This document shows positions 1-64,000 of a stretch of 64,000 nucleotides of DNA, piece by piece. This stretch comes from an uncultured Pelagibacteraceae bacterium. Lineage in GTDB: Bacteria > Pseudomonadota > Alphaproteobacteria > Pelagibacterales > Pelagibacteraceae. The DNA lies in assembly GCA_902577075.1 (NCBI GenBank), contig CACGXV010000006.1, positions 1 through 64,000 of the forward strand, in the 5' to 3' direction. The first letter of the stretch is position 1. Each line of letters opens with the position of its first letter. A program made the position numbers and the translations under genes. The notes under the pieces were generated by a model. It searched no databases and had not been told where the DNA came from. It saw only the letters and a list, made by a program, of their open reading frames with translations.

Positions 1-418
1 AACGGGTGTTAAGCACCTTAAGGATAAAAGTTTAGCTAACTTGTCTGGTGGAGAATTTCAGAGAGTGTTACTTGCCAGAGCAATATCAAAAAAACCAGAT
101 TTATTAGTTCTTGATGAGCCAGTACAAGGTGTTGATTTCACAGGAGAAATTGAATTATATGAACTAATCAAAGAGCTATCATTAAAACTAAATTGTGGGA
201 TTCTACTAATATCTCACGATCTTCATACAGTAATGAGTGCAACTGACCATGTTGTTTGCTTAAACGGTCATGTATGCTGCTGCGGGAGTCCGAGTGAAGT
301 TGCAAAAAATAGTGAATACAAAGCTTTGTTTGGTGAACAAGCTTCACAAACTTTAGCAATTTACGAACATAAACATGATCATGTTCACACTACAGACGGA
401 GAAATAAAAAAAAAATAG
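1..418 (+). CDS. znuC: Zinc ABC transporter ATP-binding protein, C-terminal part (5' end outside window)
   Basis: ABC signature LSGGEFQRVLLARA and Walker B LLVLDEP; open frame runs to the window edge (listed start at 41 is an internal TTG); followed by ZnuB-type permease. Confidence 0.85.
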   Translation, partial: TGVKHLKDKSLANLSGGEFQRVLLARAISKKPDLLVLDEPVQGVDFTGEIELYELIKELSLKLNCGILLISHDLHTVMSATDHVVCLNGHVCCCGSPSEVAKNSEYKALFGEQASQTLAIYEHKHDHVHTTDGEIKKK

Positions 419-419
419 T

Positions 420-1223
420 ATGTTAGATGATTTTTTTATAAGAGCACTAGTTGCAGGGATAGGTATTGCTTTTGTTGCAGGCCCTCTTGGTTGCTTTGTT
501 GTATGGAGGAGATTATCTTATTTTGGTGATACACTTGCCCACTCTGCATTGCTCGGTGTAACAATTGCATATTCATTAGAATTTAATATCGCTGTTTCAA
601 TATTTTTAATTTCATCGGTAATTGCATTAATTTTAATACAACTACAAAGAAAAACTAATCTACCAAGTGATGCATTGTTAGGTCTTCTAGCTCACTCATC
701 ATTGGCAGTTGGATTAGTGGTTATTGGATTTTTAACCTTTATTAGATTTGATATAATGGGATTACTGTTTGGAGATATTTTAGCAGTTAACAAAAAAGAC
801 TTGTTTATTATATGGTTTGGTGGCGCTTTAATATTAATAACTTTAAAAATAATCTGGAAACCATTATTTGCATCTACAGTTAATTATGAATTAGCTGAAG
901 CAGAAGGTTTAAATCCTGATAGAGCAAAAGCGGTGTTTACAGTCTTATTGGCTGCAATAATTGCCATTTCAATAAAATTAGTTGGAGTTTTATTAATCAC
1001 TGGAATGTTAATTATACCAACTGCTATGGCTAGAAATCTTTCAGATAATCCACAAAAAATGGTTATTTTTTCAATAATTGGAGGATTGTTATCAGTGTTT
1101 ATAGGATTGTTCTCTTCGTTAGAATTCAATACACCGTCTGGTCCATCCATAATTGCTGCAGCTCTTGTGTTGTTTATTTTTTCATTACTTAAAGTTAAAC
1201 AAACGATACAATTGAAAAATTAA
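420..1223 (+). CDS. znuB: Zinc ABC transporter permease
   Basis: ABC-3 family permease motifs (GDTLAHSALLGV, LLITGMLIIPTAMARNLS), adjacent to znuC. Confidence 0.88.
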   Translation: MLDDFFIRALVAGIGIAFVAGPLGCFVVWRRLSYFGDTLAHSALLGVTIAYSLEFNIAVSIFLISSVIALILIQLQRKTNLPSDALLGLLAHSSLAVGLVVIGFLTFIRFDIMGLLFGDILAVNKKDLFIIWFGGALILITLKIIWKPLFASTVNYELAEAEGLNPDRAKAVFTVLLAAIIAISIKLVGVLLITGMLIIPTAMARNLSDNPQKMVIFSIIGGLLSVFIGLFSSLEFNTPSGPSIIAAALVLFIFSLLKVKQTIQLKN

Positions 1224-1247
1224 TGGAATATTATAAAAAATAATTAA

Positions 1248-1640
1248 ATGCAAAAACAAGAAACATTAACTAAAAACCAAAAAATAATTTTAGATTTAAT
1301 TGAAAAATCTGATCAACCATTAAAAGCATACTCAATTTTATTTGATGTTAAAAAAAAAGGTATTAATGCTCCTTTGCAAGTTTATAGAGCGTTAAAAAAA
1401 CTAGTCAAAATCGGAAAAATTCATAAAATAGAAAGTAGAAACGCTTTCATCGCTTGTAAAAATTCTAAATGTCAAATTGCTAATGCTACTATTTTTTCAA
1501 TTTGTGAAAGTTGTGAAGATGTAACTGAAATTCATGATCATAAATTATCAGAACATCTAAGAGATTTTAAAGATAATAAAGGAATGAAATATAATAAATA
1601 CAATTTAGAATTTTTTGGTCTGTGCAAGAAATGCGTTTAA
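1248..1640 (+). CDS. zur: Fur-family transcriptional regulator, probably Zur
   Basis: Fur-like winged-helix region and CxxC pairs (CESCEDV, CKKC); next to znuCB. Confidence 0.75.
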   Translation: MQKQETLTKNQKIILDLIEKSDQPLKAYSILFDVKKKGINAPLQVYRALKKLVKIGKIHKIESRNAFIACKNSKCQIANATIFSICESCEDVTEIHDHKLSEHLRDFKDNKGMKYNKYNLEFFGLCKKCV

Positions 1641-1643
1641 AAA

Positions 1644-2237
1644 ATGAAAATTGAATATTATTTTAGTGTCCTATCTCCGTTTAGTTATTTAGGAGCTGAT
1701 AGATTTACAAAGATAGTAAGCAAATATAATTTAGAGGTTATAGAAAAACCACTTGATTTAGTTGGCGAAATATTTCCAAATACTGGTGGATTGCCAGTTC
1801 CTAAAAGACATCCTGCTAGACAAAAATATAGACTTGTAGAACTGGAGAGAATTTCAAATAAACTAGGTTTGCCGATTATTAAAAAGCCAAAATTTTTTCC
1901 ACCTAAAGACCCACACTTACCAGCAAAATTTGTAATAGCTTCAAATAAATTGGGTAATAAACTTCATTTTGGAAATGAATGTTTAAAATATTTATGGTCT
2001 ATGGATAAAGATCTTTCTGATCACAATACACTTCAGGAAATTTGTGAAAAATTAAATTTAAACTTTGAAGAAATGAAGAAATTAGCTTTATCTGAAGATG
2101 TAAACTTGGAATATCAAAAAAATTCAAAAGATGCGGTTGATAATGATGTATTTGGCGCTCCTTCGTATGTCTTAAATAATGAGATTTTTTGGGGTCAAGA
2201 TAGATTAGATTATCTTGAAGATGCATTAAATAAATAA
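1644..2237 (+). CDS. DsbA-family 2-hydroxychromene-2-carboxylate isomerase-like protein
   Basis: MKIEYYFSVLSPFSYLG N-terminus and FGAPSYVLNNEIFWGQDRLDYLE C-terminal motif typical of HCCA isomerase/DsbA family. Confidence 0.8.
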   Translation: MKIEYYFSVLSPFSYLGADRFTKIVSKYNLEVIEKPLDLVGEIFPNTGGLPVPKRHPARQKYRLVELERISNKLGLPIIKKPKFFPPKDPHLPAKFVIASNKLGNKLHFGNECLKYLWSMDKDLSDHNTLQEICEKLNLNFEEMKKLALSEDVNLEYQKNSKDAVDNDVFGAPSYVLNNEIFWGQDRLDYLEDALNK

Positions 2238-2361
2238 TTTAAAATTAATAAATTTTATTAATAATTTAATTAAGCATTAATAGAAACTAATTTTAACAAA
2301 TCTTTAAAATAATATTATCATAATTTAAAATGGTAATAAATTTAAAAAAAAAGGAGAGAAA

Positions 2362-2601
2362 ATGACTGCAAATATCAGAATATTAAAATGGACAAGCACA
2401 GTTTTGACGCTTTTAGGAATATTAACTTTTTATTTAGATTACTATCCTTATAGCATGATACCTCACAGTTTAGGTATAATCGGTTGGACTATTGTTGGTA
2501 CCATTACAAAGGATAAACCTTTATTAACAAATTTTTCACTACAAATCCCGATAATGATTGCAGGTATAATTAAGTATTCTTATACAACTGGGTTATTTTA
2601 A
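2362..2601 (+). CDS. Small hydrophobic membrane protein, unknown function
   Basis: 79 aa ORF with two hydrophobic segments and good Shine-Dalgarno (aaaaggagagaaaatg). Confidence 0.6.
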   Translation: MTANIRILKWTSTVLTLLGILTFYLDYYPYSMIPHSLGIIGWTIVGTITKDKPLLTNFSLQIPIMIAGIIKYSYTTGLF

Positions 2602-3737
2602 CTTACTTGGATTCCGTTTGACCAAACATTTTTTACAACTGGTAAATTTTGATAAATTTTAAACCTTATTAAATCTGCTCTCTTATTATTGTCAATGGAA
2701 CCCCTGTCATTTAAATTTGTAGCTATAGACGGAGCGTGACTAGCTGCTGCAAATGCTTTTGGAAGATTATCAATTTCTAAACCCCATTTGACAACAGATA
2801 TAATTAATGATGATGGAATATAATCTGAGCTTAAGATATCTAAACAATCATTTTCTAAGAGTTCTTTTGCAGATATATTGCCAGAGTGTGAACCTCCTCT
2901 AAGTAAATTAGGAGATCCCATCATAACTTTAATATTGTAATCTTTAGAAGTTTTGGCTGCTTCTAATGTTGTTGGAAATTCAGCCAATTTTACTCCATAT
3001 TTATTTGAATTATGAACATCATTTTCTGTGGTATCGTCGTGACTAGCCAAAATACAATCATATGATGATTTAAATTCTAAAATTTTATCTATGTGTTTCT
3101 TGCTATTTTTTTTTTGAAGATTTTTTAAGTGATCAAAATGAATTTCCATTTCATTTTCTGTCATACCGTGTTTAATTGAAAGATATTCTTTGTACTTATC
3201 TATAACTCTAAATTGCCTCTGACCTGGTGTATGATCCATTATACTAATCAGTTTTACATCGTGAGTTTCATTGTATTCGTCTAATTCATCAATCAAATTC
3301 TCCGAACAAGTTTCAGCTCTTAAATGTATTTTGTGATCAATCTTGAGAATATTATCTTTTTTGAAACTTGAAATTATATCCGAACAGTTTTTTGCATATT
3401 TTTTATATTTTCCTGTTTTTTCAATAGAACCAACTCTTAATGCATCAAAAACTGTAGTTATTCCAACAGATGCTAATTCTCTATCATGAGATAAAATTGC
3501 ATTTTCTACTGGAAATGAAACTTTAGGTCTTGGTGTCATGTGTCTTTCAAGATTGTCAGTATGTAATTCAACCAATCCTGGCGAAATATAATCTTTTTCG
3601 CAGTCTATAGAACTTTTGTTATTACTTAATCCACTACTTATATCGACAATCTTGTTATCTTTAATCCTGATATGACCATGAATGATTTCATCTTTTTTAA
3701 TTATCATGGCATTGTTTAAAATATATTCATGCATCAC
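2598..3737 (-). CDS. phnM: Alpha-D-ribose 1-methylphosphonate 5-triphosphate diphosphatase
   Basis: Amidohydrolase fold with PGLVELHTDNLERHMTPRP, SIMDHTPGQRQFRV, LASHDDTTENDV, SSDYIPSSL motifs characteristic of PhnM. Confidence 0.93.
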   Translation of the reverse strand: MMHEYILNNAMIIKKDEIIHGHIRIKDNKIVDISSGLSNNKSSIDCEKDYISPGLVELHTDNLERHMTPRPKVSFPVENAILSHDRELASVGITTVFDALRVGSIEKTGKYKKYAKNCSDIISSFKKDNILKIDHKIHLRAETCSENLIDELDEYNETHDVKLISIMDHTPGQRQFRVIDKYKEYLSIKHGMTENEMEIHFDHLKNLQKKNSKKHIDKILEFKSSYDCILASHDDTTENDVHNSNKYGVKLAEFPTTLEAAKTSKDYNIKVMMGSPNLLRGGSHSGNISAKELLENDCLDILSSDYIPSSLIISVVKWGLEIDNLPKAFAAASHAPSIATNLNDRGSIDNNKRADLIRFKIYQNLPVVKNVWSNGIQVS

Positions 3738-3809
3738 TTTTTAATACACATGAATTGTTACAAATATTTTAAATTAGAGAAAATTTATATAAGTATTATA
3801 AGTTGAATT

Positions 3810-4523
3810 ATGAAAAAATATTCTAGATACGCTATTTATTATGCACCTCCAAAAGAGAGTAGTCTAGAAGAATTTGGCAGATATTGGTTCGGTTGGGATC
3901 CACTTAATGCAAAGTTAATAAATAACAAACATAGAATTAATTATCTAAACAGATTTGGAATTAAAAACTTAATAAACATAGATAAAAATGTTTTAATTGC
4001 AAAGAAATATGGGTTTCACGGCACACTTATTCCTCCTTTTAAACTAAACAAAAATTATAGTACCAATACATTATTTAAAAAAACTGAGGAAATAGCAAAA
4101 AAATTCAAAAAATTTAAATTTTATAAATTTAAATTAAAAAAAATGAATAATTTTTATGCTTTTGTTCAAAATAAAAAAAATAATAACATTAATAAGTTAT
4201 CAAATAGACTAGTTAGAGAATTATTTAAATTTAGGTCACCTCTTACAAAAAAAGAAATTGATAGAAGAAATCCCTCTAAACTAAGTAAATTACAATTAAA
4301 TATTTTATATAAATGGGGATACCCCTATTTAATGTCAGAATTTAATTTCCATATGACCCTTGCATCAGAGGTCACAGGAAACAAATTGTACCTTGAGTTA
4401 AAAAAAATTGAAAGAAACAAAGAAATCATTTTAAATGAAATAAATAATTTTGATAAAATATATATATTTGGTGAAAACCAAAAAGGAATGTTTGAGAATT
4501 TAGAAAATTTTTCACTTAGCTAA
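3810..4523 (+). CDS. DUF1045-family 2H phosphoesterase, phosphonate-metabolism associated
   Basis: RYAIYYAPP N-terminus and two HxT motifs (FHGTLIPPF, FHMTLAS); lies between phnM and phnN. Confidence 0.82.
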   Translation: MKKYSRYAIYYAPPKESSLEEFGRYWFGWDPLNAKLINNKHRINYLNRFGIKNLINIDKNVLIAKKYGFHGTLIPPFKLNKNYSTNTLFKKTEEIAKKFKKFKFYKFKLKKMNNFYAFVQNKKNNNINKLSNRLVRELFKFRSPLTKKEIDRRNPSKLSKLQLNILYKWGYPYLMSEFNFHMTLASEVTGNKLYLELKKIERNKEIILNEINNFDKIYIFGENQKGMFENLENFSLS

Positions 4524-5048
4524 AATTATTTTTTTCAATTTATTTGCACCTGTAGCTATTGATTTATTATTATTTATAGTTATTATATTTTTCGGTAGTA
4601 AATTAATTTTTCTTTTTATCCTTTTATTAATTGATTTTTTGTCTTCTCTAGCTCGATTTACAAGTCTCTTTTTAATAATTGTTGATGGGGCAATAATATT
4701 AATTATTTTAACGTTATTAACTTTTTTTTTTACTTTAAAAAGTACTTTTCTTGATCCATTAAAAATTACTGTTTTACCTTCCTCTATTTTTTTTATTTCC
4801 TTAAATGGAATACCGTATGAAAAACCATGAGCTTTCCAGTAAACAAAGAAATGTTTTTTTAAAATCTTATCTTCAAAATTTTTAATTGATATGCTGTAAT
4901 GATCTTCATTTTTAATATCTTTTTTCCTAGTAATGTACCTTTTTACCAAAATGGAATTAGGAATTTTTTTAATTACTTTTTTTAATAAAGTATCTTTTCC
5001 TGATCCTGATGGTCCAACGACTACGATAAGCTGACCGTTATTTTGCAT
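4512..5048 (-). CDS. phnN: Ribose 1,5-bisphosphate phosphokinase
   Basis: P-loop VVVGPSGSGKDTLL, guanylate-kinase-like, next to phnL. Confidence 0.9.
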   Translation of the reverse strand: MQNNGQLIVVVGPSGSGKDTLLKKVIKKIPNSILVKRYITRKKDIKNEDHYSISIKNFEDKILKKHFFVYWKAHGFSYGIPFKEIKKIEEGKTVIFNGSRKVLFKVKKKVNNVKIINIIAPSTIIKKRLVNRAREDKKSINKRIKRKINLLPKNIITINNNKSIATGANKLKKIILAK

Positions 5049-5715
5049 CTGATATTTTTGTAATATCTATTTCCCTAGCATTTAAATATTTACGTGAATA
5101 TTCATCATGAAAAATACCAATTATTGAAGATCCACTATCCTTTTTTTCATTAATCAAATTCAAAACAATATCTTTGTTAACACTATCTAAACTAGCAGTT
5201 GGTTCATCTAGTAATAAACATGGATAATTTCTAATCAGTCCTCTAGCAACATTAACTCTTTGTTGTTCTCCACCTGAAAAAGTTAGTGGCGATAAATTCC
5301 ATAAGTTTTTATCTATATTAAGTTTTAGTAAAATTTTTTCAGCTTTTTCACGAACTTCATCTTGATCTGAATTTATTTCTAATAAGGGCTCCATAACAAT
5401 TTCAATTGTAGGAACACGAGGTATCACTCTTAGAAATTGACTAACATATCCTATTATATTTTTTCTAAGTTCAATAATATTTCTCGGATATGTATGATCT
5501 ATGTTGTGATTATTAATTTTAATTTGTCCTGATTGAAAAACATAGTTTCCATAAATCATTTTTAAAATACTAGACTTTCCAACACCTGATGGTCCTGTTA
5601 ACGCTACAATTTCTCCAGGATTAATTTTCAAATTCAAATTATTAAAAACTAATATGTTTGTTTTGCCCTGATTATGAAGTGTAAATTTTTTTGTAATTTT
5701 ATTTAGTTCAATCAT
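5038..5715 (-). CDS. phnL: C-P lyase system ABC-type protein PhnL
   Basis: Walker A TGPSGVGKSS, FSGGEQQRVNVARGL, LLLDEPTASLD; phn operon context. Confidence 0.92.
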   Translation of the reverse strand: MIELNKITKKFTLHNQGKTNILVFNNLNLKINPGEIVALTGPSGVGKSSILKMIYGNYVFQSGQIKINNHNIDHTYPRNIIELRKNIIGYVSQFLRVIPRVPTIEIVMEPLLEINSDQDEVREKAEKILLKLNIDKNLWNLSPLTFSGGEQQRVNVARGLIRNYPCLLLDEPTASLDSVNKDIVLNLINEKKDSGSSIIGIFHDEYSRKYLNAREIDITKISDAK

Positions 5716-5717
5716 TT

Positions 5718-6485
5718 TTAAACCTGTAATACTGAACTAACTAATAACTGAGTATAAGAATGTTGCGGATCATCTAATACCTGATCACAAAGTCCAGACT
5801 CAACAGCCTCCCCATTTTTCATAACAATAATTTTATCAGCTAACAATCTAATCACTGCTAAATCGTGAGAAACGATTACAACTGATAAATTTAATTCTCT
5901 AACTAATTTTCTTAACAAATCTAAAATTTTTGCTTGAACAGAAACATCAAGACCTCCTGTTGGTTCGTCCATGAAAATTATTTTAGGACTCGTAACCAAA
6001 TTTTTTGCTATTTGTAATCTTTGCAACATTCCACCAGAAAATGTTCTTGGAAAATCATCTACTCTACTTTTATCGATTTCTACTTTATCTAACCATTTAA
6101 AAATAGTTTGCCTAATATTTCCATAATTTCTTTGTCCAATCGACATTAATCTTTCACTAATATTTCCACCAGCACTTACATCTAATCTTAAACCGTCTCT
6201 AGGATTTTGGTGAACAAAAGCTAATTCAGTTCTTATCAATAACCTTTTCAATGACTCAGATATTTCTAGAAAATCAATCGTTTCATTACCTGTTTCAATT
6301 AAGATTTTTCCACTATCAGGAATAAGATTGCCTGATATGGAATTTATAAAAGTTGTTTTTCCTGAGCCAGATTCTCCTACTACACCAACGACTTCCCCAG
6401 GATATAATGTCAAATTCATATTTTTGCATCCCACTTGATTACCGTAATATTTGTTTAAATTATGAACTGACAAAATTGGTTGCAT
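5718..6485 (-). CDS. phnK: C-P lyase system ABC-type protein PhnK
   Basis: VGESGSGKTT, FSGGMLQRLQIAKNL, FMDEPTGGLDVSVQA; phn operon context. Confidence 0.92.
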   Translation of the reverse strand: MQPILSVHNLNKYYGNQVGCKNMNLTLYPGEVVGVVGESGSGKTTFINSISGNLIPDSGKILIETGNETIDFLEISESLKRLLIRTELAFVHQNPRDGLRLDVSAGGNISERLMSIGQRNYGNIRQTIFKWLDKVEIDKSRVDDFPRTFSGGMLQRLQIAKNLVTSPKIIFMDEPTGGLDVSVQAKILDLLRKLVRELNLSVVIVSHDLAVIRLLADKIIVMKNGEAVESGLCDQVLDDPQHSYTQLLVSSVLQV

Positions 6486-7367
6486 TTAATTATTTTCCAT
6501 TCTTTGATTACAATAATTTGTATCTGAACATATAAATGATCTATTACCGTCATCATCAGTAATTATTTCATCTAAAAAACTCTCATTTGATCCACAAATA
6601 GAACATTTATGAGGTGCCTTTGAGGGATCAAATGGATAATCTTCAAAATCAAGACTCGTTACTTCAGTATATGGTGGTATTGCATAAATTCTTTGTTCTC
6701 TTCCTGCTCCAAATAATTGAATAGCAGGGTTATTGTTCATTTTTGGGTTATCAAATTTTGGAATAGGTGATGGGTCCATTATATATCTATCATTTGTCTT
6801 TACCGGATAAGCATATGCTGTTTCTATATGACCATTTTTGGTAATATCTTCATATAACTTTACATGCATAATTCCATATTCTGATAGTGCATGCATTTTT
6901 TTAGTTTCTTGATATCTTGGTTCTAAAAACGCAAGAGGTTCTGGTATTGGAACCTGATAAACAAGTATTTGTTTTTCTTTTAACTTTTCTTCTGGAATTC
7001 TGTGTCTTGTCTGAATTATCGAAGCTTGGCTTGTTTTTTCTGTGGTCTTAATATTAGCAGTTTTTTTAAAGAAATTTCTAATTGAAACTGCGTTTGTAGT
7101 ATCATCTGCTCCTTGGTCAATAACTTTTATCACATCGTCAGTTGTTAAACATGACGATGTTACTTGAACCCCTCCTGTTCCCCATCCGTATGGCATAGGC
7201 ATTTCTCTAGATGAAAATGGAACTTGATAACCTGGTATACAAAGAGCTTTAATCAAAGCTCTTCTTATCATTCTTTTTGTATTTTCGTCTAAATAAGCAA
7301 AATTATAAATTTCATCTTGAGCTGCAACAGTATTTTTTTTATTTTTAAATTTAAGTACGTTGTTCAT
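6486..7367 (-). CDS. phnJ: Alpha-D-ribose 1-methylphosphonate 5-phosphate C-P lyase
   Basis: FAYLDENTKRMIRRALIKALCIPGYQVPFSSREMPMPYGWGTGG; C-terminal C-x2-C-x21-C-x5-C cluster motif. Confidence 0.97.
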   Translation of the reverse strand: MNNVLKFKNKKNTVAAQDEIYNFAYLDENTKRMIRRALIKALCIPGYQVPFSSREMPMPYGWGTGGVQVTSSCLTTDDVIKVIDQGADDTTNAVSIRNFFKKTANIKTTEKTSQASIIQTRHRIPEEKLKEKQILVYQVPIPEPLAFLEPRYQETKKMHALSEYGIMHVKLYEDITKNGHIETAYAYPVKTNDRYIMDPSPIPKFDNPKMNNNPAIQLFGAGREQRIYAIPPYTEVTSLDFEDYPFDPSKAPHKCSICGSNESFLDEIITDDDGNRSFICSDTNYCNQRMENN

Positions 7368-8430
7368 TTTTTTTATACTCTTCTCTAATTTTTCTTACTA
7401 AATCCAATTCCGCCTGAAAATCTACATAATGAGGTAATTTGATATGTTCTAAAAAACCTGTGGCTTGAATATTATCACAATGAGATATAACAAATTCTTC
7501 ATCTTGAGCAGCAACACCTAAGTACTCCTCACCAAATTCTTTCCATCTCATTGATCTGTCAACCAAAGCCATAGAAATAGCTTTTCTCTCTAATTGACCA
7601 AAAACTAAACCATATCCACGGGTAAATTGAGCAGGTATTTTTTTACTACCTTTAAATTGGTTTACTGACTCACACTCAGTAAACATGACATCAGCAATAT
7701 TTATTTCTATACCTAATTCTGGAATTTCAAATTGAACCTCAACGTAACCAGTTCTTAATTCACCAACAAATGCATGATTTCTAGCATACCCTCTCTGTGT
7801 TGAATAAGCTAAACCAAGAAGAAAACCTTCATCTCCTCTTGAAAGAGATTGCAATCGTTCAGATCTTGTTAAAGGAAAATTAATTGGGTTTCTTGTAATA
7901 TCTTTAGATGTTTTGCCACTAGGTATTTCTTTCTGAATTAACCCTTCTTTATTTAAAAAGCTTAAAACATGCGGGATTTCTTTATCATCATATTTTTCAA
8001 TCTTAGCTTTTTCATACTCACCATCAGCAAGAAGTTTGAAGTCAAGTAAACGGTGTGTGTAGTCAAATGTTGGGCCTAACTTTTGTTTACCTGGGATATC
8101 TTTAAATGTTGCAGATATTCTTCTTAGACATAACATTTTGCCAGTTTCGATAGGTTTGCTTGAACCAATTCTAGGTAAAGTAGTTCTATATGCTCTCATT
8201 AGAAAAATTGCTTCAATCAAGTCACCTCTAGACTGTTTGATTGCAAGAGCAGACAAATCTTTGTCATATAAAGATCCTTCTGACATAACTCTATCAACAC
8301 TTAAAGTTAGTTGTTCACTAATTTGTTTAATATTTAGTTCTGCTATATTTACATCCCCTCTTCTTATTTCGGATAACCAGGAATGTGCGTTATTTATTGC
8401 CTTTTCCCCACCTTTTACTGATACATACAT
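7351..8430 (-). CDS. phnI: C-P lyase core complex subunit PhnI
   Basis: MYVSVKGGEKAINNAHSWL N-terminus, LAYSTQRGYARNHAFVGELR motif; operon position. Confidence 0.96.
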   Translation of the reverse strand: MYVSVKGGEKAINNAHSWLSEIRRGDVNIAELNIKQISEQLTLSVDRVMSEGSLYDKDLSALAIKQSRGDLIEAIFLMRAYRTTLPRIGSSKPIETGKMLCLRRISATFKDIPGKQKLGPTFDYTHRLLDFKLLADGEYEKAKIEKYDDKEIPHVLSFLNKEGLIQKEIPSGKTSKDITRNPINFPLTRSERLQSLSRGDEGFLLGLAYSTQRGYARNHAFVGELRTGYVEVQFEIPELGIEINIADVMFTECESVNQFKGSKKIPAQFTRGYGLVFGQLERKAISMALVDRSMRWKEFGEEYLGVAAQDEEFVISHCDNIQATGFLEHIKLPHYVDFQAELDLVRKIREEYKKNEQRT

Positions 8431-8431
8431 T

Positions 8432-8986
8432 TTATAGCTCTCCTATTTTCAATGATCTTGGTATTGAATAAAATTTATCATTATCAACAAAATAAAAATC
8501 AAGTCCTAATGGAAATTGCTGGTTATTTTTTTTTATAATCTCTCTATCAGGTAAAAATATACTTTTAGAACTTTTAATACCAGGACCAGTAATTATGGCA
8601 TTTGGTTTTTCAAATTTAGACTGGCAAATAATAGTGCACGATTGATCAGGATTTTGCTCATCACCCTTTTTAAATTCATCTAATGGTAAAAGATCATCCC
8701 AAGTACCAATTGCAAAATTTGCATTTTTTTTATCTGTAATATTTGCACCTGTATTAAATTTAACCCAATCAATAGTTTCTGGATTGTTAATATCACGACC
8801 TAAAAAAATATTCGAATAACTGTCACAAAAAGTTTTTATAATTGAACAACTGGCTGAAAACATTTTTGAAGGCGAATTTATACTGTCTAATATTTCGATC
8901 GAACCAGGATATGAAGTTGCAAACAAAATACTTCTAAAATAATCAGCACTTGTTTGAGAATTATTTTTTTTAGAAACAACTTCCAT
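8432..8986 (-). CDS. phnH: C-P lyase core complex subunit PhnH
   Basis: PhnH-like sequence (FRSILFATSYPGSI, PLGLDFYFVDNDKFYSIPRS); operon position. Confidence 0.9.
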   Translation of the reverse strand: MEVVSKKNNSQTSADYFRSILFATSYPGSIEILDSINSPSKMFSASCSIIKTFCDSYSNIFLGRDINNPETIDWVKFNTGANITDKKNANFAIGTWDDLLPLDEFKKGDEQNPDQSCTIICQSKFEKPNAIITGPGIKSSKSIFLPDREIIKKNNQQFPLGLDFYFVDNDKFYSIPRSLKIGEL

Positions 8987-8989
8987 AGA

Positions 8990-9433
8990 TTATTTATCCT
9001 CACCTCTTACCAAGGTAAAAAAATCAACTTTAGTAGCTTCTGTTTTAGATAATATTTCATTTCTTTTGTTATTTTTATATTTAATTAATTTATCAATTAT
9101 ATTTCTTTTAATTATTTCTTTTTTTTCAGTTTGCATCAATGCATCACACAAAGCTGCAATTTTGGATTTATATTTATTTCTACCTTGAACATAACCATGT
9201 CCTTGAATTTTTTTATCTAAACTTAATGAACATCTCGTTATAGTTACTTCTCCAACATTAAAATTATCACCTGTGACGCCTGCTTTTCCTTGAACCATAA
9301 CACTGCCAATCTCAGGTTCTCTTAACCAATTATATTCTATTTTCATATTTAAATTGTCCCAAAGCGATATTAGATAATTTTCATCTGCTGTTGCTAAATA
9401 ACTTAACCATTGTTTTCTTGATTCATTTTTCAT
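8990..9433 (-). CDS. phnG: C-P lyase core complex subunit PhnG
   Basis: NESRKQWLSYLATA N-terminus, REPEIGSVMVQGKAG and GHGYVQGRNKYKSKIAALCDALM; start moved to ATG at 9433 because ORF-track start 9445 is TTG. Confidence 0.92.
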   Translation of the reverse strand: MKNESRKQWLSYLATADENYLISLWDNLNMKIEYNWLREPEIGSVMVQGKAGVTGDNFNVGEVTITRCSLSLDKKIQGHGYVQGRNKYKSKIAALCDALMQTEKKEIIKRNIIDKLIKYKNNKRNEILSKTEATKVDFFTLVRGEDK

Positions 9434-9499
9434 AATACTATACAACTAGACAAGTACTAAAATTAAAAATAATTTCAATATATTATTTATTAAAATTTT

Positions 9500-10210
9500 A
9501 TGACAACAAAAGATTTGCTTTGGAAGGAAATATACAATTCAATCAAAAGAGAAATTGTTTTAAATAAGTACAAAATTAATAAAAAGTTAGATTCTGAGAA
9601 TGACTATGCAAAACAATTTAATGTCAATAGACACACTATAAGAAGAGCTTTTAAAGAACTTAAAGATGATAATTTAATATATTCAAAAAGAGGTCTTGGA
9701 GTATTTGTTAAATCATCAAAAATTAATTACTCAATTAGTAAAAACGTACGATTTACCGAGAATATACTTCAAGAAAACCAATCTGTAAGAATTGAAATAA
9801 AGAGTTTTGATATTGCTGAATGCAATCCTTTTGAAAAAAAAGAACTCAATTTAAAAAAAAATGATAAAGTTACACGCATAAATAGCATAGGTTTTGTCAA
9901 CAAGTCACCTTCTGTTATAACCTTCAGATCAATTCCTTATACAAAATTTCCAAAATTTATTAATCTTTTTGTTAAAAAACAATCAGTAACAAAAGCTTTT
10001 AATTTATTGAATATCAAATCAATTAAAAGATCAAAAACTCTAGTCAATGCAGAAATTGCAGACAAAATAAAATCAAATTTATTAAATATAAATGAGGGTG
10101 AAGCATTATTAAAAACTACATCTGTTAATGTCGATTTTAAAAACAATCCTATAGAGTTAAGTGAAAGTCATTTTATTGGATCTAAAATTCAATTTTTAAT
10201 AAAAAATTAG
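9500..10210 (+). CDS. phnF: GntR/HutC-family transcriptional regulator of phosphonate genes
   Basis: wHTH LDSENDYAKQFNVNRHTIRRAFKELKDDNLIYSKRGLGVFV plus UTRA-like domain; divergent from phnG. Confidence 0.88.
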   Translation: MTTKDLLWKEIYNSIKREIVLNKYKINKKLDSENDYAKQFNVNRHTIRRAFKELKDDNLIYSKRGLGVFVKSSKINYSISKNVRFTENILQENQSVRIEIKSFDIAECNPFEKKELNLKKNDKVTRINSIGFVNKSPSVITFRSIPYTKFPKFINLFVKKQSVTKAFNLLNIKSIKRSKTLVNAEIADKIKSNLLNINEGEALLKTTSVNVDFKNNPIELSESHFIGSKIQFLIKN

Positions 10211-10317
10211 ATTTTCTACCTTAGGTTTAAATTTCATATAACTTAAACAAAATTTAAAAGATTCATTAATAATATTTTAACATTTATTAAAGATTAGAGG
10301 ATTAATAAATTCCTCAA

Positions 10318-11142
10318 ATGATTATAAAAAAAGTAAACAAATTTTTCGGTGATAATCATGCCGTTAAAAACGTTTCTTTTGAGGTTAACAAACCTCAAAT
10401 GATAGGAATCATAGGTAGATCTGGGGCTGGTAAATCAACATTACTAAGAATTATAAATCGACTCACTGACGCAACAGATGGGTCGATTGAAATTGAAGGT
10501 CAAAATATTCTAGATTTAAAAAGTAAGGAAAAGAGATCATGGCAAAGAAACTGTGCAATGATTTTTCAACAATTTAATTTAGTCCCACGATTAGATGTTC
10601 TAACAAATGTAATATTAGGCAGATTAAACTATCAGGGCTCATTTAGAGCATCTTTAAAAATGTTTTCTCGAGATGAAAGAGCTGATGCTCTGATTTTACT
10701 CAATAACTTAGGTATGGCTAACACTGCTCTCCAAAGAGCTGAAACATTATCTGGAGGTCAACAGCAACGTGTAGCTATATGCAGAGCTTTGATGCAAAAT
10801 CCTAAAATGATTTTAGCAGATGAACCAATTGCATCTTTAGACCCAATGAATGCAAGAATGGTAATGGAGTCATTAAGAAAAATTCATGATGAAAAAAATT
10901 TAACGGTCATTTCAAATCTTCATACACTTGATACAGCGAAAACTTATTGTGATCGAATTATTGGAATGAAAGATGGTGAAATAGTCTTTGATGATTTGCC
11001 TGAAAAATTATCTGATAAACTTGCAAGAGAAATTTATGGTGCAGAGGCTGATGAAGCTTTTGAACCACAAGTAACATCCACTGAGCTTAAAACAAAAAAA
11101 AAGATAAATGGAGATGTTGAGAAAGAATTTGCAACTGCATGA
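10318..11142 (+). CDS. phnC: Phosphonate ABC transporter ATP-binding protein
   Basis: [43 protein letters not shown]; followed by phnD and phnE. Confidence 0.94.
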
Positions 11143-11202
11143 GATCAATAACTCATCGTTACAAATAAGTCGTTAGACTAAAATTATAAAAAGGAGATAA
11201 TT

Positions 11203-12153
11203 ATGTTTAATAAACTAACAAGAGTTATTGCACTTTTGGCTATGGTGTTTTTTTCAACTCAAGCTAATGCAGTAACTTACACAGGTCCAAAAATGGACTT
11301 AAGTAAACACCAACCAGAATTTAGAGTTGGTTTTTTAGGTGACGAAGCAGCTCAAGATATTATAGCTAGAAATGAATGTTTCATGCCGTATATCGAAGCC
11401 GCTTATGGTGTACCTGCTAAATTCTTTACATTTAAAGATTACGCAGGAACAATGGAGTCGATGCTAGGTGGTAATCTAGATTACACATGGTTTGGTTCAT
11501 CCGGATATGCGGGTATGTATCTTAAAGATCCAACTGCAGTAGTACCAGTACTAACAAGAATGCAGCCAACAGGTGATATGGGTTACTACTCTGTTGCAGT
11601 AGCAACTAAAGCATCTGGAATTAAATCAATGGCAGATCTTAAAGGTAAATCTTTTGGTTGGGCTGACCCTAACTCTACATCAGGTTTTTTAATTCCTTCA
11701 ATTGAATTAAAGGCTATGGGTATGGACCCAGATACATATTTTTCAAAAACACAGTTTTCTGGAGGACATGAAAACAATGTATTAGCGGTAATGAATGGTG
11801 ATGTTGATGCTGGTGTAACATGGGTATCTGGTGTTGGTAGCTGGGAAGAAGGATATTCGTCAGGGAATTTAAGAAAAATGGTTGATAAAGGGATTTTAAA
11901 TATGGACGACATTGTTCAAATTTGGTCTTCAAAATTAATTCCTAATGGTCCAATTGTGATGCCTACTTTTTTACCTGTTAGAGCACACCAAGTAATGATT
12001 GGTTTAAAGCAATGGATACACGAGAACGATCCAAAATGTAGCGAAAACGTTGCAAACGGGATTGTAAAAAAATGGGTTCCGGTGGATCATTCTTTTTACG
12101 AATCAGTTGTAGCTGCAAGAAAAGCTAAAATTGAAGCGCAAAAAAATAATTAA
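11203..12153 (+). CDS. phnD: Phosphonate ABC transporter substrate-binding protein
   Basis: Signal peptide; PhnD-type motifs (RVGFLGDEAAQD, DYTWFGSSGYAGMYL, FGWADPNSTSGFLIP). Confidence 0.93.
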   Translation: MFNKLTRVIALLAMVFFSTQANAVTYTGPKMDLSKHQPEFRVGFLGDEAAQDIIARNECFMPYIEAAYGVPAKFFTFKDYAGTMESMLGGNLDYTWFGSSGYAGMYLKDPTAVVPVLTRMQPTGDMGYYSVAVATKASGIKSMADLKGKSFGWADPNSTSGFLIPSIELKAMGMDPDTYFSKTQFSGGHENNVLAVMNGDVDAGVTWVSGVGSWEEGYSSGNLRKMVDKGILNMDDIVQIWSSKLIPNGPIVMPTFLPVRAHQVMIGLKQWIHENDPKCSENVANGIVKKWVPVDHSFYESVVAARKAKIEAQKNN

Positions 12154-12166
12154 TTAAACCCCCTAT

Positions 12167-12210
12167 AATCAGAGGCAAAGACTGTAAATCTTTGCCTCTG
12201 ATTTATTTTT
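12167..12210 (+). terminator. Stem-loop between phnD and phnE (attenuator/terminator)
   Basis: AATCAGAGGCAAAGA-CTGTAAA-TCTTTGCCTCTGATT (15-bp perfect stem) followed by T-rich TATTTTT. Confidence 0.85.
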
Positions 12211-12217
12211 AAAAATT

Positions 12218-13072
12218 ATGACAAAAGCCTTACCTGCCAACCTAGAACAAATTGAAGTTAATTTAAAAAAATTAACAAACCAGAGAACTAGGTCCTCGCT
12301 ACTTGGAATTGCAATTCTAATATTAATTTTTTTTGGTGGTACCTTGGTATCGTTAGAAGCAAATGCAGGGTCTTTTGGAAGAGGTATAGCTAATTTTTTT
12401 AACTACCCTAGAGATTTATTTGTAGACACTTTTGAGATGGGATGGAAATATTGGCCAAGAGTTATTAAGTATATTCCTGAATTAATTATTACTTTAAATA
12501 TTGCTTTATTTTCAACTTCTATAGGTTTTATTTTAGCAATTATATTTGCAATTTTTTCAAGTAGGAATCTAATTAGAAACAAAAAAGTTATTCAATTTAC
12601 AAAATTTTTAATGGATGTGACAAGATCATTTCCAACATTAATAATAGCAATGGTGTTTTTATATCTAATGGGTAAATCATCTTTACCAGCTGTAATTGCT
12701 ATAACAATACATACTGCTGGAGCACTTGGTAAATTATTTACAGAGGCTATAGAAAATTGTGATGGAAAACCTATTGAAGGTTTAAGTTCTGTTGGTGCAA
12801 CTTGGACACAGAAGATAAGATTTTCAGTTCTTCCCCAGGTACTACCTTTGTTTTTAAGTTATGGAATATTGAGGTTAGAAATTAATGTTAGAGAATCTAC
12901 AATATTAGGTTTTGTTGGTGCAGGTGGAATTGGAGAAATGTTAGCGGCTCTAATTCAGTGGAATTATGGAGCTGATGTTTTAGCGTGTATGTTCTTACTG
13001 GTTGGTACGATAATTGCATTAGATTATTTGTCTGCATATTGGAGACATAAATTAATTGGAGCAAATCAATGA
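12218..13072 (+). CDS. phnE: Phosphonate ABC transporter permease 1
   Basis: PhnE motifs (DVTRSFPTLIIAMVF, HTAGALGKLFTEAIE, FVGAGGIGEML). Confidence 0.93.
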   Translation: MTKALPANLEQIEVNLKKLTNQRTRSSLLGIAILILIFFGGTLVSLEANAGSFGRGIANFFNYPRDLFVDTFEMGWKYWPRVIKYIPELIITLNIALFSTSIGFILAIIFAIFSSRNLIRNKKVIQFTKFLMDVTRSFPTLIIAMVFLYLMGKSSLPAVIAITIHTAGALGKLFTEAIENCDGKPIEGLSSVGATWTQKIRFSVLPQVLPLFLSYGILRLEINVRESTILGFVGAGGIGEMLAALIQWNYGADVLACMFLLVGTIIALDYLSAYWRHKLIGANQ

Positions 13073-14469
13073 GTTCTAGTTTAGCTATTCAAAGAGAAAA
13101 TATTCGTAAATTATTTCCTGACACATTTAAACAAGCCAGAAAGAGTAGATTAAGAGGCCAAATAATTTTTTTTCTCGTCTTAGTATATTTAATAGTAGGT
13201 TTTTTTACTTTAGATGTTGTTGATATCCCAAAAAAATGGAAACCACAAAATGCTGCTATGTTTGTCTTAGACACATATGCACACAAAGATCATGTAACAA
13301 TGAAATGGGAAAATCATGAGGATATTAAAATAGCTTTTGAAGGAAATTATAGAAGTGTTTATGGAAGAGATAATCTTGATAAATCAATTCCAGATTGGTT
13401 TTACAAAAATTCTGATAATGTTGGCAATGTAGTTGAGTTTAATAATAAAGGTAAGGCAATATTATACAAAGATAAAGTCGAGATTGTAAATTTTCCAAAA
13501 TATGAGAGAGATTTTACCATAAAATTAAATTCTAATGGTAAACCTTACCTTGTAGGTTCAGAGGATTTGGTCATAGAAGATTTAAAAGGTTTTAGAATCA
13601 CAGAAAATAGAGTTGAATTTAGACCAACTTTGTATGAGAGAATTCAAGTATATCCAAAAAAAGTTGAAATTCATCGTTACAGTATCGGATGGAAATATTT
13701 TTGGTTTGATTTCTCAAGTCCGTTAGAACCATATACCTTTTTCGAAGCACTAGGTTTGACTTTTTCTAAAGAAAGAGTTGTTCCTGAAATGTCTAATTTA
13801 AAACTTTTCTTAACAGAGATTAAGGATAATGAAGCATTTATGCACGGTAGAGTTTGGTGGGCAATGCTCGAAACAATAGTTATGGCTGTATTAGGGACAA
13901 TGTTTGCTACGGTAATGGCTCTGCCCTTGTCATTCCTTGCTGCATACAACGTTACACCTATTAAAGCTCTAAGATTTACGTTAAGAAGATTATTTGATAC
14001 TTTAAGAGGAATAGACTTTTTAATTTGGAGTTTAATATTTTTAAGAGCTTTTGGTCCAGGACCCTTCACTGGTATTTTTGCAATTGGTTTTACTGATACA
14101 GGTACTTTAGGTAAATTATATTCTGAAGCAATTGAAAATACTGAGAAGAAACAACAAGAAGGAGTTCAATCTACAGGGGCTAGCAAATTTCTACAACATA
14201 GATTTGGTATAATTCCTCAAATACTTCCAATTTTTGTATCTCAATCCTTATACTATTTAGAGTCAAATACTAGAGGAGCCGTAATAATAGGTGCAATGGG
14301 TGCAGGAGGAATTGGGTTACAATTTTTAGGTGCGCTAGCTACTGGAAATGATTTTGAAAATGTCGCCTACATGGCAATATTAGTTTTGGCTGTAGTAATA
14401 TTTATGGATAGATTATCTGCTTGGCTTAGAAGAATATTAATTGGATCAGATCAATTAATTGTAAGGTAA
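13069..14469 (+). CDS. phnE: Phosphonate ABC transporter permease 2 with long N-terminal extension
   Basis: C-terminal PhnE domain (DTLRGIDFLIWSLIFLRAFGPGPF, MGAGGIGLQFLGAL) preceded by about 230 aa; overlaps phnE1 by 4 bp. Confidence 0.9.
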   Translation: MSSSLAIQRENIRKLFPDTFKQARKSRLRGQIIFFLVLVYLIVGFFTLDVVDIPKKWKPQNAAMFVLDTYAHKDHVTMKWENHEDIKIAFEGNYRSVYGRDNLDKSIPDWFYKNSDNVGNVVEFNNKGKAILYKDKVEIVNFPKYERDFTIKLNSNGKPYLVGSEDLVIEDLKGFRITENRVEFRPTLYERIQVYPKKVEIHRYSIGWKYFWFDFSSPLEPYTFFEALGLTFSKERVVPEMSNLKLFLTEIKDNEAFMHGRVWWAMLETIVMAVLGTMFATVMALPLSFLAAYNVTPIKALRFTLRRLFDTLRGIDFLIWSLIFLRAFGPGPFTGIFAIGFTDTGTLGKLYSEAIENTEKKQQEGVQSTGASKFLQHRFGIIPQILPIFVSQSLYYLESNTRGAVIIGAMGAGGIGLQFLGALATGNDFENVAYMAILVLAVVIFMDRLSAWLRRILIGSDQLIVR

Positions 14470-14536
14470 ATAGAAAAAATACCTTTATCAAAAATTTTTC
14501 TAGAAATTTTAATTTAGGAATTTAAAAAGATAAAAA

Positions 14537-14965
14537 TCAATCTTTCCAGAATTTCCACCAAGGTTTTTCTTCCTTTGTTATTTCATTATTGTCAACAACA
14601 ACTTTAGTTATAGATGGATCCTCTCCATCTACTAATCCTGCTCTAGCAGTTGTTTTAGCGTCTTCTAATTTTAGTTTTGCCTCAAAAACTCTATTTTCAT
14701 TACACAATTTCATGCCCTCTTTCATTAATGCTTCTGCCTCAGATGCTTTTTCGGGACTAGATCTTGAAATATCATTTTTAACAGTGGCTCTTAACATAAG
14801 TACGCCAGGGTCTTCACAATTCCCTATTTCATTTTTAAATGTATCCTCAGTATTTTGTGAATAACTACTGCCGGCTTGTTGCTCTGTTATTTTAGCATGA
14901 TTTTCAGCTTGAGTAATAGAAATTGTGGATAAAGTTAATATAAATGAGATTAAGATTTTATTCAT
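14537..14965 (-). CDS. Secreted/periplasmic protein of unknown function
   Basis: Signal peptide MNKILISFILTLSTISITQA; no family recognised; C-terminus EKPWWKFWKD. Confidence 0.7.
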   Translation of the reverse strand: MNKILISFILTLSTISITQAENHAKITEQQAGSSYSQNTEDTFKNEIGNCEDPGVLMLRATVKNDISRSSPEKASEAEALMKEGMKLCNENRVFEAKLKLEDAKTTARAGLVDGEDPSITKVVVDNNEITKEEKPWWKFWKD

Positions 14966-14986
14966 AATAATCTATTAACTTACTTT

Positions 14987-15004
14987 TGTTAAAAAAATGT
15001 TAAA
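14987..15004 (-). promoter_or_regulatory. Candidate PHO (PhoB) box upstream of 14537..14965
   Basis: Plus strand TGTTAAA-AAAA-TGTTAAA, two perfect TRTTAMA heptamers at 11-bp spacing. Confidence 0.5.
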
Positions 15005-15019
15005 GAAATAAAAAAATTT

Positions 15020-16192
15020 GTGAAATATTTGTCTGCATTTTTAATAGGTATATCAGTTACCTTTTGTTACAGCAGTTGTATGTATCTGTTCTCAGCGTTG
15101 TTGCTAACTTGGGAAAATGAACTTAGTATCTCAAGGAATAATTTAACCTTTATTTATTCTCTAGGCTTAGTTGTGCATAGTTTACTTTTACCTTTTCTAG
15201 GTAAGATTGTAGATAGAAATCTAAGTTTTCCAATGATGTGGACCAGTCCTATACTGTTAGGACTAAGTGTAATTTATCTTTCATCAGTAGATACATATGG
15301 TGGATTTTTACTTGCTTGGATACTTGTCAGTGCAACCTCGGGTGGCTGTCTTTATACGATGCTTTTTAGTGTCATTACTATTAATTTAAAATCAAAGGCC
15401 AAAACATCTATTGCAATAATTACTTTATTTGCTGGATTTGCAAGCACATACACATTTCCTACTGCTACTTATTTAACAGAACAATATGACTGGAGGTTTA
15501 CTGTATTTATTTTTGGAATATTAAATATATTGATTAGTTCACCAGCTAATTATTTTGGTTTCAAAAATATAATTATAAAAGAATTTAAAAAAATTGAAAA
15601 GAAAACAGATCAAAATTCAAAGCTTAAAATAATACTTAAAGATTATAGATTTTGGTTATTTAGTTTTTCATTGTTTGTTATTGGATTTAATATTGGTGCT
15701 ATTACAACTCATGTAATTCCAATGTTGCAGGAAAAAGGGATGAGTCTATCCCAAGCTGTATTGACAGCATCTCTGTTTGGACCAGGACAAGTAATAGGTA
15801 GAATTTTAGTTATGATATATGGAGGTGATAAGTCAAATTTAAAATTATTTGTAATTTGTTTTTACTCGATGGTAGTTGGAATGATATTTTTATACTTTAT
15901 AAATATTAATCATTACTTAGCATTTTTATTTGTTTTATTTAATAGTTCAGCATATGGCAGTATGGCTATTTTAAAACCTTTGGTTCAAAATGATACTTTT
16001 GGCCAAAAAAACTTTGGCAATATTCATGGTATTTTAGCTTTGCAATATATGATTGGTAGTATTGCTGGTCCATGGATTGGTTCGTTGGTATGGAATGTAG
16101 GAGGATATGATTTGTTAATATTAGTATTTTTTGTTTTAGCAATATTTGGTAACTCGACAGCAATTTTTTTAAACAAAAAAAAGTTTATTTAA
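15020..16192 (+). CDS. MFS transporter
   Basis: 12-TM-like hydrophobic pattern, LPFLGKIVDR MFS loop motif; GTG start. Confidence 0.82.
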   Translation: MKYLSAFLIGISVTFCYSSCMYLFSALLLTWENELSISRNNLTFIYSLGLVVHSLLLPFLGKIVDRNLSFPMMWTSPILLGLSVIYLSSVDTYGGFLLAWILVSATSGGCLYTMLFSVITINLKSKAKTSIAIITLFAGFASTYTFPTATYLTEQYDWRFTVFIFGILNILISSPANYFGFKNIIIKEFKKIEKKTDQNSKLKIILKDYRFWLFSFSLFVIGFNIGAITTHVIPMLQEKGMSLSQAVLTASLFGPGQVIGRILVMIYGGDKSNLKLFVICFYSMVVGMIFLYFININHYLAFLFVLFNSSAYGSMAILKPLVQNDTFGQKNFGNIHGILALQYMIGSIAGPWIGSLVWNVGGYDLLILVFFVLAIFGNSTAIFLNKKKFI

Positions 16193-16736
16193 AGCTTCTC
16201 TCTACGTGTTTGTAAAAATAATTTATATTTGGAATTTCTAAATTTTCAATTTTAGCAAGATCATCATATTTTCTTAATCTAACTGCATCTTGCATAAAAG
16301 GTTGTTTAATAAATTCGTTTGCTTCCTCTTTGGAAAAACTTCCTCCTTGGACATCTAAACTTCGTTTTGAAGCAATAGATAAAGACTCATAATAACCTTT
16401 TTCACAATAAACCAAATATCTTTTAGCCGGAACATGTCCTTTAATTAATATTGTAACATCTTCTGGAAAAAATCTAGAAAGAAAAAGAGATCCTGAATTT
16501 TCATGCTTTTTATCTATTCCTTTTTTTATGGCTTCTTTGTCATTATTAATTAAGTGACCAATATCATGGAATAGGGCTGCAGTAATAAAAAAATGGTTTT
16601 CATTATTTTTTTTTGCCAATAATGCGCATTGAATTGCATGTTCTAGTTGTGAAACTTTTTCATTTCCATATTGTTTGTCTGATCCAATTTCTTCTATAAT
16701 TTTAAATAAATTGGCAATATTTGACATATTATCCAT
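16185..16736 (-). CDS. phnZ: HD-domain oxygenase, PhnZ-like (phosphonate-degradation-associated HDIG protein)
   Basis: YGNEKVSQLEHAIQCA, LFHDIGH, HENSGSLFL, IKGHVPAKRYLV, SLDVQGGSFS; Tyr-x2-Glu and diiron ligands positioned as in PhnZ. Confidence 0.83.
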   Translation of the reverse strand: MDNMSNIANLFKIIEEIGSDKQYGNEKVSQLEHAIQCALLAKKNNENHFFITAALFHDIGHLINNDKEAIKKGIDKKHENSGSLFLSRFFPEDVTILIKGHVPAKRYLVYCEKGYYESLSIASKRSLDVQGGSFSKEEANEFIKQPFMQDAVRLRKYDDLAKIENLEIPNINYFYKHVERSFK

Positions 16737-16757
16737 TATATTCTTTTAAATTAAAAA

Positions 16758-16775
16758 TGTTTCAGTTTTATTACA
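16758..16775 (-). promoter_or_regulatory. Candidate PHO box upstream of phnZ-like gene
   Basis: Plus strand TGTTTCA-GTTT-TATTACA; one mismatch to TRTTAMA-N4-TRTTAMA. Confidence 0.4.
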
Positions 16776-16834
16776 ATTTAGATTTAGTACTCATTAAGTA
16801 TAGAAAAAATATTTTATAGTAATAAAAGTTAAAA

Positions 16835-17290
16835 ATGAAAAAACTTTTATTTGTTTGTACTGGCAATTCTCACAGAAGCATATTGGCCGAAAGTGTAGTT
16901 AATAAATTTCATAAAAATAAATTTATTGGTTACAGTGCGGGTAGCAAACCATCTGGAATAATTAATAAATATGTCATTAAGTATCTAAATGAAAATAATT
17001 TTGATACAAAAAATCTGTCATCAAAAAACTTCAACAAATTCTTGAATGAGAAAACAACCTTTGATCAGGTATTTACTGTATGTAACAATGCTAGTAATGA
17101 AGTTTGTCCAGTCTGGCCATCCCCTGAAAAAATAGTTCATTGGGATATTGAAGATCCTGTTTATATCATTAATGAGTTAGAGAAGAGTGATAAACCAAAT
17201 AAAGAAGAGCTGATTTCAACAGAAATACATAAAACTTATTCCAATTTAGAAACAAGAATTAATGATTGGATAAAAAATTATGAAATATAG
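16835..17290 (+). CDS. arsC: Low-molecular-weight-phosphatase-type arsenate reductase
   Basis: CTGNSHRS P-loop (Cx5R) and redox pair VFTVCNNASNEVCPVWP typical of thioredoxin-type ArsC. Confidence 0.85.
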   Translation: MKKLLFVCTGNSHRSILAESVVNKFHKNKFIGYSAGSKPSGIINKYVIKYLNENNFDTKNLSSKNFNKFLNEKTTFDQVFTVCNNASNEVCPVWPSPEKIVHWDIEDPVYIINELEKSDKPNKEELISTEIHKTYSNLETRINDWIKNYEI

Positions 17291-17957
17291 TAAGTTTTTT
17301 CTTGGAGAGTTTATTGGTAGTTGTTTCCTTGTAATGATTATTGTTGGCTCAGGAATAATGGCTGAAAATCTTACAAATGACACAGGTATTATGCTTTTAG
17401 CCAATACTATAGCAACTGGCGCAGGACTTTTTGTGCTAATTACTGTTTTTAGTGATGTTTCAGGAGCACATTTTAATCCATTTGTAAGTCTAGCAATGTT
17501 TCTTACAAAAAAATTAAAAGGAAATTTATTACCCACATATATATCTGCGCAAATTTTAGGTTGTTTGTTAGGTGTAGCACTTGCCAATTTCTTTTTCGAA
17601 CATCAAATTTTTGAATTATCAACAAAATCAAGGGACGGAATAAATATATTTACATCTGAAATTGTAGCAACATTTGGATTGATACTGATAATTTTTGGAT
17701 CATTAAAGAAAGGAAGTGTGGTAGTGGCCTCATGTGTAGCTTTTTATATCACTGCTGGTTATTGGTTTACATCATCTACATCATTTGCAAATCCTGCTGT
17801 AGCAATAGCGAGAACATTTACAGAAAGTTTTACTGGAATTAATTATATGTATACTCCAGTTTATATATTAGCAGAAATTATCGGTGCACTTTTTGCTGTA
17901 TTTGTGGCTAAAAAAATGCTTTTCAATAACAGAACAAGAGATAAAACTATCTCGTAG
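17280..17957 (+). CDS. MIP-family aquaglyceroporin, AqpS-like
   Basis: MIP fold with first NPA-like motif SGAHFNPFVSLAMF and second SFANPAVAIARTF; overlaps arsC by 11 bp. Confidence 0.85.
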   Translation: MKYSKFFLGEFIGSCFLVMIIVGSGIMAENLTNDTGIMLLANTIATGAGLFVLITVFSDVSGAHFNPFVSLAMFLTKKLKGNLLPTYISAQILGCLLGVALANFFFEHQIFELSTKSRDGINIFTSEIVATFGLILIIFGSLKKGSVVVASCVAFYITAGYWFTSSTSFANPAVAIARTFTESFTGINYMYTPVYILAEIIGALFAVFVAKKMLFNNRTRDKTIS

Positions 17958-17958
17958 A

Positions 17959-17991
17959 AAAATTGAACCTATAAGATTTAAGGTCAATTTT
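17959..17991 (+). terminator. Possible terminator after aquaglyceroporin gene
   Basis: AAAATTGAACCT...AGGTCAATTTT imperfect stem-loop. Confidence 0.45.
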
Positions 17992-18067
17992 CTAAATCAG
18001 TTTTTAAAAAATTTATTGAATATTAAAGATTAAAATAATAATGAAGAATATCTATAAGTAAAAACTA

Positions 18068-18787
18068 TTACAGGCTAGAAGGATTAATACTTTCAAACTC
18101 CAGCATGTTTTTAAAGGTACACATTTCAGGTTTTGTGAAAGTAATTTTTGGAAATTTTTTAATAAAATCAGAGGATAATTGTTTATTAAATTTAATTAAA
18201 TTTTTTATTTCAGTCTCATTAAGTTGTCTCAAGATATAAGCTAATGTAACATGGAAAGTATATCTTTGATGATTTTCAAATTTAATTTTCAATAAATTAC
18301 TTAGTTCATCTCTACAATTTCTTAAAATTTTTTCGTCCTCCTCAGAAAAGGGTTCTAAAACAATGCTGTAACCACCAAAAAATGTTTTTAGTTTTAAATT
18401 GATTTCTTTTGGAAAATTATAGTTTTCAATTCTTTTATTTAATTGAATAGCTATATCTTTGTAATCCATATCAAGATCTATATCTGTTGGCCAATAATAA
18501 GTATTTTTTGTATTTAAATTACAACAGTCAAATAATGTCATATGAAAACTAGATGGAGGTAAATAGGAATAAGTTTTTTCAGGATTAAAATTTTCTAAAT
18601 TTTTTTGAAAACCAATAATTTGATCAGATAAATATGTATTAAGAGGAATATTACAAATTATTGTGCACCCTGGAAATGGTAAAGGTTTTCCTTTATCGTC
18701 AAATTTATTTTCTGCACCTTTTAAACTATACCCTCTAAGTTTACCTGCTAAAAATTGCTCTTGGTTATTAACTATATTTAAATCCAT
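18068..18787 (-). CDS. DUF1868-like 2H phosphoesterase family protein
   Basis: Two HxT motifs (SFHMTLFDCCN, TFHVTLAYIL), FPGCTIICNIP. Confidence 0.7.
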   Translation of the reverse strand: MDLNIVNNQEQFLAGKLRGYSLKGAENKFDDKGKPLPFPGCTIICNIPLNTYLSDQIIGFQKNLENFNPEKTYSYLPPSSFHMTLFDCCNLNTKNTYYWPTDIDLDMDYKDIAIQLNKRIENYNFPKEINLKLKTFFGGYSIVLEPFSEEDEKILRNCRDELSNLLKIKFENHQRYTFHVTLAYILRQLNETEIKNLIKFNKQLSSDFIKKFPKITFTKPEMCTFKNMLEFESINPSSL

Positions 18788-18796
18788 TAAAATAAA

Positions 18797-19720
18797 CTAA
18801 AACCAGTTTATATTTTCTTTATCACAAAGTTCTTTCAGCCTTAATGGATAGTCTGTCATGATACCATCTACACTATACTCAATCATTTTTAACATATCGT
18901 ACTCTTCATTAACTGTCCAAACGTTCACTGGCAAATCTTCCTGATGAGAAATTTCTACTAGTTTTTTTGTAATATCTTTATGGTATGGATGCCAAGCCTT
19001 TCCACCTTGTGATTTTATAATTTTTGGTAACTCATATTTTTCAAAAAAAGGTAAGAAACTCATCCATGGAGATCTATTGTAAATTGTATTTTTAATTTTA
19101 ATTCCTGTCTGTTGTTGAAAACTTAAATAAGCTCTTGAAATTTCAGGGTAATGATTTTTGATTTCTGTCAGTGTTCTCCAATCAAATGAAGAAATGATTA
19201 TTTTATTTTGTAAATTTGATTTATTTACTTCTTGCATAACAAGTTTTACCATTTCCTCTGGGGTTGGAGTTAAATTTTCCTCGTCAGGTGTAGATTTAAT
19301 TTCTAAATTTATTAATAAATTTTCAGATTTGTTTTTTGAAGATAATTCTAATAACTCAGAAAGTTTTGGTATCTTTTGATTTTCTAAAGTTTTTTGATTA
19401 ACAAATCTTCTTCCATATCTAGATAATTTATTTAAAGCCCCAACATCAAATTTTAAAAGCTCATCGTCACTTAAGTCAAATATTATTATATTTTCATCCG
19501 TTATCCAATTTCCCTCATTATCTTTTGTAAAACTTGGATCTAATCTAAAGTCATGTGTAATCACAGGAATAAGATCTTTGGAAATCAAAATATCTGTTTC
19601 GTATGCATTAATATTGTTTTTAAATAAATATTTAAAACTTTCTAAAGTATTTTCAGGAAGATCTCCTCTAGCGCCTCTATGGCCATAAATTTTAATATAA
19701 TTTGGCTTTGATAAAATCAA
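18797..19720 (-). CDS. ugpQ: Glycerophosphodiester phosphodiesterase
   Basis: YGHRGARGDLPENTLESF, ETDILISKDLIPVITHD, VNVWTVNEE, GIMTDYPLRL. Confidence 0.92.
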   Translation of the reverse strand: MILSKPNYIKIYGHRGARGDLPENTLESFKYLFKNNINAYETDILISKDLIPVITHDFRLDPSFTKDNEGNWITDENIIIFDLSDDELLKFDVGALNKLSRYGRRFVNQKTLENQKIPKLSELLELSSKNKSENLLINLEIKSTPDEENLTPTPEEMVKLVMQEVNKSNLQNKIIISSFDWRTLTEIKNHYPEISRAYLSFQQQTGIKIKNTIYNRSPWMSFLPFFEKYELPKIIKSQGGKAWHPYHKDITKKLVEISHQEDLPVNVWTVNEEYDMLKMIEYSVDGIMTDYPLRLKELCDKENINWF

Positions 19721-19722
19721 AA

Positions 19723-20775
19723 TTAATTTACTCGATTACCATTAGATTTATCAAAAACATAATAATTGTTATCATTTATGTTCAAAGATAATTTACTTCC
19801 TTTTTTAATAATTTGACTTCCAGAACATCTAAAACAAAAATCTTTTTTATTTTTTATTTCTCCATAAATCAAATTATCTGAACCTAATTGTTCTACCAGA
19901 TCTACAGATAAATTTATTAAACCTTTATCAGTTTGCGACATATGCTCTGGCCTAATTCCTAATATAACTGGTCCATTAAAATCACTTGTAACATTATTAA
20001 TTTCAAAACCTTCTGAAGTAAGAGTTTTATTTTTTAATTCTCCTTCAAGAAAATTCATCTGTGGCGAACCTATAAATCCTGCGACAAACATAGATTTAGG
20101 ATTATTATAAATTTCTATCGGTGTTCCAAGCTGCTCAATAAGGCCATTATTTATTACTGCCAGTCTATCAGCTAAGGTCATAGCTTCTACTTGGTCATGA
20201 GTTACAAATATACTTGTCACTCCAACTTTTTGCTGAAGTTTTTTTATTTCAAGCCTCATTTGTATTCTTAGTTTTGCATCTAAATTAGATAATGGCTCAT
20301 CAAATAAAAATATTTTAGGACTTCTTACAATAGCTCTTCCCATAGCAACTCTCTGCCTTTGACCTCCTGACAACATGGATGGTTTTCTTTGCAAGTATTC
20401 AGAAATTTGTAATAGCTTTGCTGCCTCATTAACTTTTTTTTCAATATCTTCTTTTGAAATACCTCTATTTTTTAATCCGTAAGCCAAATTGTTGTAAACA
20501 TTCATGTGAGGATAGAGTGCATAATTCTGAAAAACCATCGCAACATCTCTCTCTGAAGGGTCAACTTTATTAATTAATATTCCATCAAGATTTATATTAC
20601 CTTCAGTTATGTCTTCTAACCCAGCAATCATTCTTAAAAGAGTAGATTTTCCACATCCGCTTGGTCCAACAAAAACCATGAATTCACCATTTTCTACATT
20701 CATACTTGTCTCATGAACAGCTTTAGTTCCGTTTGGATAGATTTTAGTAACTTTATTTAATTCTAAAAAACTCAT
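19723..20775 (-). CDS. ugpC: sn-glycerol-3-phosphate ABC transporter ATP-binding protein
   Basis: [53 protein letters not shown] region with GIRPEHM. Confidence 0.9.
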   Translation of the reverse strand: MSFLELNKVTKIYPNGTKAVHETSMNVENGEFMVFVGPSGCGKSTLLRMIAGLEDITEGNINLDGILINKVDPSERDVAMVFQNYALYPHMNVYNNLAYGLKNRGISKEDIEKKVNEAAKLLQISEYLQRKPSMLSGGQRQRVAMGRAIVRSPKIFLFDEPLSNLDAKLRIQMRLEIKKLQQKVGVTSIFVTHDQVEAMTLADRLAVINNGLIEQLGTPIEIYNNPKSMFVAGFIGSPQMNFLEGELKNKTLTSEGFEINNVTSDFNGPVILGIRPEHMSQTDKGLINLSVDLVEQLGSDNLIYGEIKNKKDFCFRCSGSQIIKKGSKLSLNINDNNYYVFDKSNGNRVN

Positions 20776-21627
20776 TTATTTCTCTGTTTGAATTAATCCT
20801 TTTATGAACCATTTTTGCAAAAATACTACCACTAAAACTGGGGGGATCATTGATAAAATAATATAAGCAAATCTCTCTGCTGTTCTTGGTAAAGCAACTC
20901 CCTCATAACTTTCAGTAAATATAATTTTCATTCCCATTACTACAGTCCAATATTCCTCACTCGTAGTCATTATTAACGGCCATAAATATTGACTATATCC
21001 GTATACAAACATGAATATAAACATCGCTGCAATCATTGTTTTAGATAATGGAACTAAAAAATCTATAAAAAATCTCCAACTATTTGCACCATCTAATTTT
21101 GCTGATTCAAGTAATTCATCAGGTATAGTTTTATAAAACTGTCTAAAAAAAAAGGTAGCGGTGGCTGATGCAACCAATGGAAGAACAAGACCTGTGTATG
21201 AATTAGTTAAACCTAAATCTGATACAATCTTATAACTTGGAAAAATCCTAACCTCCAGAGGCACAAGTAAAGTAATAAAGATTAACCAAAAAATTGGTAC
21301 AGCTAATTTGAATCTAAAATAAACTAAAGCATAAGCTGACATTGCTGAGATAATTACTTTAAGGGTTGCAATTCCTAAAGCCATTATAAAGCTATTTATA
21401 AACATTTTTGCAGCAGTCACTTCCTCTGACCAACCACCCTTCTCATTTAAAACTTCGTTATAATTTCTTGTTAATTGATCGCCAAGACCAAATTTCATTC
21501 CCTCTTTTAAAATAGTTACAGTATCGTGGGTAGAGCTAGCAAATGATAACCAAATCGGAATTACCATTAATAAAACACCTAGTATAAGTACAATGTGTGC
21601 TAAAATTTGTGATAATTTAATTTTCAT
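20776..21627 (-). CDS. ugpE: sn-glycerol-3-phosphate ABC transporter permease, UgpE-type (copy 1)
   Basis: EAA-loop DELLESAKLDGANSWRFFIDFLVPLSKTM; operon with ugpC/A/B. Confidence 0.88.
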   Translation of the reverse strand: MKIKLSQILAHIVLILGVLLMVIPIWLSFASSTHDTVTILKEGMKFGLGDQLTRNYNEVLNEKGGWSEEVTAAKMFINSFIMALGIATLKVIISAMSAYALVYFRFKLAVPIFWLIFITLLVPLEVRIFPSYKIVSDLGLTNSYTGLVLPLVASATATFFFRQFYKTIPDELLESAKLDGANSWRFFIDFLVPLSKTMIAAMFIFMFVYGYSQYLWPLIMTTSEEYWTVVMGMKIIFTESYEGVALPRTAERFAYIILSMIPPVLVVVFLQKWFIKGLIQTEK

Positions 21628-22445
21628 TTGTCTTGAAAGATCCCTTTAATAAAATATTTTTGTAATACAATTATGATTAATACTGGTGGTATCATTGACA
21701 TGATGACGAATGCAAATTTGTTAACGATTGATCCAGACATCATCTTTAATCCCATGACAACAGTCCAATATTGTTCAGAAGAAGTTACTAATATCGGCCA
21801 TAAATATTGATTATAACCGAATACAAACATAAATATGAACATTGCAACAATCATTGTTTTTGACAATGGCACTAAAAAGTCAATAAAAAATCTCCAAGTA
21901 TTTGCGCCATCTAATTTTGCTGATTCAAGTAATTCATCAGGTATAGTTTTATAAAACTGCCTAAAAAATAAAGTAGCTATAGCAGAAGCTGAAATTGGAA
22001 TAATTAGTCCCCAATATGAGTTTACTAAGTTAAGTGTAGACATAACAGAATAGGTAGGAAAAATTCTTAACTCCAGAGGGACTAGTATAGTAATAAAAAT
22101 TATCCAAAATAACAATGTTGCATATTTCACTCTGAAATAAACTAAGACATATGCAGTCATAAGAGATGAAATAACTGATACAAACGCAACTCCAGTTGCC
22201 ATTAAAAAACTATTTAAAAACATCTTTAATGCAGTAATTTCTTTAAAAAAACCACCCTCATATAATAAAACTTTCGTATAATTCTCTAAAAACTTATCTC
22301 CTAAAAAAAATTGAAGACCTTGGGTATTAATAATCGAAGCTGTATGAGTTGAGCTTGCAAAAATTAACCACACAGGAATTATCATAATGAAAATGCCTAT
22401 CAAAAGAATTAAATGAGAAAAGTTTGATGAAAAATATCTAATCAT
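21624..22445 (-). CDS. ugpE: sn-glycerol-3-phosphate ABC transporter permease, UgpE-type (copy 2)
   Basis: EAA-loop DELLESAKLDGANTWRFFIDFLVPLSKTM; close paralog of adjacent ORF. Confidence 0.88.
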   Translation of the reverse strand: MIRYFSSNFSHLILLIGIFIMIIPVWLIFASSTHTASIINTQGLQFFLGDKFLENYTKVLLYEGGFFKEITALKMFLNSFLMATGVAFVSVISSLMTAYVLVYFRVKYATLLFWIIFITILVPLELRIFPTYSVMSTLNLVNSYWGLIIPISASAIATLFFRQFYKTIPDELLESAKLDGANTWRFFIDFLVPLSKTMIVAMFIFMFVFGYNQYLWPILVTSSEQYWTVVMGLKMMSGSIVNKFAFVIMSMIPPVLIIIVLQKYFIKGIFQDK

Positions 22446-22446
22446 T

Positions 22447-23325
22447 TTAATTGTAATGTATTTTCCCTTCTATGTATCTAAATTGAAAAATTGTAATAAC
22501 TAAAACAATCAACATCATCATAATTGATTGAGCACCAGCACTTCCTAAGTCTAACCCCCTAAATCCGTCCATGTATGCTTTATAAACAAGAGTTCTTGTT
22601 TCACCTGAGGGTGCACCAATTGTTGTAGTGTCAATTATTCCAAAAGTATCAAAAAAAGCATAAGTTATATTGATAATGATTAAAAAGAAAGTTGTGGGCA
22701 TCAATAGAGGGAAAGTGATTGTCCAAAATCTTCTGAAACTACTTTTACAATCAATTATCGATGCTTCAATGACAGATTGTTGTATTGCTTGAAGACCGGC
22801 TAAGAAGAAAATAAAATTAGCACTTATTTGTTTCCATGATCCTGCTATTATTAAGTAGATATAAGAATCAAAAACACTTTCATACCAATTAAAACCCCAT
22901 AAATCGTTAAATAGATGATACAATAATCCAAATCTTTCACTAAAAAAATAATTTGCCATAACACCCACCACCGCTGGCGCAATAGCATAAGGCCAAATCA
23001 AAAGAGTTTTGTAGGCACTTTTTCCATGCATTACATTATTGGCTTGTACAGCAAGTAACAATCCAATGGCTCCTGTAACAAGTGTAATCACAAAGCTATA
23101 AATAATAGTAAACTTAAAAGCTATTAAATAAGCCGGGTCATCAAAAATAAATAAAAAATTATCAAACCATACAAATTGTCTTCCAAATCCAAATGCATCT
23201 TGCATGGTAAATGCATCTCTAAAAGTTTGTATTATTGGCCAATATAAAAATATTAATAAAATACCTAGCTGTGGTGCTAAAAAAAAATACTGTGAATAGT
23301 TTGATTTAAACTGAACTTTTTTCAT
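22447..23325 (-). CDS. ugpA: sn-glycerol-3-phosphate ABC transporter permease
   Basis: FLAPQLGILLIFLYWPIIQTF, VIEASIIDCKSSFRRFWTITFPLLMPTTFF. Confidence 0.9.
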   Translation of the reverse strand: MKKVQFKSNYSQYFFLAPQLGILLIFLYWPIIQTFRDAFTMQDAFGFGRQFVWFDNFLFIFDDPAYLIAFKFTIIYSFVITLVTGAIGLLLAVQANNVMHGKSAYKTLLIWPYAIAPAVVGVMANYFFSERFGLLYHLFNDLWGFNWYESVFDSYIYLIIAGSWKQISANFIFFLAGLQAIQQSVIEASIIDCKSSFRRFWTITFPLLMPTTFFLIIINITYAFFDTFGIIDTTTIGAPSGETRTLVYKAYMDGFRGLDLGSAGAQSIMMMLIVLVITIFQFRYIEGKIHYN

Positions 23326-23333
23326 AAAATAAA

Positions 23334-23365
23334 TAGGAGGGTATATTAATACCCTCCTAATTTAT
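23334..23365 (-). terminator. Stem-loop between ugpB and ugpA (attenuator/terminator)
   Basis: TAGGAGGGTAT-ATTA-ATACCCTCCTA, perfect 11-bp stem, T-rich on the 3' side of the minus-strand transcript. Confidence 0.75.
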
Positions 23366-23373
23366 ATTATTTT

Positions 23374-24681
23374 TTAAAGAGTCTTAGCAAATTGTTTTAA
23401 CAATTTAGCTGCACCCTTATCCATGTTCTTTAATCCTTTTTCGATTGATATTTTGCCATTTAACATTGGCTCAACATTTTCGTAAATTACTTCACGAATT
23501 TGAGGCCAGTTACCAGCTCTATATCCACCAGGAATAGTTGAACCTTCTAAGCTTAATTGTTCACCAACAGCTTTGTGATATGGAGAAGCTCTATAAAAGT
23601 TTATAGTTTCAGCTAATTCTATACCACCTTTAGTTACAGCAGAATAACCTGTCATGTTGTGATAGTATAAATCCATTTCAGGAGAACCCATAAATTCTAT
23701 GAATTTAGCAAGTCCTTTATACTCTTCTTCTGTATGACCATTTAAGATCCAGTTTGCTGCGCCACCAATAAATGTTGGATACTCTTTGCCACCAGTTACT
23801 GAGTCCCAATAAGGAATATGATTAACTGTAAAATTTGGAACAACACCTTTCATTCCACCAAATGATGCAGCAGATCCAAACCAAAAAGCAGCCTCACCTG
23901 CTATAAATGGTGCTTGATTATCTCCCCAAGCTCTTCCTTTATAGCCGTAGAGACCTTTTTCGTACCATTCTTTTACTTTTTTCCAATGATAAACAAATGC
24001 ATCTGTTTCAGCAAATAAAGTTTTTGTCGGAACAGCATCGTAACCATTGTTTCCATCTGTCATAAGGAGATTATGTCTTGAAAAGAAATTTTCTGTCCAG
24101 ATCCAAGGAGAGTGACTTTGAACTAAAGGAATATATCCAGCAGCTTTAATTTTTGGAGCCATAGCCTCAAATTCTTCATAAGTTTTTGGAACTGATTCTA
24201 TTCCTACTTCTTTCAATATGTCCATATTTGCATACATTAAGCAAGTTGAACTATTAAAAGGAACACCTATCATTTTTCCATCAGAGTCAGCATAGAAGTT
24301 TTTAATTCCAGGAATATAATTATCTGCATCTACTTTAATTCCATATTTCTCAGCCATATCTTCAAAACCAATAACAACGCCATTTTTAACTTGGGCTACC
24401 ATAATTGCAGCACCAGCATCGTAAACCTGTGAATAATGTGGTTGGTCTCCCGCTCTAAATGCAGCTATAGTTGCCGCCATGTTATCTTCATAACTTCCTT
24501 TACCTGTAGGAATGACGGTGTATTCATCTTGTGAAGCATTAAATCTATTTGCAATTTCAATAATTACATCACCAAGAAATCCACTATTTCCATACCACCA
24601 ATGAATTTCTGTCTTTGAATAACTGTGTGATGTAAAAGAGAAAGTAAATAGAATTGTTAAAACACTCAATATTTTTTTCAT
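23374..24681 (-). CDS. ugpB: sn-glycerol-3-phosphate ABC transporter substrate-binding protein
   Basis: Signal peptide, EIHWWYGNSGFLGDVI, NSSTCLMYANMDILKEVG, NWPQIREVIYENVEPMLNG. Confidence 0.92.
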   Translation of the reverse strand: MKKILSVLTILFTFSFTSHSYSKTEIHWWYGNSGFLGDVIIEIANRFNASQDEYTVIPTGKGSYEDNMAATIAAFRAGDQPHYSQVYDAGAAIMVAQVKNGVVIGFEDMAEKYGIKVDADNYIPGIKNFYADSDGKMIGVPFNSSTCLMYANMDILKEVGIESVPKTYEEFEAMAPKIKAAGYIPLVQSHSPWIWTENFFSRHNLLMTDGNNGYDAVPTKTLFAETDAFVYHWKKVKEWYEKGLYGYKGRAWGDNQAPFIAGEAAFWFGSAASFGGMKGVVPNFTVNHIPYWDSVTGGKEYPTFIGGAANWILNGHTEEEYKGLAKFIEFMGSPEMDLYYHNMTGYSAVTKGGIELAETINFYRASPYHKAVGEQLSLEGSTIPGGYRAGNWPQIREVIYENVEPMLNGKISIEKGLKNMDKGAAKLLKQFAKTL

Positions 24682-24726
24682 TTTACCTCTTTGTTTATTT
24701 ATTATTCATTATGAATAAATTATTTA

Positions 24727-24755
24727 TATTAAAGTATCGTTAAATTTTGATTACT
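24727..24755 (-). promoter_or_regulatory. Degenerate candidate PHO box upstream of ugpB
   Basis: Plus strand TATTAAA-GTAT-CGTTAAA-TTTT-GATTACT, three heptamers at 11-bp spacing; one perfect, two degenerate. Confidence 0.35.
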
Positions 24756-24819
24756 TAAATGTAAAAATATATAATGTTTCTAAAAGAGGTTGTATATTTT
24801 AAAACAAATCATAATTAAA

Positions 24820-25971
24820 ATGTCTAAAATATTCGATTTATTCATAATAGGTGGCGGTATAAACGGTGCAGGTATTGCAAGGGATGCTGCGGGTAGAGGT
24901 TTATCAGTTTGTTTAGCTGACAAAGGTGAGATTGGTGGAGCAACTTCATCCTGGTCAACGAAATTAATACATGGTGGTCTTCGTTATTTAGAAAATTATG
25001 AATTCAAATTAGTTAGAGAATCTTTAAAAGAAAGAGAAATTGTTTATAAAATTGCTAAACATATTTCAAAACCCATTCCTTTTATAATTCCTTATGCAGA
25101 TAAAATTCGACCAGCCTGGTTAATTAAAATTGGTTTATTTTTGTACGATAATTTAGGTGGCAAAAGTAATATACCAAAATCAAAAACATTTGATCTTAGA
25201 AAAAAATTTTCAAATATTCTTAAAGAAAAATACAAAACCGGTTTTCAATATTTTGATATACAAATTGACGATAAAAAATTAACGAAATTAAATACCAAAG
25301 ATGCAAAAAGAAATAACGCTAAAATACTAGAATACAACAAAGTTAAAAAAGCTGAAATTATTGGCAATGAATGGATTATTAGTCTTGAAAATGGTGAAAA
25401 AGTAAAGTCAAAAATTTTGATTAATGCATCTGGACCATGGATAAATGAAACCTTAAATAAAAATATAAAAATTAAATCTAAGAAAAAAATTAGATTGGTT
25501 AAAGGAAGTCATATTATTACAAAAAAATTGTACAAAGAAAATGTTGCGTTCACATTTCAAAATACTGATAAAAGAATAATATTTGTAATACCTTACAAAG
25601 GGAAGTTTTCTTTAATTGGAACAACTGAAGAAGAGGTGAAATCACCTGAAAATAAAGGAATATCAAAAAAAGAAATTAGATATTTAATTAGTTCAGTAAA
25701 TAATTACTTAAAAAAACAAATAACATCAAAGGACATCTTAGATACATATTCTGGGATAAGACCTCTAATTGAAGATTTTAAAACAGCCTCAAAAGTCACA
25801 AGAGATTATGTTTTTGATCTAAAAATTATAAAAAAATTACCTTTATTGAATATTTATGGAGGAAAACTTACCACCTACAGAAAATTGTCTGAAAAAGTCC
25901 TTATTGATCTTGAAAAATTTTTACCTAAAACAAAAAAAGGTCCATGGACACACAAAAAGAAGCTTTTTTAA
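24820..25971 (+). CDS. glpD: Glycerol-3-phosphate dehydrogenase (FAD domain only; no C-terminal domain)
   Basis: DLFIIGGGINGAGIARDAAGRGLSVCLADKGEIGGATSSWSTKLIHGGLRYLE and IYGGKLTTYRKLSE; ends soon after. Confidence 0.88.
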   Translation: MSKIFDLFIIGGGINGAGIARDAAGRGLSVCLADKGEIGGATSSWSTKLIHGGLRYLENYEFKLVRESLKEREIVYKIAKHISKPIPFIIPYADKIRPAWLIKIGLFLYDNLGGKSNIPKSKTFDLRKKFSNILKEKYKTGFQYFDIQIDDKKLTKLNTKDAKRNNAKILEYNKVKKAEIIGNEWIISLENGEKVKSKILINASGPWINETLNKNIKIKSKKKIRLVKGSHIITKKLYKENVAFTFQNTDKRIIFVIPYKGKFSLIGTTEEEVKSPENKGISKKEIRYLISSVNNYLKKQITSKDILDTYSGIRPLIEDFKTASKVTRDYVFDLKIIKKLPLLNIYGGKLTTYRKLSEKVLIDLEKFLPKTKKGPWTHKKKLF

Positions 25972-26009
25972 TTTCCATAGTCTTAAAAAATGCTTTTCAT
26001 TAAGTAATT

Positions 26010-26804
26010 TTATTTAATTCTAGTTTGAATTATTTTGATAATTTTAGGTAAATCTTTAATTGTATCTATTACATAGTGAGCGCCTACTTTCTTAAATTTA
26101 TTCTTGATCTTTTTTCTAAATTTAGTTTTATCTTTAAAAGAAAGTCTATTAAATTCGACTTCTGTTTTACCAAATTCATTACCTGAAAATATAACACCCA
26201 CTACCCACATCCCAGCATTTACTCCCTCTAACAATCCAGGAATAGTGTCATCAACTTTTATACAATTTGATCCCTTGGTAATATTTAATTCAGAAAAAAT
26301 TTTATATATTATTTCAGCTGAGGGTCTTCCAATTTTTGTGTATGAAGAACTATATGACACATCAGGTATAAATCTTTGTTTTTTTAGTTCTGGCAATATA
26401 ACATTTAGAATTTCTTCTGAATATCCGGTATTGATTCCTATTTTTATTTTTTTGTTTTTTATAAAATCTAAAGTTTTTTTACTTCCTGATATAAATTTTG
26501 AATGTTTCTTAATTATTTTTTTTAATTCTGGATTAAAAAGTTTAAACAATTTATCAATATCTTTATCTGTTGGTTTTGATTTAAATTTTTTTTTCCACTG
26601 CGAATTAATTTTTCTTGTTGTTAGCAATGCTTTTATATGGGCTCGTTTTTCAATACCCATTGGTCCTATGGCTTGTTCTCGTGTAATTTTAATTCCAAAC
26701 CTATCAAATAATTCTATAAGAACTTGAGATGGCGCAAGGCTTCCAAAATCTATTAATGTGCCAGCTAAATCAAATACAATTCCTTCTATATTGGAATTTT
26801 TCAT
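26010..26804 (-). CDS. phnX: Phosphonoacetaldehyde hydrolase-like HAD protein
   Basis: VFDLAGTLIDFGSLAP, APMGIEKRAHIKALL (Schiff-base Lys position), KVDDTIPGLLEGVNAGMWVVGVIFSGNEFG. Confidence 0.85.
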   Translation of the reverse strand: MKNSNIEGIVFDLAGTLIDFGSLAPSQVLIELFDRFGIKITREQAIGPMGIEKRAHIKALLTTRKINSQWKKKFKSKPTDKDIDKLFKLFNPELKKIIKKHSKFISGSKKTLDFIKNKKIKIGINTGYSEEILNVILPELKKQRFIPDVSYSSSYTKIGRPSAEIIYKIFSELNITKGSNCIKVDDTIPGLLEGVNAGMWVVGVIFSGNEFGKTEVEFNRLSFKDKTKFRKKIKNKFKKVGAHYVIDTIKDLPKIIKIIQTRIK

Positions 26805-26920
26805 ATGTTTTTTTTCGAATCTTTTAATTAAAATTTAATATTTGAAATTAATCATATCTTTAATTGAATAATAATACTGATTTTATTGCTGTTTATTTTG
26901 ATTTTAACTTGTTTTATTAA

Positions 26921-26949
26921 TGTTACAAAAATATTACAGATTTATTACA
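26921..26949 (-). promoter_or_regulatory. Candidate PHO (PhoB) box, triple repeat, in phnX/TPR-gene intergenic region
   Basis: Plus strand TGTTACA-AAAA-TATTACA-GATT-TATTACA: three perfect TRTTAMA heptamers at 11-bp spacing. Confidence 0.7.
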
Positions 26950-26950
26950 T

Positions 26951-27502
26951 ATGCTGAAAATACTAAATTTCTTATTGATAATTTCAACAGTATGTTTGAC
27001 TTCAGCAGCAAAAGCAAATGAGTTAGATTTAAACAAACTTTTGAGTAAGTTAAAAGATTGTAATACACAAAGTGATGCAAAAATTTTAGAAAAAAGCATA
27101 TGGAATTTGTGGGAAACACATCCATCTAATTTTCAATTAACTATTGATTTAAAAGAAGGTTCAAGACTAGTTCAAAATGGAAATTATATAAGGGCATATA
27201 GGATTTTTAGTAAAATTATAGAAAAAGATCCTAATTGGGCTGAAGCTTGGAATAGACGTGCAACATCTTTATATTTTATGGGTAAGTATAAAAAATCACT
27301 TAGAGATATTGATATGGTCTTAAAACTTGAAAGCAGGCATTTCGGTGCTCTAATTGGAAAAGGACAAGTATACATGGAAATGAAAGATTACGAAAAAGCC
27401 TACACTAGTTATTTAGAAGCTTCATATATAAACCCAATGAATACTGATACAATAAATCAAATAAACAAAGTCTCTAAATTAATTAAAGAAAAAACAATAT
27501 AA
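26951..27502 (+). CDS. Secreted TPR-repeat protein
   Basis: Signal peptide MLKILNFLLIISTVCLTSAAKA and TPR motifs (WAEAWNRRATSLYFMGKYKKSLRDIDMVLKLE). Confidence 0.8.
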   Translation: MLKILNFLLIISTVCLTSAAKANELDLNKLLSKLKDCNTQSDAKILEKSIWNLWETHPSNFQLTIDLKEGSRLVQNGNYIRAYRIFSKIIEKDPNWAEAWNRRATSLYFMGKYKKSLRDIDMVLKLESRHFGALIGKGQVYMEMKDYEKAYTSYLEASYINPMNTDTINQINKVSKLIKEKTI

Positions 27503-27550
27503 TTACTTTATCTGTAAAATATCTTTAATATTATTAAAATATAATAACTT

Positions 27551-28051
27551 ATGAATTATTTGAAAAATATTAAGCTTACAAATAATATAACTTTAATTAA
27601 TAAGCCATTCAAAAAAAAAGAATATTATCATTTCTTAAAAACCTCTGATTTATCTTTGGTAGTTGCGGAAATTAAGAAAAACGTTTTTGTTCTAGTTAGT
27701 CAAAAAAGAATTCCAGTTAATAAAATCAACTATGAATTTCCATCTGGTATGATTGATAAAGGAGAAAATTCTATAAGTGCTGCTTGTAGAGAATTTTATG
27801 AGGAAACAGGATATAAAATATTAGGAAGACCAAAAAAATTATTTACAATTAATTGTGAGCCAGGAAGGTTAACAACTAAAATATACTGCTATTATTCAAA
27901 TAGAATAATTAAAAAAAAAGGACCTGAGAAAGCTATTAAAATTCATTTTCTGTCTAAAGAAGAAATAAACAAATTAATTTTAAATGAAAAATTTTGTAAT
28001 GCCTCTCATGTGGCTTCATTTTTTAAAGTTATAAAGGTGCCTACAAAGTAA
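27551..28051 (+). CDS. NUDIX hydrolase
   Basis: Nudix box GMIDKGENSISAACREFYEETGYKI. Confidence 0.88.
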   Translation: MNYLKNIKLTNNITLINKPFKKKEYYHFLKTSDLSLVVAEIKKNVFVLVSQKRIPVNKINYEFPSGMIDKGENSISAACREFYEETGYKILGRPKKLFTINCEPGRLTTKIYCYYSNRIIKKKGPEKAIKIHFLSKEEINKLILNEKFCNASHVASFFKVIKVPTK

Positions 28052-28060
28052 GCACCTTTT
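28033..28060 (+). terminator. Intrinsic terminator of NUDIX gene, overlapping its stop codon
   Basis: AAAGGTGC-CTACAAAGTAA-GCACCTTTT. Confidence 0.7.
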
Positions 28061-28154
28061 ATAAGAGAAAATAATGATTTCGTTAATGTAATTAATGATG
28101 AAATATTACTGATAAATTAATAAAATATTAAATCTAATTTAAATTAACATTAAA

Positions 28155-29663
28155 TTAATTTGAATAAATTACCCTAGGATCTAAAAATAATTCTCTTGCT
28201 AAAGCTTTGAATTTTTTCGTAACTTGTTTTGAGATTATCTCTTGATGCTGCGAAGGTATTTTTAAAAAAACAGCATTTCCTCTTTTATAAAGTTTAAATT
28301 CTTCTAAAAAAATTGTAGATATTGATGTAAGAGAATTAGCAAATCTTAAGGCTGCACCAACTTGTTTGCATGAATATATCTCGTTGTTATTTAAAAACGT
28401 TAAGTATTCTATCTTTGGGTTGTATTTTATACTGCAATATCTCCAGTAACAAGAAAGTGCCAATTGTATTCTTTCTTTATGTGAAAGTTTTAATAAAGGC
28501 GTATTTAATGTTTCTTGAAAAACCAACTCTGCTTTTTGGAATGCTCCCAAACCCCAATCCATATGACTTAGTACGCAAGATAGATGAAGCAATTTTTGAT
28601 TAAAATGCTCATTTCCCTCAAATATAGGTTTTATAAAATCAAAATATTTCTTATATGTAGATCCTAAATCGCCTCTTTTTTTTGAAATATGCTCTAATGA
28701 TTTATTAAAAACAAAATTACTATCTGAGTTTTTAAATAAATCTTTGGCAAGAGATCCTTCTCTAATACCGCTAATTGAGCAAATAACATTTTTTGGATTT
28801 GCTATGTTCATAATTTCTTCTAGAATTATTGAGCTATAAGGAAGATAAGGCGTTCTAGACTTTGATATGTATTCAACTGATTTCAATTTAGATTTATTAA
28901 ATGAAGAAATTTTTTCTAAAAATTTTTTAAGTTTTTCATTTTCTACTGAGTATTGATGAATAATATGGACTGGATATTCATTTTGAAATAAGTGTAATTT
29001 AAACAAAGCTCTCCACGTACCTCCCACCAAATATAAATTATTAAATTTTTTTTTAGATAACCATTTTTCATCTCTTAAAAGATTTTTGAGATATTTAGGT
29101 AAATTTCTTTTTTTAACAATAGGATTGTTGATTAACCTTAATACACCAACTGGAAGTGATGTTTTATTTGTTACAACATTGTTTTCAACTCTAGCAAGCT
29201 CTAAACTTCCACCACCTAAATCAGCAACAAGTCCATCCACATTCTCAAATCCAATTTTAACGCCTTCAGCTGATGATTCAGCTTCTTCTTCACCAGTTAA
29301 AATATTTATATTTTTTTTAAATAAGTATTCTACTTCTTCAATAAAGGGCTTTGCGTCTGTAGCTTCTCTTAATACAGCTGTTGCAATAATTTTAAGGTTA
29401 TTAATTTTTGAAACATTAAGAATTTCTGAAAATCTTTTTAAAACTTTTAAAGCATATATCTTGCCTGATTTATGAAGTTTTTTTGATTTATCTAAGTTTT
29501 TACCAAGTTCACAAACTGCTTTTTCATTAAAAAAAGGTACTCTAGATGATGTAAAATCATCGTAAATTAACATTCTTATAGAATTTGAACCTATATCAAT
29601 AATAGCTAATTTTGATTGTCTTAATTTTAAATTTTGCTTATTTTTAATTACTTTAAGTTCCAT
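28155..29663 (-). CDS. ppx: Ppx/GppA exopolyphosphatase family protein
   Basis: LAIIDIGSNSIRMLIYD, ATAVLREATDAKPF, GLVADLGGGSLELARV. Confidence 0.9.
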   Translation of the reverse strand: MELKVIKNKQNLKLRQSKLAIIDIGSNSIRMLIYDDFTSSRVPFFNEKAVCELGKNLDKSKKLHKSGKIYALKVLKRFSEILNVSKINNLKIIATAVLREATDAKPFIEEVEYLFKKNINILTGEEEAESSAEGVKIGFENVDGLVADLGGGSLELARVENNVVTNKTSLPVGVLRLINNPIVKKRNLPKYLKNLLRDEKWLSKKKFNNLYLVGGTWRALFKLHLFQNEYPVHIIHQYSVENEKLKKFLEKISSFNKSKLKSVEYISKSRTPYLPYSSIILEEIMNIANPKNVICSISGIREGSLAKDLFKNSDSNFVFNKSLEHISKKRGDLGSTYKKYFDFIKPIFEGNEHFNQKLLHLSCVLSHMDWGLGAFQKAELVFQETLNTPLLKLSHKERIQLALSCYWRYCSIKYNPKIEYLTFLNNNEIYSCKQVGAALRFANSLTSISTIFLEEFKLYKRGNAVFLKIPSQHQEIISKQVTKKFKALARELFLDPRVIYSN

Positions 29664-31803
29664 CTTTAACCAACCTTAAGTTTAATTTTTTAGGTTTAAT
29701 TTTTAGTTTTGCCTTTCCTCTTCCTGATAAACTTGGATTATTCATGAAATAATCATGTGCAGAAAAAGAATCTTTTCGACTATATTTAATTTTTTGATAA
29801 TTTCCATTAGGATAAAGTTCCCAGCTCTGATTCGTGTCTAGATAATTGGCCATCATTATTTGGTCTAAAACCTGTTCATGAACAGTTTGATTTTCAATTG
29901 GCACGAGAAGTTCGACTCTTCTATCTAGATTTCTTGGCATCAAATCTGCAGATGAAATATAAACTTTTGCATTTCTGTTAGGCATTAATTTTCCATTTGC
30001 AAAACAATATATTCTTGAGTGTTCAAGAAATCTTCCAATGATACTTTTTACAATAATATTTTCCGATTTATTTTTAATACCAGGTCTTAAACAACATACA
30101 CCTCTTACAAATAAAGAGACTTTTACACCGACACTAGAAGCCTCATAAAATTTATCAATTATTTGTGAATCAACTAATGAATTCATTTTAGCCCAAATCT
30201 CAGCGTGTTTCCCTTTTTTTGCATTACTTATTTCCTTATCTATATTCTGATTTAAAGTTTTTCTTAAATTTACAGGTGAAATGGAAATTTTATTTAAATT
30301 TCTTGGTTTAGAATATCCAGTCACGTAATTGTAGAATTTTTCTACATCTGCAGCCATTTTTTTATCAGAGCTAAATAGAGATAAGTCTGTGTATATTTTT
30401 GCATTTACAGGATGATAATTGCCAGTACCTAAATGGAAATATGTTTGAATTTTACCACCCTCACGTCGATGTATTAGTGATGATTTAGCATGTGTTTTGT
30501 ATTTTGCAAAACCATAAACAATTTGAACTCCAGCTTTTTCAAGACTTCTTGCCAGCTGTATATTTGCTTCTTCATCAAATCTAGCTTTGATTTCAATTAA
30601 AGCAGTAACTGTTTTGCCATTTTCGGAAGCGCTAATTAATGCTTTAACAATTGGTGAATCTAAAGTAGTTCTGTACAAAGTTTGTTTAATAGCAATTACT
30701 TTTTTATCCATAGCAGCTTGATTTAAAAATTCAATTACAGCATCAAAAGTCTCAAATGGATGATGAACTATTAGGTCTTTTTTCTTAATTGTCTCAAAAA
30801 AATTATTATTGTATTCTTTTAATCTTTCTACTTCTCTTGGTGTAAAGTTTTTAAATTTTAATTTAGAATTTTTAATTTTACAAATTTGGTCTATATCCTG
30901 GATTCCAACTAAACCTGCTACTTCATAAATATAATTTGGATTAATTTCTAATTTATTTGTTATAAATTTTACAAGTTCTTTGTCGCTTTTTTCTAAAATT
31001 TCTAATCTAACAATATCACCAGTTCTTCTTCGCTTTAATGCTAGTTCAAATGATCTGACTAAATCCTCAGCCTCTTCTTGAATTTCTACATCACTATCTC
31101 TTATTACTCTAAATATCATTTTCTTTTCTAATAAATGATCTGGAAAAATTTCAGAGGCAAAGTAACCAATAACATCGTCTAGAACCAAAAATTTCTTAAA
31201 TGATTTTCCTCCATCTATTTCAATAAATCTTGATAAAGCTTTAGGAATTACGATAATTGAATTAAGAATTCTCTTTTTTTTCTTTTTCTTCAGCTTCATA
31301 ACTAAAGCTCTACCTTGATTAATAATAAATGGAAAAGGATGAGAAGGATCAATCGCTGATGGTGTAAGTAGAGGATAAATTTCTTCGTTAAATATTTCTA
31401 ATAATTTCTTTTTTTCTTTTGTGTTAAGGTTTTCTGGCTTAGTCAATAAAATATTATTTCTCTTCAGCTGATTTGATAGATTATTAAATATGGTATTTTG
31501 TTTATTTAATAGATTTTTTGTATCATTAATAACCATCTCCATCTGTTCTTCAGGTGTTAGTCCATCTGAACTTAGTGAGTCGACTTCTTGTTTAATTTGA
31601 CTGTATAGTCCAGCAACTCGAACCATAAAAAATTCATCTAAATTAGAGCCTGCAATAGATAAAAATTTTACTCTCTCATAAAGAGGATTTTCAATATTTT
31701 GCGCCTCTAACAGAACTCTATCGTTAAATTTTAACCATGATAATTCTCTATTTATATAATTGGATTTAAGCTCTTCTTTGTCTTGTTTTTTTAATGCAGT
31801 CAT
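29653..31803 (-). CDS. ppk: Polyphosphate kinase 1
   Basis: INRELSWLKFNDRVLLEAQN, DEFFMVRVAGL, HHPFETFDAVIEFLNQAA, YFHLGTGNYHPVNAKIYTDLSLF; start reset to MTALKK. Confidence 0.95.
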   Translation of the reverse strand: MTALKKQDKEELKSNYINRELSWLKFNDRVLLEAQNIENPLYERVKFLSIAGSNLDEFFMVRVAGLYSQIKQEVDSLSSDGLTPEEQMEMVINDTKNLLNKQNTIFNNLSNQLKRNNILLTKPENLNTKEKKKLLEIFNEEIYPLLTPSAIDPSHPFPFIINQGRALVMKLKKKKKKRILNSIIVIPKALSRFIEIDGGKSFKKFLVLDDVIGYFASEIFPDHLLEKKMIFRVIRDSDVEIQEEAEDLVRSFELALKRRRTGDIVRLEILEKSDKELVKFITNKLEINPNYIYEVAGLVGIQDIDQICKIKNSKLKFKNFTPREVERLKEYNNNFFETIKKKDLIVHHPFETFDAVIEFLNQAAMDKKVIAIKQTLYRTTLDSPIVKALISASENGKTVTALIEIKARFDEEANIQLARSLEKAGVQIVYGFAKYKTHAKSSLIHRREGGKIQTYFHLGTGNYHPVNAKIYTDLSLFSSDKKMAADVEKFYNYVTGYSKPRNLNKISISPVNLRKTLNQNIDKEISNAKKGKHAEIWAKMNSLVDSQIIDKFYEASSVGVKVSLFVRGVCCLRPGIKNKSENIIVKSIIGRFLEHSRIYCFANGKLMPNRNAKVYISSADLMPRNLDRRVELLVPIENQTVHEQVLDQIMMANYLDTNQSWELYPNGNYQKIKYSRKDSFSAHDYFMNNPSLSGRGKAKLKIKPKKLNLRLVKDGT

Positions 31804-31816
31804 ATATTTAGATTTA

Positions 31817-32332
31817 ATGCGCGAATTATATGTCATGAGACATGCAAAATCTAGTTGGGAAGACCCAAATTTAAGTGATTTTGAAAGACCACTAAATAAA
31901 AGAGGCATCAAAAGTGCAAAAATTATAAGTGAATTTTTTGTTAAAAAAAAATACTCCTTTGACTACGTGCTTTTATCTTCATCAAAAAGAACAAAAAAAA
32001 CTCTAAATTTAATACTGAATAAAATAAATAAACCAAAAAAAATTAAAAGTTCCTCAAAACTCTATTTGGTTAATGAAAATGAAATAATAGCTAATATAAA
32101 AAATATCCATAAAAAGTTTAAGAAAGTATTGATAATAAATCATGAGCCTGCTCTTAAAAATTTAGTTATAAAATTAACTAAAAATAAAGATAATAGTAAT
32201 TTTAAACTATTAAATTATAAATTCCCAACTTGTGCATTTGCTAAAATAGTTTTCGATACGAATGATTGGATAAATATTGAAGAGAAAGGAATTATTTCTG
32301 AATTTGTAAGGCCTAAAGATTTAGTTATCTAA
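31817..32332 (+). CDS. SixA-type histidine phosphatase
   Basis: MRELYVMRHAKSSWEDPNLSDFERPLNKRG, LIINHEPALKNL. Confidence 0.87.
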   Translation: MRELYVMRHAKSSWEDPNLSDFERPLNKRGIKSAKIISEFFVKKKYSFDYVLLSSSKRTKKTLNLILNKINKPKKIKSSSKLYLVNENEIIANIKNIHKKFKKVLIINHEPALKNLVIKLTKNKDNSNFKLLNYKFPTCAFAKIVFDTNDWINIEEKGIISEFVRPKDLVI

Positions 32333-33004
32333 CGAATAGCCTGCAGATCTCACTGTGCGAATTAAATTTTCTAATCCACTAACATTTAAAACTTTTCTCA
32401 ATCTTCTTATGTGAACATCAACCGTTCTACTTTCTACATAAATATTTTCACCCCAAACATTATTTAGTAATTGTTCTCTTGAATAAACTCTTTTTGGATT
32501 TTTAATAAAAAAATCTAATAATTTAAATTCTGTGGGTCCCAAAATTATTTCCTTATCATTTCTATAAACTCTTTTTGCTAATCTATCAATTTTAAGGTCT
32601 TTAAATTCCACAACATCAGTTGATGACAAAGGTTTAGCCCTTCTTAACAAAGATTTAATTCTTGCATTTAATTCTTTTTGGCTAAATGGTTTAGTGACGT
32701 AATCATCGGCTCCAGTTTCAAATGCTTTTAATTTATCTTCCTCCTCTCCTTTTGCAGTAAGCATAATAATTGGAATGTCATTATATTTTTTATCCCTTTT
32801 TAACTGTTTACATATTTCAACACCTGATAAATCTGGCAACATCCAATCTAATAAGATTAAGTCTGGCATTTTTTGTTTTATTGATTTTAAAGAGTCCTCT
32901 CCATTTTCACTTGAAGAAACCTTATGACCTTCTTTTTCTAAATTATATTTTAATAAGGTTGAAATTGGCGCCTCATCTTCTGCAATAAATATGTGTGCAC
33001 TCAT
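32321..33004 (-). CDS. phoB: Phosphate regulon response regulator
   Basis: OmpR/PhoB-family receiver (LILLDWMLPDLSG) and wHTH (VYSREQLLNNVWGENIYVESRTVDVHIRRLRKVL); next to phoU. Confidence 0.94.
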   Translation of the reverse strand: MSAHIFIAEDEAPISTLLKYNLEKEGHKVSSSENGEDSLKSIKQKMPDLILLDWMLPDLSGVEICKQLKRDKKYNDIPIIMLTAKGEEEDKLKAFETGADDYVTKPFSQKELNARIKSLLRRAKPLSSTDVVEFKDLKIDRLAKRVYRNDKEIILGPTEFKLLDFFIKNPKRVYSREQLLNNVWGENIYVESRTVDVHIRRLRKVLNVSGLENLIRTVRSAGYSLDN

Positions 33005-33705
33005 TACTTTGTTAATTCTGAATCGCTACCCTTGGGTCTTTCACCCTCTAAATAATCACCTGTAACTAAATAATATACTTGCTCAGCAATGTTTGTTGTA
33101 TGATCTCCTATCCTTTCAAGGTTTTTAGTAACAAATAAAAGATGTGAGCCATATTCAATATTTTCCATATTTGATTTAATTAATGAGATGACTTCTTCCA
33201 TACATTTATTTGTTAAATCATCAACTTGTTCATCACTCTCCCATACTGTTTGAGCTACATCGCTTGATCTACTTAGATAAGAGTCTAAAACAATTTTTAA
33301 TTGTTTTTGAACCAAAATGCAGATTCTACTCATTGCTTCAATTAAATTATTTGGCAAATGCGTATTTATAAGTTTTGTTCTTTTTGCAATATTTTTGGCA
33401 AGATCACCTATTCTTTCTAAGTCTGAAGACATCTTTAGAGCTGCAACTGTTTCTCTAAGATCCACAGCCATTGGTTGTCTTAAAGCAATTAAATTTACTA
33501 CCTCATTCTCTATCTGAGACTCAAAATTATCTATAACCATATCTGAATTTATAACATCATCAGCAAGGTTATGATCATTTGTTGATATTGCTTTCATTGC
33601 ATTACCTAAAGCGGTTTCGCAATTTGCCCCCATTTCAACTAAATCATTGTTTAATTTTTTTAATTGGTCTTCGTAAGATTTTACTGTGTGTGGTTTTTCA
33701 TTCAT
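33004..33705 (-). CDS. phoU: Phosphate transport system regulator
   Basis: PhoU repeats (LRQPMAVDLRETVAALKMSSDLERIGDLAKNIAKR; LERIGDHTTNIAEQVYYLVTG). Confidence 0.95.
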   Translation of the reverse strand: MNEKPHTVKSYEDQLKKLNNDLVEMGANCETALGNAMKAISTNDHNLADDVINSDMVIDNFESQIENEVVNLIALRQPMAVDLRETVAALKMSSDLERIGDLAKNIAKRTKLINTHLPNNLIEAMSRICILVQKQLKIVLDSYLSRSSDVAQTVWESDEQVDDLTNKCMEEVISLIKSNMENIEYGSHLLFVTKNLERIGDHTTNIAEQVYYLVTGDYLEGERPKGSDSELTK

Positions 33706-34460
33706 TATCCAAACCTTCCTGTTATGTAATCCTGCGTTTGTTGTTGAGTCGGATTCTTGAATATCTTATCAGTAGAACCTACTTCAATCAATTTGCCAAG
33801 GTGAAAAAAACCAGTATTTTGAGAGACTCTTGCAGCTTGGGACATTGAGTGAGTAACAATTATTATAGTATGTTCCTTTCTTAATTCATCAATTAGCTCC
33901 TCTATTTGTGCTGTCGCAATTGGATCAAGAGCTGAACATGGCTCATCCATGAGTATTACCTCTGGCTTAATTGATATTGTTCTTGCAATACAAAGTCTTT
34001 GTTGTTGTCCACCTGATAAACCAGTACCTGGTTCGTGAATTCTGTCTTTTACCTCTTCCCAAAGTGCTGCTTTTCTCAAACTCTCTTCAACAATATTATC
34101 CATTTCACTTTTAGATTGAGCTATCCCATGTATCTCAGGTCCATAAGAAATATTCTCATAAATGGTTTTTGGAAAAGGATTTGGTTTTTGAAAAATCATT
34201 CCAACTTTTTCTCTAAGCCTTACAACATCTGTATCTTTTTGATTTATGTCATAGTCATTAATTTTTACGACACCACTGACTTTACAAATATCGATCACAT
34301 CATTCATCCTATTTAAACATCTTAAGAATGTTGATTTACCACAACCAGAAGGTCCAATAAGAGCAGTTACTTTATTTGCTTCGATATCCATATTGATATC
34401 AAATAAAGCTTGTTTCGCTCCATAATAGACATCAACATTTTTTGCTTCTATTTTATTCAT
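33705..34460 (-). CDS. pstB: Phosphate ABC transporter ATP-binding protein
   Basis: [55 protein letters not shown]. Confidence 0.97.
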
Positions 34461-34463
34461 ATT

Positions 34464-35732
34464 TTAGTTCCATTTCTTTTCAAATTTATGTCTAATTAAT
34501 TGTGCTCCTAAATTCATAAATATTAGGAAAAATAATAATACCATTATGCAAGCAGACACTTTTTCTACAAATCCTCTTTCGGCACTCTCTGCCCATATAT
34601 AGATTTGAACAGGCAAGCTAGCTGCTGGATCCATAGGGGTTCCTGGTATTGTGTTAACAAAAGCAACCATTCCAATTAATATTAAAGGCGCTGTTTCACC
34701 TAATGCTTGAGCTAAGCCAATTATAGTACCTGATAAAGTTCCAGGTAAAGCCAAAGGCACGGTATGATGCATCGTCGTTTGCATTTTGCTAGCTCCCATT
34801 GCTAAAGCTGCTTCTCTTATACTGGGTGGAACAGCCTTCAATGATGCTCTGGCTGCTATTATAATTGTTGGAAGAGTCATTAATGAAAGGGTTATACCTC
34901 CAACTAAGGGTGTTGATCTAGGTAAACCAAATACAGCCAATAAAACACCTAATCCTAACAATCCAAAAACAATTGAAGGAACTGCTGCTAGATTATTGAT
35001 ATTTACTTCAATAAAATCTGTAAATCTATTTTTTGGTGCAAATTCTTCTAGATAAACTGCAGCTAGTAAGGCAACAGGAAAGGCAATTGACAGACAGACA
35101 AGTATGGAAAATAATGAACCCATAAATGAGCTTGCTATCCCCGCTAACTCAGCTTCTCTAGAATCAGCATTTGTAAAAAAACTGGCATTAAATTCACTTA
35201 TAATTCTTCCATCTTCATTTAATTTATCAAAAATTTTTAATTGATAATCAGATGCTCTTCTTCTATTTTCAGGTATATCTCTTGGATAATTTCCTTTAAA
35301 TACTTGATCTAAGTCGTCAGAGGCTGTTAATTTTACATCAACTGTTTTTCCAAAGCTATCAGGATTGTCTAGAAGATAATATTTTAATTCTCTCTCAAAA
35401 GTAAATGCAAACATTTTTTTTAATTCCATAATTTGATCCTCACTTGCATCTGGATCGAGAGTGATAAATGTTTCTATCCCAAACTCATAAAAGTCTGCAT
35501 CATTAATATCTTCGGTTGTTGGTTTTTTATCTGGATCCAAATATAATAAATCTGCATTATAATTGACTGGTATTACCAACCATGTTTTTTGAAATGCTGT
35601 GTAACCAGTAGAAAATATCTTTGTTAGAAATACCACTAGAAATAATAAAGCCATAAATATTGCAGCTTTACCGTAAAATTGAAATCTTTTTTCAGCTTTG
35701 TATCTTTTAATTAAACGTTCTTCTTTATTCAT
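34464..35732 (-). CDS. pstA: Phosphate ABC transporter permease
   Basis: PSIVFGLLGLGVLL, ALPGTLSGTIIGLAQALGETAPLILIG; DUF3333-like N-terminal extension. Confidence 0.94.
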   Translation of the reverse strand: MNKEERLIKRYKAEKRFQFYGKAAIFMALLFLVVFLTKIFSTGYTAFQKTWLVIPVNYNADLLYLDPDKKPTTEDINDADFYEFGIETFITLDPDASEDQIMELKKMFAFTFERELKYYLLDNPDSFGKTVDVKLTASDDLDQVFKGNYPRDIPENRRRASDYQLKIFDKLNEDGRIISEFNASFFTNADSREAELAGIASSFMGSLFSILVCLSIAFPVALLAAVYLEEFAPKNRFTDFIEVNINNLAAVPSIVFGLLGLGVLLAVFGLPRSTPLVGGITLSLMTLPTIIIAARASLKAVPPSIREAALAMGASKMQTTMHHTVPLALPGTLSGTIIGLAQALGETAPLILIGMVAFVNTIPGTPMDPAASLPVQIYIWAESAERGFVEKVSACIMVLLFFLIFMNLGAQLIRHKFEKKWN

Positions 35733-37107
35733 ATTTCTCTCTATATTTTTTCACAACAGATAAGGCAACAATATTTAAAACTAAAGTAACTATAAATAAA
35801 CTTAATCCCAATGCAAAAGCTGCTTGGGTTTTCGGATCCCCAAATTGTTGATCACCAATTAAGATAACAACAATTTGAGCAGTTATTGTTGAAGTGGACT
35901 CTAACGGATTAAGAGTTAGGTTTGCTGCCAACCCTGATGCCATTACAACAATCATTGTTTCACCAATAGCTCTAGAAACACCTAATAAAATAGATCCAAC
36001 AATTCCAGGTAAAGCAGCTGGAAAGATTACTCTTTTTATTGTTTCAGATTTTGTTGCTCCCATGGCATAGCTACCATCTCTAAGATTTTGAGGAACACTT
36101 GTAATTACGTCGTCACTTAAGCTTGATATAAATGGAATAATCATAATTCCCATAACACCACCGGCTGCCAGTGCGCTTTCTGCTGACACCTCTAATCCTA
36201 ATGATAATCCAAGGTCTTTTAAAAAAGGTCCAACTGTTAAAGCAGCAAAAAAACCATAAACAACAGTTGGAATTCCTGCTAAAATTTCAATGACAGGTTT
36301 CGCATATTGTCTTAAACGTTTGCTCGCATATTCCGCCATATAAATACCACTTAACAAACCAATTGGTATTGCAACACACATTGCAATCAAAGCTATAAAA
36401 AAGGTGCCTGCAAATATCGGAACCGCACCAAAAGTATCACTATACATTGATGGATCAAGTGCTTCACTTGCATCTCGAACAAAAGCTTTTGCAGGATACC
36501 AGTGCATTCCAAATACAAAATCAAATAGTGGGATAACTTGAAAAAATTCTATTGTTTGAAACAAAAGGGAAAAAATAATACCAATGGTTGTTAATATCGC
36601 TGCCAGTGATGATAAAAAAAATACTCCTTTAAGAAATATTTCAACTGGTTCTCTTGTTTTAGTGTTGTTTGAAATCTTTGTATACGCATAACCTGTTGAT
36701 GCAATTAATAATGATAAAACTATAACGACCTTAGACCACTTTGCTATGTCTCTAAAGTTTAAATATTTTTCTGCTGATCTTTGTAACTCTGCAGTAAGTT
36801 CTCCTGAATACTGGTTTCGAGAAAGTGATTTTACTTTTTCATAAAATAAATTCAACTCTCCTTCTAGAAGTCCTTGCGAAGAATAATCACTAAGTATAAA
36901 AAATCTTACTATGCTAGGTTCAAATATCGACCATAAAGCATACAAAAGAAAAGCGGGTGCGCCACACCATATAGCAAGATAGTACCCATAAAATTTTGGA
37001 AGAGCTGTTAACCGTTTGTTAGATTGAATTAAAATAGCTTTTTTTCTTCCAAAGAAGTAACTGGATAAAGCTAAAAGAACGATTGTTAAAAATATTACTG
37101 AATTCAA
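35725..37107 (-). CDS. pstC: Phosphate ABC transporter permease
   Basis: EILAGIPTVVYGFFAALTVGP, AALPGIVGSILLGVSRAIGETMIVVMASG. Confidence 0.94.
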   Translation of the reverse strand: MNSVIFLTIVLLALSSYFFGRKKAILIQSNKRLTALPKFYGYYLAIWCGAPAFLLYALWSIFEPSIVRFFILSDYSSQGLLEGELNLFYEKVKSLSRNQYSGELTAELQRSAEKYLNFRDIAKWSKVVIVLSLLIASTGYAYTKISNNTKTREPVEIFLKGVFFLSSLAAILTTIGIIFSLLFQTIEFFQVIPLFDFVFGMHWYPAKAFVRDASEALDPSMYSDTFGAVPIFAGTFFIALIAMCVAIPIGLLSGIYMAEYASKRLRQYAKPVIEILAGIPTVVYGFFAALTVGPFLKDLGLSLGLEVSAESALAAGGVMGIMIIPFISSLSDDVITSVPQNLRDGSYAMGATKSETIKRVIFPAALPGIVGSILLGVSRAIGETMIVVMASGLAANLTLNPLESTSTITAQIVVILIGDQQFGDPKTQAAFALGLSLFIVTLVLNIVALSVVKKYREKYE

Positions 37108-37131
37108 TTATTGGCTCCTTTAGATTTATAC

Positions 37132-37164
37132 AAAAAAAAGGGCCCAATTAATAGGGCCCCTTTT
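37132..37164 (-). terminator. Stem-loop between pstS and pstC (attenuator/terminator)
   Basis: Minus strand AAAAGGGGCCC-TATTAATT-GGGCCC followed by TTTTTTTT. Confidence 0.85.
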
Positions 37165-37186
37165 GAGTTTGTTAACAAATATTATA

Positions 37187-38221
37187 TTACTCCATTGACA
37201 TTGCAGTAAGAGCTTTCGAATTATCTCTAACTGTTCTGTAAGTTGCTTTATCAAGTGGAACAAGTCCTATTTCCGCTAAGTAACCTCTTTTACCAATAGC
37301 TTTAGTTGTAGTGAATTCTTTTACAAATTCATGTAATCCTGGAATTACACCAACATGAGCTTTTTTTACGTAAAAGAATAATGGTCTAGCAACAGCATAA
37401 CTATAGTCTTGGATAGATTCTAGTGATGGTTGACCACCTTCTATACTTGCAGCTTGCAATTTATCTCTTGCGGCTAAGAAGTAACTAAATCCAAAGAAAC
37501 CAAACATTTCTTTGTCTTCCGATAATTTTTGAATAATTAAACTATCATTCTCTCCAACTTCAATAGCAGCACCATCTTCTCTGTAAAGTTTTTGTGGTTT
37601 TTTATATTTTTTATTTCCAGCTTCGAAACCTGCTTTGTATAATGCTTTAGCCTCTTTAGGCATACCTTTTTTCATTACTAACGAATTCCAAGCATCTCTT
37701 GTTCCGGATGTTCCTGGGGGAATCATAACTGAAATCTTTTGTTTTGGTAAACTTGGATCTATTTGATCCCATGTTTTGTATATGTTGTCTACTAATTTAC
37801 CATCAACAACTGAGTGTTTTGCTAAAGCTTTCCAAAGTTGTTCTTTAGTGAAGTTTACTGGTTCAGCGTCAACACTGTATGCTAAAGTAATACCATCGTT
37901 ACCGATAATAACTTCAACAATTTCATTAACACCATTTTTTTTGCAAAGAGCTTTTTCTTTATCTTTCATTGCTCTTGATGCATTTGTTATATCAGGGTGA
38001 GCTTCTCCTACACCTGCACAAAATAATTTTGCACCACCACCTGTACCAGTTGACTCGATTACTGGTGTTTTAAATCCAGTTTGCCCGAATCTTTCAGCAA
38101 CTATTGTTGCGTAAGGGAATACAGTAGATGATCCAACTATTTTGATTTGATCTCTTGCTTGAGCAATAGTGGCAACAGAAATGGCAACTATTGAAGCAAG
38201 GACTATAGTTAGTTTTTTCAT
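37187..38221 (-). CDS. pstS: Phosphate ABC transporter substrate-binding protein
   Basis: Signal peptide, KIVGSSTVFPYATIVAERFG, ESTGTGGGAKLFCAGVG, PPGTSGTRDAWNSLV. Confidence 0.96.
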   Translation of the reverse strand: MKKLTIVLASIVAISVATIAQARDQIKIVGSSTVFPYATIVAERFGQTGFKTPVIESTGTGGGAKLFCAGVGEAHPDITNASRAMKDKEKALCKKNGVNEIVEVIIGNDGITLAYSVDAEPVNFTKEQLWKALAKHSVVDGKLVDNIYKTWDQIDPSLPKQKISVMIPPGTSGTRDAWNSLVMKKGMPKEAKALYKAGFEAGNKKYKKPQKLYREDGAAIEVGENDSLIIQKLSEDKEMFGFFGFSYFLAARDKLQAASIEGGQPSLESIQDYSYAVARPLFFYVKKAHVGVIPGLHEFVKEFTTTKAIGKRGYLAEIGLVPLDKATYRTVRDNSKALTAMSME

Positions 38222-38289
38222 TTTTAATATCCTTTCGTGAATTAAATTTAATTAACGACTCGCTTAATAAATTTTATTGAGGACTCTAG

Positions 38290-38318
38290 TATTACAAATT
38301 TGTTACAGTTTTGTTAAA
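38290..38318 (-). promoter_or_regulatory. Candidate PHO (PhoB) box upstream of pstS
   Basis: Plus strand TATTACA-AATT-TGTTACA-GTTT-TGTTAAA: three perfect TRTTAMA heptamers at 11-bp spacing, about 70-97 nt upstream of the pstS start. Confidence 0.8.
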
Positions 38319-38329
38319 TAGGTAACTTT

Positions 38330-38962
38330 TTAGTTGTATTTTTTAGAGATGATTAAGGTATCATTATCTGCAGCTAAATCTCCTCGACAACGAATTGGGC
38401 TGACATTTTCACTTAGTGCTAAGCTCTTTGTTGGTCTTAAAGTAACTTCTAGTTGTATCATTGATATAAGGTCTTTTACTTGATTTTGATCATATTTCCA
38501 TGAAGGCCAACTTGTGGGGGTAGAAAAAGTAGTAATTATATAACTTGAGGCCCTATTAAAATTATAATTACTCTCATTTTGTTTTCTTAACAAATGATCT
38601 CTTACAGAAAAGAAAATATTTTTACATCTATGCATGTCAGACATATAATTTTCTTTTTTTAAGTTTTTGTTCATTGGGATTGATACAATCAAATCAATTG
38701 TATCTCTCCAGAATGAAGTTAAAACCTCAGTATAGATATGATCAACATTTACTTTGTCAGATGGAAAATGTTTATTGACAGTGCTTTTCGTATTTTCTAA
38801 GTCATTTTTCATTCTAAAAATACCAATATCAAATACAGTAAGTTGTTGGTTTCTTAAAAGTGTTGTAATGTCTTTTTTATTAGAAACTTCAGAGTAAGAA
38901 TTTGATATAAAATTAAAGAATAAGTAAGAAAAAATAAAAAAATTTATTATTATTTTTTTCAT
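38330..38962 (-). CDS. Secreted protein of unknown function between phoR and pstS
   Basis: 210 aa ORF with signal peptide (MKKIIINFFIFSYLFFNFISNSYS); no family recognised. Confidence 0.7.
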   Translation of the reverse strand: MKKIIINFFIFSYLFFNFISNSYSEVSNKKDITTLLRNQQLTVFDIGIFRMKNDLENTKSTVNKHFPSDKVNVDHIYTEVLTSFWRDTIDLIVSIPMNKNLKKENYMSDMHRCKNIFFSVRDHLLRKQNESNYNFNRASSYIITTFSTPTSWPSWKYDQNQVKDLISMIQLEVTLRPTKSLALSENVSPIRCRGDLAADNDTLIISKKYN

Positions 38963-39036
38963 TTAACAACCTTATTTAAAAAATCCGTTATTTACAAATT
39001 AAATTATATTGTGAAAATTGTTAAATTATATGAAGT

Positions 39037-40191
39037 TTATAATTCACTGGGTAAATGAATGTTAATTTCGGTTCCTTTACCATTAAGATTTTTTATTTCG
39101 TAATCACCTCTATGTTGAGAAATTATATGTTTGACAATTGCAAGACCTAAACCTGTTCCACCAACTTTCCTGCTCTCTTCAACATCTACTCTATAAAATC
39201 TTTCAGTTACCCTGTTAATTTGATCCTCGGGAATTCCAATACCTTGATCAGATACAGATATTTTAATTCCTTTTGTTATGAGTTTCCCTTTGCTTGGAGA
39301 AGCTAATATATTTATAGTTGATTTTTCTTTTGAGTATTTAATAGCATTGTCTAATAAATTAGAAAAAACTGTTATTAATTTATCTTCATCACCAATAACA
39401 TCACTTACATTACCTAAATTAATTTCAAGATTAATATTTTTTTCTTTTAAGCTAGTAAAATGAACATCTTTTACTTTTGTCAATACATTCTTCAAATTAA
39501 CTGGTTTGTCAGGTCTTATATGCTCCTGGAGTTCAATTCTGCTTAATATTAATAGATCACTTATTAAATTTTCCATTCTTTTGCTTTGTGAAGAGATTAT
39601 TTTAAGAAATTTTATCTTTGCTATTTCGTCATCTTTAGCAGGACCCTCTATTGTCTCTATAGCGCCTTTAATTGAAACAAGAGGAGTTTTTAATTCATGG
39701 CTAACATTAGCAACAAAGTCAGTTCTAAATTTTTGTGCTTTTGAAATTTCAGTAAGATCTTTTAAAAATAAAACAACAGAGTCTTTTTCTGTAAAAATTA
39801 CAGTTGGTCCAGGAATCACATAAATTCTGTAATACTGATATGAAGGCAAATTTATTTCTAAATCTAAATTACTGGTTTTTTTTGAAGACTTAACTTCTCT
39901 GATTTTTTCATCTAGATTAGGATTTCTTAAAATTGTGCCGAGATGTGTATTTAAAATATTTTTACCAAATCTTTTTTCGGCACTTGGATTAGCATATTTT
40001 ATAATATTTAATTTATCTAATGCTATAAATTGATCCTCTAATTCATCTAATATAAATGTTTTGCTATCATCCTTTTCATACTTTGAAATAATAATTTTAT
40101 CATCAGTATTTTTTTTATTTCTGTTTGAATAAATTATTATTAGTAGAAATATAATTACACAGATTAATAGTATTTCAAAGAGGCCAATCAT
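39037..40191 (-). CDS. phoR: Phosphate regulon sensor histidine kinase
   Basis: PAS region, H-box FVANVSHELKTPLVSIKGAIETI, GTGLGLAIVKHI; upstream of the pst operon. Confidence 0.93.
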   Translation of the reverse strand: MIGLFEILLICVIIFLLIIIYSNRNKKNTDDKIIISKYEKDDSKTFILDELEDQFIALDKLNIIKYANPSAEKRFGKNILNTHLGTILRNPNLDEKIREVKSSKKTSNLDLEINLPSYQYYRIYVIPGPTVIFTEKDSVVLFLKDLTEISKAQKFRTDFVANVSHELKTPLVSIKGAIETIEGPAKDDEIAKIKFLKIISSQSKRMENLISDLLILSRIELQEHIRPDKPVNLKNVLTKVKDVHFTSLKEKNINLEINLGNVSDVIGDEDKLITVFSNLLDNAIKYSKEKSTINILASPSKGKLITKGIKISVSDQGIGIPEDQINRVTERFYRVDVEESRKVGGTGLGLAIVKHIISQHRGDYEIKNLNGKGTEINIHLPSEL

Positions 40192-40262
40192 GATGTTCTA
40201 AAAGTTAAGTATATAATTAACATATTAAAAATTTAATATGCAATTATTTAAAATTTAGTTAC

Positions 40263-41267
40263 TTAATTAGGGGAGATATTATTAATAAAAATTTCTGCGG
40301 TTTTATCCCAAGTAAAGTTTTTAGAGTATTCTAGGCACTTTTCTCTTTCAACTTTTAGAGCTTTCATTGCGGATTTTTCTAAATCCTCATCTAAACAATT
40401 AATTTCACTATCTTTGAAAATATCTTTAGGACCAGGAACAGGAAATGCTGCAACTGGTGTACCACAACTGAGGGATTCACATATTACAATTGCAAAAGTA
40501 TCTGTTTTGCTTGGAAAGACAAAAACATCAGATGATGTAAAATATGAAGCTAATTCACCATTAGTTTTTTCACCCAAGAAGTGAGCATCTGGAAATTCTT
40601 TTTTTAACTTTTCAATATCTGGTCCTTTACCAACAAGAAGTTTTGTTCCTTCTAATTTTAGATTTAAAAAAGCACGAATATTTTTTTCAATAGCTACTCG
40701 ACCTACATAAATCCATATAGGCCTTTTATATTCTAAATTGATTTTTTTTGGATTTTTAAACGATCCATGATCAGCACCTCTTGTCCAAACAACCATTTTA
40801 CTTTCATCTACTCCAATTTGAATTAGTTCTTTTTTCATAGATTCGGTTGTAACCAAAATTTTTTCTGCTTTGTTATGAAAGTTGCTTAGGAATTTCTGTG
40901 ATAATTTTTCAGGAACCCAAGGTAAATATAATTTCATATATTTATCAAATCTTGTGTGAAAACTTGTGGTAAACTTTAGATTATTTTTAAGACAATATCT
41001 TCTTGCCATAAATCCTAAAGGACCTTCGGTAGCTATATGTATGGCTGAAGGATTTATTTTTTTTATTAAATGACTTACTCTTGGCCAAATATTCACAGAA
41101 AGTCTTATTTCATTATATTTAGGCATTGGTACAGTGAAGAAAAGTTGGGGATTTAAATACTCAACTTCGTGACCCATTGCTTCAAGTTTTTTTCCTGTTT
41201 CATTTAAAGTTCTTACCACACCATTTACTTGTGGAAAATAAGCGTCTGTTACAATTAATATTTTCAT
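40263..41267 (-). CDS. Family 1/4 glycosyltransferase, lipid-remodelling (agt-like)
   Basis: TDAYFPQVNGVVRTLNETGKKLEAMGHEV, VFPSKTDTFAIVICESLSCGTPVAAFPVPGP; 1-bp overlap with PlcP-like gene. Confidence 0.85.
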   Translation of the reverse strand: MKILIVTDAYFPQVNGVVRTLNETGKKLEAMGHEVEYLNPQLFFTVPMPKYNEIRLSVNIWPRVSHLIKKINPSAIHIATEGPLGFMARRYCLKNNLKFTTSFHTRFDKYMKLYLPWVPEKLSQKFLSNFHNKAEKILVTTESMKKELIQIGVDESKMVVWTRGADHGSFKNPKKINLEYKRPIWIYVGRVAIEKNIRAFLNLKLEGTKLLVGKGPDIEKLKKEFPDAHFLGEKTNGELASYFTSSDVFVFPSKTDTFAIVICESLSCGTPVAAFPVPGPKDIFKDSEINCLDEDLEKSAMKALKVEREKCLEYSKNFTWDKTAEIFINNISPN

Positions 41268-42085
41268 TATGATGCCTTTTTCAGACCTGGAGTTTCAATT
41301 ACTTCTTTATCTGAATTATTACGACTATCTGAAAATTCTTCTCTTAATTTATCCCAATAAATTATTTCAAACGTTCCATCAAAGTTTTCAACTAAGGCAG
41401 TACAAGACTCAACCCAGTCTCCACAATTTAAATAATTAACACCATCATAATTTTCATTTTGGGCATGATGAATATGCCCACAGATTATTCCATCAAATTT
41501 TTTTTTCTTTCCATATTCTGCAATTGTTTTTTCGTATTCTCCCATATATTTAACTGCATTTTTTACCTTATATTTAAGAAACTTTGCTAAAGACCACTGG
41601 CCTTTACCTCTTAGACGTCTAAAAAAGTTAATCACTACATTTAATTTCAATAGCATTTCATAGGCTATTGCGCCTAACTTCGACAACCATTTGGCATATC
41701 TCATAACACCATCCCAAGCATCACCGTGAACAACTAAATATTTTTTATTTAAAACAGACTGATGAATTACTCTATTGATCATTTTTATCTGTCCAAAATG
41801 CATAGGAATAAATTTTCGAAACACTTCATCATGATTACCTATAACGTAGTAAACTTCTGTTCCATGTCTTGCTTTTCTTAATATTTTTTGAATTACGTCA
41901 TTATGTTCTTGTGGCCAATAAAAATTTTTTTGAAGTGCCCAAACATCTATTATATCGCCTACACAGTAAAGTTTTTCTGATCTTGTATTTTTAAAAAATT
42001 CAAGCAATTTATTTGCTTGGCAACCTTTAGTACCAAGATGCACATCTGAAATGAATATACTTTTGTATTTTAATATAGGTTTCAT
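41267..42085 (-). CDS. plcP: Metallophosphoesterase, PlcP-like phospholipase C / UDP-2,3-diacylglucosamine diphosphatase-like
   Basis: IFISDVHLGTKGCQANKLLEFF, CVGDIIDVW, VIGNHDE, VHGDAWDGV, GHIHHA, NCGDWVESC. Confidence 0.82.
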   Translation of the reverse strand: MKPILKYKSIFISDVHLGTKGCQANKLLEFFKNTRSEKLYCVGDIIDVWALQKNFYWPQEHNDVIQKILRKARHGTEVYYVIGNHDEVFRKFIPMHFGQIKMINRVIHQSVLNKKYLVVHGDAWDGVMRYAKWLSKLGAIAYEMLLKLNVVINFFRRLRGKGQWSLAKFLKYKVKNAVKYMGEYEKTIAEYGKKKKFDGIICGHIHHAQNENYDGVNYLNCGDWVESCTALVENFDGTFEIIYWDKLREEFSDSRNNSDKEVIETPGLKKAS

Positions 42086-42146
42086 TTAATCCTTTTTTTT
42101 TAATTCAATTTGCACTAGAATCGTTTAATTCTTTGTGCCATAGTAA

Positions 42147-42164
42147 TGTTAAAGAAATATTAAA
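42147..42164 (-). promoter_or_regulatory. Candidate PHO box in plcP/DAG-kinase intergenic region
   Basis: Plus strand TGTTAAA-GAAA-TATTAAA, two perfect TRTTAMA heptamers at 11-bp spacing. Confidence 0.5.
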
Positions 42165-42171
42165 ATTTATT

Positions 42172-43059
42172 ATGAAATATTGCATTATTTACAACAAAAA
42201 CGCTTCCTCTGGCAGAAAATCTAAATTTATAAAAAAAATTTCTGATGAACTTTCTAAGTATAACGATGTTTCTTTTTTTGAAACTGAGAGCGTGGATAAA
42301 GCAGAGGCAGTATTTAAAAATATTTCTAAGTTAAATATAGATAGACTTGTAGTTGCTGGAGGCGATGGTTCAGTATCATTTGCAATAAACAAACTTATTA
42401 AAAATAATTTTGTTCCAAAAAAAGATTTTGCTATTGGTTATATACCAGCTGGAACTGCTAATTTACTTCAAGCTGAACTAAATATGAGTAAAAAAATAAG
42501 TAAAATTGTTCAAATTTTACAATCAAACAATTTAAAACAAACTAATTTAGTAAAAATCAATAATGATTATTTTATTTTAATGGCAGGTATAGGTTGGGAT
42601 GCAACGATAGTCCATTCAATTAATAGTTCTCTAAAAAAACTGTTAGGTAAAATTATTTTTGGATATAAAGGATTGCAAAAATTTTTGTTAATGGAAAATC
42701 AAAAATTAAAAGTTAACATAGATGGTCAAAATCATATAGCTGACTGGGTGTTATGTTCTAATACCAATTATTATGCGGGTCACTACAAAATTAATAAAAC
42801 AAATATATTTGATAACAAAATTATTACTTATGTATTCAAAGACCTTACAAGAATAAAAATACTTTATTATATTTATTTGATTATTTTTTTTGGAGATTTA
42901 TCGAAGTCTACGAGTGTTATAACATCTTATTCCAGTGAGCTAAAAATTGATGGACAAGGAAAAAAAATTCCAATTCAAATTGATGGTGATAAATATCAAT
43001 ATTGTGATAACGTAGAATTAAGGAAATCAGGAAAATATTTTAACATATTAACAGCCTAA
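42172..43059 (+). CDS. Diacylglycerol kinase catalytic-domain protein (YegS/LCB5-like)
   Basis: IIYNKNASSGRKSKFIKKI, VVAGGDGSVSFAINKL, IPAGTANLLQAEL; start set at ATG 42172. Confidence 0.87.
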   Translation: MKYCIIYNKNASSGRKSKFIKKISDELSKYNDVSFFETESVDKAEAVFKNISKLNIDRLVVAGGDGSVSFAINKLIKNNFVPKKDFAIGYIPAGTANLLQAELNMSKKISKIVQILQSNNLKQTNLVKINNDYFILMAGIGWDATIVHSINSSLKKLLGKIIFGYKGLQKFLLMENQKLKVNIDGQNHIADWVLCSNTNYYAGHYKINKTNIFDNKIITYVFKDLTRIKILYYIYLIIFFGDLSKSTSVITSYSSELKIDGQGKKIPIQIDGDKYQYCDNVELRKSGKYFNILTA

Positions 43060-43147
43060 CTTTTAAATAAGAGAATTTATCAAAAAATCATTTTACTAAG
43101 ATATTTATTTTAAATATAACTATTATAAAATTACACAGGAGGTCATT

Positions 43148-43357
43148 ATGAGTAAAAAGTTAAAGAAAAATGAAAAAAGAAAAAAAAAGGTTATCAAGTT
43201 AATAGAAAAACTTAAAAATAAGATCAATTTAAAAGAAAAAAAATTATCTAAAATTAATATTAAAATTGCAAGTATTGAAAAAAGAGTTGCTGAAAAAAAA
43301 TCAAAAAAACTAGCTAAAAAGAAGACTATCGAGAGTTCCGCATCTGTAAATAATTAA
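43148..43357 (+). CDS. Small lysine-rich coiled-coil-like protein
   Basis: 69 aa with about 25 Lys; strong Shine-Dalgarno (acaggaggtcattATG). Confidence 0.65.
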   Translation: MSKKLKKNEKRKKKVIKLIEKLKNKINLKEKKLSKINIKIASIEKRVAEKKSKKLAKKKTIESSASVNN

Positions 43358-43370
43358 TTTCTAAATCTTC

Positions 43371-43401
43371 TTTCCCCTTTTTGTAATTAAAAAAGGGGAA
43401 A
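43371..43401. other. Stem-loop downstream of lysine-rich ORF
   Basis: TTTCCCCTTTTT-GTAATT-AAAAAAGGGGAAA; long stem without a canonical 3' T-run. Confidence 0.5.
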
Positions 43402-43522
43402 GTAGTTAATCAACAAAATTTTAAAATTAAGGGGAAATAAAGATGTTTTATAATTTAAAATTTTATTAGAATTTTATAATTAATGTTGATGACAAAAATA
43501 TTTATAGATTATTACAATTTAA

Positions 43523-44731
43523 TTAAGGTTTATTTGCTCTACCATAAATGTCTTGATATCTAACAATATCAGTCTCTTTTAGAATTGAACCAACTTGAGC
43601 TTCCATAATTTTTACAGGTTTTTTTCCAGGATTTTGTATTCTATGAATTGCTCCTAATGGAATAAATATATGCTCATCAGGTTTTTTATTAATAATATTT
43701 TTATTTAAAGTTATTCTTGGATTACCTTTTGTAACTAACCAATGTTCTGCTCTGTGATGATGTTTTTGAAGACTTAAAATACCTTTAGGTTTAACTGATA
43801 ATTCTTTAATTAAAAACTCTTTTCCTTCGAATAAATTTAAATAACTCCCCCATGGTCTATAAAAAATATTCTTTTTCTTAAAGTGTTTTCTTTTATTTTT
43901 ATCATATATCTTGAGTATCTCTTTCCAACTACCAAGATCAGACCAAGGTATATCTAGTTTAATAGCATTAATTTTATTTGTTTTCTCAAGTATTGCATAA
44001 TCAAAAGATTTCTCGATTGATTTTTCAAAAGCTCTTTTATTTAAGTAGTAGGTATTATTTTTATATTTGCCTTTTTTAATTGCCTCAACACAACTTTTGT
44101 AAGTTTTATTTTGATATTTTTTAAAGTTATTAATAATTGAATCTTTTCTTAAATAAAACATGCCAGAATTCCAATAACCTTTTTTCTTAATTACTTCCTT
44201 TGCTTTTGATAATTTTGGTTTTTCAATAAATTTTGTAACTTTATTTATAGATTTAATTTTTTTAGTTAAAAAATATCCATATTCACTTGATGGGTTTGTA
44301 GGTTTTATTCCAAAAATAAATAAATTTTGATTATCTAAATTTGGTTTATTTTTTAAAAGGGATTTATTTAAAATATTAGACCTGTCAATTAAATGATCTG
44401 CTGCAAAAAACATTAATGGTTGCTCTAATGGAATATCCTTTATCAAAGCTGAAGCAAGGATTGCTGGAGCGGTATTTTTTTTAGCTGGTTCTAAAACTAT
44501 TTTAAACTTTTTTATTTTACTTTTTTTTAAAGCTAATTTGACTTGTTTTAAGTATTTTAGATTTGTGCTGATTATAGGAAAATCAAAAATTGGTTTATTT
44601 ATTCTCTCTAAAGTTTTTTGAATTAAACTCCATCCGCCAAAATCAATAAATTGTTTTGCTTGATGTTTTTTTTTATCTGGCCAAAGTCTTGTTCCTGCGC
44701 CACCACAAAGTATTACAGGTCTAATTTTCAT
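43523..44731 (-). CDS. manC: Mannose-1-phosphate guanylyltransferase / mannose-6-phosphate isomerase type
   Basis: PVILCGGAGTRLWPDKK, FAADHLI, FIEKP, RPWGSY, cupin LQKHHHRAEHWLVTKG. Confidence 0.88.
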   Translation of the reverse strand: MKIRPVILCGGAGTRLWPDKKKHQAKQFIDFGGWSLIQKTLERINKPIFDFPIISTNLKYLKQVKLALKKSKIKKFKIVLEPAKKNTAPAILASALIKDIPLEQPLMFFAADHLIDRSNILNKSLLKNKPNLDNQNLFIFGIKPTNPSSEYGYFLTKKIKSINKVTKFIEKPKLSKAKEVIKKKGYWNSGMFYLRKDSIINNFKKYQNKTYKSCVEAIKKGKYKNNTYYLNKRAFEKSIEKSFDYAILEKTNKINAIKLDIPWSDLGSWKEILKIYDKNKRKHFKKKNIFYRPWGSYLNLFEGKEFLIKELSVKPKGILSLQKHHHRAEHWLVTKGNPRITLNKNIINKKPDEHIFIPLGAIHRIQNPGKKPVKIMEAQVGSILKETDIVRYQDIYGRANKP

Positions 44732-46449
44732 TAAATATCAGCGTACGTTCTAACCTCGTTTTTACCACCTGGATGAGTTGGTGCACCTTTATAAGCAGGA
44801 CCAACCGTTTGTGCATATTTCCATAATGTTCCATTACCAAAATTCACTTTTCTTGGTTTCCATTTTTTGCGTCTTGCACTTAATTCCATCTTTGTAAGCC
44901 TTACGTTAATTGTGCCCTTTTTAGCGTCTATATCGATGATATCCCCATTCCTTAAAAGGGCTATAGGACCGCCTACGGAGGCCTCAGGGCCCACATGACC
45001 GATGCAAAAGCCTCTAGTAGCCCCAGAGAACCTACCGTCTGTAATGAGGGCTACTTTCTCCCCTTTCCCTTGACCGTAGATTGCTGCAGTTGTTTGAAGC
45101 ATTTCTCTCATTCCAGGACCTCCTATTGGTCCCTCATATCTGATTATAATGATGTCTCCATCTTTGTATTTTCTGTTTATTACCGCTTTGTAAGCAGACT
45201 CTTCATTATCAAAACATCTGGCTCTTCCTGTAAATTGTAATTTTTTCAAACCTGCAATTTTTACAATTCCACCTTCTGGTGCTAAATTTCCTTTTAATCC
45301 AACAACTCCTCCTGTTGGTGAAATTGGATTTTTATAAGATCTCATTACTTTTTGATTAGTTCTAAATTTAACATTTTTTAAATTTTCTCTCATTGTTCTG
45401 CCTGTAACCGTCATACAGTCTCCGTGAATGTAACCACCATCCATTAGAGTTTTTAATAACATTGGGACTCCTCCTGCTTCCCACATATCTTTTGCAACAT
45501 ATTTTCCACCAGGTTTTAAATCTGCAAGATAAGGTGTTCTTTTAAAAATTTTTGCAACATCCATTAAATCAAACTTTATACCAATTTCATTTGCGATAGC
45601 TGGTAGGTGCAATCCTGCATTTGTTGATCCACCTGTTGCTGCAACAATTGTTGCTGCATTTTCGAGAGCTTTTCTTGTTACTATGTCTCTAGGTCTAATA
45701 TTTTTTGCTAACAAATTCATTACAGCTTTACCGCTGTCTATTGCATATTTATTTCTTTCTAAATATGGCGCTGGCGTTCCTGCTGAGAAAGGTAAAGCTA
45801 ATCCTATTGCCTCAGAAACACATGCCATTGTGTTTGCAGTAAATTGTCCACCACAAGCACCTGCGCTTGGACATGCTTTTAATTCTAATTTTCTTAATGC
45901 ATGAGCTGTCATTTTTTTTGATGTATATTTTCCAACACCTTCAAATACATCTACAACAGTTACATCTTTACCATTAAATCTCCCAGGTAGAATTGATCCA
46001 CCATATATAAATACACTTGGAATATTTAAACGTACCATCGACATCATTAAACCAGGTAATGATTTATCACAGCCCGCTAATCCAACTAATGCATCATAAC
46101 AATGTCCTCTAACCGTAAGTTCAGTTGAGTCTGCTATTACATCTCTTGATATTAATGATGACTTCATTCCTTCATGACCCATTGCAATACCATCAGTTAC
46201 TGTAATAGTACAAAATTCTCTTGGAGTTCCGCCTGAAGCTTTAACTCCTTTTTTAACTGATTGAGCTTGTTTCATTAAATTTATGTTACAAGGAGCGGCC
46301 TCATTCCATGTTGAAACAACACCAACAAATGGTTTTGCTACATCTTTTTCGGTTAGATCCATTGCATAATAAAATGATCTTTGAGGGGCTTTATCAGCAC
46401 CTATTGTTGTGTGTCTACTTGGTAATTTCTTTTTATTAAATTTTTTCAT
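44731..46449 (-). CDS. ilvD: Dihydroxy-acid dehydratase
   Basis: [76 protein letters not shown]. Confidence 0.95.
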
Positions 46450-49076
46450 TATAAACCTTTAAGAGTTAATTCTATTTTTTTAACATTTTTTTCAAGATTA
46501 GCAAAGTTGCTTTTCTCCTGCTCTACTATATTTTGTGGTGCACGATCTACAAAGGATTTATTTGACAATCTAACATCAATTTTTTTCATCTCTTCACTAA
46601 TTTTTGTAATTTTCTTTTCTAGTGTTGATTTGATCATATTTAAATCAACATCTTCATCAAAATATAATTTAAATAACTCACCACTTATGACTATACTTGC
46701 TGAAGGTTTGTCTAAATCTTTTTCATGAAAATTTTTAATTCTTCCATTTTTTTTCATTATATTTTCATTAGAAGATAAAAAGTTTTTATATTCTTTGTTT
46801 GTATTTTCTGTTGAAATTTCAATAAATGATCCAGGACTTATATTTAATTCATTTTTAAATGATCTAATTGATGTAATAAAATTGATGATATTATTTATCT
46901 CATCATTAGATTTTTTTTCATGATAATCATCTTCTAGCCAATTGGCATGCATCAAGTAATCTTTTCCATCTTTATCTAGCTTATTACTTAACCATATCTC
47001 TTCGGTTACAAATGGAATAAATGGATGAAGTATTATTAAAATTTCCTTAAAAACAAATGATGATGTTTGTCTTAACTCCTTAATATCTTCCTCATTTTCA
47101 GAGTTTAAAACAGTTTTGGATAACTCTAAATACCAATCACAAAATGAATGCCATACAAATTGATAAATAATTTTAGCTGCTTCATCAAATCTATAGTTTT
47201 TTAAACTATTTTCTGTGTCGTTTTTAACTTTTACAAGCTCAGATAGTATCCACTTATTAATTGTTAAGTTTATATTTTCAGGTTTTTTCACATCACCAAA
47301 ATCACACTTATTTTGTGTTAAAAAGTTATTTGCATTCCAAATTTTATTTAAAAAATTTCTGTAACCTTTAACCCTGTCTTCAGATAATTTTACATCTCGA
47401 CCTGGTGATGCCATTGATAAAAGTGTAAATCTCAATGCATCTGCACTATATTTCTCAATTAATTCTAAAGGATCAATTACATTGCCCTTAGATTTAGACA
47501 TTTTTTGACCCTTTTCATCTCTAACTAAAGCATGAACATATATATTTTTAAAAGGTTCCTTATCTAAAAACTGAGTTCCCATCATTATCATTCTAGCAAC
47601 CCAGAAAAATATGATATCAAAACCAGTAACAAGAACACTTGTTGGATAAAATTTTTCAACTTCTGGAGTTTTTTCTGGCCAACCTAAAGTCGCAAATGGC
47701 CATAGACCTGATGAAAACCAAGTGTCTAGAACATCTTCATCTCTTTTTAATTCCACATCTTTTGAATAGAAATCTTTTGCTTTTTTTTTGCACTCATCCT
47801 CATTTTCAGCTACAAATATTTTTCCATCAGGTCCGTACCATGCTGGAATTTGATGTCCCCACCATAATTGACGAGAAATACACCAAGGCTCAATATTATT
47901 CATCCATTGAAAATATGTTTTTGACCAATTTTCAGGAAAGAATTTAGTTTTACCATTATTTACTACTTCTTTTGCTTTAATTGCTAAAGTTTTAGCATCA
48001 ACAAACCATTGTTCTGTTAAATAAGGTTCAATAATAGAATTAGATCTATCCCCATAAGGAACTTTGTTTACTAACTTTTCTATTTTTTCTAAAAATTTAC
48101 CCTCTTCAAGATGTTCTAAGATTAATTTTCTTGCTGCAAATCTATCTAAACCTTTATATGGGTCAGGTGCATTGTCATTTATTTTTCCATCAGGCGTAAA
48201 TATATTAATTACTTCTAACTTGTTTCTTATACCTACATCATAATCATTAAAATCATGAGCTGGAGTAATTTTTACTGCTCCTGTTCCTTGTTCAGGATCA
48301 GCATAATCATCTGTTATTATTTTTATTTTTCTGTTTGCTAAAGGAATAATTACAAACTTCCCTACTAAATCTTTAAATCTATCGTCTTTTGGATTTACAG
48401 CTATTGCAGTATCTCCCAACATAGTTTCAGGTCTTGTTGTTGCAATTGTTATAAATTTATCAGAATTTTCTATAGGATAATTTATATAATAAAGTTGAGA
48501 ATTTACTTCACGCTGATCAACTTCTAAATCTGATATTGCTGTTTTTAAAACAACATCCCAATTTACAAGTTTTTTTGCTTTGTAGATTAATTTCTTATTA
48601 TAAAGGTCAACAAATACTTTTATCACTGACTTGGATAAATTTTCATCCATTGTAAAAGCATTACGAGACCAATCACAAGAACATCCAAGTTTTTTAAGTT
48701 GATTAATTATTATATCTCCATATTCATTCTTCCATTCCCAGACTTTTTCTATAAATTTTTCTCTACCTAAATCATTTTTTTTAACTCCTTCTTTTACAAG
48801 TTTTTTTTCAACTAATGCCTGAGTAGCAATTCCAGCATGGTCCGTTCCTGGTTGCCATAAAGTTTCATAATTATTCATTCTATGAAATCTTGTTAAAACA
48901 TCTTGAATAGAATTATTTAAGGCATGACCCATATGAAGGCTTCCTGTTACATTTGGTGGAGGAATTACAATTGAGAATTTTTTTGAATTTTCTTTAGGTT
49001 TAAATAGCTGGTTTTTTTCCCAATAATCGTAGATTTTATTTTCTACATTTATATGCTCATATTTATCAAAACTCAT
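46449..49076 (-). CDS. valS: Valyl-tRNA synthetase
   Basis: [42 protein letters not shown]. Confidence 0.97.
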
Positions 49077-49196
49077 TGATTTGTTTTATAAATTAATCAA
49101 ATTAATAAACAATAATGAAAATCATTGCTAAATTTATAGACTAATGATCAAAATGAATTATACAAAGATCGATTAACAAATATTTTTGTATTTGAT

Positions 49197-49270
49197 GGCA
49201 ACGTGGCGGAATGGTTACGCAGAGGATTGCAAATCCTTGTATCCCGGTTCGATTCCGGGCGTTGCCTCCA
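49197..49270 (+). tRNA. tRNA-Cys(GCA)
   Basis: GGCAACG...CGTTGCC acceptor, anticodon loop TTGCAAA, GGTTCGATTCC T-arm, encoded CCA. Confidence 0.93.
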
Positions 49271-49320
49271 AAAAAAGTATTGAGATAAGTTTTAAAAAAA
49301 GTAAGTTGTGAGAAAAATAT

Positions 49321-49396
49321 TCCTCGGTAGCTCAGTTGGTAGAGCAGTTGACTGTTAATCAATTGGTCGCAGGTTCGAGTCCTGCCCGAGGAGCCA
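49321..49396 (+). tRNA. tRNA-Asn(GTT)
   Basis: TCCTCGG...CCGAGGA acceptor, anticodon loop CTGTTAA, GGTTCGAGTCC T-arm, encoded CCA. Confidence 0.95.
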
Positions 49397-49402
49397 AACT
49401 AA

Positions 49403-49774
49403 TTAAACAGCCTTTGTTATATTTATTTGTGAAAGTTGTAAATTCTTTCCAAATTTGATCTTTTGATCTTGAGTTAACTCTGAATAAACTTTAACTAAAA
49501 AGTTATAGTTTACATTCATATGTCCTTCTTTTGATTTTTCAAGATTTGCCAAATATTCAGAAAAATCCTCAAAGAAATAGCTAATAGGAACTTTTAAATA
49601 ATTAGAAAGTTGTAATAATCTTATTGAACTTACACCGTTAGTTCCTTTTTCATATTTTTGAATTTGTTGAAATGTTACATTTATTGCTTTAGCGACTTTT
49701 GTTTGGGTTAAACCTAAGGCTAATCTTCTTAACTTTAGTTTGTTACCAAGATGTTTATTAAAATTTTCTTCCAT
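49403..49774 (-). CDS. XRE-family transcriptional regulator
   Basis: HTH LGNKLKLRRLALGLTQTKVAKAINVTFQQIQKYEKGTNGVSSIRLLQLS. Confidence 0.88.
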   Translation of the reverse strand: MEENFNKHLGNKLKLRRLALGLTQTKVAKAINVTFQQIQKYEKGTNGVSSIRLLQLSNYLKVPISYFFEDFSEYLANLEKSKEGHMNVNYNFLVKVYSELTQDQKIKFGKNLQLSQINITKAV

Positions 49775-49919
49775 TTAAGACCCCTCTATAAATAAAATAT
49801 ATACGTGAGTTAATCTAAATAGAAAAGTTTATGCAAGTAAAATAATTTTTAAAAAAAATGGTTTTTTTAAATTATTCTAAACCTGTCAAGTAACTTTTTA
49901 TCTTGTCTTTAGAATTATT

Positions 49920-50654
49920 TTAAAGAATTTGACTTAAAAAAAGCTTTGTTCTGTCACTCTTTGGATTAGCAAAGAACTCTTTCGTATCAGCCTTCTCAAT
50001 AATCATACCCTCGTCCATAAAAATGACTTCATCAGCTACTTCTTTGGCAAAACCCATCTCATGTGTAACAACAATCATTGTCATTCCACCTTTTGCAAGA
50101 CTTACCATTGCATCAAGTACTTCTTTGATCATTTCTGGATCTAATGCTGATGTTGGTTCATCAAATAACATAATTTTTGGCTGCATGCATAATGCTCTTG
50201 CAATCGCACAACGTTGTTGTTGACCGCCTGAAAGTTGTCCAGGAAATTTGTTTGCTTGATCATCAATTTGAACTTTTTTAAGTTGGTCTAATGCTAGTTC
50301 TTGAGCCTCTTTTTTTGGCATTTTTTTTACCCAAATAGGTGCAAGTGTGCAATTATCTAAAATTGAAAGATGCGGGAATAAATTAAATTGTTGAAAAACC
50401 ATACCAACTTCTGCTCTAATTTTTTCAATATCTTTAGTTTTTTCTGATAGCTCGTTTCCATCAACGATTATATCACCCTCTTGATGCTCTTCTAATCTAT
50501 TGATACATCTAATCAATGTTGATTTACCTGAACCTGATGGACCACATACTACAATTTTCTTATTTGCTTCAACTTCTAAATTAATATTTTTTAAAACTTG
50601 AAAATCACCAAACCATTTATTCATATTTTGAATTTTTATAATTGGATCTGACAT
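49920..50654 (-). CDS. aapP: General L-amino acid ABC transporter ATP-binding protein
   Basis: [49 protein letters not shown]. Confidence 0.92.
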
Positions 50655-50657
50655 ATA

Positions 50658-51929
50658 TTATCTTTCAGTTTTATATTTAGCTTCTAAGTTATAACTATAT
50701 TTACTCATTGCATAGCATATAATCCAGAATATTATTGATGCAAAAATATATCCTTCCATGGCAAAACCTAACCATTTTGGATTTGTTTTTGCTAAAGCAA
50801 GCATCCCTGCTAATTCAGCTAATCCGACTACAAATATTAAAGGCGTATCTTTAACTAGTGCTAAAAACGTATTTGCTATTCCAGGTATAACTAATTTTAG
50901 AGCTTGTGGTAAAATTACAAAAATATGCATTTTCCAGTAACCCATTCCTAAAGATTTTGCTGCATCGTATTGACCTCTAGGCAATGATTGTAAACCTCCT
51001 CTAATAACCTCTGCACAGTAAGCAGCTTCAAATAATGTAATTGCAATAATTACTCTTACTAATTTATCCATAAAAAAATCTTCAGGTAAGAACATGGGAA
51101 ACATTACAGAAGACATGAATAAAACAGTAATTAAAGGAACTCCTCTCCAAAACTCAATGTAGCAAATAGATATATATTTTATAGCTGGAAGATTGGATCT
51201 TCTTCCCAATGCAAATATCATTCCTAAAGGAAAACAAAAAATTAGACAGAAAAAAGAAACTATAAATGTAAGAGACAATCCTCCCCATGCACCTGTTTCT
51301 ACCCATTGGAGACCGAACGATCCACCTGAGATTAAATAGTAAATAACTAGATAAGCTATTACTGGATAAATAATTACATAATATAATGCTAAATATTTTT
51401 TTAGATTTTCTTTCATAAAGTAACCAACAAATCCAAGTGCGATAACTAAAATGAACGCAGTATTAATTCGCCAATGAAATTCATTTGGATACATTCCATA
51501 CATAAATCTTCTAAACCAGACTTTAATATACGTCCAGCAAGCTCCTGTTCCTGTACAAGCATCTTTTGAATCACCTGATATATTTGCGTCTAAAATCATC
51601 CAACTTAAGGATGGGGGAAGAGCTTTAATGATTGAAAAAAGTATTAATAAAGTTAATACAGCGTTAAAGTTGTTAGTATTTATATTTTTGTTTAATTTAT
51701 CTAAAGTTTTATTTCCAGAATAATCAATTCTCATCATATTCAATCCAATCAATCCTAAGATTAAAGGAAACAACGAACTTAAAGAACCATGTAAAAAAGA
51801 TGTTAAATTTGTTTTAAGAAAAGCGTTTGAAATTACATCAATTAAACTTATTAAAACTAAAAAAGAACCAATTATAGAATAATTTTTAATATTATCTCTG
51901 TTAGGTTTTAAAAAATTTATTGTTTGCAT
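50658..51929 (-). CDS. aapM: General L-amino acid ABC transporter permease
   Basis: EFWRGVPLITVLFM, AEVIRGGLQSLPRGQYDAAKSLGMGYWKMHIFVILPQALKLVIPGIAN. Confidence 0.92.
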   Translation of the reverse strand: MQTINFLKPNRDNIKNYSIIGSFLVLISLIDVISNAFLKTNLTSFLHGSLSSLFPLILGLIGLNMMRIDYSGNKTLDKLNKNINTNNFNAVLTLLILFSIIKALPPSLSWMILDANISGDSKDACTGTGACWTYIKVWFRRFMYGMYPNEFHWRINTAFILVIALGFVGYFMKENLKKYLALYYVIIYPVIAYLVIYYLISGGSFGLQWVETGAWGGLSLTFIVSFFCLIFCFPLGMIFALGRRSNLPAIKYISICYIEFWRGVPLITVLFMSSVMFPMFLPEDFFMDKLVRVIIAITLFEAAYCAEVIRGGLQSLPRGQYDAAKSLGMGYWKMHIFVILPQALKLVIPGIANTFLALVKDTPLIFVVGLAELAGMLALAKTNPKWLGFAMEGYIFASIIFWIICYAMSKYSYNLEAKYKTER

Positions 51930-53080
51930 TACTTTTCTTTAATTTCAATTTTTTTGTTATACCAGTTCATTATTGCTGCAATAGTAAGGCTAATAGTTAA
52001 GTAGGTTAGCATTGTTATTGAGACAATTTCTATGGCTTTACCTGTTTGCATCAGTGCTGTTCCTGCAAATACAAGAACTAAATCAGGGTATGCAATAGCT
52101 GCTGCTAAAGATGAATTTTTAGTTAAATTTAAATATTGGTTTGTTGTTGGTGGAATAATAATTCTTAAAGCTTGAGGCATGATAACTAATTTTAGTACTT
52201 GATTAGGCGTCAATCCTACTGAGGCTGCAGCCTCCTTCTGGCCTTTACTCACACCTTCAATACCAGCTCTTACACACTCTGCTACAAATGTAGAAGTATA
52301 TAAAGATAAAGCCAATACTAGGGCTATTAATTCAGGAGGTAAACTTATCCCTCCTTCATAAATATAAGATATTTTTGACAGTTTTTTAAGCTGTGGTAGT
52401 TCAAATTCTAAACTCACTCCACCAAATAAAAAAGATAAAAGTGGTAAAATAATTAACAAAGCTATTGAATACAAGAGTACTGGAATTTGTTTACCTTGTG
52501 TATCTCTTAAATTATTTGCGTAATTTCTTAATACTATAATTGAAATTATTGCTGCTAAACCACAATACAAAAATACATTTAAATTTTCCCATACCATTGC
52601 AGGTATGTAATAACCTTTTACTGTCATATAGGTTACACCAAACCATGCATTAGCTTTTTCTGGCAAAGGCAATGCTCTCAAAGCAGCATAATACCAAAAG
52701 AAAATTTGCAATAATAATGGTATATTTCTAAAAAATTCTACATACCATGCTGCAGAATTTTTTATGAGATAATTTGACGATAATCTTGCTACGCCAATTA
52801 TTACTCCAAGTATTGTACAAAAAATTATGCTTATAAATGACACTAGTAAAGTGTTTAAAAGTCCAACTAGAAAGGCTCTAGCATATGAGTCTGAACCACT
52901 ATATTCAATTAAAGAAAACTGAACATCAAATGACGACTCTTGTGATAAAAACCCAAAACCAAAATCAATACCTCTATTATCCATGTTGGTCTGGGCATTG
53001 ATTGTTAAAAATCCAAAAATAAGAACAACAAATAGTACGGCTAAAATCTGAGGTAAGAATTTTTTTATAATGTTGTTCAT
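51929..53080 (-). CDS. aapQ: General L-amino acid ABC transporter permease
   Basis: EFFRNIPLLLQIFFWY, AECVRAGIEGVSKGQKEAAASVGLTPNQVLKLVIMPQALRIIIPP. Confidence 0.92.
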   Translation of the reverse strand: MNNIIKKFLPQILAVLFVVLIFGFLTINAQTNMDNRGIDFGFGFLSQESSFDVQFSLIEYSGSDSYARAFLVGLLNTLLVSFISIIFCTILGVIIGVARLSSNYLIKNSAAWYVEFFRNIPLLLQIFFWYYAALRALPLPEKANAWFGVTYMTVKGYYIPAMVWENLNVFLYCGLAAIISIIVLRNYANNLRDTQGKQIPVLLYSIALLIILPLLSFLFGGVSLEFELPQLKKLSKISYIYEGGISLPPELIALVLALSLYTSTFVAECVRAGIEGVSKGQKEAAASVGLTPNQVLKLVIMPQALRIIIPPTTNQYLNLTKNSSLAAAIAYPDLVLVFAGTALMQTGKAIEIVSITMLTYLTISLTIAAIMNWYNKKIEIKEK

Positions 53081-53092
53081 TAGAGTATATAT

Positions 53093-53125
53093 AAAAAAAA
53101 GGGCTAGATATTTCTAGCCCTTTTT
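53093..53125 (-). terminator. Stem-loop between aapJ and aapQ (attenuator/terminator)
   Basis: GGGCTAGA-AATA-TCTAGCCC on minus strand followed by TTTTTTTT. Confidence 0.87.
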
Positions 53126-53143
53126 AAGTAATTTAGAATAAAA

Positions 53144-54184
53144 TTATCTTGCTGGTGGTACGTATAAAATTCCACCTTTAGTCCATAATTCGTTTGGACC
53201 TCTATCAGGTAGAATTCCAGTGTCAGCTATATTTCTCTTGTAACTTTCACCGTAGTTACCAACTTGTTTGATAATTCTTAAGTTCCAGTCGTTATCTAAA
53301 CCAAAAGCTGCACCCAATTCACCTTCAGCACCAACTAATCTTTTGATAGCTGGATTGTTTGAAGTTTTCATCATGTCAGCATTTGATGAGTTAACACCGT
53401 ACTCTTCTGCTTCGATCATAGTATTTAGTGACCATCTAACTATGTCTTCCCAAACAGAATCACCTTGACGTACAACTGGACCTAGTGGTTCTTTTGAAAT
53501 AGTTTCAGGTAATACTACGTGATCATCTGGAGCTGATAATTTTGTTCTTTGAGCAGCAAGACCAGATTTATCTGTTGTGTAAGTATCACATCTACCAGCA
53601 TCGTAAGCAGCTACGACTTCATCTGCTTTTTCAAAAACTACTGGCTCATAAGAAATTCCTCTAGAATCAAAGAAGTCTCTCATATTAAGCTCAGTTGTTG
53701 TTCCTAAGTTCGTACAAACAGATGTTCCGTTTTTAAACTCACTTGTAGATTTAATTCCTGAACCTTTTCTTACCATGAAACCTTGTCCATCATAGAAATT
53801 TACTCCAACAAAAGTTAAACCAATGTCAGCATCTCTAGATAGAGTCCAAGTAGTGTTTCTTGATAAGATATCAATTTCACCAGATGTAAGTGCAGTAAAT
53901 CTTTCTTTTGCACTTAAAGGAGTGAATTTAACTTTAGTTGCATCCCCTAATGTAGCAGCAGCTACAGCTCTACATACATCAACATCTATCCCTGTCCAAT
54001 TTCCAGACTCATCTGCATTTGAAAATCCAGGTAGACCCTGAGAAACACCACATCTTACAAATCCTCTTTTTTTAGTGTTCTCAAGAGTTTTTGATTTCTT
54101 AGCAGCCATTGTCTCTGTTGAAAATGCAAAAAGCACAGCAAACATAGCTACTAAAGAAGTCAATTGTTTTACTAATTTAAACAT
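53144..54184 (-). CDS. aapJ: General L-amino acid ABC transporter substrate-binding protein
   Basis: Signal peptide, KTLENTKKRGFVRCGVSQGLPGFSNADESGNWTGIDVDVCRAVAAA. Confidence 0.94.
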   Translation of the reverse strand: MFKLVKQLTSLVAMFAVLFAFSTETMAAKKSKTLENTKKRGFVRCGVSQGLPGFSNADESGNWTGIDVDVCRAVAAATLGDATKVKFTPLSAKERFTALTSGEIDILSRNTTWTLSRDADIGLTFVGVNFYDGQGFMVRKGSGIKSTSEFKNGTSVCTNLGTTTELNMRDFFDSRGISYEPVVFEKADEVVAAYDAGRCDTYTTDKSGLAAQRTKLSAPDDHVVLPETISKEPLGPVVRQGDSVWEDIVRWSLNTMIEAEEYGVNSSNADMMKTSNNPAIKRLVGAEGELGAAFGLDNDWNLRIIKQVGNYGESYKRNIADTGILPDRGPNELWTKGGILYVPPAR

Positions 54185-54316
54185 TATTTCTTCCTCTTTT
54201 ATTTATTTATTTGTTAACAAATTATTCAAAAAGTAATTTTTGAATGCTTGAGTAAAGCAGAAACTAATACAACCATCAACTGTAAAAATACCTCATCAAT
54301 GTTGACCAATTTGTGC

Positions 54317-54393
54317 TGGCGCGCCCTGAAGGATTCGAACCTCCGACCCACGGTTTAGAAAACCGTTGCTCTATCCAGCTGAGCTAAGGGCGC
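54317..54393 (-). tRNA. tRNA-Arg(TCT)
   Basis: GCGCCCT...AGGGCGC acceptor, anticodon loop TTTCTAA, GGTTCGAATCC T-arm, encoded CCA. Confidence 0.94.
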
Positions 54394-54418
54394 TAAGACA
54401 TAACTTTATAATACTAAT

Positions 54419-55828
54419 TTAATTTTTGAAAAGAAATTTTTTGAATAAAATTAATATCGTTAGTAGTTCAACTCTGCCGATTATCATGAAAATTATTAAA
54501 TAAATCTTTGTTAAAAAAGATAGATTGTAAAAGTCAAAATTTGTAAGTTGGAACATAGTTGAATTAACAGTGTTCATTATTGTCAAAATAGAAAGTTTAA
54601 ATGAATTTTCAAATTTAATTTCAGAAAGGGTCAGAAGCAAGGTTAATAAAGATAAAGATATAATGAAAATAATTATAGAAAAAAAATATTTATCTATATC
54701 TGATTTATTTGTATTTTCATTAATCAATGTCACTCTATTAGAATAGATTTGATTTGGTTTTGTATGAGAAAGAAGATTGTTTATGGAAAATTTAATTAAA
54801 GTTAAAATTTTTATAACTCTAAGTCCTGAGCTTGTTGAAAAAAATGAACCACCAATAATAACCATAATGAAAAATATAAAAGTAAGATTGTTTGGTGTAT
54901 CCGAAAATGAAAAACCAATATTTGATACACTACTTGTTATAGCAACTAAAATAGTTGGAAAACTATTACTCGAATTTAAAAAAACAAATGAAAAAAAGAT
55001 TAAAAAAATCAAATAAATTAACAAATTAAAATCTTCACTCAAGAAACTAAGTTTTTTTCTGTTAAAAAAAATAAGATTATAGACTAAAAAAAGACTGAAG
55101 AAAGAAAGTAGCATTGAAAATGATAAAAGAATCTTGCTTAAATTGTTCTCAAACAAATAGTCAATATTGTTCACTGGTAAAAAACCACCAGAAGAAATTA
55201 TTGATAATGATAAATTAAAAGCATCAAAAGTCCTTAAATTTATAATTTTAAATAATATGAATATAAATAATGTTAATGATGAATAAATTACAATTATTTT
55301 AAATGATTGTTTAAAAATTTCACTTTTATTGAAAGATAAGTATTCTGTGAAAGATTGTTTTAAGTTTTTATCAAAAATTTCGATTAATAATAAAATTGAA
55401 AAAAGAAAATAAATTCCACCTATCCATTGTGAAGTCGATCTCCATAAAATTAGGCTTTCATCTAATTGCTTAATATTTTCAAAGATAGTAAAACCTGTCG
55501 ATGTAAATCCTGAAATTGCCTCAAAATATGAATTTAATAGTGTGATATTTTGAATGCCAAAATAGTAAGGTATTGAGATTATTAATGGAAATAAAAAATA
55601 ACCTAACAAAACAGTAAATATTTTTTCATATAATGAAATTTTCTTAACTTTTGTTCTGTTAAAAAATAAAATCAGAATTCCTAGGATAAGACTTATAACC
55701 AAGGTATATATGTAATTTTCAATATTAAAGAAAATATCAAAATAATTTGAATAAATAATATTAAAAAAAGAAAATATACTTATTAAAAATAAAAAGGCAC
55801 TAATATATATTGAGCTATATTTTGTCAT
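54419..55828 (-). CDS. trkH: Trk potassium transporter membrane subunit
   Basis: EAISGFTSTGFTIF, WRSTSQWIGGIYFLF, GGSFFSTSSGLRVIKILTLIK. Confidence 0.9.
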   Translation of the reverse strand: MTKYSSIYISAFLFLISIFSFFNIIYSNYFDIFFNIENYIYTLVISLILGILILFFNRTKVKKISLYEKIFTVLLGYFLFPLIISIPYYFGIQNITLLNSYFEAISGFTSTGFTIFENIKQLDESLILWRSTSQWIGGIYFLFSILLLIEIFDKNLKQSFTEYLSFNKSEIFKQSFKIIVIYSSLTLFIFILFKIINLRTFDAFNLSLSIISSGGFLPVNNIDYLFENNLSKILLSFSMLLSFFSLFLVYNLIFFNRKKLSFLSEDFNLLIYLIFLIFFSFVFLNSSNSFPTILVAITSSVSNIGFSFSDTPNNLTFIFFIMVIIGGSFFSTSSGLRVIKILTLIKFSINNLLSHTKPNQIYSNRVTLINENTNKSDIDKYFFSIIIFIISLSLLTLLLTLSEIKFENSFKLSILTIMNTVNSTMFQLTNFDFYNLSFLTKIYLIIFMIIGRVELLTILILFKKFLFKN

Positions 55829-55835
55829 CTTAAAA

Positions 55836-57209
55836 TTAGACTGAACTAATTCTAAAAATATTTTCTACTATGGGTAGTTGATCTCTTTTAGATAATAGAA
55901 CAACCGTATCATCTTTTTGAAAAATATAACTTGAGCTTGGAATTTTAAAATTTCCATTACTTAATATTGCTCCTATTCGGATTTCATCTGGTAAGTTTGA
56001 ATCCTTTAACTGTTTATTAATTAATTCTGAAGTCTCTATAATATCTGCCTCTATCACCTCATATTCACCATTTGAAATTGTATAAGCATTTTCTATAGTT
56101 CCTTTATGAACATGTTTCAAAATACTCGAAACTGTGCTCATCCTTGGGTCAATCAAATCATCTATTTTAAGCGAGGATTGAAGTAATGAATAATTTGGCT
56201 TGTTTATAAGTGCCATCGTTCTCTTATCTTTAGAAAATTTTTCAACTATAACACTTACCATTAAATTATCCTCATCATCATTTGTAAGTGCTAATACAGT
56301 TTCAACTTCATCAATATTAGCCTCATTTAAAACTTCTTCATCCAAACCGTTTCCATTAATTACTATTGTATCATTTAATTCATTTGCGATATATTCAGCT
56401 CTGCTTTTATCCTTTTCAATTATCTTTACTCTTGCCGATTCAAATGACTGCTCAATGTTTTTGGCTAAATTAAAACCAATATTTCCACCACCGATTATTA
56501 GCATTTTATTTGAAATTTTTTCATTATGTCCGAAAACAGATAGTGTTTCTTGCATTTGAATGCTATTAACTACAACATATGCTTTATCATTAAGCTGTAA
56601 TTTGTCAGTTTTTTTCATTATTATAAATTTATCATTTCTGATAACACCAAGAATATAAGCGTTCAATTTAGGAAATTTTTTAGTGAGCTCATTTAAATTA
56701 ATTCCATGTATTGAACATTTTTCATCTATTAAAATTTCTAGTAGTCTAATTTTGTTTTCTGCAAAAGGAACATTATCTAATGCACCTGGAGCTTCTAATT
56801 TTCGTTGGATAGATTTAGCAATTTCGAGTTCAGGGGAAATTATATTGTCTATCGGTAAGTTTTCTTTACTAAATAAACCTGAGTATTTGGGATCAAGATA
56901 TTCTTGAAATCTAATTCTTGCAATTTTCTTTGGAACTTTAAACAAAGAAAAAGCTATTTGACAAATCAACATATTTATTTCGTCATTTCTTGTCACAGCT
57001 ATAATCATGTCAGCATCCTTAGTATTTGCTTTTTCTAATATTTCAGGTGAAGTAGCTTTACCAACGATTGCTTTGACATCTAAAGTTTCATTAATTTTTT
57101 GAATATCATCGCTTGATTGATCTATCATTGTGATTGAATGATTTTGTTCAATTAACATTTTTGCTATAGTTGAACCTACTCTTCCAGCCCCGCAAATAAT
57201 AATATTCAT
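55836..57209 (-). CDS. trkA: Trk potassium transporter NAD-binding subunit
   Basis: MNIIICGAGRVGSTIAKMLIEQNHSITMID; second RCK domain MLIIGGGNIGFNLAKNIE. Confidence 0.94.
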   Translation of the reverse strand: MNIIICGAGRVGSTIAKMLIEQNHSITMIDQSSDDIQKINETLDVKAIVGKATSPEILEKANTKDADMIIAVTRNDEINMLICQIAFSLFKVPKKIARIRFQEYLDPKYSGLFSKENLPIDNIISPELEIAKSIQRKLEAPGALDNVPFAENKIRLLEILIDEKCSIHGINLNELTKKFPKLNAYILGVIRNDKFIIMKKTDKLQLNDKAYVVVNSIQMQETLSVFGHNEKISNKMLIIGGGNIGFNLAKNIEQSFESARVKIIEKDKSRAEYIANELNDTIVINGNGLDEEVLNEANIDEVETVLALTNDDEDNLMVSVIVEKFSKDKRTMALINKPNYSLLQSSLKIDDLIDPRMSTVSSILKHVHKGTIENAYTISNGEYEVIEADIIETSELINKQLKDSNLPDEIRIGAILSNGNFKIPSSSYIFQKDDTVVLLSKRDQLPIVENIFRISSV

Positions 57210-58564
57210 TAATTTAAGTCTTTCACACCTAATAATTTTAGTTTTCTATGTAGTGCCGATCTTTCCATGCCAATAAATTTAGCAGTTTTAGATATATTTC
57301 CACTAAATTTTCTTAACTGAGAAATTAGGTATTGTTTTTCAAAAGTTTCTCTAGCCTCTTTTAAAGGTACAGTTAATGTTTCTGTGACAGAAAAATCATC
57401 TTCAACTGATTTTGAAAGAGATTCTTTGATTATATTCATTAATCTTTGATTGTCGTCTTCAGGAGATAATATTGCTATTCTCTCAATTAAATTTCTTAAT
57501 TCTCTGACATTTCCAGGCCAGTCATAATTTAACAAATAATTATTATCATGTATTTTAAATTTTTTAAAATTATTAGCCTCACATATATTTTCTATAAAAT
57601 AATCGATTAATATTGGTATATCATCAATTCTTTTATTAAGTGGATCAATATTTATATTAAATACATTTAATCGATGAAAAAGATCTTCTCTAAAATTTCC
57701 TAATTTTATCTCATTTTTAACATCTTTGCTGTTAGTACAGATAATTCTCACATCAACTTTTATATCGTGATTACTATTTATTCTTTTAAATTTTTGATCA
57801 ATTACAACTCTTAAAATCTTAGATTGAGTTTCTAGTGGAATTTCTGTGACTTCATCAATTAATAATATTCCTCCTGATGCTTTTTCAAGCGCTCCATAAA
57901 AAATAGAACCATCTTTCTTTTCCTCTCCAAATAATTCAAGCTCATATTTTTTAGCATCTAACAAGGCACCATTAATAATAATAAATGGACCATCCTTTCT
58001 TTTTGAGTTTTTATGTATCTTTCTTGATATTAGTTCTTTGCCTGATCCTGTAGGACCACTAATAAAAATTCTACTCTCAGATTTTGAAAGTTTATTTATT
58101 TGATCTTTTATAGAAAGAATATTTGAACTTTTACCTACAAGCTCAAATGTATGAAAAAGTTTTGTGTTTAAGTTTTTATTTTCATTTTTTAAATTATAAT
58201 TTTCTACAGCTCTATTTACAAAATTTAACAATCTTTCTTTATCAAAAGGTTTTTGAATAAATTCAAAAGCACCAGATTTTAATGAGTTAACAGCCATCTC
58301 AATATTTGCATGGCCAGAAATCATAATAACAGGTAAATCAGTATTTTTTTTTTTTATATGATCTAATAATAAAATCCCATCATTATCACCTTTATCAAGT
58401 TTTACATCTATAATTGCAACGTCTGGAAGTTTTTTGTCTATTTCTGTTAATGCTTGATTATAGTTTGCAGCTAGTCTTGTCTTATAACCTGAGTCTTTTA
58501 TTAATTCATCAAGAATAAATCTTATATCTGCATTATCATCTACAATTAATATTTCTGCTGACAT
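57209..58564 (-). CDS. ntrX: Sigma54-family nitrogen response regulator NtrX
   Basis: Receiver, AAA region (SGPTGSGKELISRKIHKNSKRKDGPF), Fis-like C-terminus; paired with ntrY. Confidence 0.91.
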   Translation of the reverse strand: MSAEILIVDDNADIRFILDELIKDSGYKTRLAANYNQALTEIDKKLPDVAIIDVKLDKGDNDGILLLDHIKKKNTDLPVIMISGHANIEMAVNSLKSGAFEFIQKPFDKERLLNFVNRAVENYNLKNENKNLNTKLFHTFELVGKSSNILSIKDQINKLSKSESRIFISGPTGSGKELISRKIHKNSKRKDGPFIIINGALLDAKKYELELFGEEKKDGSIFYGALEKASGGILLIDEVTEIPLETQSKILRVVIDQKFKRINSNHDIKVDVRIICTNSKDVKNEIKLGNFREDLFHRLNVFNINIDPLNKRIDDIPILIDYFIENICEANNFKKFKIHDNNYLLNYDWPGNVRELRNLIERIAILSPEDDNQRLMNIIKESLSKSVEDDFSVTETLTVPLKEARETFEKQYLISQLRKFSGNISKTAKFIGMERSALHRKLKLLGVKDLN

Positions 58565-58566
58565 TT

Positions 58567-60345
58567 TTATTTTATATATGGAATTATGATTTGAATTTTT
58601 GCACCATTTTTATGATTAAGAAATTTAATTGATCCTTCATGATCACTAATAATTTTATCTACAATTGATAATCCTAATCCAGTTCCTTTTTCTTTAGTTG
58701 TAAAATAAGGTTTTATTATATCTTTAGTTTTTTTATTTTTAAAACCTGTACCAGTATCAATAATATTAACGTTTATATAATCTCTTCTTTGTCTAATTTC
58801 TATATCTATATTTTTGTTAGTTTTGCTATCTTTTTCAACATTTTCTTGAATACTTTCTACAGAATTTTTCATTAAATTAAAAAACAATCTATTAAATTGT
58901 TCGTAGTCAAACTTTAAAACAACATCTTTATTTAAATGGTTAAGTAATCTAATTTTTATGGATGTATCAAATTTATTTATTAAATTTATATTTTCCTTGA
59001 TTACTAAATTCAAATTATTTGATTTAAATAAAGGCTTTGGCATTCTAGCAAAATCTGAGAATTCATTTACCAAATTTTCAATTTGTTTAATTTGCTTATG
59101 GATTGTTTTGAGATTGATTAAATACTTTTCTTGTTTTTCATTTTCAATATTTGGTAAATATTTAGTTTTGAGATTATCGATAGTTAATTGAATTGGTGTA
59201 AGAGGATTCTTAATTTCATGAGCTAATTTTCTTGCAACATTTTCCCAAGCTTCATGTCTTTCGTTTGTTAGTAATTTTTCTTGCTGATTTTTTAACCTTT
59301 CTATCATTGAATTAAAATTTTTATTAAGTCTTTCCATTTCAATATCAGCTTTTAAATCAGGTACTTTTGTGTCGAGATTTCCTTTACCAATCTTCTCTGA
59401 CGCGGTTATTAAATTATTAATTGAGATAAAAAATCTGGATGAAAATCTAATCGCTATTGTGATTGATAAAAATAATAAAAGCGTAACTAAAGTAATGTAA
59501 ATTATTGCGAATGATATTCTTATACCAAGATTCTGATTTTCAACAGTGTAATAAAAATTAACCGCTTCCTCAGATTTAATTAAATAATTAGAAATGTTTT
59601 TATCAAAATATTTTAGTACATATAAAAAGGTATTATCAAAATTTGATAGTCTTATCACTGCTGCAGATTTATTTTCAAAAGTATTGATTATTTTTAGTGG
59701 TCTGTCATCATTTTTGACCATTTGCATTGCTCTATCCTCAATTTTTCTATATTTCGAGTCTGCGGCTGATTTTATTAACTGACCATTAGCATTTATTAAA
59801 TGAAGTTGATCTATATCTCTTAAATATCTTTGAGTATTTAATATAAGTTGAAAACGATCAGGATTTGTTTTGTATAAATCTGAATATTTATTTAAATCGA
59901 ATGCAATCAAAACAATCTCTGATTCAATTTTATTTCTCTTTTCATCGACATAGTTTTTTGCAATTTCGTATGAATTATTAACTGCGGTTGTGATTTTTTT
60001 GTCGAAATATTTATCGAGAGCAAAAGAAAAAATAAACAACGAAAATATTGCAATTAATAATGACGGTATTAATGTGAAAAGTGCAAATGAAACTATATAT
60101 TTACTATTTGCTACTGATCCTCTCACATTAATGTTATTTTTAATTGAGTTTCGTATATCAACAAAAATTAAAATAAAAAATATAAGTACCAAAATGATGT
60201 TAGAAATTAGCAAAATTTCAAGGTTATCTTCATTAAGTTTTATAAAGCTTTTATCAATAAATGTTAAAAATGTTATAAAAGCTAGTGAAATTGTTAGTAT
60301 AAAAATAACTATGATAAACAAATTTCTTTTTAACAAAGCAAACAT
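58567..60345 (-). CDS. ntrY: Nitrogen sensor histidine kinase NtrY
   Basis: N-terminal TM segments, HAMP, RKLAHEIKNPLTPIQLTIDNLKTKYL, GTGLGLSIVDKII. Confidence 0.92.
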   Translation of the reverse strand: MFALLKRNLFIIVIFILTISLAFITFLTFIDKSFIKLNEDNLEILLISNIILVLIFFILIFVDIRNSIKNNINVRGSVANSKYIVSFALFTLIPSLLIAIFSLFIFSFALDKYFDKKITTAVNNSYEIAKNYVDEKRNKIESEIVLIAFDLNKYSDLYKTNPDRFQLILNTQRYLRDIDQLHLINANGQLIKSAADSKYRKIEDRAMQMVKNDDRPLKIINTFENKSAAVIRLSNFDNTFLYVLKYFDKNISNYLIKSEEAVNFYYTVENQNLGIRISFAIIYITLVTLLLFLSITIAIRFSSRFFISINNLITASEKIGKGNLDTKVPDLKADIEMERLNKNFNSMIERLKNQQEKLLTNERHEAWENVARKLAHEIKNPLTPIQLTIDNLKTKYLPNIENEKQEKYLINLKTIHKQIKQIENLVNEFSDFARMPKPLFKSNNLNLVIKENINLINKFDTSIKIRLLNHLNKDVVLKFDYEQFNRLFFNLMKNSVESIQENVEKDSKTNKNIDIEIRQRRDYINVNIIDTGTGFKNKKTKDIIKPYFTTKEKGTGLGLSIVDKIISDHEGSIKFLNHKNGAKIQIIIPYIK

Positions 60346-60379
60346 AATTTAAATATACATTAAAAAATTTATAATAATC

Positions 60380-61486
60380 ATGAGTAATTGTTTTATACTA
60401 CTAGCTGCAGGCAAAGGTAAGAGATTTAAATCAAATAGTCCAAAACAATTTATAAATTATCTAAATAAACCCTTATTTATGCACTCTGTTAATAAGGCCA
60501 TTGAGTCAAAATTATTTAAAGCGATAATAATTGTGTCAAATGTACCATTAAAAAATATTAAAAATAAATCTATTAAAGTAATCAGAGGAGGTAGAGAAAG
60601 ACATAATTCATCACAAAAAGCATTAAAATTTATAAAAAAAATGAATTTCAAAAATGTATTTATTCATGATGCAGCACGACCAAATTTCTCTATTAAACTA
60701 TTAAAAAGACTCAATTCAAATTTGAAAAAGAATAGAGCCGTAGTGCCTTTTTTAAAAACTGAAAATTCAACCAAATATAAAATTAATAATAAAATACAAA
60801 ATCTAGACAGAAATAATTTGCTATTAACCCAAACTCCACAATGTTTTGATTTTAAAACTTTATATAATCTAAGTAAATTAAATAAAAAAAATGTTACCGA
60901 TGAAGCTTCAATATTTCTAAACAATAATCAAAAAATTAAATTTATAAAAGGTGAAGAAAATAACTTTAAAATAACCATTCAGTCGGATTTAAAAAAAATA
61001 AATCCCCAAAGTTACTATGGTATCGGTTTTGATATTCATAGATTAATTAAAAATAAAAAATTATATCTTGGAGGTAGTAAAATTCCATTTCATTCAGGTC
61101 TTCAAGGACACTCCGATGGCGATGTAATATTACACGCTGTTATCGACGGACTTCTTGGCGCAATGAGAAAAAAAGACATAGGCACGTTATTCCCGAGCAA
61201 TAAAATGAAATTTAAAAATATAAGATCACCTAATATGTTAACTCCTATTTTAAGAATTTTAGATAAAAATGGTTATAATATAAATAATTTAGATATTAAT
61301 TTAATATGTGAAAATCCAAAAGTATCAAAATACAGAAATAAAATAATTACTTCTTTGTCTAATTTGCTCAATATTAATAAAGATCAAATTAATTTAAAAG
61401 GTAAAACAGTTGAAAAATTAGGCTTGATAGGAAAGGAAAAAGCAATTGCGTGTGAAGCTATAGTCTCATTAAATTATTATGCTTAA
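60380..61486 (+). CDS. ispDF: Bifunctional IspD/IspF
   Basis: IspD half (LLAAGKGKRFKSNSPKQF) fused to IspF half (YGIGFDIHRL, GHSDGDVILHAVIDGLLGA). Confidence 0.93.
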   Translation: MSNCFILLAAGKGKRFKSNSPKQFINYLNKPLFMHSVNKAIESKLFKAIIIVSNVPLKNIKNKSIKVIRGGRERHNSSQKALKFIKKMNFKNVFIHDAARPNFSIKLLKRLNSNLKKNRAVVPFLKTENSTKYKINNKIQNLDRNNLLLTQTPQCFDFKTLYNLSKLNKKNVTDEASIFLNNNQKIKFIKGEENNFKITIQSDLKKINPQSYYGIGFDIHRLIKNKKLYLGGSKIPFHSGLQGHSDGDVILHAVIDGLLGAMRKKDIGTLFPSNKMKFKNIRSPNMLTPILRILDKNGYNINNLDINLICENPKVSKYRNKIITSLSNLLNINKDQINLKGKTVEKLGLIGKEKAIACEAIVSLNYYA

Positions 61487-61973
61487 AAAAATAAATACTT
61501 TATTTGTTACAATGTTAGGAATTGGAAAATTATCAAGAATTCCTGGTAGTTATGCTTCTTTGGTAACGGTTATTTTTTTATATATATTGTTTCACATTTT
61601 ATCAGTACCAGCGGATGTATTTTTGTTTTTTTTGGTAGCTATTTTTATAATTTCACTTTTTGCAGTAAATTTATTTATTAAAGATTTAACTAATAAAGAT
61701 CCAAAAGAGGTTGTTATTGATGAATTTATTGGTCAATCAATACCCATTTGTCTTTATGAAATAGCCCATTCAGAAGTAACGGATCCAGCAAGGGTACTAA
61801 CCTTTTATTTTATAATGTTTATTCTTTTTAGAATTTTTGATATCGCAAAACCCTACCCTGTAAGTTATTACGATAAGAACTTTAAGAATAGCTTTGGTGT
61901 TATAATGGATGATATTTGTGCTGGTTTGTATGTAGTAGCAATTCTAGTCTTTTATATGATAATTACCTCATGA
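61479..61973 (+). CDS. pgpA: Phosphatidylglycerophosphatase A
   Basis: GIGKLSRIPGSYASLV, KDPKEVVIDEFIGQ, FRIFDIAKPYPVSYYDK. Confidence 0.92.
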   Translation: MLKKINTLFVTMLGIGKLSRIPGSYASLVTVIFLYILFHILSVPADVFLFFLVAIFIISLFAVNLFIKDLTNKDPKEVVIDEFIGQSIPICLYEIAHSEVTDPARVLTFYFIMFILFRIFDIAKPYPVSYYDKNFKNSFGVIMDDICAGLYVVAILVFYMIITS

Positions 61974-62440
61974 GTAATTTATTTTTAAAAATAGTAAAGT
62001 TACTAACTAAAAAAAAACTAACAGTATCATTTGCCGAATCTTGTACTGGAGGACTTTTAGCAAGTTCAATTACATCTATTAGCGGATCATCTAAGGTATT
62101 TAATATGGGGCTAGTGACTTATTCCAATTATGCAAAGGTAAAATTACTTAAAGTTCCAAAGAAAACTATAACAAAGTATGGAGCAGTTAGCTATGAGACT
62201 TGTCAATCGATGGTTAAAAATTTAAGTAAGATTAGTAAATCAAATATATCAATCTCTATTACTGGTGTCGCTGGCCCAAATGGTGGTACAAAAGAAAAAC
62301 CAATTGGGTTAGTTTACATAGGTCTTAAAAAAGGTAGCAAAACAATTATTAAAAAAAACTTATTTAGAAGTAAAAAAAGAAATTTAATTCAAAAAAGATC
62401 TGTTGAGCAAGCTCTTAAAATGATTTTGAATATATTATAA
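61970..62440 (+). CDS. CinA C-terminal-domain nicotinamide-nucleotide amidohydrolase
   Basis: TVSFAESCTGGLLASSITSISGSS, SITGVAGPNGGTKEKPIGLVYIG; start at ATGA overlap with pgpA. Confidence 0.92.
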   Translation: MSNLFLKIVKLLTKKKLTVSFAESCTGGLLASSITSISGSSKVFNMGLVTYSNYAKVKLLKVPKKTITKYGAVSYETCQSMVKNLSKISKSNISISITGVAGPNGGTKEKPIGLVYIGLKKGSKTIIKKNLFRSKKRNLIQKRSVEQALKMILNIL

Positions 62441-62872
62441 ACTTTCAGCTCTTTTCTGAAATGCATCAGCTATTTTTTCAAGACCAAATTCAAAAGATTT
62501 TGTCATTAAAATATTTAAAAATTTATTTTTGATTTCAAAATCAACATCAAAAATCACCTCTGTTAAGTCCCCTTGCTCTTGAAATTTCCAATTATTTTCT
62601 AGATAATTTAAAGGACCATCTATATTTGTTACAAAAATTGTATCATTTTTTTTATTAAATGTAACATCACTTTTATAGGTATCTACAAAAGGTCCTTTTC
62701 CAATTGTTAGATCTGCAACAATAAGTATTAGATCTCCTTTTTGTTTTCTTTCATGTACTTTTGAACCCTGACAGAATGGAACAAATTCAGGATATTTTTC
62801 AATATCTAAAACGAACTCTATGAGTTTGTCTTTTCTATTATCAATTAATCTCTTAACTGATGCTTTTGGCAT
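62435..62872 (-). CDS. Coq10/RatA-type START-domain protein
   Basis: LVLDIEKYPEFVPFCQGSKV, GPLNYLENNWKFQ, VDFEIKNKFLN. Confidence 0.88.
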   Translation of the reverse strand: MPKASVKRLIDNRKDKLIEFVLDIEKYPEFVPFCQGSKVHERKQKGDLILIVADLTIGKGPFVDTYKSDVTFNKKNDTIFVTNIDGPLNYLENNWKFQEQGDLTEVIFDVDFEIKNKFLNILMTKSFEFGLEKIADAFQKRAESL

Positions 62873-63804
62873 TAATGAATATTTTTTCTATTATTTTTAA
62901 GTTTATTAAAATCTTCATCAGCATGATAAGATGATCTTGTTAAAGGTGATGAAGATACTAATAAAAAACCTTTAGATTTTGCTATTTTTCCTAACTCTTT
63001 AAATTCATCTGGGTGGTAATACCTATTTAATGGAAAGTGCTTGGCTGAAGGTTGAAGATATTGACCTATAGTTAAGAAATCAACTTCTGCAGATCTTAGA
63101 TCATCCATAACTTGAATTATCTCATCTTTTGTCTCTCCAAATCCAACCATAATTCCTGATTTTGTAAAGACGTTTTCATTAAATTTTTTAGAATTTTTTA
63201 AAAGTTCTAAAGAACCAAAATATCTTGCTCCTGGTCTAACTTTAACGTAGAGACTAGGCACAGTCTCAATATTGTGGTTAAATACATCTGGGTTTGCCTC
63301 TAACACTCTTTTATAAGCTTCGCCTTTTCTTAAAAAATCAGGCGTTAAAACCTCAATTGTAGTATTAGGATTTTTTTTTCTTGTTGCAACAATAACATCA
63401 TGAAAATGATTTGAACCACCATCAGGAAGATCGTCCCTATCAACAGATGTTATTACAACATGCCTTAAATCCAATTTTTTAACAGCATTTGCTATTTTTA
63501 TTGGTTCGAATTGATCTAATTTTTCGGGCTTCCCTGTTTTTACATCACAAAATGCACACGCTCTCGTACATGTATCACCCATTATCATTAATGTTGCATG
63601 CCTTTTGCTCCAACATTCAGTTATATTGGGACAATTAGCTTCCTGGCAAACTGTTACAAGATTATCTTTATTAACAACTGTTTTAGTTAAAAAAAATTCT
63701 TTGCTATTTAATAGCTTGGATTTAATCCACTTAGGTTTCTTCTTAATAGGATTAATCGGTTTATTAACTTTTTCAGGGTGTCTTGGTCTATTTTTGATTT
63801 CCAT
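62872..63804 (-). CDS. lipA: Lipoyl synthase
   Basis: [39 protein letters not shown] (two cysteine clusters). Confidence 0.96.
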
Positions 63805-64000
63805 TGTATTTGATTATATAGGTAGTCTCACCTTCTTTTCCAAATAAAAACTTTTCTCTTATTAATATTTCTATAAAATCTAGATCTATATTTTCTGTTA
63901 AAAGTGAATTTTTATGCTCTAAATCTTCTATTTTGTTATTTAGAGTAATTTGATCATTTTTTAGTTGCTCATAGATATCTTTCTTTTCCATGTAAGAAAT
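63788..64000 (-). CDS. Septum formation initiator (FtsB/DivIC-like), C-terminal part; frame open to window edge
   Basis: Coiled-coil then [22 protein letters not shown]; frame remains open through 64000. Confidence 0.65.

Follow-up and report, generated by a model that had tools for sequence, protein, structure and literature searches.

Predicted A+T-rich Pho boxes of the phosphate regulon in a SAR11 (Pelagibacteraceae) genome

Short direct repeats with an 11-bp period lie upstream of pstS and several other phosphorus genes in a SAR11 genome, and these repeats are, with high confidence, the PhoB operators (Pho boxes) of the SAR11 phosphate regulon. An earlier note on this DNA had read them as PhoB direct repeats, and the reading is upheld by five mutually independent lines of test: chance expectation, conservation and position, promoter geometry, the base-contact residues of the encoded PhoB, and a matrix derived from Escherichia coli. 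The window, meaning the whole stretch of DNA that was analysed, covers 64 kb at 28.7% G+C and comes from a SAR11 (Pelagibacteraceae) genome whose 1.36-Mb assembly in 13 contigs is approximately 90% complete. It is a phosphorus island that holds C-P lyase genes, phnCDEE, a gene for a PhnZ-like HD oxygenase, the ugp transporter, phnX, ppx, ppk, phoB, phoU, pstBACS, phoR and the lipid-remodelling pair plcP-agt; genes with no listed family match were named by sequence and order. On the minus strand are pstS (37187–38221; NCBIfam TIGR02136, below the cut-off, with orthologs in the pst/pho gene order), phoB, the proposed regulator of the boxes (32321–33004; TIGR02154 equivalog, above the cut-off), and a gene for a phoR-like sensor kinase (39037–40191; TIGR02966, below the cut-off). 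Between phoR and pstS (38330–38962) lies a gene for a 210-aa protein that was assigned to no family and has a 43% identical counterpart at the same place in another genus (L146), and the ugp operon carries two ugpE-type permease genes side by side (20776–22445).

Upstream of pstS the plus strand reads TATTACA-AATT-TGTTACA-GTTT-TGTTAAA (38290–38318), letter for letter as first described. The earlier note had listed six such sites, and all six read TKTAAYA toward minus-strand genes. At pstS the units on the minus strand are thus TTTAACA (unit 1, 38312–38318), conserved with few exceptions among the 37 distinct sequences found upstream of pstS in 80 relatives, TGTAACA (unit 2, 38301–38307), ranked third of all window positions by the E. 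coli matrix, and TGTAATA (third repeat, 38290–38296). Units 1 and 2 are the likely PhoB dimer site, and a predicted -10 element on the same strand, TACTAG (38286–38291), begins 10 bp after the TGTAAC of unit 2. The other perfect sites were also where they had been reported, and all are on the minus strand. The triple box upstream of phnX (26010–26804) lies at 26921–26949, is ranked first or second by the matrix and is conserved in relatives. The plcP-agt box is a pair at 42147–42164; it falls inside an ORF only because the called start, a TTG, precedes the likely ATG at 42175, it has one mismatch (CTTAACA) in most near-identical relatives, and pairs are kept in two unrelated upstream contexts among relatives. 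The pair at 14987–15004 precedes the gene for a 142-aa secreted protein next to phnCDEE (14537–14965) and is followed by N10-TAATAG, 6 nt and the ATG; the protein itself has no Pfam or NCBIfam match. The two sites described as degraded have one mismatch each, again on the minus strand: that of the PhnZ-like HD oxygenase gene (16185–16736) at 16758–16775, with matrix rank 4 or 5 and the sequence N10-TAAAAG, 6 nt, ATG, and the weaker box of ugpB (23374–24681) at 24727–24744, with N10-TATTCA and only partial conservation.

Four candidate boxes can be added to this list. The phnG box of the C-P lyase operon, TGTCATA-AAAT-TTTAATA (9488–9505, minus strand), ranks 6 or 11 with the E. coli matrix, depending on the background. 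Two weaker candidates, each from this single genome, precede the gene at the phnM position (2598–3737; box at 3756–3773, minus strand, N10-TATTAA) and a gene for a NUDIX-type hydrolase (27551–28051; box at 27513–27530, plus strand, TGTAAAATATCTTTAATA, N10-TATAAT). Upstream of phnC, on the plus strand of this one genome, are five degenerate 7-mers with 11-bp phasing (10232–10282), a candidate array that resembles a long weak Pho array.

The repeats are conserved in relatives. A little-changed form of the pstS triple is seen in 80 loci, which between them have 37 distinct upstream sequences, and the triple pattern occurs in 114 of 247 genomes of the family, where the control gave one match in all; the 30 loci extracted from this search in other genera lie without exception at pstS, pstC or phoR. 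A TGTAAYA-N4-TGTAAYA pair was found within 300 bp of pstS in 43 of the 47 same-genus genomes that have pstS. A search for this pair in 151 genomes, many of them close relatives so that the counts are not independent events, gave 136 matches and only 1 for the reversed control. Near pstS there are 51 sites, 8 of them from the sister family and the rest from the same genus, and every one is oriented as pstS is; 35 lie upstream of the gene and 16 between pstS and pstC. The sister family also has a perfect box before phnC. The phnX triple is conserved where PhnX is 87–99% identical, and in 11 loci where phnX is 84% identical and placed elsewhere only degenerate phased units were found. The pair at the 142-aa gene is conserved at 88% protein identity; the ugpB box is variable and poorly conserved. 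In the sister family the gene after phnCDE encodes a homolog of the 142-aa protein, recognised by eye (L261:5304–5741 and L264:5175–5612), and this position suggests a role with phosphonate uptake. Also in the sister family, a perfect triple (L262:1350–1378) precedes a small lipoprotein-like protein of no assigned function beside sixA and ppk. Recurrent TGTAACAAAGCTGTAAYA matches in relatives were not counted as boxes, since they lie inside the gmpp coding sequence (perfect TGTAAYA pairs at L120:11836, L121:2309 and L126:8157); they are probably coding coincidences that could mislead a simple motif scan.

The position of the -10 region relative to the repeats is also conserved. A TA lies exactly 10 bp after unit 2 in 13 of 13 distinct pstC promoters and in 34 of 36 distinct pstS promoters. 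In eight pstC promoters with only two units, the TA at offset 10 cannot come from the repeat; all eight have it, and any other offset has TA in at most three of the eight. The same 10-bp spacing between second unit and -10 is found in E. coli phoA. In the window, the sites of the PhnZ-like, 142-aa, ugpB, phnM and NUDIX genes fit N10-TA, and the plcP and phnX boxes show no such simple geometry. Among gene starts ranked by the E. coli matrix, 5 of the 10 best have N10-TA as compared with 2 of 32 others (P = 0.005), a descriptive figure in that the groups were set after the ranking had been seen.

The conserved spacing bears on the third repeat at pstS. Where the earlier picture had three PhoB sites of equal standing, conservation of unit 2-N10-TA makes it probable that the third repeat instead overlaps the -10 region. 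It is possible, though we consider it rather unlikely, that the repeats bind PhoB and that the third unit is a full PhoB site with the -10 lying 10 bp beyond it. In its favour, this unit matches the motif just as fully as the other two and is nearly invariant in the window's clade, but no TA-type hexamer is conserved at N10 beyond it, the TA after unit 2 is nearly universal at pstS and pstC, and in the pstC promoters of L140 and L145 such a -10 would coincide with the start codon. In pstC promoters of other genera the third unit stands just before the ATG, and no further -10 can fit. An overlap of the third repeat with the -10 region thus remains our reading. The ATG follows the predicted -10 by only about 6 to 9 nt at the 142-aa gene, at the PhnZ-like gene and at pstC in most relatives, which suggests that the mRNAs of these genes are leaderless.

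In E. coli PhoB, base-specific contacts are made by T194, V197, R201 and R219 (PMC3264566). All four residues are kept in the PhoB of the window in an alignment to 1GXP. The PhoB matrix that we used was built from 59 E. coli ChIP-seq sites (PMC10294691) and is independent of SAR11. When no background was applied, the six top positions in the window were those of phnX, pstS, pstS, the PhnZ-like gene, phnX and phnG, and six scores at this level compare with a mean of 0.16 in shuffles. With a background of window composition, a site in a tRNA region (49202) moves to the top, followed at ranks 2 to 6 by the sites of phnX, pstS and the PhnZ-like gene. When 46 gene starts were scored in this way, the ten with the highest scores belonged to phnX, pstS, PhnZ-like, phnG, phnM, NUDIX, ugpB, plcP, phnC and the 142-aa gene, all of them phosphorus genes or genes within the phosphorus cluster.

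The earlier note had called the motif AT-shifted from CTGTCAT, which is correct, but the shift is mild. An A at unit position 4 is the rule in the window and a minority in E. coli, where 17 of the 59 ChIP-seq sites have A at position 4 and 18 of 59 have it at position 15. E. coli PhoB binds TGTAAYA sites in vivo (PMC10294691), bound sites of like spelling being TGTAATAGTTCTGTAACG (yibT) and TGTAATAAAAGCGTAAAC (phoE), and the E. coli ugpB promoter region includes TGTAACA. Among the relatives, one same-genus pstS promoter (L126) has TGTCATA in place of the TGTAACA of its sisters, and one in the sister family (L133) reads TGTCATA-AAAT-TGTAATA. A G+C-rich relative in the class (L136) has CTGTCATATAAACGTCGTATCACTGTAAAC at its pstS promoter, an alphaproteobacterial CTGTCAT-type box that corresponds in position to the one in the window and is spelled G+C-richer. 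We therefore place the spelling in the window at the A+T-rich extreme of the canonical PhoB motif, which ranges from TGTCAYA to TGTAAYA, with no new specificity. The spelling appears to have drifted while its reading has not, because the base-contact residues are the same as in E. coli and a matrix from that species is enough to find the sites; a changed specificity of PhoB was dropped as an explanation on these grounds.

Another regulator of the OmpR/PhoB family could give repeats of the same period. CtrA, for example, recognises TTAA-N7-TTAAC, also with an 11-bp period. The pairs at 14987 and 42147, which have TTTAA in both units, fit this motif, and the genome encodes four winged-helix proteins of the family. 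Besides PhoB, one of these is nearest to a marine sortase-type regulator and lies beside a kinase, one is nearest to OmpR and one is without a match; none of the three has the NCBIfam CtrA model among its matches at E <= 1e-40. No CtrA-model match at threshold was thus found among the four family members in this approximately 90% complete assembly, and CtrA as the main explanation was rejected because no CtrA was recognised among them. Nor does the CtrA motif explain the G at position 2 in most units (TGTAAYA), and the sites cluster at phosphorus genes. We regard sites of a CtrA-like or other family regulator as highly improbable, and PhoB operators remain the preferred reading.

There is least to be said for chance. 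The window contains six perfect TKTAAYA-N4-TKTAAYA pairs, overlapping ones included, all of them intergenic, and same-strand copies show an offset peak at 11 (6 pairs) and at 22. Dinucleotide shuffles of the intergenic DNA gave a mean of 0.043 perfect pairs with a maximum of 1 in 1000 shuffles, and whole-window shuffles gave 0.2; the rough estimate in the earlier note, that a perfect pair should occur well under once per 64 kb, holds good, and a similar density of pairs in composition-matched intergenic DNA, which would have spoken against its reading, was not seen in any of the 1000 shuffles. Genome-wide, 9 perfect pairs compare with 4 matches to the reversed control. Three of the 9 are found elsewhere than in the window, one within an ORF, one upstream of rpmH and one across an ORF start, and none of these is at a phosphate gene. 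Pairs with one mismatch are at chance level across the genome (105 versus 118 in the control) and were rejected as evidence; degraded sites are therefore not acceptable by pattern alone and need other support, and for this reason the phnM, NUDIX and ugpB sites remain candidates. A generic promoter scan was uninformative (47 found, 51 expected). That the boxes are A+T-rich repeats which only seem regular in intergenic DNA of 79% A+T has next to no probability: the chance-level count of relaxed pairs and the coding coincidences among matches in relatives, for example inside gmpp or infB, speak for it, but no shuffle reaches the observed count, the repeats are conserved while the DNA around them diverges, and the control is outnumbered 136 to 1 in the 151 genomes. 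Chance is already refuted for the pstS, phnX and plcP sites; the weakest sites may still be chance matches.

Between pstS and pstC lies a strong intrinsic terminator (37135–37164, minus strand), and relatives have an equivalent hairpin. Another SAR11 clade has an additional Pho box directly behind this hairpin, before pstC (L120–L127 and L138–L145); in the window's clade the terminator is present and no second Pho box was found behind pstS. We give an even chance to the proposal that in part of SAR11 the pst operon is split into two PhoB promoters, the second box driving a nearly leaderless pstCAB-phoU-phoB. If so, this arrangement, together with an ATG 6 to 9 nt after the -10, would point to PhoB promoters that are compact and leaderless and adjusted so that PstS is made in large excess over PstCAB.

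Units of the TTAACA type are also known from Bacillus subtilis PhoP sites. Mycobacterium tuberculosis PhoP has 7-bp repeats with a 4-bp spacer (PMC4832192), as here; both PhoP proteins belong to the same regulator family, but they are other regulators in other promoter contexts. A Pho box consists of two 7-nt direct repeats with a 4-nt spacer, and its consensus differs among species (PMC4415409). Two such repeats with the 4-nt spacer and an 11-bp period are found here, as are agreement with the PhoB matrix, derived independently from E. coli ChIP-seq, an encoded PhoB with the base-reading residues (TIGR02154, above the cut-off), and conserved positions upstream of phosphorus genes in gene orientation; a -10 approximately 10 bp past the second unit is found at the pstS and pstC promoters, not at those of plcP and phnX. 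E. coli Pho boxes (PMC10294691; 1GXP) share the 7-bp direct repeats, the 4-bp spacer and the orientation toward the gene, and E. coli PhoB has the same base-contact residues and the same kinds of target (pstS, ugpB, phn). For plcP clusters of marine bacteria, an earlier study with SAR11 in its set had already predicted Pho boxes; its main text states neither a consensus nor a spacing nor a -10 geometry for SAR11 (PMC4796936). Our literature search, largely of openly accessible papers, found this plcP paper only and no published SAR11 PhoB-site consensus. The boxes described here are almost certainly a well-supported further case of the known Pho-box type in an A+T-rich spelling.

The sites, their excess, conservation, orientation and spacing and their match to the E. 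coli matrix are observed directly; that PhoB binds and activates there, and precisely where the -10 elements and starts lie, is predicted from them. Under phosphate starvation PhoR would phosphorylate PhoB, and a PhoB dimer would bind head to tail on two 7-bp units 11 bp apart (TKTAAYA-N4-TGTAAYA, toward the gene). Bound PhoB would replace the -35 element and recruit RNA polymerase to a -10 starting 10 bp past the second unit, turning on pstS (with pstCAB-phoU-phoB), phnX, plcP-agt, the PhnZ-like oxygenase gene, ugpB, the C-P lyase operon and the gene for the 142-aa secreted protein. In HTCC7211, a genome other than that of the window, one such gene, LMWPc_ArsC, is reported to be 2.3-fold up in P-starved cells (PMC6426599). 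The boxes may mark the 142-aa secreted protein and the NUDIX enzyme as likely phosphate-starvation genes, and would be useful for listing the SAR11 genes expected to respond to phosphate starvation. SAR11 bacteria rank with the most numerous cells of the ocean and are limited by phosphate over large regions of it, and the consensus together with its geometry would allow the phosphate regulon to be read from thousands of uncultured SAR11 genomes.
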